In this document: piece after piece, positions 1 through 64,000 of the stretch
Layout: every line of letters begins with the position of its first letter
Numbering within the stretch: the stretch's first letter is position 1
The notes under the pieces: generated by a model
What the model was told of the DNA's origin: nothing
The model's database searches: none
What the model saw: only the letters and a program-made list of their open reading frames with translations
DNA from: Ferrimonas lipolytica
Lineage (GTDB): Bacteria; Pseudomonadota; Gammaproteobacteria; Enterobacterales; Shewanellaceae
DNA: 64,000 bases
Reading direction: 5' to 3'
Assembly (NCBI RefSeq): GCF_012295575.1
Contig: NZ_CP051180.1
Coordinates: forward strand, 1,798,001-1,862,000
Program-made: the position numbers and the translations under genes

Positions 1-2508
1 TTCTTCGGTTACCGGCGCCAGTTTGGTGTGAATAGCATGCCACTCTTGGGCGTAGGAGCTGAGCTTGGTATCTTGGGTAAAGTAGTTACGGCTAAAGGGT
101 TGTAGTGGGTGGGTCTGAGTTAAATGCTGTACCAAATCGCCACGTTGCTTGATGGCATAGCCGCTATTGATGTGATCAAGCAACTGCCCTAACAGTACTG
201 ATGGGGTTCGTTCGGCATTATCGCGCGCATTAAAGCCAACATAGCTAAATGATAGCCAACGCCGTGCTGCCAACAGAGCTTCTAAAAATAGATAACGGTC
301 GTCTTCCCGGCGGGAGCGATCTCCCGGTCGATACTGCGATGGTATTGTCTGGCCGTTACCATCAAGCTGACCGGCCATCGCCATCAAATCAAAATCCAGC
401 GGCGGTCGCGAGCGTGGGTAATCTTCATCATTAAGGCCAAGCAAACACACCTGCTGAAATGGAATGGCGCGCATCGGCATCAAGGTACAAAAATTGATCT
501 TACCAGCAAGAAAGCGTTGCGATACTCCTTCACTGTCAAACGGTGCCAAACACACCTCTTTTAACACCGTTAGCGGCAGTAACTCCTCCACTCGCGCATT
601 TTCGCAGGCTTGATGCCAGCCGGTCATGGTGTCTTTTAGTTTGCTAACAATGGTTGCTTCAATCTCATCCTGTGGGGTGAATAGGCAATCCAGTGCCGAC
701 GCCATGCCGCAACTCCAATCCGCTGAACTCCAGCTATCACCAAAGAAACGCCAGATCCCCTCAAGGGTATCGAGCACAGCGGACAACTTGCCCACTAGGG
801 CTGCGTCAAGTCCGCCGATCTCTTCACAGGGTTCTATATCTTGCCAGCGCTGGCCATCACCAACCGCGTAGCCAAGCAACATCCGTTTGAGGCCAAACGA
901 CCAGGTGTTTTGTTCAAGTGCGTCAGGCAAAGCTAACCGCTGTCGCTGTTCGCCATGCAAGCCCCAACGGATCCCGGCCTGCTCAACCCAGCGTTGTAAC
1001 AAAGGGAGCTCGGTTTCATCGATATCAAAACGAGCGCGAAGCGCCGGTACTGCAAGCAGGTCGAGCAGTTCTGATACCGAGAAACGGGCATTGTTGAGGG
1101 AGAATAAGGTTTCCAGTGCCAATAACATCACTTGATGGCCGCGTTGGGGGCGGTCGGCAATAGTAAACGGCAGATAACGGCTATCGCTGCGATCTAAGCG
1201 ACCAAACACCGCTTCAATATAGGGCGCGTATTGGGCCACATCTGGCATCATTACAATCACATCCGATGGTCGCAGCTGTGGATTATCAGCAAACCGTTGC
1301 AAAAGTTGATCGTGCAGGATCTCCACTTCACGCTGACGGCTATGAGCTAGCACCAATTGGATCGAGTCATCATCGGCGGCAATCAGTGCGGGCTTATCCT
1401 TCAACGGCGCTAACTCAAAGATCCCCCGTTGCAATCGTTGTAATAGCTGTTCCCCTTGGGGCGGTTCAAATAGGTCGATCTGTTGAAAATTGCCTTGATA
1501 TTGTTGGGGCTGATCGTATTCGTATAGCATGCCGATGTAGTCTCGCCCCTGCTTGCCCCAAGCCGCCAGCAGCGGATTAACGTGATTGTGTTGCAGGGTG
1601 TCATCAAGCTCAATCGGTAAGCCTTGTTTGCGCTGATGGCGGGCATTGGCGAGCTGCTTTTTCAACAGATCTTTATCTTCAACAATGTCACCCCAGAAAT
1701 GTTCACAAGGGTTATTGATACACAACAAAATTTGACAATGCTGCGCTAGCGCTGCCAACGCTTCAATACTTTGCTTGGGCAGCGTGCTGATGCCAAACAC
1801 CACCAAGCGACGTGGTAAGCCTTTCGGGGTGGCTCCCTCTTGCAACGCATCAATAAACTGCTGATGCAGCTGGGCACGGCTGGTATCTCGCTCAGCGTCA
1901 TCCATATCTGCCAATACCGCTCGCCACAGTTGCGCTTGCCAGCGCTGTTTCTCTGGCAACGGACTGATAGTGCCATGGCCAGAGACGATAACGTCTTCGC
2001 CTGCTGCCCAACGTTGCAACCAATCAGCGCGATACACCTGATATTGGTCGAACAGATCCGCTAATTGTTCGGCCAGCTGATCGCGCTTACGCAACGAACT
2101 CTCCCCTTCGAGAAAACGTTGTAGCGGCGCAAAATCGTTGTGCTGTACCAAGGTTGGTAGCATCCGTAACAATCGCCAGCGCAGTTGCGGCTTATCAAAC
2201 GGCGATACTTGCGGCACCGCATCGGCGCCTAATACCGTTCGGTATACGGTCCAGATGAAGCGCGAGGGTAACTGCATTTGCAAACCACAGGCGATACCGT
2301 GGCCACTATCGGCCGCTAACGCCAACTTTAACCATTGCGCCATGCCGTTGCTTTGCACTAGAAAAATCTCTTGCTCCAGTGGCATCAATGGATGTTCACC
2401 AAGCCAATGCACTACCAGATCCCTTAATTGCTCAATTTGGTTGGAATGGAGCATCATCAAGCCATTGGTAAAGGGAGTACCAACAGGCGGAAGTGACTGG
2501 GAATTCAA
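1..2508 (-). CDS. recC: Exodeoxyribonuclease V subunit RecC, N-terminal ~836 residues (cut by window edge)
   Basis: RecC is the Chi-recognising, inactive-helicase subunit of RecBCD, which processes double-strand breaks for RecA recombination. The minus strand is open without interruption from 2508 to the window start. Recognisable RecC stretches are LVQSNGMAQWLKLALA near the N-terminus, GDRSRREDDRYLFLEALL with FSYVGFNARDNAERTPSVL around residues 720-770, and SSYAQEWHA near the cut end. About three quarters of the usual ~1,120 residues are present. The start is inferred: a TTG at 2508 is preceded by GAGGA at good spacing, while the ATG pair at 2457/2454 lies exactly where E. coli RecC begins but has no ribosome binding site. 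The C-terminal nuclease-like domain lies outside the window. Identity is secure; the start is moderately sure. Confidence 0.93.
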   Translation of the reverse strand, partial: MNSQSLPPVGTPFTNGLMMLHSNQIEQLRDLVVHWLGEHPLMPLEQEIFLVQSNGMAQWLKLALAADSGHGIACGLQMQLPSRFIWTVYRTVLGADAVPQVSPFDKPQLRWRLLRMLPTLVQHNDFAPLQRFLEGESSLRKRDQLAEQLADLFDQYQVYRADWLQRWAAGEDVIVSGHGTISPLPEKQRWQAQLWRAVLADMDDAERDTSRAQLHQQFIDALQEGATPKGLPRRLVVFGISTLPKQSIEALAALAQHCQILLCINNPCEHFWGDIVEDKDLLKKQLANARHQRKQGLPIELDDTLQHNHVNPLLAAWGKQGRDYIGMLYEYDQPQQYQGNFQQIDLFEPPQGEQLLQRLQRGIFELAPLKDKPALIAADDDSIQLVLAHSRQREVEILHDQLLQRFADNPQLRPSDVIVMMPDVAQYAPYIEAVFGRLDRSDSRYLPFTIADRPQRGHQVMLLALETLFSLNNARFSVSELLDLLAVPALRARFDIDETELPLLQRWVEQAGIRWGLHGEQRQRLALPDALEQNTWSFGLKRMLLGYAVGDGQRWQDIEPCEEIGGLDAALVGKLSAVLDTLEGIWRFFGDSWSSADWSCGMASALDCLFTPQDEIEATIVSKLKDTMTGWHQACENARVEELLPLTVLKEVCLAPFDSEGVSQRFLAGKINFCTLMPMRAIPFQQVCLLGLNDEDYPRSRPPLDFDLMAMAGQLDGNGQTIPSQYRPGDRSRREDDRYLFLEALLAARRWLSFSYVGFNARDNAERTPSVLLGQLLDHINSGYAIKQRGDLVQHLTQTHPLQPFSRNYFTQDTKLSSYAQEWHAIHTKLAPVTEE

Positions 2509-2848
2509 AGGATTTCCTCGATTAGCAACAATGGTATCTGTGCCCATCATAACCAATGCATAAGCCGCTACCTAGCGAATGTATTAAGCAAGCCAGCGGC
2601 CCGAACAGTTATCATTCAATCGATGATTAAGCACTATTCACTGCCGACTTAATTGTTGCCACGGAACAGACCCACCGCCTATGGCTGATGATTCGTAGCA
2701 ACACCACATAAACCGGAGAAATAAGCCCTCTCTGGCACAACCAACCTAAGAATTCGCCAAAAACATTGATTTGCGACCGAGGTCAAAGCCAACGGCGACA
2801 GATATTGCGAGAATTAACAAAGGATTAACGCTGTTGTACTACAACTTT
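2509..2848. other. Intergenic region between recC and the POT-like gene, no gene seen
   Basis: About 340 bases separate the divergent recC and transporter genes, so promoters for both should lie here. No open frame with a ribosome binding site and no RNA gene was recognised. The right end runs into the hairpin at 2850-2894. Confidence 0.6.
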
Positions 2849-2849
2849 T

Positions 2850-2894
2850 GCGGTAGTTACTGAAGCTAGCAAGCTTCATACCTGCCGCTTTTTT
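2850..2894 (+). terminator. Terminator-like hairpin in the leader of the POT-like gene
   Basis: GCGGTAG (2850-2856) pairs with CTGCCGC (2882-2888) through one G-U pair, and an inner stem GAAGCT/AGCTTC (2862-2877) extends it. Six T follow at 2889-2894. It sits only 35 bases upstream of the next start codon and no gene ends just before it on this strand, so it looks like an attenuator or the end of a short leader RNA. Confidence 0.6.
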
Positions 2895-2928
2895 GTGTGT
2901 GACTTCAGCCTTTTATAGAGATGTAGTG

Positions 2929-4410
2929 ATGTGGAATAGACTGAATAAGTCGATGATGTTTTGCCAAATGATGTTTGGCTTGTCGTTCTATGGCGTGATG
3001 GTGATCTTAACCCGCTTCTTCCTGGATGATATGGGCTACAGCGAAGCCGATACCATGATGGTCGTTGGCGCGTTCTCCGCTATCGGCCCGTTATTTGCGA
3101 TTGCCGGTGGCTTCATCGCCGACAAATTTTTAGGAGCATATCGCTCGTTAACCATAGCCTATCTAGGCTTTGCTGCCGGTTACTCGATGTTAGTTGCGGG
3201 CGCGATCACCAAGCAGGTTCCAATGGCGCTGATGGGTATTGCCCTTGCGTCTTACGCTCGTGGTTTGATGTCTCCGTCCTACCCAAGTCTCTATCGCAGC
3301 ACCTTTAAAACCCAAGAAGACTTCGAAAACGGTTTTCCGGTTAACTATTCTGTCAACAACATTGGCGCGTTTTTAGGACAGTACCTGTTCCCTATGTTGG
3401 CGCTCGCGGTTGGTTTCAACGGCTCATTTGCGCTTTCAGCAAGCTTCGCAGCAATGGCGCTAGCGGTAATGGTATTGAACGGTCAACAGATGAAAGCGAT
3501 AGCCGCTGAGATAGACCAACAACCGGTAAGCCAAAAAAATTGGCTGCTGTTTGGCCTTACCTCAGTAGCAATGATTGGCTTGGTATTCTTTATGTTTGCC
3601 AACATGGATATTGGTCAAAACATCGTATATGCCATTGGCCTTGCTGCCATCGCCTACTTTACATGGTTGATGATTAAGTCCGATAAAGCCCAAGCGCTGA
3701 AAATGGGGACCATTCTAATCATGGTGATTCTGACCACGGCTTTCTTCGTGTACTACGGCCAGATGATGACCTCAATGAACATGGTATCAATCAACACCAT
3801 GCGCGGTGACCTATTCGGCTTTATCCCATTTGAGCCAGAAGCAGCTATGGCGATGAACCCGCTGTGGTGTATGGTCGCAGGCCCTATCATCGCTTGGTTC
3901 TTTGCCAGCATGGACAAACGAAACATCCACATTTCTACTGCAACCCGAGTAGCGGGATCGTTTATTCTGACCGCTATCGCCTTTGGGATCTTAACCTTTG
4001 CGGTCAAAACCATTGGTACCGATGTAGTTATCCGCCCTGAGTGGTTTTTCGCTATTCACGGCTTCTTGGCCTTTGGTGAAGTAATCGTTGGTTCCATGGT
4101 GGTTGCATTTATTTTATCGGTCGCGCCTAAGTCGATTGAAAACTTCTCGGTAAGTCTGTTCTCAGTTGCCATTGCCATGTCTGGCATTGTTGGAGCTGCA
4201 ATCTCAACCACCATTGCAATGGAGAAAGGCCAAGAGATCACCCAGTCGTTCGTACAAACCACTTACGGCGACTTCTATCAGTTGCTTACTAATGCGGCTG
4301 TAGTGATGGTAATCATCGCCCTCTTATCATCCTCTGCTATCACTAAGATGCTTGCCAGTGCCAAGGCACAAGAAAGCGATACCGAAGGTGCCCAAGCAGT
4401 AAAAGCGTAA
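2929..4410 (+). CDS. POT/PTR2-like major facilitator transporter lacking the ExxER motif
   Basis: Polytopic membrane protein of about 493 residues with roughly 12-14 hydrophobic segments. POT-family landmarks are present: GGFIADKFLGAYRSL after the second helix, FPVNYSVNNIGAFLGQY matching the FYxxINxGS region, and AFGEVIVGSMVVAFILSVAPKS matching the late GE...APK motif. POT proteins usually import di/tripeptides with protons. The first helix, where the family has ExxERFxYY, reads QMMFGLSFYGV, so the proton-coupling glutamates and arginine are absent and substrate or energetics may differ. I chose ATG 2929 (GAG eight bases upstream) over the longer TTG frame from 2893. Monocistronic, behind a leader hairpin and before a strong terminator. 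Confidence 0.75.
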   Translation: MWNRLNKSMMFCQMMFGLSFYGVMVILTRFFLDDMGYSEADTMMVVGAFSAIGPLFAIAGGFIADKFLGAYRSLTIAYLGFAAGYSMLVAGAITKQVPMALMGIALASYARGLMSPSYPSLYRSTFKTQEDFENGFPVNYSVNNIGAFLGQYLFPMLALAVGFNGSFALSASFAAMALAVMVLNGQQMKAIAAEIDQQPVSQKNWLLFGLTSVAMIGLVFFMFANMDIGQNIVYAIGLAAIAYFTWLMIKSDKAQALKMGTILIMVILTTAFFVYYGQMMTSMNMVSINTMRGDLFGFIPFEPEAAMAMNPLWCMVAGPIIAWFFASMDKRNIHISTATRVAGSFILTAIAFGILTFAVKTIGTDVVIRPEWFFAIHGFLAFGEVIVGSMVVAFILSVAPKSIENFSVSLFSVAIAMSGIVGAAISTTIAMEKGQEITQSFVQTTYGDFYQLLTNAAVVMVIIALLSSSAITKMLASAKAQESDTEGAQAVKA

Positions 4411-4428
4411 GCTCAAACAAGAGTTGTG

Positions 4429-4463
4429 AAAAAGCCACCACTGAATACAGGGGTGGCTTTTTT
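4429..4463 (+). terminator. Rho-independent terminator of the POT-like gene
   Basis: AAAAAGCCACC pairs with GGTGGCTTTTTT around a short loop, 19 bases after the stop codon. Confidence 0.85.
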
Positions 4464-4501
4464 GTTGGGTGCTAGTTTAATGAGCGTAAGTACAGCCCCC
4501 C

Positions 4502-5191
4502 TTAACCAAGCTGCGCCAACACTTTTTCAGCTACCAACTCTGAGCTCGCTGGGTTTTGACCGGTGATCAACAAGCCATCCTGAACCGCAAACGGGTGCCA
4601 ATCAGCCACTTTCTGATAATCTCCACCGCGAGCAATCAACTCATCTTCCAACAAAAACGGTACCACCCCAGTAAGTTGCACTGCATCCTCTTCGCTATTA
4701 CTGAATCCGGTAATAGCTTTACCCTTAACCAAGGGTTGGCCAGCACAGTCTTGCGCTTGCAACAACACCGCACTAGCGTGGCAAACAGCTGAAACCGGCT
4801 TATTACCCTCAATCATCTGTTCAATCAACGCCAATGATTCAGGGTTATCAACCAGATCCCAGAGTGGACCGTGTCCGCCAGGAAAAAATACCGCATCAAA
4901 GTTGCTACTATCAACTTCTGCCAAGGTAATTGTGGTCGCTAAGCTCGCTTTGGCATCAACGTCATTATCAAACCGACGTGTTGCTTCGGTTTGATAATCG
5001 GCCAACTCACTTTTAGGGTCAACCGGCGGTTGTCCACCCAATGGCGAGGCCAACACCACCTCAGCACCAGCATCCTTAAAAACGTAATAAGGGGCAGCGA
5101 ACTCCTCCACCCAAAAGCCGGTTTTTTCGCCGCTATTACCTAGCTCAGCGTGAGAAGTAAGCACCATCAAAATCCGTTTGGCAGCTGCCAT
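4502..5191 (-). CDS. Type 1 glutamine amidotransferase-like protein (DJ-1/PfpI/Hsp31 superfamily)
   Basis: Cytosolic protein of 229 residues. The superfamily nucleophile elbow is seen as VSAVCHASAVLL near residue 137, with the preceding FFPGGHGPLWDL loop supplying the acidic-side pocket. The N-terminal MVLTSHAELGNSGEKTGFWVEE resembles the Hsp31/YDR533C class, whose members act as glyoxalase III or protein/nucleotide deglycases; the exact reaction cannot be told from sequence. An AAGGA site precedes ATG 5191. It is transcribed divergently from the LysR gene at 5314, an arrangement typical of a regulator and its target. Confidence 0.85.
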   Translation of the reverse strand: MAAAKRILMVLTSHAELGNSGEKTGFWVEEFAAPYYVFKDAGAEVVLASPLGGQPPVDPKSELADYQTEATRRFDNDVDAKASLATTITLAEVDSSNFDAVFFPGGHGPLWDLVDNPESLALIEQMIEGNKPVSAVCHASAVLLQAQDCAGQPLVKGKAITGFSNSEEDAVQLTGVVPFLLEDELIARGGDYQKVADWHPFAVQDGLLITGQNPASSELVAEKVLAQLG

Positions 5192-5284
5192 TTTATATAT
5201 CCTTGCATCGATTAATGTGAGTGACGGTGGTCATTATTACTTGATTGGCGTCATTAGATAACGGTCAGCGTTTGAGTTACTCTA

Positions 5285-5299
5285 TTCTAATAATTAGAA
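5285..5299. promoter_or_regulatory. Perfect 15-bp palindrome, candidate LysR operator
   Basis: TTCTAATAATTAGAA reads the same on both strands around a central A and fits the T-N11-A LysR box. It lies in the divergent promoter region, 15 bases before the LysR start codon, where binding would repress the regulator itself and could control the PfpI gene. Confidence 0.6.
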
Positions 5300-5313
5300 C
5301 AATAGAGGTGAGA

Positions 5314-6210
5314 ATGGAGCTCTCATTCGAACAACTGAAAAGCATGGTGGTGTTCGCACATGTTGCCAAAAATCGAAGTTTTAGCGGGGCTGCAGCCGAA
5401 ATTGGACTATCCCGCGGCGTCGTTAGTTATCATGTTAAAAAGCTCGAACAACAGCTCAGTGTATCACTTATTAACCGATCGACCCGACGGCTATCATTGA
5501 CCGAAGCAGGACAGCAATACTTCCAATATTGTCGAGTTATTACTGAGCAAGCCAGCCTTGCGCAACAACAGATTGAAAACACCAAGGATGAGCCTGAGGG
5601 CTTACTTAAGCTTAGCTGCCCGGTGAATGTCGGGCTGCAGTTGTTAGTACCAGCGTTAAACCAGTTTAAACGCCTATATCCAAAAATAGCGTTAGAGGTA
5701 AGCTTCAACGACGACGTGGTAAACCTCGTCGAAGAGGGGTTTGATCTTGCAGTGCGTGGGGCCCCGCTGCCTGACTCGACATTACATGCAACCAAATTGG
5801 CGACGTTAAATACCGGGTTATTCGCCGCTCCTGAGTATATTGCTGAACATGGAGCTCCCCAAACGCCACAACAACTACCTGAGCATCAATGGGTGATCTA
5901 TCAAACCGGTGCTAAAACCCTACAGATTCAAGATGACGACCGCAGCTATAGCATCAAACCTAATGGCAGCATCAGTACTAACAATGCCGCTGCTCGTACT
6001 GCATTTGTTGAGGGGGGCCATGGCATAGCAAGGATCCCGTTATATGACGCCACTCCAAAAGTAAAGCAAGGCACCGTGGTGCAATTATTATCCCAATATC
6101 AATTCCAACCGATTGAGGTGTATGCTGTTTACGCTGCCGGTAACACTTCAACCAAGAAGTTACGGATACTGCTTGATCACCTAAAACACTACTTTCAAGA
6201 TAAACAGTAA
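5314..6210 (+). CDS. LysR-family transcriptional regulator
   Basis: About 298 residues, normal LysR length. The N-terminal winged helix-turn-helix is clear (FAHVAKNRSFSGAAAEIGLSRGVVSYHVKKLEQQL), followed by the substrate-binding fold starting near LLKLSCPVNVGLQLLVPAL. I chose ATG 5314, preceded by AGAGGTGAG, rather than the upstream ATG that would add 23 unrelated residues. It is divergent from the PfpI-like gene with a 15-bp palindrome between them, so it probably regulates that gene and itself. The effector is unknown. Confidence 0.88.
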   Translation: MELSFEQLKSMVVFAHVAKNRSFSGAAAEIGLSRGVVSYHVKKLEQQLSVSLINRSTRRLSLTEAGQQYFQYCRVITEQASLAQQQIENTKDEPEGLLKLSCPVNVGLQLLVPALNQFKRLYPKIALEVSFNDDVVNLVEEGFDLAVRGAPLPDSTLHATKLATLNTGLFAAPEYIAEHGAPQTPQQLPEHQWVIYQTGAKTLQIQDDDRSYSIKPNGSISTNNAAARTAFVEGGHGIARIPLYDATPKVKQGTVVQLLSQYQFQPIEVYAVYAAGNTSTKKLRILLDHLKHYFQDKQ

Positions 6211-6265
6211 TCAGGTTTACCCAGCGATCATTGAGGCGTAAGGTGATCGAACGAATGCGATTACT

Positions 6266-6859
6266 ATGGACGGTGACATGCAAGCACTAATGATCATTGA
6301 TATGCAGAACGACTTTGTCGACCGACAGGGGAAAGCTCGGGTAACGCAAGCTGAACACACGGTTACTGCTATCCGTCAATTATTGCAATATTGGCGTGAC
6401 CAACACTGGCCGATCATCCATGTAGTTCGCAGCCATAGCGCCGACGGCAGCGATTCAGAGCGATTTCGCCGTCATGCACCAGTTTGCGTAGAGGGCAGTT
6501 GGGGAGCACAGCCATTCCCGCTCCTAGAGCCTATTGATAATGAAAAGGTGATCATTAAACGCCGTTTCAGCGCCTTCTTTGAAACCGATTTAAACCAGTG
6601 GCTCAACGAAGACAAAATCGACCACATTGTTGTAACTGGTACCCAGTTGCCTAACTGTATCCGTGGCACCGTCGCTGACGCCCTCTATCGCGATCTTAGG
6701 GTCACCGTAGTGACTGACGCCTGCTCCGCCAACAGCAGCGTGATTGCAGAAGCCAATCTGTTTGATATGGAGTCTATGGGTGCCCAGTTAGCTCACAGTA
6801 ACAATCTGGTAGATACTGAATCCGTAGCAAAGCGTGCAACCTCGCCGATGGTACAATAA
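6266..6859 (+). CDS. Isochorismatase-family cysteine hydrolase
   Basis: About 197 residues with the family's catalytic triad visible: Asp in MIIDMQNDFVD, Lys in VIIKRRFSAF, and Cys in TGTQLPNCIRGTVADAL. Such enzymes hydrolyse amides or vinyl ethers (nicotinamidase, isochorismatase, ureidoacrylate-type substrates); the substrate is not evident here. Starts at 6266 and 6278 are both possible, neither with a strong ribosome binding site. It follows the LysR gene on the same strand by 55 bases and may be co-transcribed. Confidence 0.85.
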   Translation: MDGDMQALMIIDMQNDFVDRQGKARVTQAEHTVTAIRQLLQYWRDQHWPIIHVVRSHSADGSDSERFRRHAPVCVEGSWGAQPFPLLEPIDNEKVIIKRRFSAFFETDLNQWLNEDKIDHIVVTGTQLPNCIRGTVADALYRDLRVTVVTDACSANSSVIAEANLFDMESMGAQLAHSNNLVDTESVAKRATSPMVQ

Positions 6860-6863
6860 CCAC

Positions 6864-7073
6864 ATGAATAACTGGCCTCTCTATCTACTTATCTTATTGG
6901 TGTTCGGGGTCATCGTCAGCAATATGCTGGCAATCAAACGCCTCGATAACATCAAGGTACCACCACTACTGAAAAAACAGCCGTCACTCTCGGCAGAGCT
7001 GCAATCTAAACTCGATAAGGTCGAGAAAGAGTTGCAGCTGCACCAAAGTAGACCCCAAAACAACCAAGAGTAG
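6864..7073 (+). CDS. Small single-pass membrane protein, DUF2897-like
   Basis: 69 residues from ATG 6864: a hydrophobic N-terminal helix (WPLYLLILLVFGVIVSNML) followed by a charged tail with a short predicted coiled coil (ELQSKLDKVEKELQLHQ). Size and layout resemble the DUF2897 proteins of Vibrio and Shewanella relatives, whose role is unknown. It begins four bases after the isochorismatase-family stop codon, so the two are probably translationally coupled. Confidence 0.6.
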   Translation: MNNWPLYLLILLVFGVIVSNMLAIKRLDNIKVPPLLKKQPSLSAELQSKLDKVEKELQLHQSRPQNNQE

Positions 7074-7164
7074 CTAGCCAGCTTAAGGGATCTACTTCAA
7101 AACTAAATAGGTATATCACCACAGCAGCCCCCTCCATTCAGGCAAAGCCACCGGCATTGTTAAT

Positions 7165-7438
7165 GGCTATGTACCAACTAAGTGTTGTTCTTTCCAAGGC
7201 TGTTAAAGTACTGGCTAGGCGAGTCGCGATACAAAGGGTAAAGCACTACCGCTATTGCTCTTCTGCCGCATTGGAGCAGTTCAGCGAAGCGTTTTGGACT
7301 GCGACCTAAGGCAAGGGGGATTACAAACGGGGCGGAGCTCCCCGCTAATGCATACAAAATGTGCCGTCGCCACCGCGACATCGTCCCCTAAAAGCACCGA
7401 AGTTAAGATAAGCTTCAACAACTAACTACGACACAGCC
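7165..7438 (-). mobile_element. MITE copy M1 (274 bp), reverse orientation
   Basis: Begins GGCTATGTACC and ends CGACACAGCC. It is flanked by a perfect 8-bp direct repeat TTGTTAAT (7157-7164 and 7439-7446). It contains the family core: the CGCTTCGCTG block, the GGAGCTCC palindrome and the GTCGC/GCGAC hairpin. Orientation is defined by the end carrying CGTAGTTAG being on the right. Confidence 0.88.
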
Positions 7439-7446
7439 TTGTTAAT

Positions 7447-7751
7447 GCCACTTCCCTACCCCGAAACTAAAGTTACCTACTTTGCTTGTTTCGCCAAACG
7501 AATCATTTTACCCCTGCCGATCCACAAATTTACGCCAGATCACACTACGTAACCCTATTTCACTCAACACAAACTAACCGATTCCGCATTTCAACCACAA
7601 ATGAGTATATCCATTGCGGCCACTTACTTTAAGATAACAACAATAAGCATGTTATTTAATAATTTGTTAGCAAGTCTCTGCGGGATACCTAGTGACTTAT
7701 ACAAAGGTCCTCCTGTTTAAGCCGTTTTAGCCATTGCTAGCTAGGAAACTG
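7447..7751. other. nap operon upstream region
   Basis: About 300 bases without a gene, expected to hold the napF promoter. One heptamer TACCCCT (near 7510) fits the NarL/NarP consensus TACYYMT. No clear FNR site of the TTGAT-N4-ATCAA kind was found, so anaerobic control is not shown by the sequence. Confidence 0.35.
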
Positions 7752-8237
7752 ATGATCAACCAAGGTCGGCGAGCACTATTTCGCCCTCAACAAGACGCAC
7801 CAATTCGGATGCCGTGGACCGTCGTCGAGAACGACTTCCTAGCCAACTGTACTCGCTGCAATCAGTGCATCGATGCTTGTGAACCAAAGATCATAGTTAA
7901 GGGTTCCGGTGGATTTCCTAGCATCGACTTTAGCCACAATGAATGCACTTTTTGCCAGCAATGTGTCCAGGCTTGCCCGGAACCGGTGTTTCGTTCTATC
8001 GATGAACAGCCGTGGCAGCTCAAGGCGCAAATCAATGATGGCTGCCTTGCGCAACAACGGGTTGAATGCCGTAGCTGTGGCGATAGCTGCGAGCCGCAAG
8101 CAATCCGCTTTAAGTTAACGGTGGGCATGGCAGCTCTGCCACAGATTGACTTAGACCAATGCAATGGTTGTGGCGCCTGTGTTTCAGTGTGCCCAACAAC
8201 CGCGATAACCATGATATCCAAACAAGAGAAACAATGA
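7752..8237 (+). CDS. napF: Ferredoxin-type protein NapF
   Basis: 161 residues, against about 164 in E. coli. Cys-rich clusters for [4Fe-4S] centres are visible: CTRCNQCIDAC, CTFCQQCVQAC, CRSCGDSC and CNGCGACVSVC. NapF is a cytoplasmic iron-sulfur protein that interacts with NapA and is thought to help its maturation. ATG 7752 is chosen for its upstream AGGA; the TTG at 7734 would add six residues. It is the first gene of the nap operon, and its stop codon overlaps the napD start. Confidence 0.93.
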   Translation: MINQGRRALFRPQQDAPIRMPWTVVENDFLANCTRCNQCIDACEPKIIVKGSGGFPSIDFSHNECTFCQQCVQACPEPVFRSIDEQPWQLKAQINDGCLAQQRVECRSCGDSCEPQAIRFKLTVGMAALPQIDLDQCNGCGACVSVCPTTAITMISKQEKQ

Positions 8238-8509
8238 TGGCACTGGAAGAAGTACATATATCCAGCCTAGTTGTTCAGGTTAAACCCGAACATTTAGACG
8301 CAATCAAGGCGCAGATTACCGCTCTGGCCAACACCGAAATCCACGGCGAGAGCGCCGAAGGAAAGCTGGTTGTGGTGTTGGAAACAGCCAATCAAGGCTT
8401 CGTAACCGACACCATCGATAAAATCAACAACCTACCAAACGTGCTGAATACGTTCTTGGTTTACCACCAAATTGAACATCTTGACTCCCAAGAAGAGGAC
8501 GCTTCATGA
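8234..8509 (+). CDS. napD: NapA signal-peptide-binding chaperone NapD
   Basis: 91 residues from the first of two tandem ATG codons overlapping the napF stop. It matches NapD in size and position, with the N-terminal [21 protein letters not shown] typical of the family's ferredoxin-like fold. NapD binds the Tat signal of NapA in the cytoplasm until cofactor insertion is complete. The 4-bp overlap with napA at 8506 indicates translational coupling. Confidence 0.92.
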
Positions 8510-10992
8510 AAATGACAAGACGTGCGTTTGTTAAAGCAAACGCCGCTGCATCCGCTGCAGCTGTTGCTGGCATTACCCTCCCCGCTGCCGCAACCAACCT
8601 TATCGTCAGCTCAGATCAAACCAAAATTAAGTGGGACAAAGCCCCGTGTCGTTTCTGTGGCACCGGTTGTTCCGTCTTAGTTGGTACTCAAAATGGCCAA
8701 GTAGTTGCAACTCAAGGCGACCCTGAAGCGCCAGTAAACCGCGGCCTTAACTGTATTAAGGGCTACTTCCTATCGAAGATCATGTACGGTAAAGACCGTC
8801 TACAAACGCCAATGCTTCGTATGAAGGATGGTAAGTTTGATAAGAATGGTGATTTCGCTCCAATCTCTTGGGATCAGGCCTTCGACATCATGGCTGAGAA
8901 ATGGAAAGCCGCCCTTAAAGACAAGGGGCCAACCAGCGTTGGTATGTTTGGCTCTGGCCAGTGGACTATTATGGAAGGTTACGCCGCATCGAAGATGATG
9001 AAGGCCGGCTTCCGCTCCAACAACATTGATCCAAACGCACGCCATTGCATGGCTTCCGCTGTTGGTGGGTTTATGCGTTCCTTCGGTATCGATGAGCCGA
9101 TGGGGTGCTACGATGATTTCGAACATGCCGACTCGTTTGTGCTTTGGGGCTCAAACATGGCTGAGATGCACCCAGTTCTTTGGACCCGCATTACCGATCG
9201 TCGCCTAAGTAATCCACACGTAAAAGTTAACGTACTTTCGACCTATTATCACCGTTCGTTTGAACTGGCTGATAACGGTATGATCTTCGAACCGCAAACC
9301 GATTTAGCCATCGCTAACTTCATTGCTAACTACATCATCGAAAACGATGCAGTTAACTGGGACTTCGTTGAAAAGCACACCAAATTCAAACGTGCTACGA
9401 CCGACATCGGTTATGGTCTCCGAGATGAGCACCCTTTGCAACAGCAAGCCAAGAACCCGAATGTTGGCACTATGCATGAGATGAGCTTTGAGCAATACAA
9501 AGCCTCGGTAGCGGAATACACCATTGAAAAAGCGGTTGAAATGTCTGGCGTACCAGCAGATAGACTACTGCAGATGGCCAAGCAATACGCAGATCCAAAC
9601 ACTAAGGTGATGTCACTATGGACCATGGGAATGAACCAACATACCCGTGGCGTGTGGATGAACAGCTTGGTTTACAACATTCACTTATTGACCGGAAAGA
9701 TCTCGCAACCAGGTAACAGCCCGTTCTCATTGACTGGCCAGCCCTCAGCCTGCGGTACTGCCCGTGAAGTGGGTACATTCTCCCACCGCTTACCTGCGGA
9801 TATGATGGTGGCGAATCCAAAGCATCGTGCGTTGGCCGAAAAAATCTGGAAGCTGCCAGATGGCACCATCCCGCCAAAGCCCGGTTTCCATGCAGTAGTG
9901 CAGGACCGTAAGCTCAAAGATGGCGAACTTAACGCCTACTGGGTGATGTGTAACAACAACATGCAGGCGGGGCCGAACATCAACGAAGAGCGTTTACCGG
10001 GTTACCGTAACCCAGCTAACTTTGTTGTCTGTTCCGATCCCTACCCTACTGCAACGGCACAAGCAGCGGATCTTATCTTGCCTACTGCCATGTGGGTTGA
10101 AAAAGAGGGTGGTTACGGCAACGCCGAGCGTCGTACTCAAGTGTGGTATCAACAAGTTAAAGCACAAGGTGATGCCAAATCCGATTTATGGCAGCTGATG
10201 GAGTTCTCTAAGCGCTTCCAGATGGAAGAGATCTGGGATGAAGAGCTGTTAGCGAAGAAACCTGAGTATCGCGGTAAAAGCATGTACGAGGTGTTATATC
10301 GCAACGGCCAGGTCGATAAATACCCGCTGTCGGAGGCGCAAGAACTGAACGATGACGCACAGGCCCAGGGGTTCTATTTGCAAAAAGGCCTATTCGAAGA
10401 GTACGCCGAATTTGGTCGCGGCCATGGTCACGATCTTGCCCCTTACGACCGCTACCACCAAGAGCGCGGCCTACGTTGGCCTGTCGTTGATGGTAAAGAA
10501 ACCAAGTGGCGTTTCTTAGAAGGTTCAGATCCATACGTACCCAAAGGGGAAGGGTTCCGTTTCTACGGCCAGAAAGATGGCAAAGCCAACATCATCTTTG
10601 CCCCATACGAGCCAGCACCAGAATCGCCCGATTCTGAATACGATATGTGGCTATGTACCGGCCGAGTACTTGAGCATTGGCATACCGGCACTATGACTCG
10701 TCGAGTACCCGAGCTCTACAAAGCGGTGCCCGATGCGTTGTGTTACATCCACCCAGACGATGCCCAAGCACGTGGCCTACGTCGCGGTGACGAAGTACTG
10801 CTTGCTTCTCGTCGAGGTGAGGTGCGTTGTCGAGTTGAAACCCGTGGCCGTAATCGTCCGCCAGCAGGCTTAGTGTTCGTACCGTTCTTCGATGCTCGTA
10901 TCTTGATTAACAAGTTGATTATGGACGCAACCGATCCGTTATCGAAGCAGACCGATTACAAGAAGTGCCCAATCAAGATCACCAAGGTATAG
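8506..10992 (+). CDS. napA: Periplasmic nitrate reductase catalytic subunit NapA
   Basis: 828 residues, the expected length. A Tat signal opens the protein ([16 protein letters not shown]), then the [4Fe-4S] motif CRFCGTGC with a downstream Cys in RGLNCIKG. The molybdenum ligand Cys lies in [13 protein letters not shown], and the C-terminal molybdopterin-dinucleotide-binding domain follows with [18 protein letters not shown]. NapA reduces nitrate to nitrite in the periplasm using bis-MGD molybdenum. It receives electrons from NapB and, through NapC, from quinol. Codon use is even and the frame intact. Confidence 0.97.
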
Positions 10993-11075
10993 CAACCGAA
11001 TAGCTCATGGCGTTGGTTGAATATTAACCTCGATCAACGCCACGATCCGAAATTTGCCAATAGGCGGAGAATACT

Positions 11076-11540
11076 ATGAAACGTTTCGTTCTAGCGGTTA
11101 TGGCGGTTGCCGTAACATTTACCGGTTTCGTCCACAGCGAAGACGCACAAGCACCGATCCGTGGCATCGGTGGTGTTGAATCGTTACGTGGCGCCAGTGA
11201 GCTGGAAACCACGCGCCCAGCAGATGCACTTAAGCGCTTCCCTCGGGACCAAGGCACCATCGACAGTGATTACGTCTACCAGCCACCGTTAGTGCCGCAC
11301 ACCATTCGTAACTACGAGGTGTCGCTCAACGTCAATAAATGCCTATCTTGTCACAGCTGGAAGAATGCTAAAGAGATGGGTGCCACCAAGATCAGCGTTA
11401 CCCACTACCAAACTCGTGAAGGTCAGGTGCTGTCCGACGTCTCTCCTCGTCGCTACTTCTGCCTGCAGTGTCACGTACCGCAAGCTGATGCTAAGCCTCT
11501 GGTTGAAAACGAATTCCAACGTGTTGATGCGTTGCAATAG
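11076..11540 (+). CDS. napB: Diheme cytochrome c NapB
   Basis: 154 residues with an N-terminal signal peptide and two CxxCH haem sites, CLSCH and CLQCH. The histidines of NVNKCLSCH and SVTHYQTR are candidate axial ligands. NapB is the periplasmic electron-transfer partner of NapA. It lies 83 bases after napA with GGCGGAGA upstream of its ATG. Confidence 0.95.
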   Translation: MKRFVLAVMAVAVTFTGFVHSEDAQAPIRGIGGVESLRGASELETTRPADALKRFPRDQGTIDSDYVYQPPLVPHTIRNYEVSLNVNKCLSCHSWKNAKEMGATKISVTHYQTREGQVLSDVSPRRYFCLQCHVPQADAKPLVENEFQRVDALQ

Positions 11541-11569
11541 TGATAGCCGAAAGGTAAAGGAGGCTATTA

Positions 11570-12142
11570 ATGAATATATTGAAAACGTTTTGGCTTAGGC
11601 TGAAAAGCCCAAGTAAGGCGGCAGCTGGTATCGTCCTTTTTATGGGCTTTATGGGCGGGCTGATGTTTTGGGGGGCTTTCAACACTGGGATGGAAGCCAC
11701 CAATACTGAAGAGTTCTGCTCTGGTTGTCACGCACCAATCGTTAAAGAGATTCGTGAAACCATTCACTACTCTAACCGTTCTGGTGTGCGTGCTATCTGT
11801 AGTGATTGTCACGTGCCTCATAACTGGACCGATAAGATCGTTCGCAAAGTGCAAGCATCGAAAGAACTGGTGGCCTTTGCGATGGGCACCATTAGTACCG
11901 AGGAAAAGTTCCAAGCTCGTCGAGAGCACCTAGCTACTCGTGAGTGGGCGCGGATGAAGAAGAACGATTCGCAGGAGTGTCGTAACTGTCACAACTTCGA
12001 CTTTATGGACTTCTCAGAACAGGGGCCTCGCAGTGTGAAACAGCACTCTACCGCGTTGGCTTCCGGTGACAAAACCTGCGTCGATTGCCACAAAGGTATT
12101 GCTCACAAGCTACCTGACATGGCCGGTGTTGAAGGCTGGTAA
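11570..12142 (+). CDS. napC: Tetraheme quinol dehydrogenase NapC (NapC/NirT family)
   Basis: 190 residues: an N-terminal transmembrane anchor (IVLFMGFMGGLMFWGAF), then four haem motifs CSGCH, CSDCH, CRNCH and CVDCH. NapC oxidises membrane quinol and passes electrons to NapB/NapA. AAAGGAGG lies just upstream of the start. Since napG and napH are absent, NapC should be the only quinol route in this operon. Confidence 0.95.
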   Translation: MNILKTFWLRLKSPSKAAAGIVLFMGFMGGLMFWGAFNTGMEATNTEEFCSGCHAPIVKEIRETIHYSNRSGVRAICSDCHVPHNWTDKIVRKVQASKELVAFAMGTISTEEKFQARREHLATREWARMKKNDSQECRNCHNFDFMDFSEQGPRSVKQHSTALASGDKTCVDCHKGIAHKLPDMAGVEGW

Positions 12143-12156
12143 CTTAGGAGATCTTA

Positions 12157-12294
12157 ATGAGTACGTTAGAGTCAGTAATTTGGCATGTCCTAGGTTATAT
12201 CGCCATGCCGTTAATTATCCTCGCTGGTTTTGCCGCAGTCGCCGCAATCTCGCTGTGGGTCCTGTCGCTAAACCAAGACAAAAAACAAAGCTAA
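12157..12294 (+). CDS. 45-residue membrane protein at the end of the nap operon
   Basis: MSTLESVIWHVLGYIAMPL opens a protein that is almost wholly one long hydrophobic helix, ending in SLNQDKKQS. An AGGAG site lies seven bases before the ATG, and it begins 14 bases after napC. It resembles a short conserved family (I recall TIGR02808) found beside napC in Vibrio and Shewanella relatives. A role as a small partner of NapC is inference from position. Confidence 0.8.
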   Translation: MSTLESVIWHVLGYIAMPLIILAGFAAVAAISLWVLSLNQDKKQS

Positions 12295-12310
12295 TTAATT
12301 AGCGCCACAG

Positions 12311-12346
12311 TAAAGGGCCCTTAAACATGGTTTTAGGGCCCTTTTT
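12311..12346 (+). terminator. nap operon terminator, U-tract used as MITE target
   Basis: AAAGGGCCC pairs with GGGCCCTTT across a 15-base loop, then TTTTT. The U-tract abuts MITE copy M2 and is partly duplicated on its far side (12603-12610). Confidence 0.85.
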
Positions 12347-12347
12347 A

Positions 12348-12602
12348 GGCTTTGTACCAACTAAATGTTGTGCTAACCAATACTGTTAAAGCACTGGCTA
12401 GGTGCGTCCCGATACAGAAGAATAAAGCATTAACGCCTTTGAACGTCTGTCACATTGGAGTGCGACCTAAGGCAAGGGGGAATACAAAGGGGGGCGGAGC
12501 TCCCCGCTAATGCATACAAAAATGTGCCATCGCCACCGCGACATCCTCCCCTAAAGCACCGAAGGCTTGAGATAAACTTCAACAGCTAACTACGACACAG
12601 CC
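12348..12602 (-). mobile_element. MITE copy M2 (255 bp), reverse orientation
   Basis: Starts GGCTTTGTACC and ends CGACACAGCC. It is flanked by CTTTTTA / CTTTTTTA, an 8-bp duplication with one T-run slip. It is inserted in the U-tract of the nap terminator. The central CGCTTCGCTG region is partly deleted compared with other copies. Confidence 0.85.
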
Positions 12603-12649
12603 CTTTTTTATGAGTTGTGGATTGACAGACCGTTGTTAAAACATTGGTT

Positions 12650-12808
12650 TCAATTGTCGCCCTTAGGTTGCTCATTTTTCTGTTTGTGGAACGCTTGCTG
12701 GGCTTCGTCTAGTTGCGCACGTTTTTGCTGCCCTGTTTCAGTGTGGTAAGCGCAGCCGCTAGTAAGCATCAATACTGTGCTCAGCATGATCAGTTGTAAG
12801 GCTTTCAT
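12650..12808 (-). CDS. Small lipoprotein (52 aa)
   Basis: The product has a lipobox signal peptide ending LMLTSGC (lipidated Cys19), then a short hydrophilic, Gln/Lys-rich tail (GQQKRAQLDEAQQAFHKQ) likely to be helical. GAGAG precedes the ATG. It matches no family I know. Size and lipobox suggest a periplasm-facing lipoprotein. No neighbour is close enough on this strand to form an operon. Confidence 0.65.
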   Translation of the reverse strand: MKALQLIMLSTVLMLTSGCAYHTETGQQKRAQLDEAQQAFHKQKNEQPKGDN

Positions 12809-13015
12809 GGTGGCTCTCAATCATTACGAGTTAGGCTAATTTTTAGTGTAGATAACTAGCAGCAAAATAGTTAACTGCAAGCGCCCATTGGTGCCGAACA
12901 AACACAAAACGGATCTCAGATTCATCAGTATTAGTGCCTAAACCAACAGCCGTTCTCAATAGATTGCATCGATAAGAATTTAACTCACTTTCGTACAGTG
13001 CCTATAGCAAGCGCA

Positions 13016-14002
13016 CTACTTTGGCGCTATTAACTGCGACCGAACCCATTGATTTATCGACTTCATCGCCCGGGAATCATTGGGCAACCCCAAATGAGTG
13101 ACATTGGTAATTATCTGCACCTTCGCATGAGGGGCAACAGCAGCAAAGGTCGATTCAAACCTATCAGCGTAAAACGACTCATCCTTAGCACCAACCAACA
13201 CTAAAATGGGGGCCTTATTATTACCAAGCAGCATGCCGTAGTCTTGTGGGGCAAGTGACTCATTCAGACGGTACGAATAGTGCTCGGCCTGCATTGGTCC
13301 TGTCAGCGCCGCTGGCCGGTTAAAAAACAACACCGCTTTATCGTTAAACTGAGTAATGCCGATGTTGTTAAGCATCGCCAAACCAGCATAACGGTAACCA
13401 ACCACTTGCACCCAACCGCCACTGTTTTCCCGGACTGTTGGTGCTTGATAGCCCAAGTAGGGGGCAAGCAATAGATAGCCATCCATCTGTTGTAGCCCTT
13501 CGCCGCCGTAGCGGATAGCTAAGCCACCTCCAGAGGAATGCCCACCTAACACAAACTTCGCGTGTCGATACTGCCGTCGTAGGTGACTGTTTAGATCATC
13601 AAGATCGTGGGTAAACTGACCAAGATAATCGATATCGCCGCGGTTAGTCAGTGATGACTTGCCGTGACCTCGTAGATCTGGAACCACAACTGTTGCATCA
13701 AGTTGTTGGTTAAGCTGTTGAGCCAGTGGTAGTAGATAACGCCCCTCGGTACCGGAACCATGGAGCAATATGATGACTAATTCACCACCACCATTGAGCT
13801 GGCGATAAAACAATGACTTACCATCTCGAGCGATGAAATACTGGGTAGCACCACCAAAGTTAACAGGATTAACGATGGTGAGCTGGTCAAAATGCAGCCC
13901 ATTGTCAGTCTGCTCCCGCTTTATCGGAAGCCATACCAATACCATCGCGATGGCAAGATAAAGCAGCGATGCCAGCAGTAAACTCAAAGCTATCTTCATC
14001 AT
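13016..14002 (-). CDS. Membrane-anchored alpha/beta hydrolase
   Basis: 328 residues. An N-terminal hydrophobic segment (LLLASLLYLAIAMVLVWLP) serves as signal or anchor, so the domain should face the periplasm. The alpha/beta fold is shown by VIILLHGSGTEGRYLLPLA, VVPDLRGHGKS and the nucleophile elbow GGHSSGGG; candidate acid DESFYADRF and base His in VTHLGLP follow. Resembles lysophospholipase-like serine hydrolases; substrate unknown. It starts six bases after the DUF2235 gene ends, so the pair is one operon. Confidence 0.8.
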   Translation of the reverse strand: MMKIALSLLLASLLYLAIAMVLVWLPIKREQTDNGLHFDQLTIVNPVNFGGATQYFIARDGKSLFYRQLNGGGELVIILLHGSGTEGRYLLPLAQQLNQQLDATVVVPDLRGHGKSSLTNRGDIDYLGQFTHDLDDLNSHLRRQYRHAKFVLGGHSSGGGLAIRYGGEGLQQMDGYLLLAPYLGYQAPTVRENSGGWVQVVGYRYAGLAMLNNIGITQFNDKAVLFFNRPAALTGPMQAEHYSYRLNESLAPQDYGMLLGNNKAPILVLVGAKDESFYADRFESTFAAVAPHAKVQIITNVTHLGLPNDSRAMKSINQWVRSQLIAPK

Positions 14003-14008
14003 CAGTTC

Positions 14009-15034
14009 CTATTCGCTTTCACTCCAGCCTTGTTGTTCTGCCCATTTAACTAGCTGTGGTGGTCGATAATTTGGATCTTGTAAGAAGCGTTGTTGCACAC
14101 TGGGGTGCAATGTGGACGGTTTTTTTTCCCCAGTTTTTAAGTCACGATGTAATGGCTTGGACAAACGGTATAACCGGCGACGAGACTGGTTAAGTTTAGC
14201 CACGGGGTTAATGCTTAACCGATTATGGATATAGGGCTCAATCACCAAGCCCGCGCTAGCGGCTTCAGTTAGCATCCACTGCAGTGGCAAATCAGAGGCT
14301 AGATATCCTTGTTTATCTGGTTTGTAGGAGCCACCAATGTCCGAATGAACGCCGCAGAACCAAACTTGCTGCAGATCCAAGCCCTGCTTTGCCTCCCACA
14401 GCGTTGGCTCGAAATCGGTACGCTTCTCGTCTATTGCGAGCGCGTGCCGGGCAATCTCAACGTTGGAACCAAGCTCCGTATCGTAAAATTCATCTTTATC
14501 GGAGAAAAAACCGATGATGCTACGCGGGATCCCAAGTGCACCAACGGTGTCCCATACCCCGATAAATCGAACCTGTTTACCTTGATGGCTGTATTGCTGC
14601 CGAAAGTTAACTGCGGTTGGGCCGCTTGGACGCTTGTTTTTTACCGCACTTTTATAGAGTTTCCACGCCTCTGGGATCCGCGCTGCGTGTTCACGGCGGA
14701 GGATGCCACAGTTATTAATCAGCCCACTAAGTGCACGGACGGTGTAGGCCCCACGACTAAAACCAAACAAGTAGATTTGATCTCCTTGGTGGTAGTTTTG
14801 AACAATATAGCGATAGCCATCGATAATGTTCTTTTCAATACCACGGCCAAACGCGCCACCAGTTACAGCGTGATAGTAAGAGCCAAGCCCCCAATCATAA
14901 AAGACGTGCTGTTTTATCTCTCCCTGACTCGCAGTCACTGCTCGTGCCAACTTCAATACATTGGTTGGGTAATCAGATGAGTCTTGCTCGGGTCGATTCC
15001 ATGTGCCATCGGCGCAAACTACAATATTTGCCAA
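14009..15034 (-). CDS. DUF2235 family hydrolase
   Basis: 341 residues matching DUF2235: VVCADGTWNRP at the N-terminus, FYDWGLGSYYH, and the nucleophile motif LFGFSRGAYTVRAL (GxSxG). Later DVVGALGIP-type and FCGVHSDIGGSY segments carry the expected Asp and His. DUF2235 includes the Tle1 phospholipase effectors of type VI secretion, but here no vgrG, PAAR or immunity-like lipoprotein adjoins it, so a housekeeping esterase is as likely. First gene of an operon with the alpha/beta hydrolase downstream. Confidence 0.82.
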   Translation of the reverse strand: MANIVVCADGTWNRPEQDSSDYPTNVLKLARAVTASQGEIKQHVFYDWGLGSYYHAVTGGAFGRGIEKNIIDGYRYIVQNYHQGDQIYLFGFSRGAYTVRALSGLINNCGILRREHAARIPEAWKLYKSAVKNKRPSGPTAVNFRQQYSHQGKQVRFIGVWDTVGALGIPRSIIGFFSDKDEFYDTELGSNVEIARHALAIDEKRTDFEPTLWEAKQGLDLQQVWFCGVHSDIGGSYKPDKQGYLASDLPLQWMLTEAASAGLVIEPYIHNRLSINPVAKLNQSRRRLYRLSKPLHRDLKTGEKKPSTLHPSVQQRFLQDPNYRPPQLVKWAEQQGWSESE

Positions 15035-15162
15035 AGTGGTTATCCCTCCACGCAGTAGTGGTTAAAGCTAGCTAACTCTGCGCCAATGTACAGTTGATTG
15101 TGGTAATACCATCGAGTTAGCCGTATTGGTTGAACACAAAATATGAACCGGTCATAAATAAC

Positions 15163-15708
15163 GGCTCTGTTGTAGCCAGCTGTTGAGATTTACCTCAGGC
15201 CTTTGGCTGTGGTGTTTGAGAGGGCCTATGTCGCGATGCCGACGGCCCCCAACGAGGAGCGTCCACCCTTTTTGAGGCAGTGTCGTAGTTAGCTGTTAAA
15301 GTTGATCTTAAGACTTCGGTGCTTTGGAGGGAGGATGTCGCGGTGACGACGGCACATTCTTGTCTGCATTAGCGGGAAGATTCGTCCCCTTTGGAATCCC
15401 GCCTTGCCTTAGGTTGCACTCCAAAGCGCTTCGCTGGACTGCTCCAATGCGACAGAAGGTCAACGGCGGTAGTGCTTAACCCCTTGTATCGACGCTCCCC
15501 TAGCCGGTGCTTTAACTGTATTAGAAAGAACAACACTTAATTAGTACACAGCCCTTTTTTGCCCTAGGTCGTAATCCAAAACGCTTCGCTCGACTACTCC
15601 AATGCGGCAAAAGATCAATGGCGGTAGTGCTCTCTGCCTTGTATCGGGACGCAGCCAGCCGGTGCTTTAACAGTATTGGTTGGCACAACACCTAGTTGGT
15701 ACAGAGCC
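15163..15708 (+). mobile_element. MITE copy M3-outer, split by a nested copy
   Basis: The left half is 15163-15275 (GGCTCTGTTGTAGCC...) and the right half 15554-15708 (...GGTACAGAGCC). Joining them restores the family middle region. Outer flanks TAAATAAC and TAAATAAA form a 7-of-8 target duplication. More diverged than the inserted copy, as expected for an older insertion. Confidence 0.88.
15276..15553 (+). mobile_element. MITE copy M3-inner (278 bp), nested
   Basis: A full-length copy running from GGCAGTGTCGTAG to GTACACAGCC, sitting inside the CCCTTTTTG stretch of the outer copy. Flanks CTTTTTGA and CTTTTTTG are a near-perfect 8-bp duplication. Confidence 0.88.
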
Positions 15709-15770
15709 TAAATAAACGCTGAAACCGAGGTTCCAGCGTTATATTTTTTATGTGATGAACAGCAAGTTGG

Positions 15771-18700
15771 TTAACTCACCTTTTTCATCAACACCGTATT
15801 TTCTTCATTGAGCTGTTGTTCCAGCTTTCGACTGACAAACTCAGGGCTGTTGGTGTGCCTTGCGAGCAAGTGATACACAACTGGGATCACCAATAGGGTA
15901 AACATGGTCGCGACCGTAATACCGGTCATCACCACTACACCAATCACAAAGCGTGTTTCAGCGCCGGCACCACTGGCGAGCACCAATGGGATCGCGCCAG
16001 CTGCGGTGGTGATCCCAGTCATTAGGATTGGTCGCAGGCGAGCCTGTGCTGCCTCGATAATCGCCTCCTCAAACGGGCTGCCCTGATCACGTAGCTGGTT
16101 AGCGAACTCCACTATCAAAATGCCATTCTTAGCTGCCAAGCCGATCAACATAATGATGCCAATCTCTGAATAGATGTTGAGGCTTTGATCGGTGAAGTAC
16201 AGCCCCAGCAAAGCACCAAAGGTTGCTAATGGCACGGTCAGCATGATCACCAACGGATGCACGTAGCTTTCAAACTGCGCCGCCAAAACCAAGAACACCA
16301 CAACCAATGCAAGCGCAAATACAAATATCACGCCGGAACCGGACTCTTGGTAGTCGCGCGATGGCCCTTTATAACTAACCACCACCTCCTCTGGGAGCTT
16401 GTCCGCTACTATGGCATTGAGTGAGGATAAAGCTTCACCCAAGGTGTACCCTTCCGCTAGGTTGGCCTCAATCGTGATAGCACGTAGACGATTAAAGCGG
16501 TTCAACCGCGGTGCACTGGCGTACTCCTCAACTGTGACGAGATTGGAGAGCGGGATAAGTTCGCCACTGCGTTCAGAACGAACATAAAGCCCTTCCATAT
16601 CGGTCGCGTTGTTTTGCCTATCCCGTTGCCCTTCAATAATCACATCGTACTCTTCACCACGCTGAACAAAGGTGGTGACGTAGCGGGAGCCTAGCATCGA
16701 CTCCAACGTCGAGCCGATGTTACGGATGGAAACCCCAAGATCAGCGGCACGGTCGCGGTCAATCTCAACCCGAAACTGCGGCTTGGTCTCTTTATAATCG
16801 TGGTCTAGGCCAGTTAGACCGGGGTTGTTGCGCGCCTCAGCAATCAAAATATCTCGCCATTGCGCTAACTCCTCATAGGAACCACCACCTATAACAAACT
16901 GCACTGGCTTACCAACACCGCGACCAAAAGCCTGGCGCATTACCGGAAACGCTCTAACTCCAGCCAGATCACTCAGACGCTGACGAATGTCAGCAGTGAT
17001 CTCATTGGCCGGGCGCCGCTGTGACCAATCAGCCAGATTAATGATCGCCATACCACCTGAAAAATCAGCGGTATTGCCAAAGCCGCGAGGCGCTCGGATC
17101 AACAAGCGGTTGATTTCACCTGTTTCCACCAATGGCATCAGCCGGTGTTCAACCTCATTCATGTACTCGGATATTTGTTCAAAGGAGGCGCCTTCAGGCC
17201 CATTGACCATAACAAACATCGAACCACGATCTTCTTTTGGAGAAAACTCACTCGGTAATTTGGTCACCAACCAACCGGTACCAGCGAACGCCACGACGAT
17301 AATCAGCACAACTAGCAGTGGGTGCTGAACCCACTCCGTTAGCGAATTACGGTAGTGGCGCTTAACCACATTCAACGCCGCATCTATCTTCCGGCTCAAC
17401 CAAGGTTCTGTCTCTACTGGTTTGAGGATGTTGGCTCCCATCATTGGGCTCAGCGTTAACGCAGTTAGCGATGACAGCAACACCGCTGAACTCATGGCGA
17501 TTGAAAATTCTCGGAACAACTTGCCCAGGTCTCCCTCCAAAAAACCGATAGGTAGGAATACCGCAATCAACACTAAGGTAGTAGCGACGATGGCAAAACC
17601 AACCTGACGGGCACCAAGAAATGCCGCTTTAAGCGGTGGTTCGCCCATCTCGATACGACGGTGGATATTTTCGAGCATAACAATGGCGTCATCGACCACC
17701 ATACCGATGGCGAGGATCATCGCTAATAAGGTCAGCAGGTTGATGGAGTAACCCAGTGCATACAGCACGATAAAGGTACCAATAAGCGAAACCGGGACCG
17801 TAAGCGCTGGGATTAACATGGCGCGAACACTACCAAGGAACAAGAAGATCACCAATACCACCAACCCCATCGCAATAAACAGGGTGTTGTAAACCTCATC
17901 AACGGAGGCTTGAATAAATACCGATGAGTCGTAGGATCGCGCCAGATGCATCCCTTCAGGCAGGGTTTGGTTTAACTCTTCCACTAGCTTATTAACGTCG
18001 CGAGCAACCGCAAGCGTGTTGGCGGTTGATTGGCGCGTAATACCAACACCAATCATGTCTTGTTGATTGCCACGGAAGGTGATGCGTTCCTCCTGCGAGC
18101 CAAGCTCAACGGTGGCAACGTCTGCAAGACGGATCCGATAATCATCTTCACCGCTACCAATCACCAGTTGGGCAAAGTCATCTGGCTCGACGTAGCTGCG
18201 CTGCACTCGAACCGAAAAGATTCGCGACTTCGATTCAAGGTAGCCCGCTGGTAGTTCAACGTTTTCCGCCCGCAGCGCGGCTTCAATATCGCCAACGGTA
18301 ACACCACGAGCCGCAAGTTTTTGCCGGTCAATCCAGATCCGCACCGCATAGTTCTTAGCGCCACCAAGGTAAACATCTGCCACCCCATCCAACACCGAAA
18401 AACGGTCTTTCAGATAACGGTTAGCGAAATCCGTTAGCTCAATACTATTAAGGCGATCAGATTCCAAATTGAGCCACATAATAACTTCAGAACTGCCGGA
18501 GGCCTTGTTTACCTCCGGTGGATCCGCTTCATCAGGCAGGTTGTCTAAGATCCGTGAGATACGATCTCGTACATCGTTCGCTGCTGCATCAATATCTCGA
18601 CCGATGTCAAACTCTAAGGTTACCGACGACTGGCCATCACTACTGGAGGAGATGATGTCACGGATCCCCTCAATTCCAGAGACTCGATCCTCAACGATAC

Positions 18701-18893
18701 GCGTTATTCGACTCTCAACAATTGCGGCAGAGGCGCCATTATAGTTAGTGCGAATCTCAACCACCGGTGGATCGATGCTTGGATACTCTCGCAGCGGTAG
18801 TTTGTCGAACGACACCATACCAAACGCGATAATCAATAAGCTTAAGACTGAAGCGAAGACCGGTCTTCGAACCGATAGATCAGTGATCATCAT
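15771..18893 (-). CDS. RND (HAE-1 type) efflux permease
   Basis: 1,040 residues, normal for inner-membrane RND pumps. It has the N-terminal helix FASVLSLLIIAFGMVSFDKLPLREYPSIDPP, the TM4 proton-relay pair in GMVVDDAIVMLENI, and Lys in GLAAKNGILIVEFANQ. Two large periplasmic porter domains lie between. It exports drugs or other amphiphiles with proton antiport. Its ATG directly abuts the adaptor stop codon. No outer-membrane channel gene is adjacent, so a TolC-like channel elsewhere is presumably shared. Confidence 0.92.
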   Translation of the reverse strand: MMITDLSVRRPVFASVLSLLIIAFGMVSFDKLPLREYPSIDPPVVEIRTNYNGASAAIVESRITRIVEDRVSGIEGIRDIISSSSDGQSSVTLEFDIGRDIDAAANDVRDRISRILDNLPDEADPPEVNKASGSSEVIMWLNLESDRLNSIELTDFANRYLKDRFSVLDGVADVYLGGAKNYAVRIWIDRQKLAARGVTVGDIEAALRAENVELPAGYLESKSRIFSVRVQRSYVEPDDFAQLVIGSGEDDYRIRLADVATVELGSQEERITFRGNQQDMIGVGITRQSTANTLAVARDVNKLVEELNQTLPEGMHLARSYDSSVFIQASVDEVYNTLFIAMGLVVLVIFLFLGSVRAMLIPALTVPVSLIGTFIVLYALGYSINLLTLLAMILAIGMVVDDAIVMLENIHRRIEMGEPPLKAAFLGARQVGFAIVATTLVLIAVFLPIGFLEGDLGKLFREFSIAMSSAVLLSSLTALTLSPMMGANILKPVETEPWLSRKIDAALNVVKRHYRNSLTEWVQHPLLVVLIIVVAFAGTGWLVTKLPSEFSPKEDRGSMFVMVNGPEGASFEQISEYMNEVEHRLMPLVETGEINRLLIRAPRGFGNTADFSGGMAIINLADWSQRRPANEITADIRQRLSDLAGVRAFPVMRQAFGRGVGKPVQFVIGGGSYEELAQWRDILIAEARNNPGLTGLDHDYKETKPQFRVEIDRDRAADLGVSIRNIGSTLESMLGSRYVTTFVQRGEEYDVIIEGQRDRQNNATDMEGLYVRSERSGELIPLSNLVTVEEYASAPRLNRFNRLRAITIEANLAEGYTLGEALSSLNAIVADKLPEEVVVSYKGPSRDYQESGSGVIFVFALALVVVFLVLAAQFESYVHPLVIMLTVPLATFGALLGLYFTDQSLNIYSEIGIIMLIGLAAKNGILIVEFANQLRDQGSPFEEAIIEAAQARLRPILMTGITTAAGAIPLVLASGAGAETRFVIGVVVMTGITVATMFTLLVIPVVYHLLARHTNSPEFVSRKLEQQLNEENTVLMKKVS

Positions 18894-19967
18894 TTAGCTG
18901 ATCTCCTGATAGGAGAAGTTCTCACGCTCACGCGGTGTTACCGTCTGCCCTGGTCGCACTCGCTGCGCGCCGCGGGTGATAACCAACTCGCCTTCAACCA
19001 GACCGCTTTCAACCTCAACCCAACCCCGTTGACGGCTGCCAAGGGTTATCTGTTTCTCTACCACCTTGCCATCAGCAACCACAAATACATACTGGCGATT
19101 TTGACGAGGGATAACCGCTTCCTCTGGAATAATGGTGCTGCGGCGCTCGTCGACAATTAACTTTAATGTCATCAACATACCTGGGCGCAGCTTTCCATCT
19201 GCGTTATCCAACTCGGCCCGCACCACCACAGCTCGAGTCGTTGGGTTAACTCGACTATCAATATTGGCGACGGTACCAACGAACGGCTGCCCTGGGAACG
19301 CCGCCGCCATGGCACTAATGCTGCTACCGGGGCGCAACTCATTGAGGTAACGCTCTGGTACTGGGAAATCGAGCTTAACTACTGAGATATCATCAAGGGT
19401 ACTTATCTCTGTGCCGGGGCTAACTAAGGCGCCGGTGCTGATAGAGCGAAATCCCAGCAAGCCAGCAAATGGGGCTCGGATATAGCGCGCGTCCACTTCG
19501 GCTTCGGTTTGGGCGACAATGGCGGCAGCGACATCGATGCCGGTGCGGATCTTATCCAATTCATTACTAGCAATGGTTTTAGTCTTTACCAGATCTTCAA
19601 TACGACGGTATTCTCGCTGTTGCTCTACTAGGTTGGCTCTTGCTGCGGTCAACTTGGCATCTTGTTCGGCGTGATTGAGGGTAACCAACAGCTGACCTTT
19701 GCTCACAGAATCGCCGTCGTCAAAATGGATTTGCGCCACGCGTTCGGTGACTTTGGCCGCCAGCTCAACCGACTCTCTTGCCTTAATGGTGCCAAGTGCT
19801 TCTACCTGCCGTTGCCACTGGGTTTGCTCAACCGGTGATACCACCACACTAACGCTGCCTCCCTTCCGCTTTTGAGGCACGTTATCTGCTGCATTTTGCT
19901 CTTTCATATAGACACTGCCTGCGAGCGCAGCAGCTAATGCCGCGGCGATGATCACCGTTTTCTTCAT
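18894..19967 (-). CDS. RND efflux periplasmic adaptor (membrane fusion protein)
   Basis: 357 residues. An N-terminal hydrophobic signal (VIIAAALAAALAGSVYM) is followed by a lipoyl-like half (VELAAKVTERVAQIHFDDGD), an alpha-hairpin (AEQDAKLTAARANLVEQQREYRRIEDLV), a second lipoyl half (IRAPFAGLLGFRSISTGALVSPG) and a beta-barrel. It bridges the permease and the outer-membrane channel. First gene of a two-gene operon with the permease. Confidence 0.92.
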   Translation of the reverse strand: MKKTVIIAAALAAALAGSVYMKEQNAADNVPQKRKGGSVSVVVSPVEQTQWQRQVEALGTIKARESVELAAKVTERVAQIHFDDGDSVSKGQLLVTLNHAEQDAKLTAARANLVEQQREYRRIEDLVKTKTIASNELDKIRTGIDVAAAIVAQTEAEVDARYIRAPFAGLLGFRSISTGALVSPGTEISTLDDISVVKLDFPVPERYLNELRPGSSISAMAAAFPGQPFVGTVANIDSRVNPTTRAVVVRAELDNADGKLRPGMLMTLKLIVDERRSTIIPEEAVIPRQNRQYVFVVADGKVVEKQITLGSRQRGWVEVESGLVEGELVITRGAQRVRPGQTVTPRERENFSYQEIS

Positions 19968-20094
19968 ATCGTTCGTCCTTGTTATCGTTATGCGTTTTAG
20001 TGTACTCCGACGTTAATTCGAAACAATCACCTGATACAAACTCTTACAGGTTTTTCAACTTGTCGGTAAACCATTTAACATCGGTCAATTTTGA

Positions 20095-20313
20095 GGCTGT
20101 GTCGTAGTTAGCTGTTGAAGTTTATCTTAAGCCTTCGGCTTCACCGATTGCGGTGCTTTAGGGACTATGTCGCAGTGGCGACGGCACATTCTTGTATGCA
20201 TTAGGGGGGAGCTCCGCCCCCTTTGAAATCCCCCTTTGCCTTAGGTCGCAGTCCAAAACGCTTCGCTGGACTGCTCCAATGCGGCAGAAGAACAACATAA
20301 TTGGTACACAAGC
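20095..20313 (+). mobile_element. MITE copy M4 (219 bp), internally deleted
   Basis: Begins GGCTGTGTCGTAG and ends GGTACACAAGC, with a perfect 8-bp direct repeat AATTTTGA on each side (20087-20094, 20314-20321). The segment with the GGCGGTAGTGC block is missing, but both termini remain. Confidence 0.88.
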
Positions 20314-20415
20314 AATTTTGACAGGCTAACTGGGCTTTACGTTGATAAGGTGGTTGAGATCAATCGAATTGAAGGCAATAACAGTTTTAGCTGCTGATAT
20401 CCAAACGTTACCAAG

Positions 20416-20447
20416 CAAAAAGCCAGCCCTTAACAGCGGCTGGCTTT
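20416..20447 (-). terminator. bamC terminator
   Basis: On the minus strand AAAGCCAGCC pairs with GGCTGGCTTTTT, about 50 bases past the bamC stop. Confidence 0.8.
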
Positions 20448-20497
20448 AGATATGCTGATAACAGCAGCGCTAAGTGCTGCGATAACGTCGACCGCTA

Positions 20498-21580
20498 TTA
20501 CAAATCGTCGAGTTCTTTCTTCACTAGCTCTTTAAAGGTATTGGCCATGCCAGTTACCTTCTCAGCTGAAAGTGGATTTACGTCAGCGTCGAAGAAGGTA
20601 ATCGAGGTGGTCTCACCAAGTTCTGCCATCTTCACTTGGTAAGCGCCATCGTCAATCGGCAGGGTATCGTTGTTGCCCCATAGGTTTTGCCAGAAACCGC
20701 TGCCGGCTTCATATTCAACGAATATGGTGCCAAGCTCTTCATCTAAGTCACGTACTTGGAAACCCATCGCCGGCAACAGCCGCGGCATCCGCGTCCATAC
20801 CCGCTCGAACGATGCGTTAGCAATAAAGGCAGAGTTACCTTCGGCATCGAAACCAAGCTCACTATTAAAGCCTTTACCGTTTGCTAGGTCTTTAGCTACT
20901 TGCTGCTTTTTACGCTCGTAGTTCAAGTAACTAATAGCACCATTAAGCATATCAATGGCGTAACGACGGCGATCGGCGTCAGCCAATACGATACTGTCAT
21001 CAATGACATTAATGCCCTCTTCGTGATCAATTACGCTAATGGTAATTGAACCGGAGCGGCCGTGATCTTTAACTTGAGTATCAAACTGGTAACGTTGGCG
21101 GATGTGGTAAACCTCTTTGCTCCACCACGATTTATCCACCTCCTCTTCGTTTTCAATCCAGTCGGTTTGAATTACGCCATTATTGTTTGTCAGTATCTTA
21201 ATGTCGCGTTTGCCCAAATAGGTTAACAGCGTGTCATTGATGTCTTGGCGGAGATCCCGATCGTCATCGTTGCTCTCAATCAATACAGTAATACTATCGG
21301 CATTATCTTGCAGGCGCGTACCTTGTGCTAATGGCATAACCTGTAATGGTGGGCGTACATCAACCCGCTTACCAATGATGCTGCTGTCTGTTTGGTCCCC
21401 AACAGCGGGAATGTCAAATTCAGTGTTGTAGCTAGGCTGTTGTAACGTCGCTGGGATCACCAGCGCCTGTCCTGCCTGTTCTTGTTGATAGTCAAAGCCA
21501 CCACTTGCTTGACGGCGTTCTAGAGGGGTAGTACACCCGGCTAGAGCCACTACCGTCAGTGCAATTACACTCCGTTTCAT
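20498..21580 (-). CDS. bamC: Outer membrane assembly lipoprotein BamC (NlpB)
   Basis: 360 residues with a lipobox signal (VVALAGCTTPLERRQ). The unstructured N-terminal stretch that binds BamD holds IPAVGD and GKRVDVRPPLQVMPLAQGT, typical of BamC. Two helix-grip domains follow, with GDQ-like WSKEVYHIRQRYQF and FERVWTRMPRLLPAMGFQVRDLDEELG. BamC is an accessory of the BAM beta-barrel machine. It lies 9 bases after dapA, the same order as E. coli dapA-bamC. Confidence 0.93.
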   Translation of the reverse strand: MKRSVIALTVVALAGCTTPLERRQASGGFDYQQEQAGQALVIPATLQQPSYNTEFDIPAVGDQTDSSIIGKRVDVRPPLQVMPLAQGTRLQDNADSITVLIESNDDDRDLRQDINDTLLTYLGKRDIKILTNNNGVIQTDWIENEEEVDKSWWSKEVYHIRQRYQFDTQVKDHGRSGSITISVIDHEEGINVIDDSIVLADADRRRYAIDMLNGAISYLNYERKKQQVAKDLANGKGFNSELGFDAEGNSAFIANASFERVWTRMPRLLPAMGFQVRDLDEELGTIFVEYEAGSGFWQNLWGNNDTLPIDDGAYQVKMAELGETTSITFFDADVNPLSAEKVTGMANTFKELVKKELDDL

Positions 21581-21589
21581 CTGGTTCCC

Positions 21590-22468
21590 TTAAACTTGCT
21601 CAGACGCAACAAGCGCCTTTTGCACGATATCTTTAGTATTATTGGTTGGTGTGGTTAGTGGCAGTCGAAAATGGGTTTGGCTAGTCTGCCCTGCTGCTTC
21701 TACTGCCCATTTAACCGGAATAGGGTTCGCTTCTACAAACAGCGCAGCAAACAGCGGCGCCAATTGGGTGTTAAGCTTACGTGCAGCGACCAGATCACCC
21801 GCTAAGCTGGCGTCACACATCGCTTTAAATAGTGCTGGACGAGCATTATTCGTTACTGAGATAACCCCATCACCACCGCTGAGCATATACGCCATGGCGG
21901 TGGGATCGTCACCGGTCAGTAGCAAGAAATCAGCACCGCAGGCGGCACGCATTGGCGTGACACGGGCTAAGTCGCCAGTTGCATCCTTGATACCTATGAT
22001 GTTTTCTACGCGACTAAGTTCCGCAACGGATTCATTGCTGAGATCACAGCAGGTTCGCCCAGGGACGTTATAAAGGATTTGCGGGGTGGTGGTTGCCGCT
22101 GCAATCGCTTTATAGTGGGCAATCAAGCCAGCCTGACCGGGTTTGTTGTAGTACGGCGTAACGCTCAACATCGCATCAACACCAACTTCATCCAACGCTT
22201 TGGTCATCGCTATCGCATCAGCGGTATTATTGCTACCACTGCCACCAATAACTGGCACCCGGCCAGCAACAGCGGTTACCGTAGCTTGAACCACTGCAAT
22301 CTGCTCTTGCTTGGAAAGAGTTGCTGACTCACCGGTAGTGCCATTGGCAACAATGGCATCGGTGCCTTGTTCGATATGAAATTCAACTAATTGATTCAGG
22401 GCGTCGAAGTCGACAGAGCCATCTGAATACATTGGCGTGATCAGCGCCACAATACTTCCGCGAAACAT
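21590..22468 (-). CDS. dapA: 4-hydroxy-tetrahydrodipicolinate synthase
   Basis: Condenses pyruvate and aspartate semialdehyde, the first committed step of lysine and diaminopimelate synthesis. From ATG 22468 the protein has 292 residues like E. coli DapA. The Schiff-base lysine is in [11 protein letters not shown], the catalytic Tyr in ILYNVPGRT, and the substrate-binding motif is [13 protein letters not shown] at 22483 is open but the ATG has GGGGA upstream and matches the family start. Co-transcribed with bamC; divergent from gcvR. Confidence 0.95.
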
Positions 22469-22635
22469 GTTATTTTTCCCCACTTCGTAGGCAAGCCATA
22501 CTACTTACCGTGTTGGCGTAAAACAAGGGAGCCACCTTTGAAAACAAGTTGTGATAGCATAACTAACTATCCGATATCATCCTAAGCCTACCAACCACTT
22601 AGAGTTGTTAAAGGCCATAATAATAAGGTCATTGC

Positions 22636-23175
22636 ATGAGTCACTTTTTGGCAGTTACCGCCATGGGCACCGATCGTCCCGGTATTGTGTATGAACTGGC
22701 CAAACTTACCTCGGCCTGTGATTGCGACATTATCGACAGTCGTGTCGCCATTTTCGGAAATGAGTTTACCCTTATCATGTTGGTTGCCGGTGATTACAGT
22801 GCTATTACTCGGCTTGAGAGTGAGCTACCGGTTCAGGCAGCACAGCTTGACCTGATGACCATCGCCAAGCGAACCTCCCGCCACAGCGCCGAGAGCTACA
22901 CCGCCCGCTTAGTGGTTCAGTTCGAAGGTGAGGATAAACGAGGCACCATGCGTAAGATCACTCAATTCCTTGCGGACCGAGAACTGAGTTTGGCTGGTTT
23001 TAGCTCCCACGCAGATAAAGATGACGATATCTCTGGACTGCAGCAATTAGAGGTGCGGATTAACCTCACCTCTAAGGTTGATCTAGATGATCTTGAACAA
23101 AGCCTGCAAGCATTGGCTCAACAGATCGGACTAAGCTGCAATATTACTCGAATGGAAAACCAAGTAAGCGATTAA
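22636..23175 (+). CDS. gcvR: Glycine cleavage system transcriptional repressor-like ACT protein GcvR
   Basis: 179 residues made of two ACT domains: LAVTAMGTDRPGIVYELAKL at the N-terminus and LVVQFEGEDKRGTMRKITQFL in the second half. In E. coli GcvR binds glycine and GcvA to control the gcv operon. Position between dapA and bcp is that of E. coli. Ten bases separate it from bcp. Confidence 0.9.
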   Translation: MSHFLAVTAMGTDRPGIVYELAKLTSACDCDIIDSRVAIFGNEFTLIMLVAGDYSAITRLESELPVQAAQLDLMTIAKRTSRHSAESYTARLVVQFEGEDKRGTMRKITQFLADRELSLAGFSSHADKDDDISGLQQLEVRINLTSKVDLDDLEQSLQALAQQIGLSCNITRMENQVSD

Positions 23176-23185
23176 AGGATTAGCC

Positions 23186-23650
23186 ATGAATACCCTACAA
23201 GCTGGTAGCCCAGCACCAAATTTTGCTTTGCAAAATCAGTATGACGAAACCATTACCCTAAGCGACTTTGCTGGTAAGCGGGTATTGGTGTACTTCTATC
23301 CTAAGGCGATGACCCCCGGCTGTACCGTGCAAGCACAACAACTGCGTGATATTAAGACGGAGTTGGAACAACACAACGTGGTTGTAATGGGTATCAGCCC
23401 AGATGCAGTTAAACGCTTAACTAAGTTTTCAGAGCGCGACCAGTTAAACTTTCATCTACTTAGTGATGAAGACCATGCAGTTGCTGATGCCTTTGGTGTT
23501 TGGGGGTTAAAGAAGTTTATGGGCAAGGAGTACGACGGTATTCACCGCCTTAGCTTCATCATTGGTCCTGATGGCACTATCGAGCACTTTGTCAATAAAT
23601 TCAAAACCAAAGATCACCACCAGGTGGTGTTGGACTTGCTCGCCAAATAA
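23186..23650 (+). CDS. bcp: Peroxiredoxin Bcp (PrxQ), apparently 1-Cys type
   Basis: 154 residues, thioredoxin-fold peroxidase that reduces hydroperoxides. The peroxidatic Cys is in YPKAMTPGCTVQ. E. coli Bcp has its resolving Cys five residues later (QAC); here the residue is Gln (QAQQLRD), and no other Cys is present in the protein, so it should act as a 1-Cys enzyme needing an external thiol. The stop codon overlaps the target duplication of MITE M5. Confidence 0.94.
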   Translation: MNTLQAGSPAPNFALQNQYDETITLSDFAGKRVLVYFYPKAMTPGCTVQAQQLRDIKTELEQHNVVVMGISPDAVKRLTKFSERDQLNFHLLSDEDHAVADAFGVWGLKKFMGKEYDGIHRLSFIIGPDGTIEHFVNKFKTKDHHQVVLDLLAK

Positions 23651-23652
23651 AA

Positions 23653-23880
23653 GGCTGTGTGCCAACTAAAGGTTGTACTAATCAATACGGTTAAAGCACC
23701 GGCTAGACTCATCCCGATAAAAGGGGCAAAGCACTATCGCCATTGTGCTTCTGCCGCATTGGAGCAGTCCAGCGAAGCGTTTTTGACTGCGGCCTAAGGC
23801 AAAAAGGGGGACGACGCCCCTCTTTGGCTGCCATCGCCACCACGACGTAGCCCCTAGCAAACATCGCAACCGGTACAGAC
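23653..23880 (-). mobile_element. MITE copy M5 (228 bp), at the bcp stop codon
   Basis: Starts GGCTGTGTGCC; the right end is diverged (GGTACAGAC). Perfect 8-bp repeat AAATAAAA (23645-23652, 23881-23888), which includes the bcp TAA stop codon. Confidence 0.85.
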
Positions 23881-23892
23881 AAATAAAACAAT

Positions 23893-23924
23893 AAAGGCGC
23901 TCCCCTTGCTAGGTAGCGCCTTAT
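23893..23924. terminator. Bidirectional terminator between bcp and the HAD-membrane gene
   Basis: AAGGCGCT pairs with AGCGCCTT over a 13-base loop, with T/A-rich flanks on both strands. MITE M5 now separates it from bcp. Confidence 0.65.
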
Positions 23925-23945
23925 TCATTAGAACGTAATAAGCCG

Positions 23946-25499
23946 TTAGGACGTTCGCTGCTCCACCGGTCGCAACGGCTTGAGACTGCTACGAAACGAC
24001 CACAAATCCTTACCGCCGCGCACCAATGCGTATGCCAGCATCACCACACTCGGCCAGTCAGCAAAGATCCCAAAACCTTGTTGATGACTCAGGCCAACCA
24101 CCAGCATCATACTCAGCATAATTAACACCGTAACTAGGTGATTGGGGTACCCCATTGCACTGCCACCAAAGCGATAGATGATATACGGGAACCACTTACC
24201 GAGCGTCCATGATAAGCAAAATAACGCACCAGTTACCGACGTAGAGAACACCACCAAATAGCCACAATTACGGCAAAACTGCAGAACTAACATCGGGATC
24301 AAGCGCCCTTTCACCGGTGTACGGTTAAACCAATAGAAGGTGGCTCGAACGAACAACATAAATAGCATGAACGCCAACCAGATCAGCGCAAACGCGGCCA
24401 AACCGGAAACATTAAAATAGCTAGGAATCCAGCTAGAAGAGTTAGAAGCTATCAGCGACGCCGGTGCGGCTAACAGCACACCGCACAGCCACGCAAACCA
24501 TGGTTTAAAGTGGTGATTAAAGCGCAGGAACTCCTCAGAGACTCGTGGGTTTTGCTCCAGCACCAAGCCAAGTCTGTCGTTTTCAAAATATCCGGTTTCG
24601 TAAATAGTGAAGAACGCTAAGACAAACAAAAATAGGCTTACTAAAGTCAGCAGCGGTTGCTCACTCACTAGTGCAAAAGCAAGTAACAGCCCGACATAAT
24701 CATGGCCAATAATCACTCGAGTAAAGTACTTCTCTTTTGGTCGATTGACCTTCTTGGTAAACACAAACGGCAACATCGGTGTCAACCCGGCTTCCTCAAA
24801 TCTAGCATCTGGCCAGTGACAGAATAAGCCCCTTTGGCTTAATTCAAGTAGATCAATATCGTCGGTGCTATCAGTAATACAGATGCTGTGTTGCAGTGTT
24901 GCGTCGCCAAACTGTTGCTGCAGTAATTCAGCTTTGCCGCGCTGTCGCATCGCAACCGCATTATCGAAGTTGGATGCCAAGGTCAGTTGAAACTCAGGGG
25001 CAATTGCATCTAACAGTGGCTGCACAATAAAATCAAAGCCGTAGGTAACGATATGGACATTGCCGCTAGGTTTAGTTTGTAAGGCTGTTATCAACGCTCT
25101 ATTGGCGAATTGCGGCCCTAATACTTTGGCATGTTCAAGCCAACGTGCTTTAGCGGAAGGGATCAACCGTAGGACAAGTTTTACTCTAAATCGCTCTCGG
25201 CCCTCTTCACTACGATGCGAACCAAACCATAGCCACGGCCGGAGCAGGATCATCCATTGCAACAACAAGCTAACGACAAGACTTGGCTTGATGGAGGCTA
25301 AAAACATCTCGGTCGAGTTGCGAAGCCACAAGGTCTCATCAAAATCAATAAACAATAACGTATCGTCATCGCTGCCGTTGACCGACTCGATAACCTTATC
25401 GGTAGTGGCTGCCCGTTCAATCTGTAACTGTTGCCGCCTCATCTGTTTTAACTTTTTCTGTTTGAGCTTCGCCTCTGCCTCTTCCGAGAGACTCATCAT
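23946..25499 (-). CDS. HAD-like phosphatase domain fused to a polytopic membrane domain
   Basis: 517 residues. After a basic helical N-terminus, residues ~48-250 form a HAD hydrolase: motif I LLFIDFDETLW (D52, D54), a Lys in RGKAELLQQQ, and acidic motif CITDSTDDIDLLE. Residues ~285-500 contain about seven hydrophobic segments, with the polar insertion YETGYFENDRLGLVLEQNP near residue 330. The END(R) stretch is reminiscent of UbiA-type acidic motifs, but I cannot assign that family. A membrane-bound phosphatase or lipid-linked transferase is possible. AGGAG precedes the start. Monocistronic. Confidence 0.7.
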   Translation of the reverse strand: MMSLSEEAEAKLKQKKLKQMRRQQLQIERAATTDKVIESVNGSDDDTLLFIDFDETLWLRNSTEMFLASIKPSLVVSLLLQWMILLRPWLWFGSHRSEEGRERFRVKLVLRLIPSAKARWLEHAKVLGPQFANRALITALQTKPSGNVHIVTYGFDFIVQPLLDAIAPEFQLTLASNFDNAVAMRQRGKAELLQQQFGDATLQHSICITDSTDDIDLLELSQRGLFCHWPDARFEEAGLTPMLPFVFTKKVNRPKEKYFTRVIIGHDYVGLLLAFALVSEQPLLTLVSLFLFVLAFFTIYETGYFENDRLGLVLEQNPRVSEEFLRFNHHFKPWFAWLCGVLLAAPASLIASNSSSWIPSYFNVSGLAAFALIWLAFMLFMLFVRATFYWFNRTPVKGRLIPMLVLQFCRNCGYLVVFSTSVTGALFCLSWTLGKWFPYIIYRFGGSAMGYPNHLVTVLIMLSMMLVVGLSHQQGFGIFADWPSVVMLAYALVRGGKDLWSFRSSLKPLRPVEQRTS

Positions 25500-25714
25500 A
25501 ACCCTTTCTCCTTGTTGGACCTGATGACCTAATTTGAGCCAGCTAAAATGTTATGACTTAAGCAGCTAATAGAGATCGGAAACAATCGAAGATTAGTTCA
25601 TTAAATTGGCTTTGCCTTAATTATATTCGCAAGAGGAAGCACTTAATTTATAGAGTAATTTTGCAATTACCACTGCGTAGGTTTACGACTATTTTGAAGC
25701 ACCACGATCATAAC

Positions 25715-25744
25715 CAAAAACGGAGCTCTAAAAGAGCTCCATTT
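25715..25744 (-). terminator. Terminator-like hairpin, probable former perM terminator
   Basis: GGAGCTCT pairs with AGAGCTCC and, on the minus strand, is followed by GTTTTTGG. The only upstream minus-strand gene is the AI-2E family transporter, from which MITE M6 separates it. Confidence 0.6.
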
Positions 25745-25780
25745 AGCGGGTTAAGTTAACCAATAGTGGGCCTAAAATTA

Positions 25781-26059
25781 CACTGTGTACCAACTAAGTG
25801 TTGTTCTTTCCAATGCTGTGAAAGCACCGGCTAGGCAAGTTTTGATACAAAGGGAAAGCACTACCGCCGTTGATCTTCTGCCGCATTGGAGCAGGCCAGC
25901 GAAGCGTATTGGAGTGTGACCTAAAGCAAAGGGGGCGAAACTCCCCCCTAATCCATACAAGACTGTGCCATCGCCACCGCGACATAGTCCCCTCAAAGCA
26001 CCGAAATCGGTGAAACCGAAGGCTTAAGATAAACTTCAACAGCTCACTACGACACGGCC
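25781..26059 (-). mobile_element. MITE copy M6 (279 bp), at the stop codon of the AI-2E gene
   Basis: Ends are CACTGTGTACC and GACACGGCC. A perfect 8-bp repeat TAAAATTA (25773-25780, 26060-26067) includes the stop codon of the AI-2E transporter gene, so the insertion left the protein unchanged. Confidence 0.88.
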
Positions 26060-26064
26060 TAAAA

Positions 26065-27135
26065 TTACGCTTGGGTTGCGGTAACTGTTTCACGATCTGG
26101 CCAGGCATTGATAACCGCTTTGACTAGGGTTGCCAAGGGAATTGCAAAGAATACCCCCCAAAATCCCCAAAGACCGCCAAAGATCAGCACTGAGATGATA
26201 ATCGCGACAGGATGCAGATTAACCGCTTCGGAAAAGAGCAATGGCACCAACAGATTGCCATCCAACGCTTGGATCACCCCGTATACCAGCATGACATAGC
26301 CAAACTCTTGCGAGATCCCAAACTGGAAGAAACCCACAATGGCCACAGGAATGGTTACGATGGTCGCCCCGATGTACGGAATCAACACCGACAGGCCAAC
26401 CAATACCGATAGCAGCGCTGCATAACGAAGATCCATAAAGGCGAAACCGATAAAGGTAGTACCACCAACGATCAGAATTTCAATAACCTTGCCGCGAATA
26501 TAATTGGCGATTTGAACGTTCATCTCCTGCGCCACTACTTTTGCCAGCTCTCTATTTTTGGGCACGAAACGGCTCAAGCTTTGGCGTAACTCGGTTTTGT
26601 CTTTAAGAAAAAAGAACAACAGCAACGGCACCACAATCGCATAAACCATCAGGGCCACCAGATCCAGTAACGACGCCAGCGACAACGACACTAAGTTACG
26701 ACCGGTATTCAATAACGATTCATTCAAGGGCTGCAGCAATGAGGCCAACTGGCCTTCGGCGATATAGTTAGGATAACGTTCCGGCAGTTCTAACAATAAT
26801 GCTTGCCACTTAGCTAACATCGACGGTAGCTCTACTGCCAGTGCAACCCCCTGTTGCCATAATGCCGGTAACAGAATCAAGACCACCACGCCGGTGATCA
26901 ATGCCGATAACAACAACACCAAGCCAGCGCCAACTGCACGAGGGACGCCAAGTACATTAAGGCGCGTAACCGGCCAATCAAGCATGTAAGCCAACACCAC
27001 CGCAACCAACAGTGGCATCAGTAGGTGGCCACAGAAATAGATAACAATAAATCCAGACAATAGGATCGCTGCAAGGGTGACAGCTTGTGGGTCAGAGAAC
27101 TTCTCTCGATACCATGTTTGGACGAAATTCCACAT
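26065..27135 (-). CDS. perM: AI-2E family transporter / PerM-like permease
   Basis: 356 residues with paired N-terminal helices, a central soluble loop (PSMLAKWQALLLELPERYPNYI) and about four C-terminal helices including LSVLIPYIGATIVTIPVA and the family signature GNLLVPLLFSEAVNLHPVAII. This family includes TqsA and PerM; some members export autoinducer-2 or act in sodium/proton exchange, and which applies here is unknown. Its place next to bepA matches E. coli perM. It lies 21 bases after the TusA-like gene on the same strand. Confidence 0.85.
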   Translation of the reverse strand: MWNFVQTWYREKFSDPQAVTLAAILLSGFIVIYFCGHLLMPLLVAVVLAYMLDWPVTRLNVLGVPRAVGAGLVLLLSALITGVVVLILLPALWQQGVALAVELPSMLAKWQALLLELPERYPNYIAEGQLASLLQPLNESLLNTGRNLVSLSLASLLDLVALMVYAIVVPLLLFFFLKDKTELRQSLSRFVPKNRELAKVVAQEMNVQIANYIRGKVIEILIVGGTTFIGFAFMDLRYAALLSVLVGLSVLIPYIGATIVTIPVAIVGFFQFGISQEFGYVMLVYGVIQALDGNLLVPLLFSEAVNLHPVAIIISVLIFGGLWGFWGVFFAIPLATLVKAVINAWPDRETVTATQA

Positions 27136-27156
27136 TTTTACTTTGATTTCCTAGGC

Positions 27157-27390
27157 TTAGCCTGTAATTCGAACAGACATTTCAGCTTTATGATCAGCTA
27201 ATATGTTAAAAGTTATTTGTTTTTTCTCTAACCAACGAGGAACATCCGTACGAGTACCGCGGTCAGATAACAACAACACCAGAGGTTTTCCCTGCTGTCG
27301 GGAAAGGATAGCGAGCTTAGCCTGAACAAACGCCATCGGACAGCGAAGTTTTCGCAGATCGACAATCAGTTCCTGTTCCGGCTCGTGCAT
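27157..27390 (-). CDS. TusA/SirA-like sulfurtransferase family protein
   Basis: 77 residues from ATG 27390, which has GGAG seven bases upstream; a TTG at 27402 would add four. The TusA signature is LRKLRCPMAFVQAKLAI, with the Cys-Pro-Met reactive site near the N-terminus. TusA proteins carry persulfide sulfur for tRNA thiolation or cofactor synthesis; small paralogues next to perM are common in this order but their role is unproved. Likely co-transcribed with the AI-2E transporter. Confidence 0.8.
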   Translation of the reverse strand: MHEPEQELIVDLRKLRCPMAFVQAKLAILSRQQGKPLVLLLSDRGTRTDVPRWLEKKQITFNILADHKAEMSVRITG

Positions 27391-27529
27391 CCATAACTCC
27401 AATTAAGGTGATAGTATGATGAATCTCATCCATGCCATTATCACCCGCAGCTGGTGAAACCACAAACCTCTGGTATAGCTGATTTTATTAACGGTAAACT
27501 ATTGCTGTTTAAACCAAAGAACGGATTTC

Positions 27530-28987
27530 GTGAAGTATATTAAACGCCACTACCTTGCTGCTCTGTTATGTTGTTGTTCCGCTCTGTACAGCGCAACCTC
27601 AGCCTATGCAGCCACAGATCTCCCCGAATTGGGCACAGCCGCACTCAATACCTTGTCGATCGAGCAAGAAAATGTGCTGGGTGATGCTTATATGCGGATT
27701 CTGCGACAACAGCTGCCAATCATTACTGACCCAGTAATGAGTGAATACCTTACTGATGTTGGCAACCGCTTGGTCGCACACTCAGACAATGTCAAAACCC
27801 CATTTGAGTTCTTTCTCATTAATAACAATGAGATCAATGCTTTTGCCTTCTTTGGTGGCCACGTTGGGGTGCATACCGCACTGTTCCTGTTTGCCGGCAA
27901 TGAAGGTGAACTGGCGTCAGTGCTTGCCCACGAAGTTGCCCACGTAACGCAACGTCACTTAGCGCGTTCGATTGAGGCGCAACAGAAGAACACTCCTGCA
28001 ACCGTTGCCGGTGTCTTAGGATCTATCTTATTAGCTATGGCTGCCCCAGAAGCGGGGATTGCTGCGCTGCAATCAACACTAGCGTTAGGGCAACAGGCGC
28101 AGATCAACTACACCCGTATGAATGAGCAAGAAGCTGACCGAATTGGGATGAAAACACTGGTTGCGGCGGGTTACGATCCCTACGCCTTCCCAAGTTTTTT
28201 TGGCACCTTGGCCGCACAAACCCGTTTCGCCGCCAAGCCACCCGCCATTTTGCTGACTCACCCATTACCAGAATCGCGAATCACTGACAGTCGCAACCGA
28301 GCCGCGCGCTACCCTCGGCGACCGGTAGAAGACAGCTTAATGTTTCGATTAGCTAAAGCTCGGGTGCAGGTTCGCTATTCAAATTACAGCAACGAGTACG
28401 CTATTGATGTCTTTAGCCGCCAGCTCAAAGAGGTCGATCAGCGATTTAAGGCTGCCAGTGAATATGGTTTAGCACTAACCTATTTCAAAATGGGCCAATT
28501 GGATAAAGCCCAAACTTTAATCCGCCAACTGATAAAGCTCGATCCGTATAACCTATTTTATCTCGATACCTTTGCTGACGTCATGCTGGAAACCAAACAG
28601 TTTGATACCGCAATCAAACAACTAGAACAGGCTCGAAAGAACCGACCAGATAACGCCGTAATTGAGATCAACCTCGCTAATGCCCACCTAAAAAAGGGCG
28701 ATTGGGAGACCGCCAGAAAGCTGTTAGAACGACAACGCAGCTTGGACCCAGAAAACAGCACCGTATATAGTTTACTGACCACCGTATATGGCCGCCTCAA
28801 GATGTCAGCAAAGAAGCATATCGCGCAAGCGGAGCTATTGGCATTGCGAGCAAATTACAGCAACGGCATAGACGAGTTGCAACGCGCTTATCGTCAAACC
28901 GATGACAATCCACTGCAACTGGCACGGATTGATGCCCGTATCAAGCAGATGCGTGTCGCCCAGCAGCAGCTCAACCAACTGAAATAA
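27530..28987 (+). CDS. bepA: Periplasmic M48 metalloprotease/chaperone BepA
   Basis: 485 residues. The signal peptide is LAALLCCCSALYSATSAYAA, the zinc site HEVAHVTQRH (His134, His138), and the third ligand Glu is in NEQEADRIG. The C-terminal third is made of TPR repeats (ASEYGLALTYFKMGQLDKA). BepA assists or degrades LptD and other outer-membrane proteins with the BAM complex. Next to perM and yfgD as in E. coli. Confidence 0.93.
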   Translation: MKYIKRHYLAALLCCCSALYSATSAYAATDLPELGTAALNTLSIEQENVLGDAYMRILRQQLPIITDPVMSEYLTDVGNRLVAHSDNVKTPFEFFLINNNEINAFAFFGGHVGVHTALFLFAGNEGELASVLAHEVAHVTQRHLARSIEAQQKNTPATVAGVLGSILLAMAAPEAGIAALQSTLALGQQAQINYTRMNEQEADRIGMKTLVAAGYDPYAFPSFFGTLAAQTRFAAKPPAILLTHPLPESRITDSRNRAARYPRRPVEDSLMFRLAKARVQVRYSNYSNEYAIDVFSRQLKEVDQRFKAASEYGLALTYFKMGQLDKAQTLIRQLIKLDPYNLFYLDTFADVMLETKQFDTAIKQLEQARKNRPDNAVIEINLANAHLKKGDWETARKLLERQRSLDPENSTVYSLLTTVYGRLKMSAKKHIAQAELLALRANYSNGIDELQRAYRQTDDNPLQLARIDARIKQMRVAQQQLNQLK

Positions 28988-29005
28988 CAATCTTCAAGGA
29001 TGACT

Positions 29006-29356
29006 ATGATTACCACCATCTGGCACAACCCGCGCTGTTCCAAAAGCCGACAAACACTTGAGCTGCTGCAACAGCAAGGTATCGAGCCTACGGTTGTAAA
29101 ATATCTGGACGTCCCCCCTTCAGCAGCTGAGCTGACTCAGGTATTGGCCATGTTAGGCAAAAGCGCAATTGAACTCACCCGAGTTAAAGAGCAGCTAGTT
29201 AAAGAGTTGTCGCTCAACCTAACCGACTTATCCGAAACACAGCTGATTGAAACCCTTACTGCACACCCTAAATTGATAGAACGACCGGTAGTAATTCACG
29301 CCGGTAAAGCCGCAATTGGTCGGCCACCAGAATCGGTCTTAGGTCTATTCAAATGA
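29006..29356 (+). CDS. yfgD: ArsC/YfgD-family reductase-like protein
   Basis: 116 residues. The thioredoxin-fold start IWHNPRCSKSRQTLELL carries the CxxS redox Cys, and the end IERPVVIHAGKAAIGRPPE holds the arsenate-binding-like Arg region. The position after bepA identifies it with E. coli YfgD, whose substrate is not certain to be arsenate. ATG 29006 is used since AAGGA overlaps the earlier ATG at 29000. It overlaps the next gene by 4 bp. Confidence 0.88.
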   Translation: MITTIWHNPRCSKSRQTLELLQQQGIEPTVVKYLDVPPSAAELTQVLAMLGKSAIELTRVKEQLVKELSLNLTDLSETQLIETLTAHPKLIERPVVIHAGKAAIGRPPESVLGLFK

Positions 29357-29733
29357 GCACGATGTCGGCTCCAAGTCAGCGTTTGAAAGCCACTGCTGTT
29401 ACCGGCTACCTATTATCGTTAGCCTTACTCAGTACTTGGTCTGTCATTGGACAAAGTAGCTATAGCGTTGCCTTTCAGTATGGATTATTGATCCCACTGC
29501 TGTTCCCAGCCGTTGGACTCCTCAAAGGCAAACCATATACTCACGCCTGGTCTGGCTTTGTGGCATCACTATACTTACTCAGTAGCGCCACCTCTTGGTG
29601 GGTTTACCCACAGGAGCGCATTATCGCTTCTGCAACCATTGTGGTGCTATTAATTTGGATCGTTGCCTCAACCTACTTTGCCCGTTCACGGGGACGTGAA
29701 CTTGGCTTAGGGTTAAAGAAGCTAAAATCCTAA
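29353..29733 (+). CDS. DUF2069 family membrane protein
   Basis: 126 residues with about four hydrophobic helices (GYLLSLALLSTWSVIG, FQYGLLIPLLFPAVGLL, AWSGFVASLYLLSSATSWWV, SATIVVLLIWIVASTYF) and a basic tail. Length, LLKGKPYTHAW and the position after the arsC-like gene match DUF2069. Function unknown. Start overlaps the yfgD stop, so the genes are coupled. Confidence 0.82.
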   Translation: MSTMSAPSQRLKATAVTGYLLSLALLSTWSVIGQSSYSVAFQYGLLIPLLFPAVGLLKGKPYTHAWSGFVASLYLLSSATSWWVYPQERIIASATIVVLLIWIVASTYFARSRGRELGLGLKKLKS

Positions 29734-29749
29734 CAATTGAGGAATACCG

Positions 29750-31642
29750 ATGGTAAACAAATGGATAGGTTTGGCTTTGGTAACACTTTTAAGCGGATGC
29801 GGTGGCAGTGATGGTAGTGACGGCTCGTCTCCCCCTTCACTCGGCGATGGCGACGTTACCATCGTTGGTGCAACAACAATCACTCTCGGCGATGGCGCAG
29901 CTTTCTATGCTCAAGTCAGCGATGGCAGCAGTCGCCTTTATCAATATCAATGGCAACAATTGTCTGGCCCTGCCGTTAATATTGTCAATCCTATCAGCCC
30001 GATTGCTGCCTTTGCCACCACGCAAACAGGCAGCTATCAGTTGCAAGTCACCGTAGGGGATGCAACCGAAGTCGTTAGCTTTACGGTTGAAGGCAACGAC
30101 GACACCATCAACAGCTATAGTGACCAACATGTGGTTAGCGGTGGTCGGGTTAGCCTTCGTGCGGAAGCGCTCGATGACAATGGCAACAATTACCCCGAAG
30201 ATCTGAGTTGGGTCCAAACCGCAGGTCCTAGCGTTGCCGATCTCAGCTCTACCGATGCCACGGCCAACCAGCTCGCGACCTTTACTGCCCCAATGGTCAG
30301 TCAAGATACCTTACTCAGCTTTGAGTTAAACAGCAGTAGTGGCTTGGGTAGCGATGTAGTAACGGTGTTAGTATCAGCTGAGCCAGCCCCGGTAGATAAC
30401 GCCTTTTTCGACCAACCTGTTGCCCGTATGACGCCATATATAGACGACTCGCCGTGGTCGACAGCGCTAGTACAATGCGTTTATAGCAATCAGATTAATT
30501 CCCCATGCAGTGTCGATGCACTGCCGTTGATAGGCCAAGTTTCTCCTGAGCCGAGTATTGACGATATTCTGGAACGGCTGGTAGTCTCGCATCCATGGAT
30601 GGGCCAACAGTTTGAAAATTTACTGCGAGATAACGACCAATTTGGCGATTTTAGACGACTTTTGTCATCCGTTAGCGCCATTGTTATCAGCTCCGACATA
30701 CGTCCATCGTTCTACTGGGTGGCTACCGGAGCCATCTACCTCGATCCCGCTAACCTATGGCAACAGCCGTGGCAGCGGGCGAGTATCAATGAAGATCCCG
30801 ATTACCGTATCGGCTTTGGCTCTGAGCTCAGCTTCCTAACGCCATGGCGTTACGTCGATGGCGACAACTACGCTAGCCCATACTATTTGCCAGGAAACAA
30901 ATCTCCCCGCCCTTGGGAGGATTTATCGTCGCAGCTCACCAGCTTGCTCTATCACGAATTGGCGCATGCCAATGACTACTTCCCTCGCTCAACTCACAAT
31001 AGCATTAGTGAAGATACTCTGCTGGAGGCGTATTACGCTCGGGTTGAAAGCAGTGGTTTACCGTCAGATCTCCTAACCAGCAGCTACCCCCTTAACAGCT
31101 CCATCATGTTTGGCTTAGGTGAGGTGATGTTTTACGGTGCAGAACCGACCGAGGCGCAAAAATTGCTCCAGCCGGACGACGTCGCGGCCCAGTTTTTCAG
31201 CGACCGTGCCGCCGATGACTACGCCTACAGCTCTAATAGAGAAGACTTAGCGATGCTGTTCGAAGAAACCCTGATGCAGCTTCGTTACGGTATTTTGAGA
31301 GATGTAGCGGTAACCAGCGGCTTTTCAGATCAATCCAGTAGCAACCTTATTGTTGCCAAAGGCCAGCGGTCCCGTATCGGCGATGCCTCGATCGTGCCAA
31401 GAGCACAGTTAATCATCAACATGCTGCTGCCTGAGGTCGGTCAACTCGAGGGTAATTTAGGCACACCGATAGACCTAACTCGTGGGCTCAACTGGTTTGA
31501 GGCAATCTATGTTGGCAACACAAGTGCGGCAAAAATGGAAGTCAGCACTCAGTCCGTGGCCGAAGCCAGCACCAATGCCGCACCGGCAGGTGTTACCTAT
31601 TTTGGTGGGCGTCATCAATTACCCCACGGCCATCACCACTAA
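29750..31642 (+). CDS. Putative metalloprotease lipoprotein with Ig/PKD-like N-terminus
   Basis: 630 residues. A lipobox (TLLSGCGGSDGSDGS) anchors it to a membrane, and a Gly/Ser/Asp linker follows. Residues ~35-215 look like two PKD/Ig-type beta domains (YQWQQLSGPAVNIV, LSWVQTAGPSV). The C-terminal half carries LLYHELAHANDYF, a zinc-protease HExxH motif at His402-His406. The third ligand is not obvious; Glu in LLEAYYARVES or EDLAMLFEETL are candidates. The last residues are His-rich (GGRHQLPHGHHH). I know no named family. Starts 16 bases after the DUF2069 stop. Confidence 0.65.
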   Translation: MVNKWIGLALVTLLSGCGGSDGSDGSSPPSLGDGDVTIVGATTITLGDGAAFYAQVSDGSSRLYQYQWQQLSGPAVNIVNPISPIAAFATTQTGSYQLQVTVGDATEVVSFTVEGNDDTINSYSDQHVVSGGRVSLRAEALDDNGNNYPEDLSWVQTAGPSVADLSSTDATANQLATFTAPMVSQDTLLSFELNSSSGLGSDVVTVLVSAEPAPVDNAFFDQPVARMTPYIDDSPWSTALVQCVYSNQINSPCSVDALPLIGQVSPEPSIDDILERLVVSHPWMGQQFENLLRDNDQFGDFRRLLSSVSAIVISSDIRPSFYWVATGAIYLDPANLWQQPWQRASINEDPDYRIGFGSELSFLTPWRYVDGDNYASPYYLPGNKSPRPWEDLSSQLTSLLYHELAHANDYFPRSTHNSISEDTLLEAYYARVESSGLPSDLLTSSYPLNSSIMFGLGEVMFYGAEPTEAQKLLQPDDVAAQFFSDRAADDYAYSSNREDLAMLFEETLMQLRYGILRDVAVTSGFSDQSSSNLIVAKGQRSRIGDASIVPRAQLIINMLLPEVGQLEGNLGTPIDLTRGLNWFEAIYVGNTSAAKMEVSTQSVAEASTNAAPAGVTYFGGRHQLPHGHHH

Positions 31643-31660
31643 ACACCAATAAATTAAATA

Positions 31661-31694
31661 ACGAAGGTCGCAAACACTGGTTTGAGACCTTCGT
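31661..31694. terminator. Hairpin between convergent genes
   Basis: ACGAAGGTC pairs with GACCTTCGT over a 15-base loop. There is no long U-tract, so terminator activity is only likely. It lies between the convergent lipoprotein and methyltransferase genes. Confidence 0.5.
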
Positions 31695-31717
31695 CTAGCC
31701 GAGTCAAAATTACAATC

Positions 31718-32512
31718 TCATTTCTTGCTCGCTACCAGCGAATAGAGCAACGGAGTACTGTGGCCATCTCGTTCCCACACGAACTGGCCTGGTTGCCGCT
31801 CAACTAAATTATCGAAGCAATCATAGGGACTGTAATCATACTCTTGAAAGTGCTCTATCTGCATGCCCTGTTTCAGCAAGGCTGACTGCACCTCACCAAT
31901 ACTATGGCACCACACTGCTACGCGTTGCTTCTCACTGCCGGCATTTTCGGTGTAGGTAGTTTCCACCTCGATATCAGGTTTGGCACGGTTAAAATAGCCA
32001 TAGCCTTGCAACAGATCCAGCGCAGGATGAAACTCGATAAGACATAGCTTTCCACCAGGCTTTAACGCACTAGCCACCGTATGTGCCCAACGGTCAATGT
32101 CGGCGAGCCAGCACAGCACCCCGTACGAAGTATAAACCCAGTCGAATTCCGGCTGAGTTTCATTGGCAAACGACAATACGTCAGCACAGATGAAGTGCCC
32201 TGCCAGCCGGCTTTGCTTAGCCAGATGCTGCGCTTGTTCAATCGCTACTGGGGAAAAATCGACCCCAGTAACCCAAGCGCCACGACGACACCAATTCAAA
32301 CTATCAAGGCCAAAATGGCACTGTAGGTGGAGCATCGACTTACCGCGCACAGAGCCGATAAGTTGCAGTTCCAGCGGATTAAGCTGGCACTTGCCCGCGA
32401 GAAAACCATCGACATCATAGAAGCGAGATTTGATGTGAATTTGGGTACGGCGATCCCACGCCTGCTGATTCAACTGCAGTAGTACCTGTTCAGATTGATC
32501 ATGAATGACCAT
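31718..32512 (-). CDS. Class I SAM-dependent methyltransferase
   Basis: 264 residues from ATG 32512, which has AAGGACGG upstream. SAM-binding motif I is MLHLQCHFGLDSL, followed by VTGVDFSPVAIEQA (motif II acid) and FDWVYTSYGVLCWL. The substrate is not evident. Stands alone, convergent with the lipoprotein gene and divergent from the TetR gene. Confidence 0.82.
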   Translation of the reverse strand: MVIHDQSEQVLLQLNQQAWDRRTQIHIKSRFYDVDGFLAGKCQLNPLELQLIGSVRGKSMLHLQCHFGLDSLNWCRRGAWVTGVDFSPVAIEQAQHLAKQSRLAGHFICADVLSFANETQPEFDWVYTSYGVLCWLADIDRWAHTVASALKPGGKLCLIEFHPALDLLQGYGYFNRAKPDIEVETTYTENAGSEKQRVAVWCHSIGEVQSALLKQGMQIEHFQEYDYSPYDCFDNLVERQPGQFVWERDGHSTPLLYSLVASKK

Positions 32513-32693
32513 GGCGAACCGTCCTTTTCGACCATTAGTTGCACACATATTAAGCGTATTTAAGTTGTGATAACACCATTAGTACAGCTTCGAATGCGCG
32601 GCGAAACCAAAGTCACCACCGCCGCCACGGCGCGCTCCTTTCACCCAGCGATATCAATTTCAAGCAGCAATCGGATCTTTCGATTATGATTTC

Positions 32694-32708
32694 TAGACGA
32701 CCGGTCTT
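32694..32708. promoter_or_regulatory. Inverted repeat, candidate NemR-type operator
   Basis: TAGAC and GTCTT(A) flank GACCG, with the central GACCGGTC a perfect palindrome. The spacing and arms recall the E. coli NemR box. It is 34 bases before the start of the NemR-like gene, placed for autorepression. Confidence 0.5.
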
Positions 32709-32741
32709 ATTGTGACTGTATCGATGTAAGGAACTCAGCAT

Positions 32742-33365
32742 ATGGCCAGACCACGACGTAACGATCACAATCGCGAACTGCTTATCGAAACCGGCCTCGA
32801 ACTGTTGGCTAAACAGGGGTATCACGGCACCGGCTTAAAGCAAATATTGGACACCGTCAGTGTGCCTAAGGGTTCCTTCTATCACTACTTCGAAAGCAAA
32901 GAGCATTTTGTCGCCGCGGTAATTGACCACTACCGTGAGCAAATTATGCAGCGACTACTGCTGCTACAAGCAAGTACGCCACAACAACCTGCCGTAGTGA
33001 TCGAGCAGATTGTGGTGCAAGGTGCTCAGTTATACCGCCAAAACCAATGCGATAAAGGCTGCTTGGTTGGCTCACTAGCCGCAGAGCTCGGCAGCCAGAA
33101 TCGGCATTGTCACGAGGCGATGCAGCGTTTTTGGCATGAGTTTGATCAATGGCTTGCGGCACTCATTGATGAAGGTAAAGCCAGCGCGGTTATTACCTCA
33201 TCGCTGCCTTCGTTGCAATTAGCACGATTGTTTTGGGACAGCTGGCAAGGAGGGCTGATCCGCATGCAACTGCAAGGCAATACCAAACAACTTAATCAAC
33301 AGATGGAACTGGTGCTAACACAATTGTTCGGCATCAAACTACAACATCAAGGAGATGCAGCATGA
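32742..33365 (+). CDS. TetR/AcrR regulator, NemR-like
   Basis: 207 residues. The N-terminal HTH (LLAKQGYHGTGLKQILDTVSVPKGSFYHYFESKE) is typical of TetR. The Cys in CDKGCLVGSLAAELG (C107) aligns with the reactive Cys106 of E. coli NemR, which senses electrophiles and hypochlorite. AAGGA precedes the ATG. It overlaps the flavin oxidoreductase gene by 4 bp, reproducing the nemR-nemA operon and supporting a role in derepression by reactive aldehydes, quinones or bleach. Confidence 0.85.
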   Translation: MARPRRNDHNRELLIETGLELLAKQGYHGTGLKQILDTVSVPKGSFYHYFESKEHFVAAVIDHYREQIMQRLLLLQASTPQQPAVVIEQIVVQGAQLYRQNQCDKGCLVGSLAAELGSQNRHCHEAMQRFWHEFDQWLAALIDEGKASAVITSSLPSLQLARLFWDSWQGGLIRMQLQGNTKQLNQQMELVLTQLFGIKLQHQGDAA

Positions 33366-34600
33366 ACGTCGTTACCTTAGGCCACAGCCTCGACAGTGGT
33401 CGAATTCAAAGTATTAACCGCGTATTTAAATCTGCTATGAGCGAGCAGTTGGGTGATAAACAACACAACCCCCTGCCCCAACAAGCGAAGCTCTATCAAA
33501 CTTGGGCGGAAGGTGAAGTGGGGATCTGCGTCAGTGGCAACGTCATGATCGATCGCACCGCCCTTGGCGAGCCCGGTAACGTTGTGCTGGATAAACACAG
33601 CGATTTAACCAAATTTCGCCATTGGGCTGACTCCGCCCGTGCTAATAATTCGCGTCTATGGATGCAGCTTAACCACCCAGGTAAGCAGATCCCAGCAGTA
33701 CTAAGCCCTGAGCCTGTGGCGCCATCAGCCATATCATTAGGTCGCGGCTTGGAGAAATCATTCAATACTCCGCGCGCCATGACCGAAGCCGAGATCGAGC
33801 AAACCATTGCTGATTTCGCCACCTCGGCCAAACTGGCCAAAGAGACGGGTTTTGCTGGAATACAGATCCACGGTGCCCATGGTTATCTTGTCAGCCAATT
33901 TTTGTCCCCTCGACACAACCAACGTGATGATAAATGGGGCGGCAACAGCGACAACCGCATGCGGTTTGTACTTGCCGTTTACAGTGCGATTCGCGCCGCT
34001 GTAGGCGACGACTTCCCGATTGGCATCAAGCTGAACTCTGCCGACTTTATGAAAGACGGCTTTGATGAAACCGAATCGATGGCGGTACTTAAAGCACTTG
34101 ATAGCGGCGGTATTGATCTGATTGAGATATCTGGAGGTACCTACGAGTCACCATCGATGATGGGGGCAAATAAGAAGGCCCCAGTTAAAGCCTCAACTGC
34201 CAAACGCGAAGCGTACTTCCTAGATTACGCAGAACAAGCCCGTCAACATCTAAATTGTGTTTTGGTGGTAACCGGTGGTTTCCGCTCATCTAAAGCAATG
34301 AACCAGGCATTAGCCAGCGGCGCAACCGATATGATTGGTCTTGCACGTCCATTGTCTTTGATGCCCGATCTCGCTAAACAGGCGGTCGCCAACGACAATT
34401 TTGTGATTGATGTGAACAACCCAACCACAGGTTTTAAGGGGCTTGATGCTGCCGCTATGCTCAGCATCACCTGGTATGAAGCGCAATTACGTCGTATTGG
34501 TCGAGGCCGAGAGCCTAAATACAACCTAAGCGGTTGGTATGCTGTCTTCGATACCTTTACCCGCTTAGGCAAATTTGCGTTCGCGAAGCGCCGAGGCTAG
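33362..34600 (+). CDS. Old yellow enzyme-family NADH:flavin oxidoreductase
   Basis: 412 residues, FMN-binding TIM barrel. Signatures are LWMQLNHPGKQ, the active-site stretch FAGIQIHGAHGYLVSQFLSPRHN, and the FMN phosphate loop VVTGGFRSSKAM with SGATDMIGLARPL. It reduces activated alkenes or similar electrophiles. Sequence suggests the 2,4-dienoyl-CoA-reductase-like long OYE group, not NemA itself. Expressed with the NemR-like regulator. Confidence 0.87.
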   Translation: MNVVTLGHSLDSGRIQSINRVFKSAMSEQLGDKQHNPLPQQAKLYQTWAEGEVGICVSGNVMIDRTALGEPGNVVLDKHSDLTKFRHWADSARANNSRLWMQLNHPGKQIPAVLSPEPVAPSAISLGRGLEKSFNTPRAMTEAEIEQTIADFATSAKLAKETGFAGIQIHGAHGYLVSQFLSPRHNQRDDKWGGNSDNRMRFVLAVYSAIRAAVGDDFPIGIKLNSADFMKDGFDETESMAVLKALDSGGIDLIEISGGTYESPSMMGANKKAPVKASTAKREAYFLDYAEQARQHLNCVLVVTGGFRSSKAMNQALASGATDMIGLARPLSLMPDLAKQAVANDNFVIDVNNPTTGFKGLDAAAMLSITWYEAQLRRIGRGREPKYNLSGWYAVFDTFTRLGKFAFAKRRG

Positions 34601-34625
34601 CCGTTCGGCCCACAGGCTTCAGAAA

Positions 34626-34905
34626 GACTGTGTCGTAGTTAAGTGTTGAGGTTTTTCGGCTTCGCCGATTTCGGTGCTTTAGGGGATAATGTCGCGGTGG
34701 CGACGGCACATTCTTGTATGTATTAGGGGGGAGCTCCGCCCCATTTGGAATCCCCCTTGGCTTAGGTCGCAGTCCAAAACGCTTCGCTGGACTGCTCCAA
34801 TGCGGCAGAAGAACAACGGCGGTAGGCTTAACCCCTTGTATCGGCGCTGGCCTAGCCGGTGTTTTAACAACATTGGAGAGAACAACACTTAGTTGCTACA
34901 CAGCC
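34626..34905 (+). mobile_element. MITE copy M7 (280 bp)
   Basis: Runs from GACTGTGTCGTAG to GCTACACAGCC. A perfect 8-bp direct repeat TTCAGAAA lies at 34618-34625 and 34906-34913. Inserted 25 bases after the OYE stop and before that operon's terminator. Confidence 0.9.
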
Positions 34906-34945
34906 TTCAGAAACCCCCGACTAGCAATAATATCTTCTAAGCTTT

Positions 34946-34976
34946 AAGCACCATATTGATAGATGGTGCTTTTTTC
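34946..34976 (+). terminator. Terminator of the NemR-like/OYE operon
   Basis: AAGCACCAT pairs with ATGGTGCTT followed by TTTTT. MITE M7 now lies between it and the genes. Confidence 0.8.
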
Positions 34977-35016
34977 GTTTCGCGCATGCGCTAACGACAT
35001 ATAGGGAGATTGAATA

Positions 35017-35718
35017 ATGTCGATGAGTAAAAAACTAGCAGCAGAATGCCTAGGCACATTTTGGTTGGTGTTAGGCGGTTGTGGTAGTGCGGTACTTGCA
35101 GCGGCCTTTCCCGATGTTGGTATCGGTTTACTGGGCGTATCATTGGCATTTGGCTTAACGGTACTGACGATGGCATTTGCCATTGGCCATATTTCCGGTT
35201 GCCACCTTAACCCAGCAGTATCATTTGGATTATGGAGCGGAGGACGCTTCAGTTCAGCGGAGTTGCTCCCCTATATCGTCGCTCAGGTTATCGGAGCTGT
35301 TGCTGGTGCAGCGGTGCTGTATGTAATTGCTTCTGGTCAAGCCGGCTTCGACGCAGGTGCCGGTTTCGCCGCCAACGGTTATGGCGCACACTCTCCTGGC
35401 GGATACTCTCTGGTTGCAGCGCTGGTTACCGAAGTAGTAATGACCTTTATGTTCCTAATTATTATTCTCGGGGCGACGGACCAACGCGCACCGCAAGGGT
35501 TGGCACCAATTGCCATAGGCCTAGCGCTGACGTTAATCCATCTGATTTCCATTCCGGTAACCAACACCTCAGTTAACCCAGCACGAAGTACTGGTGTAGC
35601 GCTATTTCAAGGTGATTGGGCTATCTCGCAACTGTGGTTATTTTGGTTAGCACCAATTGTTGGTGCGATCTTAGCTGGCGTGGTTTATCGCTGGTTAGGT
35701 GATAGTACCGAGCATTGA
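35017..35718 (+). CDS. aqpZ: Aquaporin Z-like water channel
   Basis: 233 residues with six helices and both NPA boxes, [11 protein letters not shown] and [13 protein letters not shown]. The selectivity-filter context ([17 protein letters not shown]) is of the water-specific AqpZ type. AGGGAG lies eight bases before ATG 35017. Monocistronic, bounded by terminators. Confidence 0.93.
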
Positions 35719-35740
35719 TTAAAGCTCGAGAATGGACAGT

Positions 35741-35770
35741 AAAAAGGCGCTCTGTGCAAAGAGCGCCTTG
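35741..35770. terminator. Bidirectional terminator between aqpZ and the efflux operon
   Basis: AAGGCGCTC pairs with GAGCGCCTT over an 8-base loop between the convergent aqpZ and outer-membrane efflux genes. Confidence 0.75.
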
Positions 35771-35783
35771 TTGGTGTTTTTGT

Positions 35784-37268
35784 TTACTGCGATGGCGTTT
35801 GTGCTAACTCATCCGCTTGTCTCTGAGCTTCGGAATCGATCCAACTGCCGCCTAGGGCCTTATAAAGCGAGACCACCAATTGGCTATGACTGCCACGAGC
35901 TTGAGTTACATTGGCGTCCGCTTGGTGCAACGCCGAGCGCGCGGTAAGCAGCTCAATCCGACTGACCAAACCTGAGTTAACCAGAGTTTCAGTACGCGCT
36001 ACCGCATTCTCAACTTGTGCTCGTGACTGCTCTGCCGCATCTAAGCGCAATTGGCTATTACCGTATGCATGCAACAGGGTTTCAACCTCACCAAAGGCGG
36101 TTAGCAGCGTTCGCTGATAGTCCATTGCAGCAATGTCTACTTGGCTTTCTGCTACTGCTTCAAGCGCCTCTCGCATTCCACCATCAAATAGGCTCCAGTT
36201 CATACCGACACCGAAGCTCCATAGACCGCTGCCTCCAGCGAACAGATCACCAAAACTGCTGGCAGCAACGCCCGGTGAACCGGTCATGTAGAAACTTGGG
36301 TACTTACGGGCAATTGCCACCCCCAATTCAGCATTCGCCACCTTCATCTGCCGTTCAGCAAAGCGGATATCTGGCCGGCGGGTTAGTAACTCCGATGGCA
36401 AGCCGATCGGAATAGCGCCATCAATAAACGGCATCGGCTTAGCTTCACTCAATGGCTCGATTAACGATGATGGGGCTTGCCCTAGTAATATCGCGAGTCG
36501 GCGCGAGTGCACATCAACGACGGTATCCAATTGTGGTTGCATAGCAACAACACTGGCACGTTGCGCGGCGATCTGAGCGGTCTCAATACCAGAGGCTAAA
36601 CCACTTTGACGCAACGCATCGATGCGTGTTGATAGCGCGTCAAGATCAGCTAATTGTGCCTGTAGAATCTGTTGTTGTTGTTGGACAGAGCGCAGACTGA
36701 GGTAATTGTTTACCACAGCACTAACCACCATCAATCGAGTACCATCGGCTAAGATCTCTACCTGCTCTGCTCTGGCACTGGTCGCTTCAACTAAACGTGA
36801 AGTCTTACCAAAGAGATCCGGTTCCCAGCCTACACTGCCGCCCATATAGGTTGCATCGTAGTGGCGTGACGCTAATGGAATGCCAAAATCATTGTTACCA
36901 CGAAGTGGCCCGCCAATGGGCCCCTGTTCGCTAAGCATGCCAGCGGTATAGCCAACTCCTAAGCCAATTTGCGGCAGATTAGTGGCTGACACGGCTTCAC
37001 GATAGCTTTGAGCCAACTTAACGCGTTGTTGCGACGCTAACACCGTTAAGTTTTGCTGCAGTGCTTTATCAACCAATTGATCCAGTTGTGGATCGTTGAA
37101 TTGGCGCCACCATTGTTGCTGCACCGTGGTCGCGGTTAGGTCCGATTGACTGCCATTTAGCTGCCATTGTTGTGGCTGCCATTGTGCGCTCTCAGGCCCT
37201 TGATAATCTGGGCCAACCGCACAACCAGTCAGCAGCAACGCAACAGTTAGGGAGACTAAATTACGCAT
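35784..37268 (-). CDS. Outer-membrane efflux lipoprotein (NodT/OprM family)
   Basis: 494 residues with a lipobox (LTVALLLTGCAVGPDY, the CxVGPDY start of OprM-like channels). Two outer-membrane-efflux repeats follow, the periodic helices LSTRIDALRQSGLASGIETAQIAAQ and ENAVARTETLVNSGLVSRIELLTARS. It is the TolC-like exit duct. Its start overlaps the RND permease end by 8 bp, so it is the third gene of a complete tripartite pump operon. Confidence 0.92.
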   Translation of the reverse strand: MRNLVSLTVALLLTGCAVGPDYQGPESAQWQPQQWQLNGSQSDLTATTVQQQWWRQFNDPQLDQLVDKALQQNLTVLASQQRVKLAQSYREAVSATNLPQIGLGVGYTAGMLSEQGPIGGPLRGNNDFGIPLASRHYDATYMGGSVGWEPDLFGKTSRLVEATSARAEQVEILADGTRLMVVSAVVNNYLSLRSVQQQQQILQAQLADLDALSTRIDALRQSGLASGIETAQIAAQRASVVAMQPQLDTVVDVHSRRLAILLGQAPSSLIEPLSEAKPMPFIDGAIPIGLPSELLTRRPDIRFAERQMKVANAELGVAIARKYPSFYMTGSPGVAASSFGDLFAGGSGLWSFGVGMNWSLFDGGMREALEAVAESQVDIAAMDYQRTLLTAFGEVETLLHAYGNSQLRLDAAEQSRAQVENAVARTETLVNSGLVSRIELLTARSALHQADANVTQARGSHSQLVVSLYKALGGSWIDSEAQRQADELAQTPSQ

Positions 37269-40200
37269 CGATTCGCTCCTTTGGTGTCTCTACGCGGAAC
37301 AATATGGCGTAAAACACCGGCATGATTAACAAGGTTAGGAAGGTTGCCACACTCAAACCACCGATAATGGTTACCGCCATTGGTCCAAACAGAGGGTCCC
37401 ACCACAGTGGAACCATACCCAGTACTGTGGTCAGCGCCGCCATGCTGATCGCGAGGGTACGGTTAACCGCCGATTCGATAATGGCGTCAAAAGCTGAACG
37501 ACCGTTGCCGATCTCAAGGTTGATTTGGTCCATCAAGACAATGCCGTTTTTGATCACCATCCCCGTTAATGAAATCACTCCTACCAGCGCCATAAATCCA
37601 AACGGTTGGCTCGAAATGAGCAACATCGGTACGATCCCCATAATCGCTAGTGGGATGGTCAAGATGATTGCTAATGGCTGCTTGATGCCGTTAAACATCG
37701 CCACCATCAACAGCAGCATGACCAGCCCAGATTTTGGTACCTGAGTGATAACGTCCAGTACGGTCCGTTGCTCATCGTAGTACTCACCCCCCCACTCAAA
37801 GCGGTAACCTGCCGGTAGCTCAATCGCTTCGACCTCAGCGGCCAAATCGTTACGAACCAATGACGCGTACTGCCCTTCGACATCCGCTTGCACGCTCATG
37901 GTGCGATGACGATAGTAGCGCCAGATCTGCCCCGGCTCGTGCTGTAGCTCAAAGCCATCAACCACTTGGCTCATCGGCACCGATTGATTGCCTAACGCGG
38001 GTGTTACTGGCAGGTTCATCAACGCACTAAAGTCATTGCGCTGCGCTTCTTCTAAGCGAATCTTCACCGGCAAACGATCTCGACCGTCATAGATACTCGC
38101 TACAGTTAGCCCATCAGTAGCACGAGCTAAGGCGCGATTAACGTCGTTACGGGTGACCCCCGCAAGGCGGGCACGGTCTTGGTTGAACTGAGGTACCAAT
38201 ACCTTGCTGCTTTGGCGCCAGTCATCGCGGATATATTTAGTATTCGGATGCGCCGCAATTATCTCTTTAGCTTGATCGGCTAGTTGTTTTAATACCTGCG
38301 GATCAGGCCCTAAGAAACGAGCTTCAATATTAAACTTGTCCTGAGTCGCTAACTTCAACGGCCGGAAGCGTGGGTCCGCTTTTGGGAAGTTGGCTTTGAG
38401 CCACGCATCACCACGGCGACGAAGCTCCGGGATCTGCTCATATGACTCAAGGTTTACCAACAACTGGCCATAAGATGGGTCGTTAGGCTCCGGCTCATAG
38501 GTCATCGAGAATCGAGGGGCACCACCACCAATAAAGCTGGCAACCGATTCCACTTCTGGCTGTACCATTAACCACGCTTCGATCTGCTTCATATCAGCAG
38601 CGGTTTGCTGCACGTTACCACCTTGTGGCAACCAGTAATCGACAAAGGTGATTGGTCGGTCTGAGCCCGGCATAAAGTTAAGCAACACCTTGGTTGACGC
38701 CACACAGGTCAAACTGATGGCGATAAAGATTACCGTTAACGCCTTTTTGCGGTTGATAACAATCCAGGTAACCACACGACGAGCAAGGCCCATCCACTTT
38801 GGTTCGGTTTCGCCATTGGGGTCAAGCTTGTAAAACTGCCAACACATCAGCGGAGTGATGGTCATCGCCACAATCCAGCTAAGCATTAACGATGCAAACA
38901 TAATGATCGGCAGGTCGATAGCAAACTCCGCTGCTGCGGTAACACTAAACAATACCGGAGTGGTTGCGGCAATGGCGATAAGCGTTGCCGCCAATAGCGG
39001 TACTGCGGTCTCGCTAACAGAATCTGCTGCCGCTTTGCCTCGCTCCATTCCCGTGCGCAGTTTGGCGATAAACAGATCGGTCACCACAATGGCATTATCA
39101 ACCAACATCCCCAGCGCCAGAATAAAGGTACCTACTGATACTCGATGGAGGTTGATGTCGGTAACCAGCATATATACCAGAGTCATCAGCAAAGTAATCG
39201 CCAATGAGCCGCCGACAATCGATGCACTTCGCCAGCCCATAAAGATCCACAGCACAATCACTACAATCGCCACAGAACTAATCAGGTTGCCGGTAAAGTC
39301 AGAAACGGACTTATTCACTTCATCCGGTTGAAACACGATAGCGTCGACAACGATGCCAGCTGGCACCTTAGCTTCAAAGTCGGCTATCGCCTGTTTTATG
39401 GTGTCACCGATAGCTACGACGTTGATGCCATCTTGTGGGTTTACCGCCACGGTAATGGTGGAGTGGCCATTAAAACGAGTCTGCAGCAACGGGGTTTCGC
39501 TATCGTCTTCATAGACGTTAGCTACATCTGCTAAACGAAAACGGTCATTACCAAGCTCGCCGGCTCCACCGCGTAAAATAAGATCACCTACGGCTTCGAC
39601 TGAATCGAGGGTGTCTTGATTACCGATGCGGATCCGCTCAATTCCCGAGGTGAAATCACCGGGGTGACTAACCAAGTTTTGGCTCTGAAGTTGATCAAAC
39701 AACTGCACTGGAGTGAGGTTAATCTTGGCTAATTTGGCTTCATCAATCTCAATAATGATATTGCGTTCATACAAGCCATGGGCAATGACCTTATTGACAC
39801 CGGCAACCGCCTTCAAGTCGCGCTGCAGCATGCGGGCGTAATGGTTCATCTCACGCTTAGGAACGCCTTCCCCACGCAGGGCAAACAGCATGCCGTACAC
39901 TTCTGAGAATTCATCGATCACTACATGGGCTTTGGCCTCTAACGGCAGCTCCATCTGCACATCACTTACCTTACGCCGGAGCAAATCCCAGTTTTGTTGC
40001 AGTTCTGGCAATGGCACCGTGTCGTAAAGATGTACGAATACCATCGACTGCCCCGGACGACTTACCGAGCGCAGCTTCCATAGGTTACCCATCTCTTCGA
40101 TTTTTCGCTCAAGTACGTCGGTAACCCGCTCCTCAACCTCTTCGGCACTCGCGCCTGGGTATAGGGTAACGATGGCAGCAGTTTTAACGGTAAAGGTTGG

Positions 40201-40311
40201 ATCTTCCAACTTACCCAACGCAAAGTAGCCGTAGATCCCTAAGATACACAGCAAGGTAGTTAGGAAGCTGGCGAAGAAGCGTTTGTTGATGGTTAGGGTG
40301 GCAAAATTCAT
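37261..40311 (-). CDS. RND efflux permease (second pump)
   Basis: 1,016 residues of the AcrB/HAE superfamily: FASFLTTLLCILGIYGYFALGKLEDP at the N-terminus and IKNGIVLMDQINLE with the conserved Lys late. The TM4 proton relay reads LGMLVDNAIVVTDLF, that is Asp-Asn where AcrB has Asp-Asp; this occurs in some related pumps and may mark the subfamily. The first pump in this window keeps both Asp. Operon with adaptor (10 bases upstream) and outer-membrane channel. Confidence 0.92.
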   Translation of the reverse strand: MNFATLTINKRFFASFLTTLLCILGIYGYFALGKLEDPTFTVKTAAIVTLYPGASAEEVEERVTDVLERKIEEMGNLWKLRSVSRPGQSMVFVHLYDTVPLPELQQNWDLLRRKVSDVQMELPLEAKAHVVIDEFSEVYGMLFALRGEGVPKREMNHYARMLQRDLKAVAGVNKVIAHGLYERNIIIEIDEAKLAKINLTPVQLFDQLQSQNLVSHPGDFTSGIERIRIGNQDTLDSVEAVGDLILRGGAGELGNDRFRLADVANVYEDDSETPLLQTRFNGHSTITVAVNPQDGINVVAIGDTIKQAIADFEAKVPAGIVVDAIVFQPDEVNKSVSDFTGNLISSVAIVVIVLWIFMGWRSASIVGGSLAITLLMTLVYMLVTDINLHRVSVGTFILALGMLVDNAIVVTDLFIAKLRTGMERGKAAADSVSETAVPLLAATLIAIAATTPVLFSVTAAAEFAIDLPIIMFASLMLSWIVAMTITPLMCWQFYKLDPNGETEPKWMGLARRVVTWIVINRKKALTVIFIAISLTCVASTKVLLNFMPGSDRPITFVDYWLPQGGNVQQTAADMKQIEAWLMVQPEVESVASFIGGGAPRFSMTYEPEPNDPSYGQLLVNLESYEQIPELRRRGDAWLKANFPKADPRFRPLKLATQDKFNIEARFLGPDPQVLKQLADQAKEIIAAHPNTKYIRDDWRQSSKVLVPQFNQDRARLAGVTRNDVNRALARATDGLTVASIYDGRDRLPVKIRLEEAQRNDFSALMNLPVTPALGNQSVPMSQVVDGFELQHEPGQIWRYYRHRTMSVQADVEGQYASLVRNDLAAEVEAIELPAGYRFEWGGEYYDEQRTVLDVITQVPKSGLVMLLLMVAMFNGIKQPLAIILTIPLAIMGIVPMLLISSQPFGFMALVGVISLTGMVIKNGIVLMDQINLEIGNGRSAFDAIIESAVNRTLAISMAALTTVLGMVPLWWDPLFGPMAVTIIGGLSVATFLTLLIMPVFYAILFRVETPKERIDA

Positions 40312-40321
40312 TGGGCCTCCT

Positions 40322-41428
40322 TTACAGCGCCGCAGCGCGATCGCCTAACAGCACTGCTCCAACCGGATCACCGTGTTTGAAGTACGGCGCACCGGCGACA
40401 ACCAAGGAGTCGCCACTATTCAATGCACCATGGACCTGCATCAGCTCACCGCTAAAACCGTCGACCGTTACCGCAATTTGCTGCGCTACGCCGTCACGAA
40501 CAACCACCACATACTGACTGGTACTTTCACCTTGCACTGCACTGCTTGGCACCATGAAGCCCGATTGTTGTTGAAGTGGCAGATCAATCTTCAATAGACC
40601 AGTTTGTTCTGGCCAACCGTTAAGCGGTTGCTCCAGCAAACGAGCCGTAGCGGTAAAAGTGCGGGTGAGCATATTGGCGCTGCGGCTGACTTCGTTGATC
40701 ACCACCTTCAACGGCTGTTCGCTGCCATTGAGTATCACCTGCCCGCTCATTCCTTTGCTGATCCGCGTTGCCATCTTTTCTGGCAGATCCAGTTCAATCT
40801 CAAAGCCGCTGTTACCGTGAATAGTTACCACGTCAACCGCTGGCACGGCCTGTTCATGGGCTTCGATATCAACACTGGCAATCACCCCATCAAACGGCGC
40901 TTTCAGTACGCTATAACGTAAACCGTCGCGCATCATCTGTAGTCGTTGTTCAACAATGATCACTGACGCTGCTGTGCGTTCTACCGCGGTTTTTGCACGA
41001 TCAATCTCAACCGAGGCAATGGCGTCACCGGCATTAGCACGGATAACCCGTGCTTGTTCCTGTTTGGCTTGACGAGCTTGCGCTTTCGCTTCAACCAAAC
41101 GCGCTTGATATTCAGCTATCTGTACCTGGAAGTCGTGGGGATCTAATGCCATCAAAGCTGTACCAGCGGTAACAGGTTGCCCTTCCGAAACATTAATGGT
41201 GTTCACCGGCCCAGCTACTCGAAACGACAAATTGGCAGTTTCAATAGGCACCAACAGTGCCGGCAATGATACCGATTCGGTCGAAACCGCGGCGACTAAG
41301 GTAATGGCTTTTACTGGTCTGGGGGACTTATCTGCAGTGACAGCGCTATCGGTGCACCCACTGAGTAATGTGGCAACGAGAGCCATCGAGACAAGGCTTA
41401 AACAAAAGGGTTTGCATTGGCGAATCAT
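40322..41428 (-). CDS. RND efflux adaptor lipoprotein (second pump)
   Basis: 368 residues. The lipobox ALVATLLSGCTDS makes it a lipid-anchored membrane fusion protein. Next come lipoyl halves (LSFRVAGPVNTINVSEGQPVTAGT and VLKAPFDGVIASVDIEAHE) separated by a helical hairpin rich in Ala/Gln/Lys, then beta-barrel domains. First gene of the adaptor-permease-channel operon. Confidence 0.92.
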   Translation of the reverse strand: MIRQCKPFCLSLVSMALVATLLSGCTDSAVTADKSPRPVKAITLVAAVSTESVSLPALLVPIETANLSFRVAGPVNTINVSEGQPVTAGTALMALDPHDFQVQIAEYQARLVEAKAQARQAKQEQARVIRANAGDAIASVEIDRAKTAVERTAASVIIVEQRLQMMRDGLRYSVLKAPFDGVIASVDIEAHEQAVPAVDVVTIHGNSGFEIELDLPEKMATRISKGMSGQVILNGSEQPLKVVINEVSRSANMLTRTFTATARLLEQPLNGWPEQTGLLKIDLPLQQQSGFMVPSSAVQGESTSQYVVVVRDGVAQQIAVTVDGFSGELMQVHGALNSGDSLVVAGAPYFKHGDPVGAVLLGDRAAAL

Positions 41429-41614
41429 AAGGCAGGATCCAACATCTAATTGCAGAGCATCGACACGTTAGCTATCGGTTGACGCTTTGAAGAAACCACC
41501 AGTGAGGAGACTCACAATGGCATCGGGCTAATAAAGTTGGAAACTATTCTATGGTTCGAACTGCATTCCTTAAACGGGGTTAACCGTGAATTACTTTTTC
41601 AATAAATGGGATAA

Positions 41615-42523
41615 TCATTGGCGTCGTAGCAGTTTAAACTCAGGGTCTATATCGAGTTGCTCGAACAGGAAATCGACAAAGTGTTTGACCAGTTGATTGC
41701 GTCGATTGGCAGCCGAATACACCAACCAAATCTCCTGCCCCGCCTCTGGGTTCAGTGGAAAGAGCTCTTCGAGACAACCATTATCAATAAGCGGTTGAGC
41801 CATAATGATGGGGTAATGGCCAACACCATGATGTTGTAACAGCAATCTCTCTAACAGCGGTAATTCGTTAACGATAATATTGCCTTCAACCCCAATACTC
41901 TGCTCGCCGTTTACCTGCCATTGACTCAAAATTCTACCGTTCGGCATCCGGTAGCGAATGCAGTTGTGTTCAGACAGCTGCTCTGGTTGCTGGGGTTTAC
42001 CATTATTTTTTATATAGTTAGGGCTTGCAACGACCACCCAGTCGAGCCAACCAATATTGCGAGCAACCAGGTTGCTGTCTCGTTGCGGGCCAAGTCGAAT
42101 AGCCAGGTCAAAGTTGTTTTCAACTAGGTCCAATTCTCGGTCGGATGTAACCAAATCGATGGTGATATTGGGATGTTGCTGCTGAAATCGCTGCATGGTT
42201 GGTACCATAATGGAGGCACCAGAGAAAACCTGAATACGAATCTTGCCCTGCAGACGATGCTCGCTTCCTCTCACCAGTTCAATCGATTGTTCAAATTGCT
42301 GCAGAGTTGCTTTGCTACTGTGGTAAAACGCCTCACCGGCATCGGTGACCCGCAGTTGCCGGGTGGTTCGAGCCAACAACGTTACCTGCAGCTGCACCTC
42401 AAGGGCTTTTATACGCCGACTAACATTGGTTACCGGTAAATCAGCTAGTTCGGCGGCCCGAGTAAAACTCTGACTTTCGACGACCAAATGGAATAAACGT
42501 AGATCATCTAATTTCATGGGCAT
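41615..42523 (-). CDS. LysR-family regulator upstream of the second RND pump
   Basis: 302 residues with the LysR HTH FHLVVESQSFTRAAELADLPVTNVSRRIKALEVQL and a C-terminal effector domain. It reads in the same direction as the pump operon, ending 186 bases before the adaptor start, so it could control the pump, though the usual divergent layout is absent. Either ATG 42523 or the one six bases later may be used. Confidence 0.87.
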   Translation of the reverse strand: MPMKLDDLRLFHLVVESQSFTRAAELADLPVTNVSRRIKALEVQLQVTLLARTTRQLRVTDAGEAFYHSSKATLQQFEQSIELVRGSEHRLQGKIRIQVFSGASIMVPTMQRFQQQHPNITIDLVTSDRELDLVENNFDLAIRLGPQRDSNLVARNIGWLDWVVVASPNYIKNNGKPQQPEQLSEHNCIRYRMPNGRILSQWQVNGEQSIGVEGNIIVNELPLLERLLLQHHGVGHYPIIMAQPLIDNGCLEELFPLNPEAGQEIWLVYSAANRRNQLVKHFVDFLFEQLDIDPEFKLLRRQ

Positions 42524-42620
42524 TATGAATTTATTATTTCGTTTTTTGGGATTATAGCAAGGTTCGATTCAGGAAGTTTGCTTGTAGGTAACGCTGCTTA
42601 TGCGGTCGTGTCCAAGTCAA

Positions 42621-43337
42621 TCAGAGATGAAGAATTTTTTTCACGAACGGTATCGTTAACTTACGCTGCGCCACCATCGAAGCTTTATCGAGTCGGTCCA
42701 ACACCTCAAACAAGGTGCGGAGATCCCGCGCTAACCGAGTAAGTAAAAAACGCCCGACATCTTCTGGTAGTTCCAATCCACGCACCTTGGCTCGATTTTG
42801 CAATGCCGCTAATTTAGCGCTGTCAGATAATGGATGCAGCTGATAGTGGATGCCCCAACTCAAGCGGGACACCAGATCCGGCAGCAGGAAATCGGTTTGT
42901 TTGGCGGGGGCACTGGCCGACACGACAATGCGACTATTTCTATTTTCATGTACTCGGTTATACAGATCAAACAACGCTTCTTCCCAAACCGGATGGCGAC
43001 TAATCTGATCAATGTCATCGAGACAGATGAGATCGAGTTGCTCTAAGCCTTCCAAAATCGCCGGTGACATCGAGGCATGAATGCCTAGTGGTAAATAGAA
43101 TGTCTTTAAACCGGCATCGCTGGCAAGTGCACAGGTAGCATGAAGCAGATGGGTTCGCCCACTCTTCCCTGCCCCCCAGAGATAAGTAATGCGCTCCCCC
43201 TGTCCTGCAGCAGCAAGTCGTAAGCTTTCAATCAATTGCTGGTTGCCGGCAGGATGGTAACTATTAAAGGTTTCATCGTCCGGTAGGTGAACCGGCAATG
43301 AGAGTTGAATTGGAGAACTTGGTGTCACTATTGGCAC
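42621..43337 (-). CDS. hda: DnaA regulatory inactivator Hda
   Basis: 238 residues of the DnaA-like AAA+ fold. The Walker A is YLWGAGKSGRTHLLHA, Walker B LDLICLDDIDQI, and sensor motifs lie in SRIVVSASAPAKQ and LVSRLSWGIHYQL. The N-terminal clamp-binding peptide is QLSLPVHLPDDETF. Hda with the beta clamp stimulates DnaA-ATP hydrolysis after initiation. It follows the DUF2066 gene by 36 bases. Confidence 0.94.
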   Translation of the reverse strand: MPIVTPSSPIQLSLPVHLPDDETFNSYHPAGNQQLIESLRLAAAGQGERITYLWGAGKSGRTHLLHATCALASDAGLKTFYLPLGIHASMSPAILEGLEQLDLICLDDIDQISRHPVWEEALFDLYNRVHENRNSRIVVSASAPAKQTDFLLPDLVSRLSWGIHYQLHPLSDSAKLAALQNRAKVRGLELPEDVGRFLLTRLARDLRTLFEVLDRLDKASMVAQRKLTIPFVKKILHL

Positions 43338-43373
43338 AGCCCTTTGTTAATTGTGAAAACGTTGTACTGAAGT

Positions 43374-44429
43374 CTAGTCAAGGTCGCTCCATTGGTATTG
43401 AACATCACGCTGTTGCAGTTGATCAACCACCTCTATTTTACTGATGCGACGCTCTAAGCTAAGCAGCTGTTCGACCTCTTCAAGGCCACCAACTAAGTCG
43501 AGCTCAAGATCAACTTGAGTACCAGTAATGGCGACAACGTGGGCGGCTTGCACCGGCGCTAAGCTAACCAGATACCCTCGCAGGGCCACCAACTGCTCAA
43601 CTCCGCCAGTTAAGGTAAAACGAAGCTGAGTTTGCTGACGCTCGGCACTGACGACCGAGGCGTACCGATCCGCATAGTATTTCGCCACTTCAGCCAACAA
43701 GGCTTCTACTGCTAATTCAACCGATGCTACTTGTCCATCGCTGTGCAGCAGGCTGCGGGGGATATAGAAGTCACTATCGGCAACGGTGCCGCTATAGAGA
43801 TTAATACGGTAGTGCCACTGCCCTTGCTCAGGATAGATGCTGCTCATCAAAACGAAATCAGAGCCATAACGCTGGCTCGCTTCGATCACCGGTTTAGGAA
43901 AGTTACCATTGACGTCATTGATATTGGCCTTAAGGCTATCTTCTAGATCAAGCAGCGGCAGCAGTTGCGGTAGACCACGCGCTTCAGCTTCACTAGCCAC
44001 CAACTCTCCCTGTTCAACTGCGTCATTAATCAGAATAGTGCGGCCATCTTGTTGCTCCAACGCCAACCAGTGAATGGTGGTTGGTCGCTGGGCTCCCCAG
44101 ATAGGTAACCCCATCTGTCGCATTTGCTGTTGCAGTTTCGCTTTATCAAAGCTTACCGATAGGGTCATCGGCACTGTTGTCTGAAATGCATAGGTAAGCA
44201 TGAAGCTATCAGCTCGACGAATTAGTGCCTTGCCGGCGTCACTACTCGGAAGTGCATCATCGCCAGTAACCCTTATCAACACCTTAGCTAAAGCCGAACG
44301 AACGCCGGCGTTACGTGCCGCATTGTCCCGTTCATTAACCTCGACCTCGCCGCGATACAGATCGGCAAACTCGACCGCATAAGACGACAAACTGAAAAGA
44401 CACAGAGCAATTAATAAACCAGCGCGCAC
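43374..44429 (-). CDS. DUF2066 family secreted protein
   Basis: 351 residues from a GTG at 44429 preceded by GGTAGGA. This start gives a clean signal peptide (RAGLLIALCLFSLSSYAVEF); the longer frame to 44543 buries it. The N-terminal conserved part reads YRGEVEVNERDNAARNAGVRSALAKVLIRVTGD, characteristic of DUF2066. Function unknown; exported to the periplasm. It precedes hda in one operon, a conserved pairing in gammaproteobacteria. Confidence 0.82.
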   Translation of the reverse strand: MRAGLLIALCLFSLSSYAVEFADLYRGEVEVNERDNAARNAGVRSALAKVLIRVTGDDALPSSDAGKALIRRADSFMLTYAFQTTVPMTLSVSFDKAKLQQQMRQMGLPIWGAQRPTTIHWLALEQQDGRTILINDAVEQGELVASEAEARGLPQLLPLLDLEDSLKANINDVNGNFPKPVIEASQRYGSDFVLMSSIYPEQGQWHYRINLYSGTVADSDFYIPRSLLHSDGQVASVELAVEALLAEVAKYYADRYASVVSAERQQTQLRFTLTGGVEQLVALRGYLVSLAPVQAAHVVAITGTQVDLELDLVGGLEEVEQLLSLERRISKIEVVDQLQQRDVQYQWSDLD

Positions 44430-44578
44430 GGGCGTTCCTACCTTGGCAATTAGTAAGTTAAGTGTATCACGACAAAGCCAATTGATCGCAGCCCAGAGCG
44501 AACTCATCGAACAATTCAGCACGTCGACTGCGTAGCGAAACAAACCAGTTACGCATTACTGATTAAGGTTAACCAACA

Positions 44579-44697
44579 GCTCCCCCCAAAGGGATGCAAG
44601 AATGTGCCGTCGCCACCGCGACGTCCTCCTCTAAAAGCACCGCAATCGCTGAAGCCGAAGCCTTAAGATAAACTTCAACAGCTAACCACGTTACAAT
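44579..44697 (-). mobile_element. MITE copy M8, truncated and decayed (~119 bp)
   Basis: Only the CGTAGTTAGC-side part of the family is recognisable: AGCTCCCC, the GTCGCCACCGCGAC hairpin, and AAACTTCAACAGCTAACCACG. The terminus is degraded to TTACAATC. Flanks AACCAAC and AACCAAT may be the remains of a target duplication. Confidence 0.7.
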
Positions 44698-44857
44698 CAA
44701 CCAATTAACACACCCGCAACATAGTAGTCACTTAGCATCAAGCCAACCAACCACCAATAAAGTGATCTGACCTGCAGTTTTGAGCCATTTATAGGTGATG
44801 GAATCGATAAGAGAACTGCTGTTCACTGTTTCTTTTAAGCACCTGTGCTAATGTTGT

Positions 44858-44869
44858 GTAACTAGTTAC
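44858..44869. promoter_or_regulatory. Palindrome GTAACTAGTTAC, candidate TetR-family operator
   Basis: A perfect 12-bp palindrome 32 bases upstream of the TetR-like start codon, next to a GTATAC that may be part of the promoter. The placement suits autorepression. Confidence 0.5.
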
Positions 44870-44901
44870 GGTATACATAGAAAAATCAGGAATTCATTGT
44901 T

Positions 44902-45384
44902 ATGGCTAGAATTACTGCTGCTGCACGAGCGGAAAAAGAGGAATGGATCAACTCTCAAATTTTTGAGCTATTCCTAGAAAAGGGATTTAATTCGCTCACC
45001 TTTAGAAACATCTCTTTAAAAACCGGCTTAAGCATGAGTAGCTTGCAGCCATATCACACCACTAAAACTTTCGGTAACGCGCTAATCGGAAGAGCTTTTC
45101 CGTACTTCACTTCAAAATTAGACTTCAGCTCTATTGAGAAGTTTGAAGAAACTTGGATTAATGCCATTGAAGACGCCGGCTTCCGAAATATTGTATTCCT
45201 GTTAATCAGCCACATCAGTGAAGGCCACGGCGTTACCGAAATCGCCTCATCTGGTTTGAAACGACTAACCTCGATGGTTGAAGAGCAACTTGGAAAAGAG
45301 GGGCTAAAGTCTCTTGATGCCATGATGGGCAAACTGGTTATCGAAACTGCACTCATCTACTCGCCAATTAAACAAGCAAACTAA
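44902..45384 (+). CDS. Short TetR-like transcriptional regulator
   Basis: 160 residues, shorter than the usual 190-210. The HTH is FELFLEKGFNSLTFRNISLKTGLSMSSLQPYHTTKTFGNALIGRAF; the expected YYHF of TetR is replaced by QPYHTTK. The C-terminal ligand domain has no recognised relatives. AGGAAT precedes the ATG and a 12-bp palindrome lies upstream. It stands alone in a MITE- and IS-scarred region and is more A/T-rich than its neighbours, so horizontal origin is possible. Confidence 0.7.
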   Translation: MARITAAARAEKEEWINSQIFELFLEKGFNSLTFRNISLKTGLSMSSLQPYHTTKTFGNALIGRAFPYFTSKLDFSSIEKFEETWINAIEDAGFRNIVFLLISHISEGHGVTEIASSGLKRLTSMVEEQLGKEGLKSLDAMMGKLVIETALIYSPIKQAN

Positions 45385-45575
45385 CGCCTTGTTTACCAAG
45401 CTAGGACTCCGTCGAATTCTAGCTTGGCTGCGCTCAAAAAATAACAGCTAATTCTTTAAAGCATCTCAACCAAACAAGTAACAAATTACCATTTGCGCTT
45501 CATTCGGTATAACGATAAAACTATTGGTTAGAAGAACAGCAGTAACAGCCAAAAATCGTTAATCGGCATTATTTG

Positions 45576-45800
45576 GGGCTATGTCGCGGTGGCGACGGCA
45601 CATTCTTGTATGCCTTTTTTGGGGGGAGCTCCGTCCCCCTTTGAAATCCCACTTTGCCTTAGGTCGCAGTCTAAAACGCTTCGCTGGACTGCTCCTATGC
45701 GGCATAAGATCAACGGCGGTAGTGCTTTCCCCTTGTATAGAAACTTACCTAGCCGGTGCTTTAATGCATTGGAAAGAACAACACTTAGTTGGTACACAGC
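45576..45800 (+). mobile_element. MITE copy M9 (225 bp), left-end deletion derivative
   Basis: Starts GGGCTATGTCGCGGTGG, corresponding to an internal family site, and ends GGTACACAGC. A perfect 8-bp direct repeat ATTATTTG (45568-45575, 45801-45808) still brackets it. Confidence 0.85.
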
Positions 45801-45944
45801 ATTATTTGCTGGTGATATTCATCGTCGTGGTTTCAATGCGACGGTGCCGTAGATATGGGTCACTACCGCCTCTCACTGCAACAGCACTCATCTGATTCTA
45901 TTGAGTTCACCGAATCCATCAGAAGCAACCCAATCGGACGTTGC

Positions 45945-46440
45945 CCATTAAGTTAACCCGACTGATTAGCTATGAAGTTGCCAACGCAGAGGTTAAATCG
46001 TTGCGTAGAAGGTCAAGCAAGTCCGTTATCCAATTACCAATGTGTTTATCTGCTAATACAGGCCGAGTTAGTAAAGTCCTAGCCCCAAGGGTAAACATCG
46101 TTCGCAGGTATTGGTTACCCCGCTTACTTATCCCTAAAAGCCACTTTTGCAATGGTGCCGGCATCAGCAAAGTTATTTTTGTTGGTTTTAACGTACGGTC
46201 AAACGTATTGGAGGGGAAAGTTTGAGGTTATGCCCAGAATACTGGCGACGACAACCAAGCTAGTGAGCACCACAACAAGCTTCAAATACAACAGTGATTG
46301 GTGGATGTTACTGAAGCAAGGCGAGTAGCTTTACTCGAGTAAGCTGCTTAGGAAGTAGCTCATTGCCACGCTCATCATGACTAACTACGTAAAAAGCGCG
46401 CTTGCCTAACTCGATGCCTGGGACTGAAATGTTCAAAGAT
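45945..46440 (-). pseudogene. Decayed IS110-family transposase remnant
   Basis: Reading the minus strand from about 46433 gives VPGIELGKRAFYVVSHDERG and VFEACCGAH, the N-terminal DEDD-type start of IS110 transposases. Stop codons and frameshifts follow, then ADAGTIAKV, and then the C-terminal ISKRGNQYLRTMFTLGAR. The middle of the protein, usually about 150-200 residues, is missing and there are several stops. No ends or flanking duplication were seen. Confidence 0.75.
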
Positions 46441-46514
46441 GGTTAGCCTTAAGTTGGCTATTAAGAATTCACCCTCAAGCCTAGTGGGTTGAGGGTGAGG
46501 CAGACCATCGAACT

Positions 46515-46537
46515 AAGCCCAACGGAACGCTGGGCTT
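46515..46537 (-). terminator. uraA terminator-like hairpin
   Basis: AGCCCAACGGAACGCTGGGCT forms a stem about 20 bases past the uraA stop. The U-tract on the minus strand is short. Confidence 0.5.
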
Positions 46538-46558
46538 TGGGACAGCAATCGTTACCTA

Positions 46559-47782
46559 TCAGGTATGACTTTTTGGCAGCAATAGGTTTAACAAAATCGC
46601 CGTTACCGCACACAGCGCAATTCCCTGCAGCTGAAAATCGCCGAGTGGGAATACCATGCCACCGATACCGAATACCAATGTAACCGCAACGATGACTAGG
46701 TTACGCGCATCGGTGAGATCAACTTGATGTTTAATCAGTGTATTCATGCCCACAGCAGCAATCGAACCAAACAGCAAAATCATGATACCGCCCATTACTA
46801 CTACCGGCACAGTTAACAGCAACGCCCCGAATTTACCAACCATCGCCAATGCGATAGCAAACACGGCCCCATAGGTCATGATCTTAGGGTCATAGTTTTT
46901 GGTCAACATAACTGCACCAGTCACTTCTGAATAAGTGGTGTTTGGTGGACCGCCAAATAAAGCCGCAGTGCTGGTGGCAATGCCATCACCAAACAGGGTG
47001 CGATGGAGACCAGGCTTTTCCACATAGTTTTTACCGGTCACATTAGAGATAGCAACCATGTCACCGATATGTTCCACCGCAGGTGCAATCGCGACCGGGA
47101 TCATGAACAGTACCGCCTGCCAATTAAAGGTTGGAGTAACAAAGTCAGGCAGCGCCAACCAAGCGGCCTCTTTTACTGGAGCAAAGTCAACCAAACCGAG
47201 TGCCAATGACAGGCTATAACCTACGGTGATAGCACAAAGGATTGGTAGCAAACGCAGCAGTCCCCTACCCATAATCGAAACCAACAGCGCAGTAGCTAGG
47301 GTTGGTAACGCCACCATTAATGCGGTTCCGGTCGGAATAATTTGGGTATCGCCAGCAAAACCCAGCGCCATTTTAACTGCAACTGGCGCCAATGAAAGGC
47401 CAATCACCATAATCACCGGCCCGACCACCACTGCCGGAAGGTAGTGATTAATCGCTTTTACCCCACCGACTCGCGCAACTTGAGACAGCAGCATATAAAC
47501 CAAACCTGCCGCGAATAAGCCGCCCATAGTGTCCGCTACGCCCCATTGCGCAACCCCAGCAGAGATTGGAGCAATAAATGCAAACGAGGATGCAAGGAAT
47601 ACCGGCACAGTACGTTTGGTAACAACTTGAAAGATTAACGTGCCTAACCCAGCGGTAAATAACGCTACGCGAATATCCAAGCCGGTCAGCATTGGTACTA
47701 AGACCAAAGCCCCAAAGGCAACAAACAGCATCTGGCCGCCGGCCAATATCTGTTGCGCAGGGGTAAATTGTTGAGTTTGCAT
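46559..47782 (-). CDS. uraA: Uracil permease UraA (NCS2 family)
   Basis: About 407 residues with 12-14 helices. Family motifs are the Glu in VAIAPAVEHIGDM (substrate/proton site) and GDGIATSTAALFGGPPNTTYSEVTGA. It imports uracil with protons. Start taken at ATG 47782 (MQTQQFTPAQQ); a GTG four codons earlier is possible and neither has a clear ribosome binding site. It lies downstream of upp, as in E. coli, but behind a terminator. Confidence 0.93.
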   Translation of the reverse strand: MQTQQFTPAQQILAGGQMLFVAFGALVLVPMLTGLDIRVALFTAGLGTLIFQVVTKRTVPVFLASSFAFIAPISAGVAQWGVADTMGGLFAAGLVYMLLSQVARVGGVKAINHYLPAVVVGPVIMVIGLSLAPVAVKMALGFAGDTQIIPTGTALMVALPTLATALLVSIMGRGLLRLLPILCAITVGYSLSLALGLVDFAPVKEAAWLALPDFVTPTFNWQAVLFMIPVAIAPAVEHIGDMVAISNVTGKNYVEKPGLHRTLFGDGIATSTAALFGGPPNTTYSEVTGAVMLTKNYDPKIMTYGAVFAIALAMVGKFGALLLTVPVVVMGGIMILLFGSIAAVGMNTLIKHQVDLTDARNLVIVAVTLVFGIGGMVFPLGDFQLQGIALCAVTAILLNLLLPKSHT

Positions 47783-47850
47783 GTAGGTGCCCACAGAAGT
47801 TTTATATTGAAGCCAACTGTAATTGTGTTGTTGTCAGCTTTTACGATCGT

Positions 47851-47878
47851 AAAAAAGGCGTCGAATTCGACGCCTTAA
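47851..47878 (-). terminator. Terminator between upp and uraA
   Basis: AAGGCGTCGAATTCGACGCC is a near loopless palindrome followed on the minus strand by TTTTTT. It ends the upp message before uraA, so uraA depends on read-through or its own promoter. Confidence 0.8.
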
Positions 47879-47892
47879 TTGCAGTAGATTTT

Positions 47893-48519
47893 TTATTTGG
47901 TGCCGAAAATTTTATCACCGGCATCACCTAAACCAGGAAGGATATAACCCTTCTCATTTAGGCAATCGTCGATGGCTGCAGCGTAAAGCTCAACATCAGG
48001 GTGAGCTTGCTCGAGGGCTTTAATGCCTTCAGGTGCTGCCACCAACACCAACACTTTAATGTGCTTACAGCCGCGAGACTTAAGCAGATCCAAAGTAGAG
48101 ATCATTGAGCCACCGGTAGCCAGCATAGGATCAACAACCATGGCGATACGCTCTTCGATGTTAGCAACCAGCTTTTCGAAGTATGGCACTGGTTCGAGGG
48201 TTTCTTCGTCACGGTAGATACCAACAACAGAAACCTTGGCTGATGGCATGTGCTCAAGTACCGCATCCATCATACCTAAGCCCGCACGCAGAATAGGCAC
48301 AACAGTTACTTTTTTGCCTTTAATCTTTTTAACTTCGATTGGGCCATTCCAACCTTCAATAGTCACCTGCTCCATTTCGAAGTCTTTTGTCGCTTCGTAG
48401 GTTACCAAGCTAGAAACCTCATGAGCTAACTCACGGAAGCGCTTGGTGCTGATATCAGCTTCGCGCATCAAACCCAATTTGTGTTGAATTAATGGGTGGT
48501 TTACTTCAGTGACTTGCAT
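47893..48519 (-). CDS. upp: Uracil phosphoribosyltransferase
   Basis: 208 residues, the E. coli length. It converts uracil and PRPP to UMP. Motifs include [22 protein letters not shown], the PRPP loop [13 protein letters not shown], and the C-terminal [15 protein letters not shown] 48519 is chosen (GGAG six bases upstream). A salvage partner of the UraA permease. Confidence 0.96.
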
Positions 48520-48696
48520 CGACATCTCCAAGATTTTGGCCAGACAAATTTCTCAGATCATAGCGTTAGTTGCTACCAACAAGAAAGTATCAACTTCCAG
48601 TTTAGTTGTGCATCTGTGAACAAGATCGCCAAGGCGTTAATAAATAACCAAAAGCAATGTAAAAATGGCAGTGACCACCGTTCAAGCACTAATTTG

Positions 48697-48988
48697 GGCT
48701 GTGTCGTAGTTAGCTATCGAAGTTTATCTTAAGCCTTCGGCTTCACCGATTCTGGTGCTTTTAGGGGACTATGTCGCGGTGGCGACGGCACATTCTGGTG
48801 TGCATTAGGGGGGAGCTTCGCCCCCGTTGGAGTCCCCCTTTGCCTTAGGCCGCCGTTCAAAACGCTTCGCTGAACTGCTCCAATGCGGCAGAAGATCAAT
48901 AGCGGTAGTGCTTTACCCTTGTATCGCGACTCGCCTAGCCAATTATTTAATAGCCTTGGAAAGAGCAACACTTAATTGGTACACAGCA
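48697..48988 (+). mobile_element. MITE copy M10 (292 bp), upstream of purM
   Basis: Starts GGCTGTGTCGTAG and ends GGTACACAGCA. The 8-bp repeat CTAATTTG is perfect (48689-48696, 48989-48996), and identity extends outwards to GCACTAATTTGGG. It is the longest copy and sits in the divergent upp-purM promoter region. Confidence 0.92.
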
Positions 48989-49160
48989 CTAATTTGGGGT
49001 GGCCTGCGCTATTGTGATAGCCAGCAATACTCACTTTCCTGTAATTAAAACAGTTCATTACTGGCTTTGGCGCTTGGGTCGAACCGCGCTGACTGTTAGA
49101 ATGCTGCGCAAAATTAGTACCCCTACATATAAAACTAATAAACATCAAAATGAGGCCTCT

Positions 49161-50207
49161 GTGACTACTCCTAGCCAACTGAGTTACAAAGATGCAGGTG
49201 TTGATATCGATGCAGGTAATGCACTGGTAGATAACATCAAATCTGCAGTAAAACGTACCCATCGCCCTGAAGTGATGGGGGGACTGGGTGGATTTGGCGC
49301 GTTATGCCGCCTGCCGACTAATTACAACAAGCCTTTATTGGTCTCTGGTACCGACGGTGTTGGCACCAAGCTGCGTTTGGCTATCGATTACCAACGCCAC
49401 GATACCGTTGGTATCGATCTGGTTGCCATGTGTGTTAACGATCTGATTGTCCAAGGCGCCGAACCGCTATTCTTCCTGGATTACTACGCTACCGGTAAGT
49501 TGGACGTTGATGTTGCAACCTCAGTCGTTAGTGGTATTGCCGACGGGTGTCAGCTGGCTGGCTGTGCCCTTATCGGTGGCGAAACCGCGGAAATGCCAGG
49601 CATGTACGAAGGCTCCGATTACGATATGGCGGGCTTCTGCGTTGGCGTTGTTGAAGAAGACGAAGTGATCACTGGTGCCAAAGTCGCAGCCGGCGACGCC
49701 TTAATTGCTTTGGGCTCCAGCGGTCCCCACTCCAACGGCTACTCACTTATTCGCAAGGTCCTCGAGCGTTGTGATAACCCAGCTGAAGTTCAGTTAGGCG
49801 AGCAGAAGCTAATTGATGCGTTAATGGCACCAACAAAAATTTACGTTAAGTCGGTCTTGAAACTGGCTCAACAAACCCCCATTCATGCCATATCGCACAT
49901 TACCGGTGGTGGTTTCTGGGAAAACATCCCACGAGTACTTCCTGATAATTGTAAAGCGGTTGTTGATGGCAACAGCTGGCAATGGCCACAGGTGTTTAAC
50001 TGGTTGCAAGCAACCGGCAACATCGAGGAGCATGAAATGTACCGCACCTTTAACTGCGGTGTTGGTTTAGTCATTGCTCTCCCTGCTAGCGAAGCTGCAG
50101 CGGCCGTTGAACTACTTAAAGCCGAAGGTGAAAACGCTTGGATTATCGGTCAGATTGCCGAACGTCATGACGACCAAGCGCAAGTTGAGATTAATGGCGA
50201 ACGATAA
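49161..50207 (+). CDS. purM: Phosphoribosylformylglycinamidine cyclo-ligase
   Basis: 348 residues from GTG 49161 (GAGG just upstream); E. coli PurM has 345 and begins at the same place ([17 protein letters not shown]). An earlier TTG/ATG frame to 48999 is open but not conserved. Landmarks are [27 protein letters not shown] and [11 protein letters not shown]. It is the fifth step of purine synthesis, making AIR. It forms an operon with purN. Confidence 0.96.
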
Positions 50208-50258
50208 GTAACCAAACAGTTCAACTTAGGTCACAAATCGGTAATTAAAGGAAACACC

Positions 50259-50906
50259 ATGAAAAAGCTCCGCATTGCAGTGCTTATTTCCGGTAGTGGT
50301 AGTAATTTACAAGCTATTATCGATGCATGCGCTAGCGGCGAAATTAACGGTGAAGTTACCGCCGTTATCAGTAATAAGGCCGATGTATACGGCCTACAGC
50401 GAGCTCAAGCAGCAAAGATCAGCCATAGTGTTGTCGCCGCTAACCGGGGTGAAGCCCGGGAGTTGTATGACCGACGCTTGACCGCTGAGCTGGCGCAACA
50501 TAAACCAGATCTTGTGGTTTTAGCTGGGTTTATGAGGATATTGTCTGAAAGCTTTGTTAGACAATATGAGGGTAAGATGTTTAACATCCACCCTTCACTC
50601 TTGCCAAAATACCCTGGCCTCGACACTCATCAGCGTGTTTTAGACGCTGGCGACGACGAACATGGTGCCTCGGTACACTTTGTAACGCCTGAGCTCGATG
50701 GGGGTCCGGTAGTGTTGCAAGCAAAAGTGCCAGTTTTTGAAGAGGACGACGCCGCAGATCTTGCTCAGCGTGTCCATACTCAAGAACACCGAATCTACCC
50801 ATTAGTGGTGAAGTGGTTTTGCCAAGGCCGTTTGGCCATGGGGGACAACATCGCACTGATGGATGGCAACAAATTGGCTGCCGGCGGTTACGCCGCAGAC
50901 GATTGA
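50259..50906 (+). CDS. purN: Phosphoribosylglycinamide formyltransferase
   Basis: 215 residues. The start is IAVLISGSGSNLQAIIDAC, the catalytic Asn-His-Asp site is MFNIHPSLLPKYPGLDTH with HGASVHFVTPELDGGP. It uses 10-formyl-THF to formylate GAR. It follows purM by 51 bases. Confidence 0.96.
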   Translation: MKKLRIAVLISGSGSNLQAIIDACASGEINGEVTAVISNKADVYGLQRAQAAKISHSVVAANRGEARELYDRRLTAELAQHKPDLVVLAGFMRILSESFVRQYEGKMFNIHPSLLPKYPGLDTHQRVLDAGDDEHGASVHFVTPELDGGPVVLQAKVPVFEEDDAADLAQRVHTQEHRIYPLVVKWFCQGRLAMGDNIALMDGNKLAAGGYAADD

Positions 50907-50937
50907 TTTATAGACCGGGGTTGGAAACAGCACCAGT

Positions 50938-50971
50938 CAAAAAAGGCAACTGCTAACGCGTTGCCTTTTTG
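50938..50971. terminator. purMN terminator
   Basis: AAAAAAGGCAAC pairs with GTTGCCTTTTT. A/T tracts on both sides make it effective on both strands. Confidence 0.85.
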
Positions 50972-51028
50972 GCCACAACATCGACTGCTAAACTGCTAAC
51001 GAGGTATTATTTACTTCGCAATGGCAGT

Positions 51029-51256
51029 TTAATTTTCGACCTTTGGCCATACAATCTTGTTTTTCTTAAAAAAGTTACGCTTAGCGGTGAATTGTTCACC
51101 TTTCCTATCTTGTTGAATTTCAACAAAATCAGGTCGTTCGTAGCCTAGAAAAGCGTATCCGATGGTTGAAAAACTGCGATTTGAGGAATTCTTCGAAAAT
51201 TTTCGAGAAATCCTGTATACTTTCGCGCGATTTCGACCCTGACCAACAGAGTACAA
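51029..51256 (-). CDS. Doubtful small ORF antisense to the fusA leader
   Basis: A 75-codon minus-strand frame ending [17 protein letters not shown]...KIVWPKVEN, with natural-looking composition in its last 45 codons and the bidirectional purMN hairpin downstream. The only starts are a TTG inside the fusA 5' leader and no ribosome binding site is evident. No family recognised. It may be chance or a decayed gene. Confidence 0.2.
51192..51223 (+). promoter_or_regulatory. Promoter of fusA
   Basis: TATACT (51218-51223) is a near-consensus -10; TTCGAA 18 bases upstream is a weak -35. The downstream TTCGCGCGA discriminator is G/C-rich, as in promoters of translation genes under stringent control. 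Confidence 0.5.
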
Positions 51257-51259
51257 CTA

Positions 51260-53353
51260 ATGGCAGATTTATCCCGTTACAGAAATATCGGTATCTTCGC
51301 TCACGTAGATGCTGGTAAGACAACTACCACCGAACGTATCCTGAAATTGACCGGTAAGATCCACAAAACCGGTGAAGTTCACGATGGCGCAGCTACTACT
51401 GACTTCATGGAGCAGGAAGCTGAGCGCGGTATTACCATCCAGTCAGCAGCAACTACCTGTTTCTGGAATGACCATCGCATGAACATCATCGATACCCCAG
51501 GACACGTTGACTTCACTGTTGAAGTTTACCGTTCCCTGAAGGTTCTTGATGGCGGTGTTGGCGTATTCTGTGGTTCCGGCGGCGTTGAGCCACAGTCCGA
51601 AACTAACTGGCGTTACGCGAACGACTCTGAAGTTGCTCGTCTGATCTTCGTGAACAAGCTGGACCGCATGGGTGCAGACTTCTACCGCGTAGTAGACCAA
51701 GTTAAGAACGTTCTGGGCGCTCGCCCACTGGTTATGACTCTGCCTATCGGCCGCGAAGATGACTTCGTTGGTTGTGTAGACGTACTGAGCCAGAAAGCTT
51801 ACATCTGGGATGACTCTGGTCTTCCAGAGAACTACGAAGTAACTGACATCCCAGCTGATATGGTTGACGATGCTGCTGCTTACCGTGAAGAGCTGATCGA
51901 AACTGCGCTTGAGCAAGACGAAGACTTGCTGATGGAATACCTGGAAGAAGGCACCGAGCCATCTCTAGAAGATATCCAGCGTTGTATCCGTGCTGGTACT
52001 CGTACCAACGACTTCTTCCCAACTTACTGTGGTTCTGCATTTAAGAACAAAGGTATCCAGCTAGTACTGGACGCTGTTGTTGATTACTTGCCTTCTCCTA
52101 CTGAAGTTGACCCACAGCCGCTGACCGACAAAGATACCGGTGAAGCGACTGGTGAAGTTGCAACTGTTTCTGTAGATGAGCCACTGCGTGCTCTGGCGTT
52201 TAAGATCATGGATGACCGTTTCGGCGCCCTGACCTTCATCCGCATCTACTCTGGTAAGCTAGCTAAGGGTGACACCATCCTGAACGCCGCTACCGGCAAA
52301 ACTGAGCGTATCGGCCGTATGGTTGAGATGCACGCTGACGAACGTAACGAGATCTCTTCTGCACAAGCAGGTGACATCATCGCCGTTGTTGGTATGAAGA
52401 ACGTACAGACTGGCCACACCCTGTGTGACCAGAAGCACGAGTGTACCTTGGAGCCAATGATCTTCCCTGAGCCAGTGATCTCTATCGCTGTTTCTCCGAA
52501 GGACAAAGGCGGTTCTGAGAAAATGGGTATCGCAATCGGTAAGATGGTTGCTGAAGATCCTTCTTTCTTGGTTGAAACTGATGAAGATTCTGGCGAAACC
52601 ATCCTGAAAGGTATGGGCGAGCTACACTTGGACATCAAAGTAGACATCCTTAAGCGTACCTACGGTGTTGATCTGATCGTTGGTAAGCCACAGGTTGCAT
52701 ACCGCGAAACCATCACCAACGCGATTGAAGATTCTTACACTCACAAGAAGCAGTCTGGTGGTTCTGGTCAGTTCGGTAAGATCGATTACCGCATCAAGCC
52801 AGGTGAGCCGGGTTCAGGCTTCAAGTTCACCTCTTCTGTTGTTGGCGGTAACGTTCCTAAGGAATTCTGGCCAGCAGTTGAGAAAGGCTTCGGTGGCATG
52901 ATGGAGCAAGGCGTTCTGGCTGGTTTCCCAGTACTGGACGTTGAAGTTGAGCTGTTCGACGGTGGTTTCCACGCAGTTGACTCCTCTGCTATTGCTTTCG
53001 AAATCGCTGCTAAAGGCGCTTTCCGTCAGTCTATCCCTAAAGCGGGTCCACAGCTGATCGAACCTATCATGCACGTTGATGTGTTCACTCCAGACGATCA
53101 CGTTGGTGACGTAATTGGTGACTTGAACCGTCGTCGCGGCATGATCAAAGATCAGATGGCTGCTTCTACCGGCGTTCGTATTAAGGCAGACGTACCTCTG
53201 TCTGAAATGTTCGGTTACATCGGTCACCTGCGTACCATCACTTCAGGCCGTGGTCAGTTCTCTATGGAGTTCTCCCACTACATGCCTTGCCCGAACACTG
53301 TGGCAGAGCAAGTTATCGCTGAAGTTAAAGAACGCGACGCAGCTGGCAAGTAA
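51260..53353 (+). CDS. fusA: Elongation factor G (solitary, EF-G2-like)
   Basis: 697 residues, full-length translational GTPase. G1 [13 protein letters not shown]2 [13 protein letters not shown]3 [13 protein letters not shown] and G4 [11 protein letters not shown] are intact; domain IV and the C-terminal [15 protein letters not shown] follow. It promotes ribosome translocation or recycling. It is not in a str operon (no rpsL, rpsG or tuf nearby), so it is probably the second EF-G found in Shewanella and Vibrio relatives. Codon use is strongly biased to highly expressed codons, arguing for substantial expression. Confidence 0.95.
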
Positions 53354-53379
53354 TTCGTTACTTACTAAGCTAACCGCTT

Positions 53380-53416
53380 AAAAAGCCCCGCCAAGGAAAC
53401 TTGGCGGGGCTTTTGT
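53380..53416 (+). terminator. fusA terminator
   Basis: AAAAGCCCCGCCAAG pairs with CTTGGCGGGGCTTTT around a GAAA loop. Confidence 0.92.
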
Positions 53417-53543
53417 TTGTCTAGCTGCTAAGCACCGATTGAGTTCTGCTTTGAGCCTATGCGGTAACGATTATTGTGTTTAACAAGGTAATGTCGAGGC
53501 AGTGCTTTGGCCGTATTGAAGCGTTTAGTACAAGGCGAAAAAA

Positions 53544-53834
53544 GGCTATGTCATGGTTAGCTGTTGAGATTTACCTCAAGCCTTCGGCTTTACCGATTGT
53601 GGTGTTTGAGAGGGGCTATACCACGGTGACTACGGCACATTTTTATATGCACTAGGAGGGGAGCTTCGTCCCGTTGGGAATTCCCCTTGCCTTAGGTCGC
53701 AGCCCAAAACGCTTCGCTGGACCACTCCTATGCGGCAGAAGATCAATGGCGGTAGTGCTTATCCCTTGTATCAGGACACTCCTAGCCACTGCTTTAACAG
53801 CATTGGCAAGAACAACACTTAGTTGGTACACAGC
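53544..53834 (+). mobile_element. MITE copy M11 (291 bp)
   Basis: From GGCTATGTCATGG to GGTACACAGC, with a perfect 8-bp repeat CGAAAAAA (53536-53543, 53835-53842). The right-hand repeat is part of the U-tract of the PBP1C gene's terminator. Confidence 0.9.
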
Positions 53835-53835
53835 C

Positions 53836-53862
53836 GAAAAAAGGCCCCCAAATGGGAGCCAC
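53836..53862 (-). terminator. Terminator of the PBP1C-like gene
   Basis: On the minus strand GGCTCCCA pairs with TGGGGGCC, followed by TTTTTT. MITE M11 lies immediately beyond the U-tract. Confidence 0.75.
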
Positions 53863-53888
53863 TTAATAACGTTAGATTGTCTGCGGCG

Positions 53889-56315
53889 CTAGCCGGCAGG
53901 ACTGACGGTAAAGGAGACCTGCAGTGAGTACCCTTGGTCGTCCAATGCGATAAGCTGCTGCGGGCCGTTAAGCAAGCGGTTCAGGTTGAGTTCCAACTCA
54001 GCACCATCGGCAATCGACTCACCATTGAGATACCACTCAATCTCACCGTTAGCCCCAGAAGCTGTAACTAGCAGCGGCTCAAACGGTTCAGATTCAATCC
54101 TACGGAAGTCTTGCTCACTGCTGATCCCTGCAATCTTCAAGCTGCTACTTTCGTGTGGGATGTTCGGGCACAACACATTGAAGGCAGGCATCCGTTCGGC
54201 TCGGCGCATCCGTTCTGGCAACCATGGCTCTAACTCACGCGGCCATAATACAGCGGTAGTGTATTCCGCCCGATTCTTATAGCAGCCACGGCTTAACCGT
54301 TTCTCGGTTACCGTATCGACGTACATCCCTTTGGTAGAGCGGTACCACCCCTTACGCTGACCCGCGTATAAGGTTCGTGGGGCTTCGCCGTTTTTGGTCC
54401 ATGCGGTTTTGCGCTTGTCACAACCGTACACGTTCATATCGCGGCTACGCCCATCAGGCCAGCAGATGTCTTCCTGTTTGACGCCCGCCGGACGACGGTT
54501 TTCACCCAATGGCCGATACTTTTCCAAGGCAGAACTGATCCGTACCAGCGCCGTCAACGCATCCGCACGACCACTAACTGGACTTGAGTAGATATCATCA
54601 TGAACGCCAACCCAGATCCCTAAGGTGAAAGCCGGTGTAGCACCTATAGACCAGTTATCACGACTGGCCCAACCGCTACCTGCCTTCCACGCTAGAGCTT
54701 CAGGCTTACGTGCTTCAACATACTCAGGTAAAGCCGCTTGCTTCAACGTATCCCAGGTAATCCATGCAGCTTCATCACTAAAGAGGCGTTTGCTTTTGGC
54801 TTTATCGTCCGGCGAGTAAACCATCGAGGCTACCCGCCCTTCACTACCTAAAGCCGAGTACAGTTCCACCATCTGCTCGAGGTTGGTTTCCGCTTCACCG
54901 AGTAATACCCGCGGTGATAAACCGAAATCACTCAATTCAATTGGCTGTTCAGCCTCTTCCAACGAGCGTAGAAATTTTTGCTCACCGATATTCTCAATAA
55001 GCTGAATAAATGGCAGGTTAAGTGATAGTTGCAGTGCTTCTGTTGCAGACACTGGGCCAACAAACTCATCCTGACCATCGGCAACGTCACGTAAATAACC
55101 CCGGCGTGGAATATCTGCCAACAACGATTCAGAGTGGATCAATCGTTCATCCAGCGCTTTAGCGAACACCAACGGCTTCAACATATCGCCGGGCGAGCGA
55201 ATCGCTTGAATCATATCGGTGGTGTCATGACCTGGAGAGTTGCCGACATAAGCAACAATCTGTTTGGTTTTATTGTCCATCAACACCATTGCCATCGAGG
55301 AACCATTTACCTGCTTATCAGCAAACTCGCGGCTGTAGCGTTCAAACTCCTCTTGGATCACTGGTTCTATATTGGTTTGAATCACCGTTTGATTAGGGTG
55401 ACGCTCCTTTACCTGCAATGCATATTGTGGAGCTACATTAGGTAACTCTAAGTCTACCGGTTCAACCACAATCTTTAGCGCGACATCAACCTCTGCTTTC
55501 GGCCAAAAATCTTGGTCAACGAAGATCCGTAGTATCGAGTCACGTTCTTTTTCAGCTCGGTTAGCAAATTTGTCCAACCGGTAACGTTTGGGGTATTTTG
55601 CAACGGCGAGTAACAGCGCTACTTCGCTGTAATCCAGCTCATAGGCAGGCTTATCAAAGAATTGATAGCTCGCCGCCTGAAACCCTTCCAACTTAGGAGC
55701 CATTGGTAGATGGTTGACGTACAGCGATAAGATCTCTTCTTTGGTTAACGCCAATTCAAGTTGGATAGCTCGAACAGTTTGCTGCCACACCCCAGCTTCT
55801 GGGTAGAGGATCTTAGCAACTTTAACGGTAATGGTTTCGCCACTGGCACGATAGTCAGGGTTAACGAACCCAAACACTCCGTCGCGGATCATGCTGAATG
55901 GATTGACCCCAAAGTGATAAAAGAAATGACGATCTTGTTGATGTAACAAAGCATCTTTAAGTAGTGGGGAGATATCTTCTAAGGCAATCGGGTAACGCCA
56001 ATTACCCTGTTTGTTAGGAAACACCGATAACGGTCGACCAGAACTATCAACCACTACCTTTGAACGGTCATGATTGTTATCTGGCAACGATAATGGGTCA
56101 CTGATGTTACTCCACATAAATGCGGCTATAAATAGCAGCAACAGTGCCAGCAAGACCTTAACTCCCCTTTTCCCGTATCGATTCACACGATATGCAAATT
56201 GAGCTAGCGCACCTCGATTCTCTGTCGAATTCGAGTTTGGTTCATTGTGTTCAATAAACGCTTCCAAACGCTGTTGCCATTTGCGACTAATCCATTGCCG
56301 CACAGTTGAAAACAT
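53889..56315 (-). CDS. pbpC: PBP1C-like protein with degenerate active sites
   Basis: 808 residues (E. coli PBP1C 770). A membrane helix at ~52-68 precedes the glycosyltransferase-51 domain (~100-260), then a transpeptidase domain (~330-580) and a C-terminal BiPBP-type beta domain. The layout is PBP1C, but key residues differ. The GT51 EDR is QDR (Q127), and the STxTMQ motif reads SGETITVK. The transpeptidase SxxK is DMLK (D377), so the nucleophile serine is gone. SLN (431-433) remains, and KTG is KAG (544-546). The reading frame is intact, so it is probably a pseudoenzyme with a structural role. AGAGG precedes ATG 56315. Confidence 0.85.
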   Translation of the reverse strand: MFSTVRQWISRKWQQRLEAFIEHNEPNSNSTENRGALAQFAYRVNRYGKRGVKVLLALLLLFIAAFMWSNISDPLSLPDNNHDRSKVVVDSSGRPLSVFPNKQGNWRYPIALEDISPLLKDALLHQQDRHFFYHFGVNPFSMIRDGVFGFVNPDYRASGETITVKVAKILYPEAGVWQQTVRAIQLELALTKEEILSLYVNHLPMAPKLEGFQAASYQFFDKPAYELDYSEVALLLAVAKYPKRYRLDKFANRAEKERDSILRIFVDQDFWPKAEVDVALKIVVEPVDLELPNVAPQYALQVKERHPNQTVIQTNIEPVIQEEFERYSREFADKQVNGSSMAMVLMDNKTKQIVAYVGNSPGHDTTDMIQAIRSPGDMLKPLVFAKALDERLIHSESLLADIPRRGYLRDVADGQDEFVGPVSATEALQLSLNLPFIQLIENIGEQKFLRSLEEAEQPIELSDFGLSPRVLLGEAETNLEQMVELYSALGSEGRVASMVYSPDDKAKSKRLFSDEAAWITWDTLKQAALPEYVEARKPEALAWKAGSGWASRDNWSIGATPAFTLGIWVGVHDDIYSSPVSGRADALTALVRISSALEKYRPLGENRRPAGVKQEDICWPDGRSRDMNVYGCDKRKTAWTKNGEAPRTLYAGQRKGWYRSTKGMYVDTVTEKRLSRGCYKNRAEYTTAVLWPRELEPWLPERMRRAERMPAFNVLCPNIPHESSSLKIAGISSEQDFRRIESEPFEPLLVTASGANGEIEWYLNGESIADGAELELNLNRLLNGPQQLIALDDQGYSLQVSFTVSPAG

Positions 56316-56646
56316 GAAGAGCCTCTTGTTTGCAATGTAAGCGCGCTACCTATTGGTTTACTGCTGCTCAGCGAACGACAGCAACCGGCGCGACGTTGTT
56401 ATATTTGCTTCACGTCATTAACTCTGGCAATCAGCTTAGTTACTGATTCCATGTCACTAACGACTAAGTGTGACAACATAGCATTAACAATTTGAATATA
56501 TAAAGTGGTTTGCAAAATTTGTTTGTTCAGCTAGGGCGCTACTTTTCACCAAAATGAATGATTTTCATAACTGAACGGTTCAAACGAGCGTTTTACAGTC
56601 GAATGTGGTTATGTTGAGATAAATGGACACACTAAGGAGAGTGGTC
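56316..56646. other. Divergent intergenic region, pbpC-like/nitroreductase
   Basis: 330 bases with no gene. A perfect 11-bp palindrome TGAACGGTTCA at 56572-56582 is a candidate operator for the nitroreductase promoter; nothing else was recognised. Confidence 0.45.
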
Positions 56647-57330
56647 ATGCCAATTGATTATCAAGATGCGACGTTAGCAACAGTGTTACGAAACCGACGT
56701 TCAGTTCGTGGTTTTACACCACAAGCCATCGAACCAGAACTGCTGCGGTCAATCTTTGCCGAAGCACAATTGTCACCATCTAATTGCAATACCCAACCTT
56801 GGCAGACCTATGTCGCCAGTGGTGACAGCTGTAACCAATTACGCCAAGGGTTGGTCGAACAGATCATGGCGGGTACCCCACCAAAGGCGGAGTTTGAATA
56901 CTTCAGTAAATTTAAAGGGCAGCACCGCACCCGTCAGGTTGAGTGTGCCGAGGCACTATACGGTGCTATGGGGATCCCGCGAGAAGACAAACGCGGTCGC
57001 ATGGGCGCGTTGGTTCGTAACTATCAGTTTTTCGATGCACCGCATGTCGCTTTTATCTGCATGGATAAAGAGTTCGACATCGTTAATGGCCTCGATATTG
57101 GCGTATACCTACAGACGCTGATGTTAATTATGGAAGCCAATGGTGTAGCGAGTTGCGCTCAAGGGGCACTAGCTTACTTCCCACCATTAGTGAAAGAGGT
57201 TTTGGGGATTCCGGAGCAAGAGGGGATCTTAGTTGGGGTCTCTTTCGGTTACGAAGATACCCAGGTCGCCGCCAATAACGCCAGAACCAACCGTGCCCCA
57301 ATAGAGCAGTGCGTAGTATTTAAAGATTGA
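56647..57330 (+). CDS. Nitroreductase family protein
   Basis: 227 residues from ATG 56647, preceded by AAGGAGAG; an ATG at 56623 lacks such a site. FMN-binding landmarks are RNRRSVRGFTPQ, SPSNCNTQPWQTYV, and the C-terminal GVSFGYED. It transfers electrons from NAD(P)H to nitro compounds or quinones. The EYFSKFKGQHRTR insertion and LDIGVYLQTLMLIMEANGVASC are shared by oxygen-insensitive members. Expressed alone. Confidence 0.87.
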   Translation: MPIDYQDATLATVLRNRRSVRGFTPQAIEPELLRSIFAEAQLSPSNCNTQPWQTYVASGDSCNQLRQGLVEQIMAGTPPKAEFEYFSKFKGQHRTRQVECAEALYGAMGIPREDKRGRMGALVRNYQFFDAPHVAFICMDKEFDIVNGLDIGVYLQTLMLIMEANGVASCAQGALAYFPPLVKEVLGIPEQEGILVGVSFGYEDTQVAANNARTNRAPIEQCVVFKD

Positions 57331-57461
57331 TTTACTACCGATATCGCCGTCAAATGGTTTGGCGGCGATAATCACCCCGTTACTGTGATCTTGCTCGACC
57401 TTCGGTACTGGTTAGCCTTGGCATAATAGGCGACCCAACCAAAAGCCGAGTCCCAATTGCC

Positions 57462-58688
57462 ATGAATGCCCTGCTCGATCGTTTTCTTCAGTACGTAACC
57501 TTTGATACCCAGTCCGACGCAAATAGTGACACAGTACCAAGCACACCAGGACAATTTACCTTCGCCCAAGCCCTCTATGCAGAACTCAAGCAATTGGGCT
57601 TAGATGAGGTGTCTATCGACGACAATGGTTACGTTATGGCAAAGCTTGCCAGTAACGTTAACCATAGCGTGCCAGCAATCGGTTTCATTGCCCACATGGA
57701 TACCGCGCCGGACGCGTCTGGAAAAGACGTAAAGCCACAACTGATAGAAGCTTACCCCGGCGGAGCCATTAGTCTTAAAGGCAATGGCGAACAATTAACC
57801 CCTGAGCAGTACCCAGTATTGCAACAGCTTATTGGCCAAACCCTAATAACCACCGATGGAACCACATTATTAGGCGCCGACAACAAAGCCGGTATTGCCG
57901 AAATAATCACAGCAATGATGGTACTCAAGCACAATCCGCAGATCGCCCATGGCGATATCTGCATCGGCTTTACCCCAGATGAAGAGATCGGCCGTGGTGC
58001 AGCTCATTTCGATGTCGCCAAATTTGGCGCCCAATGGGCTTACACCATTGATGGTGGTCCAGAGGGAGAGCTAGAATTTGAGAACTTTAATGCTGCAACA
58101 GCGACCATTGAACTAACCGGGAACTCAGTTCATCCGGGGACAGCCAAAGGAAAATTAGTGAACGCCCTCACACTGGCTACACAATTTCACAGTCAGATGC
58201 CCCATTCTGAAACCCCAGAACATACCGAAGGCTACGAAGGTTTCTATCACCTAGTGAACATATCCGGTGGCACCGCAAGCGCTACTATCTGCTACATTGT
58301 TCGCGACTTCTGCACCGACTCACTTGCTCGCAGGCAGCAATTTATGCAAAAGCAGGTTGATGCATTTAATGCTAATGGGATTCCGTCTAAGCTCAATTGG
58401 CAAGAGGGTTACCGCAATATGAAAGAGATGGTTGAGCCGCACCCACACATTATTGAACTGGCTCAAGCTGCGATGGAAGAGCTCGCAATTGCGCCAATTA
58501 TTAAGCCGATTCGGGGCGGAACCGACGGTGCTGTTCTCTCTTTCAAGGGTTTACCTTGCCCAAATATCTTCACTGGTGGCTATAACTTCCATGGCAAACA
58601 CGAATTTGTTTCCGTTGACCAGATGCACAAAGCCGTTGCTGTAATCGTCAAAATATGTGAGAAAACATGTGAAAATCATGCTAAATAA
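57462..58688 (+). CDS. pepT: Peptidase T (tripeptide aminopeptidase)
   Basis: 408 residues, M20 zinc peptidase. Zinc site residues are visible in [13 protein letters not shown] (His, Asp), [12 protein letters not shown] (bridging Asp), [12 protein letters not shown] (catalytic and ligand Glu), and [15 protein letters not shown]. It removes N-terminal residues from tripeptides in the cytosol. Length equals E. coli PepT. Confidence 0.95.
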
Positions 58689-58819
58689 CAATTATTAACG
58701 ATTAGATGTAATGTGAGCAAACTCTAACTTTTTCGCATCTTCATCACTTACGCTCCTTAGCATGTCCTACGATTGATTTGTCTATTTGCGGTCTAAGATT
58801 AATCATCTAAGACCTAACC

Positions 58820-58829
58820 GAACATGTTC
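58820..58829. promoter_or_regulatory. GAACATGTTC palindrome beside the phosphoketolase RBS
   Basis: A perfect 10-bp palindrome one base before the AAGGAG ribosome binding site of the phosphoketolase gene. It could bind a regulator or fold in the leader, but it may be chance. Confidence 0.3.
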
Positions 58830-58843
58830 AAGGAGCTACCTTA

Positions 58844-61210
58844 ATGGCTAGTAAAGACGAAATTGGTGCACTAAAAAAATTGGTTCGTGCGAGCAACTAC
58901 CTCGCCGTTTCTCAAATTTATCTTAAACAAAATGTATTGCTTCAAGATCCGTTGCAGCACGCAGATATCAAGCCACGCCTCTTAGGGCACTGGGGTACCT
59001 GCCCTGGCATTGCTTTTGTCTACGCCAACATTAACCGACTGATCTGCAAACATAACCGCCCATTCCTTTACCTAGTTGGTCCTGGCCACGGCTTCCCCGC
59101 CGTTCAAGCAAACCTATTTATCGAAGGCTCACTCTCCCACTTCTACCCAGATACCATTCCGTACAAAGAAGCGGGCATGAAACAGATCTGTGAGAAGTTC
59201 TCTGCAGCGTATGGCTACCCATCTCACGCTAACCCAGAAGCCCCAGGTCAGATTTTGGAAGGGGGCGAACTCGGTTACTCCTTGTCCGTTGGCTTTGGCG
59301 CGGCATTGGATAATCCTGATTTAATCAACGTGGTTTTGGTTGGTGATGGCGAATCAGAAACCGGTCCATTGGCTGCTTCATGGTATGCCAACCGCCTACT
59401 CGATCCGAAGACTTCCGGTGCCGTATTGCCAATTCTTCACATCAACGGCTATAAAATCTCCGGCCCGACCCGTTTAGGTCGAATGGACGATGAAGAGATC
59501 CGCATGGAGTACACCGGTTTAGGTTACGAAGTGCTGTTCGTTGACGATGAAAAAGAGGAAGACGTATACGTGCAAATGGCCGACGCCATGGACCGCGCTT
59601 ACGAGATCATCAACGACATTCAAACCCGAGCTCGTTCTGGCGAAGACGTATGCAAACCACGCTGGCCAGTGATTGCCATGCGCACAGCCAAGGGTTGGAC
59701 CGGCACTAAAGAAGCCAACGGTAAAAAGCTTGAAGGTAACTGTGAATCGCACCAAGTTATTATCAACAACTGCGCCAAAGACCCTGAGCATCTAAGTCTG
59801 TTAAATGAGTGGTTGAAGAGCTACCAGTTTGACGATCTTTACAGCATTGACGCTAACGGTAATCTGCAGTTCGACGACGACATTAAGAAATTGATTCCAC
59901 GCGAGGACCTGCGCATTGGTCGCCAAATCTTGTCCTACGGTGGCGAAGTTGTTCGTCCACTAAACAAGCCAGATTTAGTAGAACTGTCTTACGGTGCCGA
60001 AACCGCTCGCGGTCAACGTGGCGTATCCATGAATAAGATGGGCGAATGGATGCGTGATGCATTCCGCCTTAATGCCGAGCAGAAAAACCTGCGGATCTTC
60101 TCGCCGGATGAAACCTACTCTAACCAGCTGCAAGCGGTGTTTGAAGAGACCTCACGTGCGTGGCAGTGGCCGATTAAAGACTTCGACCAAGATATGTCCC
60201 GCGATGGCCGTGTTATGGAGCTGCTGTCTGAAAACCTGCTATTCGGTATGCTGCACGGTTACACCGTAACTGGCCGCCACGGTATGTTCCCAACCTATGA
60301 GGCATTTGCACAGGTTGTATCGTCAATGTGCGATCAGTACTGTAAGTACGTGTATGCCTCCCAAGGGGTGCCATTCCGTAAGCCAGTACCGGCCTGCAAC
60401 GTCGTACTGTCGTCATTATTAGAGCGCCAGGATCACAACGGTTATTCACACCAAAATCCTTCGTTGCTTGGTGCTATGTTGGAGAAACACCCAACCATCA
60501 TCTCCGCTTACCTGCCTGCAGACGGTAACAGCACCCTGTGCTACACCGAAAAGGCTTTCGACGACCGCGATAAGCTCAACGTAATAGTTGCCGGCAAGAA
60601 AGAGCTACCACAGTGGTTGACGCTCGAAGAGGCCCGTAAGCAAGCCGCTGAAGGGATCATGACTTGGGACTTCGCTTCCGATGAAAACCCTGATGTCGTG
60701 CTGGCATCTTGTGGCGACTACGTTACCCAAGAGTGTATGGCTGCGCTGGTGTTAGTGCGTGAGCAAATGCCTCAGGTTAAAGTGCGGATGGTTAACATCT
60801 CCGAGCTGACTTCCGATGGCGTTGGTAGCCTCAAGTATGGCCAAAACCCAACGTTGCTGGATGAGTACTTCACCGCCGACAAAGGTGTGGTGATTAACTA
60901 TCACGGCTACCCCAACACCATCCATAAGCTGTTGTTCAACTACCCTGGTATTAAGCGTTGCCGCGTAAAAGGCTACGTTGAAGAAGGCTCTACCACTACC
61001 CCATTTGATATGGGCGTGCGTAACGGTACTTCTCGCTACCACTTGGTTATCGACATTGCTTACAAGGCGTTCCAGCAAGGTGTTATTACCGATGCACAAC
61101 ACATCGAAGTCACCACTACTATGCTGCAGAAGCTGGTTGACCACCGCAACTACATCAAAGAGTTTGGGGTTGATCCTAAGGATCTAACCGACTGGGTATG
61201 GCACCGCTAA
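58844..61210 (+). CDS. xfp: Phosphoketolase (Xfp)
   Basis: 788 residues, thiamine-diphosphate enzyme that splits xylulose-5-P or fructose-6-P into acetyl phosphate and a sugar phosphate. The N-terminal LGHWGTCPGIAFVYAN and LVGPGHGFPAVQANLF, the ThDP motif VLVGDGESETGPL, and the middle domain LFGMLHGYTVTGRHGMF with YSHQNPSLLGAML are all typical. AAGGAG lies upstream of the ATG. No acetate kinase gene is adjacent. Monocistronic. Confidence 0.95.
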   Translation: MASKDEIGALKKLVRASNYLAVSQIYLKQNVLLQDPLQHADIKPRLLGHWGTCPGIAFVYANINRLICKHNRPFLYLVGPGHGFPAVQANLFIEGSLSHFYPDTIPYKEAGMKQICEKFSAAYGYPSHANPEAPGQILEGGELGYSLSVGFGAALDNPDLINVVLVGDGESETGPLAASWYANRLLDPKTSGAVLPILHINGYKISGPTRLGRMDDEEIRMEYTGLGYEVLFVDDEKEEDVYVQMADAMDRAYEIINDIQTRARSGEDVCKPRWPVIAMRTAKGWTGTKEANGKKLEGNCESHQVIINNCAKDPEHLSLLNEWLKSYQFDDLYSIDANGNLQFDDDIKKLIPREDLRIGRQILSYGGEVVRPLNKPDLVELSYGAETARGQRGVSMNKMGEWMRDAFRLNAEQKNLRIFSPDETYSNQLQAVFEETSRAWQWPIKDFDQDMSRDGRVMELLSENLLFGMLHGYTVTGRHGMFPTYEAFAQVVSSMCDQYCKYVYASQGVPFRKPVPACNVVLSSLLERQDHNGYSHQNPSLLGAMLEKHPTIISAYLPADGNSTLCYTEKAFDDRDKLNVIVAGKKELPQWLTLEEARKQAAEGIMTWDFASDENPDVVLASCGDYVTQECMAALVLVREQMPQVKVRMVNISELTSDGVGSLKYGQNPTLLDEYFTADKGVVINYHGYPNTIHKLLFNYPGIKRCRVKGYVEEGSTTTPFDMGVRNGTSRYHLVIDIAYKAFQQGVITDAQHIEVTTTMLQKLVDHRNYIKEFGVDPKDLTDWVWHR

Positions 61211-61242
61211 GCTCAATCTAGATTAACCAAACTGATTATTTT

Positions 61243-61267
61243 AAAGGCTCCCACGGGAGCCTTTTTC
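61243..61267 (+). terminator. Phosphoketolase gene terminator
   Basis: AAAGGCTCCC pairs with GGGAGCCTTT with a 2-base loop and a T run. Confidence 0.85.
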
Positions 61268-61358
61268 GATCACCTTCTACATCGATTGGATGTTGTAGCG
61301 CATGCCGTAGCAAAGGCGTAAGCTCACCAAACAACCAATAAACGAAGTGGATTTACAG

Positions 61359-61775
61359 ATGGCTAAAGTCTTAACAGGTGGTTGCCTGTGCGGTGCTATT
61401 CGCTATCAAACCACGGCCGAGCCATTCGACGCCGATCATTGTCATTGCCGTCAATGTCAGCGAGGCAGTGGCGGTATACTTAATAGTTGGATGGATTTCA
61501 AAGCCGAGCAGATTAACTGGCTGAACCAACCACCACGGGAATTTGCCTCTTCAGCAAAAATCCATCGAGGTTTTTGTTCTACCTGTGGCTCCACCATCAG
61601 TTATCGCCACAGCGATTACCCTCACTATCTCACCTTAACCATTGCCAGTTTGGACAACCCTAACCACGTTAAACCCAATTACCATATCTTTACCGCCAGC
61701 CAACCAGATTGGCTCAGCATTAACGATGACTGCCCTCGTTATAAACATCAGCGCACTAAGCCATCATCTAACTGA
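61359..61775 (+). CDS. GFA/CENP-V family zinc protein
   Basis: 138 residues from ATG 61359. Zinc-binding Cys are seen in GGCLCGAIRYQT, CHCRQCQRGSGG and GFCSTCGSTISYRH. These are the hallmarks of the glutathione-dependent formaldehyde-activating (GFA) family. Many members have unknown substrates and catalysis should not be assumed. Stands between phosphoketolase and nagD. Confidence 0.88.
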   Translation: MAKVLTGGCLCGAIRYQTTAEPFDADHCHCRQCQRGSGGILNSWMDFKAEQINWLNQPPREFASSAKIHRGFCSTCGSTISYRHSDYPHYLTLTIASLDNPNHVKPNYHIFTASQPDWLSINDDCPRYKHQRTKPSSN

Positions 61776-61853
61776 CACAAATCCTTCTCATAATCACACT
61801 ACAGCGCCTACAGTCATTGTTATGACTGCAACAGTTACCCTTGAAGGCTGAAG

Positions 61854-62600
61854 ATGAAAAGCGTGATTTGCGATATTGATGGTGTGTTACTGCACAACAA
61901 CGAACTGATTCCCGGTGCCGATAGGTTCATTGCTCGTTTGCGCGGGCAAGGTAATAAACTGGTGTGCTTAACCAACTATCCGGTTCAAACCGCTAAGGAT
62001 TTGGCGAATCGGCTGCAATCGGCAGGCATCGACCTAGACGAGTCTCATTTTTACACCTCAGCCATGGCAACCGCAGATTTTCTGACTCACCAGGAGGGCC
62101 GCCGAGCCTATGTGGTCGGTGAAGGTGCGTTAACCCACGAGCTCTATAAAAACGGCTTTACCATTACCGACATCAACCCCGAGTTCGTTATCGTCGGTGA
62201 AACTCGCAGCTACAACTGGGACATGATCCACCGAGCTGCCAGTTTTATTGCCAACGGGGCACGCTTTATCGCCACCAATCCAGATACCTGTGGCCCAAAC
62301 TTCAGCCCAGCCTGTGGCGCTCTGTGTGCACCAATTGAACGCATTACCGGTAAAAAGCCATTCTATGTAGGTAAGCCAAGTTCCTATATCATCCGCGCAG
62401 CCCTTAACCATATCGATAGCCATTCAACCGATACCATTATCGTTGGCGATAACATGAGTACCGATATCCTTGCCGGTTTTCAGGCTGGACTAGAAACGGT
62501 GTTGGTGCTTTCTGGGGTAAGTAAGCAAGACAGTATCGAGCAGTACCCATTTCGGCCAAATCACATCTTTGCTAATGCCGGCGAGATAGATATCGTCTAA
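61854..62600 (+). CDS. nagD: HAD-IIA phosphatase NagD (UmpH)
   Basis: 248 residues, close to E. coli UmpH (250). Motif I is VICDIDGVLLHNN, the cap region contains YTSAMATADFL and GETRSYNWDMIH, and motif III/IV is KPFYVGKPS with IIVGDNMSTDILAG. UmpH dephosphorylates UMP and other nucleotide monophosphates. In E. coli it lies in the nag operon; here no nag genes adjoin it. Confidence 0.93.
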   Translation: MKSVICDIDGVLLHNNELIPGADRFIARLRGQGNKLVCLTNYPVQTAKDLANRLQSAGIDLDESHFYTSAMATADFLTHQEGRRAYVVGEGALTHELYKNGFTITDINPEFVIVGETRSYNWDMIHRAASFIANGARFIATNPDTCGPNFSPACGALCAPIERITGKKPFYVGKPSSYIIRAALNHIDSHSTDTIIVGDNMSTDILAGFQAGLETVLVLSGVSKQDSIEQYPFRPNHIFANAGEIDIV

Positions 62601-62611
62601 TAACACTACCC

Positions 62612-63259
62612 TCAGCGATATTGACACAGGTAGAATTCAGCGTCCCCACTGGCGGCAACAGTTAGTGAGGAGTTCTCGGACCATCGTAAATAACTTAACT
62701 TAGTGTGATTGCCAAACTGGTCATCAAGCTCACCGCTGAGCAACAACAGCTCAAATGGTCCGGTAACCGTCATTTCAGCACAGTGGAGGCGAACCAAGCA
62801 TATTTGCTCCGCATACCCTCGTTGTTGATACAAGGTTTTAACTGACACACCTACTTCAGCCTGCTGCCACTGACCCTGATTAATGCTATCGCTATGTTGT
62901 AATGGCCTGTCCGCACCATCGTATTGCCTTAATTTGACCCACAACGTGCAGCCCTGTTGCGAGAATGGCGTATGACAGCTGCCGTCAGGATTGAGCAAAT
63001 GATAACCTTGAGGATAATCACCGTGTTCATCACTAAACACGCCCTCAAGAACCAAGATCTCCTCCCCTTGTGGATGCTGATGCGCAGCAAAGTCTGAGTT
63101 TGGCTCATAACGAACGATCGACGAAACCACTCCACTCTCTGCACCGCCACGGTGGAACAGTCGTTTGCGCAATACCCCAACCGCAGGACTGGCCTGCCAA
63201 GCCATCAACGTCGTGTCTTGCCATGGTGAACTAGGACTATCGCTTTGTTCATGCTTCAT
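62612..63259 (-). CDS. Cupin (ChrR-type) protein
   Basis: 215 residues from ATG 63259 (GGAG upstream). The first half is a cupin with HQHPQGEEILVLEGVFSDEHG (metal-binding His, His, Glu) and the ensuing TLWVKLRQY. The second half (LVRLHCAEMTVTGPFELLLLSGELDD) looks like a second, degenerate cupin. It resembles the C-terminal cupin of the anti-sigma factor ChrR but lacks its zinc-binding ASD, so it is probably an enzyme or sensor of unknown role. Convergent with nagD. Confidence 0.8.
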   Translation of the reverse strand: MKHEQSDSPSSPWQDTTLMAWQASPAVGVLRKRLFHRGGAESGVVSSIVRYEPNSDFAAHQHPQGEEILVLEGVFSDEHGDYPQGYHLLNPDGSCHTPFSQQGCTLWVKLRQYDGADRPLQHSDSINQGQWQQAEVGVSVKTLYQQRGYAEQICLVRLHCAEMTVTGPFELLLLSGELDDQFGNHTKLSYLRWSENSSLTVAASGDAEFYLCQYR

Positions 63260-63396
63260 CAACTACTCCGAGAATTGATTGTCGGCGGTCGCAACAATTG
63301 CATACACCTTTTGCGTCGCTCTAGTCTTTACCTGCACACAATTGCTGGGCATGCTGGTTAATGATAACTATCTGATAACAATAGCGAGCTGACAAT

Positions 63397-64000
63397 ATGA
63401 TGCGCAACCTTATCGGCCTTACCGCCATAACTCTGCTTGCCGCTTGCAGCGGTACTTCGACTGTTGATTCCGTGACAACAGTGGCATTCGACGAAGATCG
63501 GATCCGAGCAGACATTAAAGAGCTGTCTTCTGATGAATACCTAGGCCGCATGCCAACCACCACGGGAGAAACCCTCACCTTGGCCTATCTCACTGCCCAA
63601 TTTAAGCAAATGGGCCTCAAACCGGCTAATGGCGACAGCTACCTGCAAGCAGTACCAATGCAACGTTTCACCACTACCGACGCGGCATTAACCCTTGGCC
63701 AACGTCATCTGGATTACCCGCAACAGATGGTATTGAACAGCTACAAGGATCAGCAACACGTAGCTATCGAAAATAGCGACATCGTTTTTGTCGGTTACGG
63801 CATTAATGCACCTGAATACCAATGGAACGACTACGCCAACCTTAATGTGCGCGGTAAAACCGTGGTGATGTTAGTCAACGATCCCGGCTTCGCAACTCAA
63901 GACCCAAACTCGTTTAAGGGCGGTACCATGACCTACTATGGTCGATGGGACTATAAATTTGCAGAAGCTGGCCGCCAAGGTGCAGCGGCAGCGTTGATTG
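63397..64000 (+). CDS. M28-type aminopeptidase lipoprotein, N-terminal part (runs off window)
   Basis: The 5' 201 codons of a gene cut by the right edge. It opens with a lipobox signal (LTAITLLAACSGTST), then DIKELSSDEYLGRMPTTTGETLTLAYL, typical of M28 family peptidases. The PA-like domain with DIVFVGYGINAPEYQWNDY follows. The zinc-binding peptidase core would lie beyond 64000. Two tandem ATG are available; the first is used. Confidence 0.87.
   Translation, partial: MMRNLIGLTAITLLAACSGTSTVDSVTTVAFDEDRIRADIKELSSDEYLGRMPTTTGETLTLAYLTAQFKQMGLKPANGDSYLQAVPMQRFTTTDAALTLGQRHLDYPQQMVLNSYKDQQHVAIENSDIVFVGYGINAPEYQWNDYANLNVRGKTVVMLVNDPGFATQDPNSFKGGTMTYYGRWDYKFAEAGRQGAAAALI

Follow-up and report, generated by a model that had tools for sequence, protein, structure and literature searches.

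A nested MITE in Ferrimonas lipolytica and the preference of its family, and of an IS1595-family clade, for terminator-like hairpins

Short dispersed repeats comparable to the one described here are known from Coxiella burnetii, where QMITE1 and QMITE2, with 45 and 78 copies, together make up 0.93% of the genome (PMC5896051). They are short, with inverted ends and direct repeats, and are thought to be immobile now; an IS1111 was found inserted in QMITE2 (PMC5896051). Some mobile elements aim at hairpins: terminators are the insertion sites of group IIC introns (PMC4424553), and certain ISs are directed to REP palindromes (PMC1525189). The IS1595 family was overrepresented between genes in a survey of ISs (PMC9208149), an excess that fits the terminator preference reported below.

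We analyzed a stretch of 64,000 nucleotides of Ferrimonas lipolytica (contig NZ_CP051180.1, positions 1,798,001 to 1,862,000), hereafter the window, in which a MITE has been split by another copy of its own family. This MITE is about 290 bp long, has 24-bp imperfect terminal inverted repeats (TIRs; GGCTGTGTCGTAGTTAGCTGTTGA), is flanked by 8-bp target duplications, carries no gene, hence no transposase gene, and occurs in many copies. It resembles QMITE1 and QMITE2 in its short length, inverted ends, direct repeats, and in the insertion of one element in another, but differs from them by its number of loci (roughly 370-390, about 2.5% of the sampled DNA), its link to IS1595, and its preference for terminators. 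Insertion at a hairpin followed by a T-tract is common to the Ferrimonas element and group IIC introns. The latter are retroelements, moving by RNA and reverse transcriptase and without target duplication, whereas the Ferrimonas system consists of a DDE-type IS and its MITEs. Membership in the group II introns was considered and rejected, as there is no Rfam match at the gathering score in the window, no ORF of at least 60 aa in 15163-15708, and the presumed driver is an IS1595 transposase. The ISs aimed at REP palindromes likewise choose dispersed extragenic palindromes, but they belong to other transposase families with other targets, and the hairpins and T-tracts used in Ferrimonas have no evident shared stem sequence. 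With the IS1595 family (NF033547, PF12762), the presumed driver IS shares its transposase and the 8-bp duplications that are a trait of this family; the clade studied here sits largely at terminator hairpins, whereas a more distant member (in genomes G014 and G183) mostly sits between CTG(T/G) and (A/C)CAG. Among the titles and abstract openings listed by literature searches that covered few subscription journals, we found neither a report of an IS (DDE-type) or MITE aimed at terminators nor literature on MITEs in Ferrimonas.

A nested MITE is on its own ordinary, and neither nested MITEs nor IS1595 elements are new as such. The lasting interest lies in the terminator preference of the IS1595 clade and its MITEs. 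The reading we prefer, to which we give a probability of about 0.8, is that the MITE was moved in trans by an IS1595-family transposase preferring terminator T-tracts, with an older copy inserted first and a younger one then nested within it.

The nested copies of the window and their family

Within 15163-15708, a family copy of about 290 bp (15276-15553) splits an older copy. Using an nhmmer model built from 42 copies, we found that the left part of the outer copy matches consensus positions 2-93 (15164-15246), the inner copy the full consensus 1-291 (15276-15553, 292 bits), and the right part of the outer copy positions 141-290 (15557-15707), all on the plus strand, with the two outer halves colinear with the consensus. 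The left half of the outer copy (15163-15267, plus strand, delimited by nhmmer and the global alignment of the joined halves) bears the left TIR GGCTCTGTTGTAGCCAGCTGTTGA, and the right half (15562-15708, plus strand) the right TIR ...TAGTTGGTACAGAGCC. The inner MITE is complete, with 278 bp between and including the TIRs GGCAGTGTCGTAGTTAGCTGTT... and ...AATTAGTACACAGCC. A sequence-only reading of this DNA had placed the complete copy in the CCCTTTTTG run of a second copy, and the run is as described. It had also held that the joined halves form a normal family middle. Once the inner copy and one 8-mer are taken out, they do align with the consensus from end to end (global alignment, 207 of 258 aligned positions identical, 80%), and the failure to align across the junction that had been named as fatal to the idea did not occur; the outer copy is short around the junction, so about 30 bases align loosely at this point.

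The outer copy lies between TAAATAAC (15155-15162) and TAAATAAA (15709-15716), which agree at 7 of 8 positions and confirm the duplication previously proposed. Between random pairs of window 8-mers with the same spacing, such agreement has a frequency of 0.036% (25 of 7988 when both are AT-rich). The repeats flanking the inner copy, CTTTTTGA (15268-15275) and CTTTTTTG (15554-15561), agree at 6 of 8 positions without gaps (0.45% of random pairs; 78 of 8101 AT-rich ones): the single duplicated 8-mer claimed for the inner copy holds only loosely. A 6/8 duplication is not unusual in this family, because most of the nine sites of this class are T- or A-runs (by eye).

Recombination between neighboring copies, instead of transposition into a copy, might also have produced the arrangement, and arrays suggestive of it do exist: at 1028.2-1028.8 kb, right parts of the MITE occur three times head to tail, and two other loci (L095, L202) are without the outer left half. 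In the window, both outer ends, the 7/8 outer duplication, the colinear halves, and the 6/8 inner duplication are all found together, which makes recombination very improbable here. Past mobility, the insertion of a MITE in a MITE, and the prior insertion of the outer copy are supported.

On the minus strand, a hairpin, then TTTATTTA, then the MITE follow one another. TTTATTTA is the minus strand of the right outer duplication (15709-15716) and forms the T-tract of the adjoining intrinsic-terminator-like hairpin (15717-15738, minus strand; stem of 9 bp, loop of 4 nt, -11.8 kcal/mol), which is missing from the output of a simple terminator pattern scanner. The hairpin lies downstream of, and at the 3' end of, an ORF of 1040 aa situated outside the element (15771-18893, minus strand), which we take to be an RND-type transporter; the transporters of Ferrimonas senticii and an uncultured Ferrimonas match it at 88-91% identity. 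In F. senticii, there is no family match in the flank examined at the nested locus. The strain with the outer copy alone that the sequence-only reading had proposed to look for was not found among the 14 genomes of the genus, three of which, including that of the window, match family DNA. In the uncultured Ferrimonas, a longer relative with like ends occupies the corresponding place (L082:7120-7900), where a hairpin follows the same transporter gene and A-rich 8-mers flank the relative; this may be the same insertion or an independent reuse of the site.

The genome is a single contig of 4.13 Mb, of which we sampled 864 kb, i.e., the window and 40 evenly spread stretches of 20 kb. This set contains 82 family loci, which cover 2.5% of the DNA; the 800 kb outside the window account for 71, and extrapolation gives about 370-390 loci in the genome. 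The other 11 lie in the window, a density about twice that of the remaining sample. Besides the nested pair, nhmmer finds full-length copies with perfect 8/8 duplications at 7165-7438 (minus strand, ATTAACAA), 25783-26059 (minus, TAATTTTA), 34627-34905 (plus, TTCAGAAA), 48697-48987 (plus, CTAATTTG), and 53544-53835 (plus, CGAAAAAA, adjoining a hairpin of -12.8 kcal/mol), a copy with a 7/8 duplication adjoining a hairpin of -9.0 kcal/mol at 12348-12602 (minus), and partial copies at 20095-20297 (plus, consensus 1-204), 23653-23883 (minus, 40-291), and 44578-44695 (minus, 4-121). A further partial copy (45572-45800, plus, consensus 65-290) shares 220 bases with a 104-aa ORF (315 bases in all) that has no proven meaning. 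Short forms of about 105 and 200 bp, which have lost the middle, recur. The initial scoring covered 40 of 320 candidates, so the copies first gathered resemble the inner copy most closely. Among 65 full-length copies, the duplication was matched at 8/8 positions in 34, 7/8 in 17, 6/8 in 9, and fewer in 5; in the 864-kb set, 61 of the 67 copies with both ends readable (partial copies left out) have 6 to 8 matching bases.

Could these repeats be a structured RNA or a regulatory element spread by duplication? The copies are mostly outside long ORFs, and owing to its inverted ends the entire repeat can fold back on itself. Yet the window has no Rfam match at the gathering score, one typical copy has a fold z-score of just -0.79, and neither the 8-bp duplications nor the matching IS ends would be expected, so that we regard this as the least probable of the alternatives, hardly to be entertained.

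The nested copies differ in age. Identity to the consensus is 80% for the outer copy against 91% for the inner one (250 of 276 positions, 90.6%), which answers the divergence check suggested by the earlier reading: the outer copy is the more diverged. In an alignment of 84 sequences, the outer copy has a median identity to the others of 0.749 and a terminal branch of 0.141 (rank 2 of 84), the inner copy 0.845 and 0.062 (rank 27 of 84), and the two fall in different small clades. This fits two episodes of activity. The discrete waves that had been claimed are not established, because nesting proves order only and the nearest-neighbor identities, with a median of 0.919 and a maximum of 0.962, resemble those of a single old expansion, drawn out and now over. 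Since no pair among the 84 exceeds 96.2%, the sampled burst is old. The sample has no near-identical copies and both IS remnants found are decayed, which suggests that the family is now silent.

Terminator-like hairpins at the insertion sites

We counted a site as terminator-like on two conditions: a single hairpin of -9 kcal/mol or lower had to end no more than about two bases from the duplicated 8-mer, which itself had to contain four or more T on the hairpin strand. Hairpin tests used only sites with at least 6 matching duplication bases (60 of 65 in the first set; 61 of 67 in the 864-kb set), and three clusters in L139 and L237, together with the one in the window, were assigned by hand. 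In the first set, 27 of the 60 sites count, against 7.3% of AT-matched control positions outside ORFs and 9.3% when controls are also matched for runs. In the 864-kb set, this holds for 30 of the 61 sites whose duplication is recognisable: the duplicated 8-mer serves as the T-tract of an adjoining hairpin, the layout of an intrinsic terminator. These 30 include the outer copy of the window, and the inner copy belongs to the 31 that miss the threshold. The hairpin is at the left end of the MITE in 14 cases and at the right end in 16; hence, there is no orientation preference. The association is also sharply localized. When the 8-mer is slid along the empty sites, the hairpin fraction is 0.49 at offset 0 and falls to 0.00-0.03 at -8 to -20 and 0.00-0.05 at +8 to +20, climbing again to about 0.1 near 30 bases from the site, probably at the far side of the hairpins. 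Colocation with hairpins is a preference of the IS1595 clade and its MITEs, not a rule.

One might argue that the target is just an AT-rich 8-mer bounded by G or C, the hairpins being incidental to the composition of terminators. In line with this, 27 sites with no hairpin mostly have G or C at nearby flanking positions. With controls matched for AT content, run length, and G/C in the three bases flanking each side (the inner copy was left out, and then 13 of 60 sites with too few matched controls were dropped), hairpins remain at 22 of 47 sites where 8.7 are expected, and none of 20000 simulations reaches 22. This composition-only target seems unlikely to us, although it is the strongest of the competing accounts.

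According to our preferred reading, the IS and the MITEs would take as their duplicated 8 bp the T-tract directly following an intrinsic terminator hairpin, and the remaining sites would be AT-rich octamers next to G or C bases. Insertion duplicates the T-tract, so the hairpin would retain an adjoining one; the upstream gene would therefore probably keep its terminator and the insertion be nearly harmless, which in turn would explain several hundred copies. In the window, the older copy would have entered the T-tract beside the hairpin of the RND gene, and the younger copy would later have entered the older one at its own internal hairpin and T-run. A transposase clade choosing terminators would offer a testable reason for a MITE family reaching several hundred copies in a bacterium, and the old and young copies give means to ask whether terminators still work after insertion. 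By a related count over the sample, the family occupies 27 terminator-like sites and leaves 144 free, so that about one in six is filled. An ORF of at least 120 aa runs across the joined site in 3 of the 53 testable cases (of 60), too weak a signal for claiming broken genes.

An IS1595-family IS as the presumed driver

The genome carries one IS1595-family (PF12762) relic of 1029 bp, whose decayed reading frame has 6 TGA, 1 TAG, and 2 TAA. Its ends differ from the left end of the MITE at 3 and 4 of 24 positions, and it is flanked by TATTAAAA/TATTAAAG. Another Ferrimonas (G005) carries an intact IS of 1023 bp encoding a 315-aa transposase, with ends that have 2 and 5 mismatches in 24 to the left end of the MITE. 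Its four copies, identical and at contig ends, read as two insertions with 8/8 duplications, CAAAAAAG/CAAAAAAG and CTTTTTTG/CTTTTTTG. The G005 transposase matches NF033547 (IS1595, NCBIfam) at 1.3e-54 with 185.4 bits (cut-off 75), and the driver IS matches PF12762 with 42.9 bits (cut-off 27). The presumed driver IS has both the transposase domain and the 8-bp target duplication of the IS1595 family, and the MITE has ends in common with an autonomous element, the right end more weakly than the left. The MITE consensus matches four IS copies at the ends only, over 23-37 bp; its right end is 78-87% identical to the IS ends over 23 bp, farther than the left, and its interior (consensus 25-267) has no match to these copies better than E 0.35. 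Hence, the MITE is no plain deletion derivative of the IS, and the link between them rests on ends and duplications. On this basis, it was likely mobilized in trans by an IS1595-family transposase.

ISL3 (PF01610) was rejected as a driver because the genome contains no match to it. At genome 3350.6-3352.0 kb (L201), an IS1595 copy reduced to 439 bp by internal deletion keeps both ends of the transposase gene and has MITE-like ends. It was rejected as the source of the MITE, which it matches at the ends only, and it has no duplication (3/8).

Does the preference follow the transposase clade? Protein matches to the IS transposase, many of them weak, were found in 91 of 394 genomes of the order. 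We entered sites where both ends and the duplication are readable; loci with no recognisable end pair were not counted, and automatic end-finding gave no useful ends in G013 and G008. Two loci were left out for a 19-base flank (L173/L248) and for an end coinciding with the contig end (L176/L247), and L183/L218, L219, and L187, which have an end pair and a duplication of 1 or 2 of 8, were not entered as controls. In the close clade, 9 of 14 sites pass the -9 kcal/mol hairpin test (10 of 14 at -7), including 5/5 in G155, whose five IS copies are 87-100% identical to the query copy, and 2/2 in G005. The failures are the decayed relic of the window's genome, two sites in G330, one in G109, and L172 at -8.5 kcal/mol. 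Among 16 more distant IS1595 elements, a duplication of at least 6 bases is present in 14, and none of these 14 passes (9/14 vs 0/14, Fisher p 0.0006). This contrast is strong but not blind, as the clade boundary and the controls were set after a first look at the data and 5 of the 14 clade sites come from one genome. The elements of G014 and G183 (n=13) have CTG(T/G) directly on the left in 12 and (A/C)CAG directly on the right in 12, with none at hairpins.

These data bear on the idea that insertion is nearly random in AT-rich DNA and that terminators are simply where copies survived, selection having removed the rest. Few sites are in long ORFs (3/53 with an ORF of at least 120 aa across), and the copies are old, which would have given selection time to act. 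But survival would permit the whole intergenic stretch, whereas hairpins adjoin the sites only within a few bases, and the outcome differs between ISs: 5/5 in G155 (copies 87-100% identical to the query copy) and 2/2 in G005 (identical copies) against 0/11 duplicated sites, and another target pattern, in G014 (copies 99-100% identical to the query copy). We consider survival a poor explanation, a little poorer than base composition.

We lean towards a more specific version, in which this IS1595 clade would recognize intrinsic terminators by their hairpin and T-tract, not by their sequence, so that a safe landing would have let the MITE family fill about one in six of these sites in the sampled part of the genome and would also have made the hairpin of the element itself a target. 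If true, group IIC introns would have a cut-and-paste counterpart, a DDE transposase whose near-neutral target is defined by structure; the related G014 IS with its different palindromic site is a natural comparison. G014 has twelve copies of this other IS1595-family IS (L274, L277, L280, L282, L284, L286, L288, L290, L292-L295), 99-100% identical to the query copy, with ends 24/24 inverted in the five that were read; most of the twelve lie between CTG(T/G) and (A/C)CAG, so the preferred target is palindromic.

The internal hairpin-T site and other nested or arrayed loci

The family consensus itself contains a hairpin, GGGGG-GAGCTTCG-CCCCC followed by TTTGG, of -10 to -12 kcal/mol. The CCCCTTTGG string is kept in 26 of 42 copies, with -4.4 to -15.7 kcal/mol. 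Junctions between copies fall at the internal 8-mer TTTNNAAT near 211.9, 1028.4, and 2488.0 kb, on its right side, and near 309.5 kb, on its left side with one mismatch; the reversed control patterns of this search gave no match. All four loci have since been altered, with the outer or inner part missing or right parts repeated. In the window, the insertion appears to be at or within a few bases of the internal hairpin-T site (by eye, the alignment being loose). The variant present there has a longer T-run and a weak hairpin, the outer-copy DNA just upstream of the inner insertion folding at -1.3 to -8.7 kcal/mol for 20-40 nt. Given this weak fold and the 6/8 inner duplication, the nested site of the window is better described as a T-run than as a clear hairpin.

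At 3 of the 82 loci in 864 kb (the window, L127, and L133), one copy begins within another, and only the window has a complete inner copy together with both outer ends. Two of the three are at the internal site (the window and L127), L133 being elsewhere, and as far as can be read, all nested copies are in direct orientation. Nesting would need no special cause, as it would follow from the target preference.

Other loci show more complex arrangements. At L130:9391-10299 (genome 909391-910299), at a terminator-like hairpin, a single outer duplication, TTTTTGTT, encloses three tandem copies with AAATAAAA 8-mer spacers, which might be explained by transposition of a dimer as one unit. The same architecture is found at L124:151-572 (genome 819178-819599), where a 105-bp short copy and a full copy, with CTTTTTGG between them, share one outer duplication, CGATTTAA. 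The head-to-tail array near 1028.2-1028.8 kb (L242:1284-1822) consists of consensus 80-291, 128-291, and 128-276, joined at TTTGCAATCCCC, and probably arose by unequal crossing-over after a nested insertion. At L120:151-443 (genome 3120458), a copy lies between facing hairpins with a T-tract and an A-tract (CTTTTTTG / CAAAAAAG) and has no shared duplication, perhaps as a result of recombination between two copies. Finally, the copies at L139:9755-9845 and L104:1-141 were inserted right next to an older and much diverged relative, which hints that related repeat families existed earlier.
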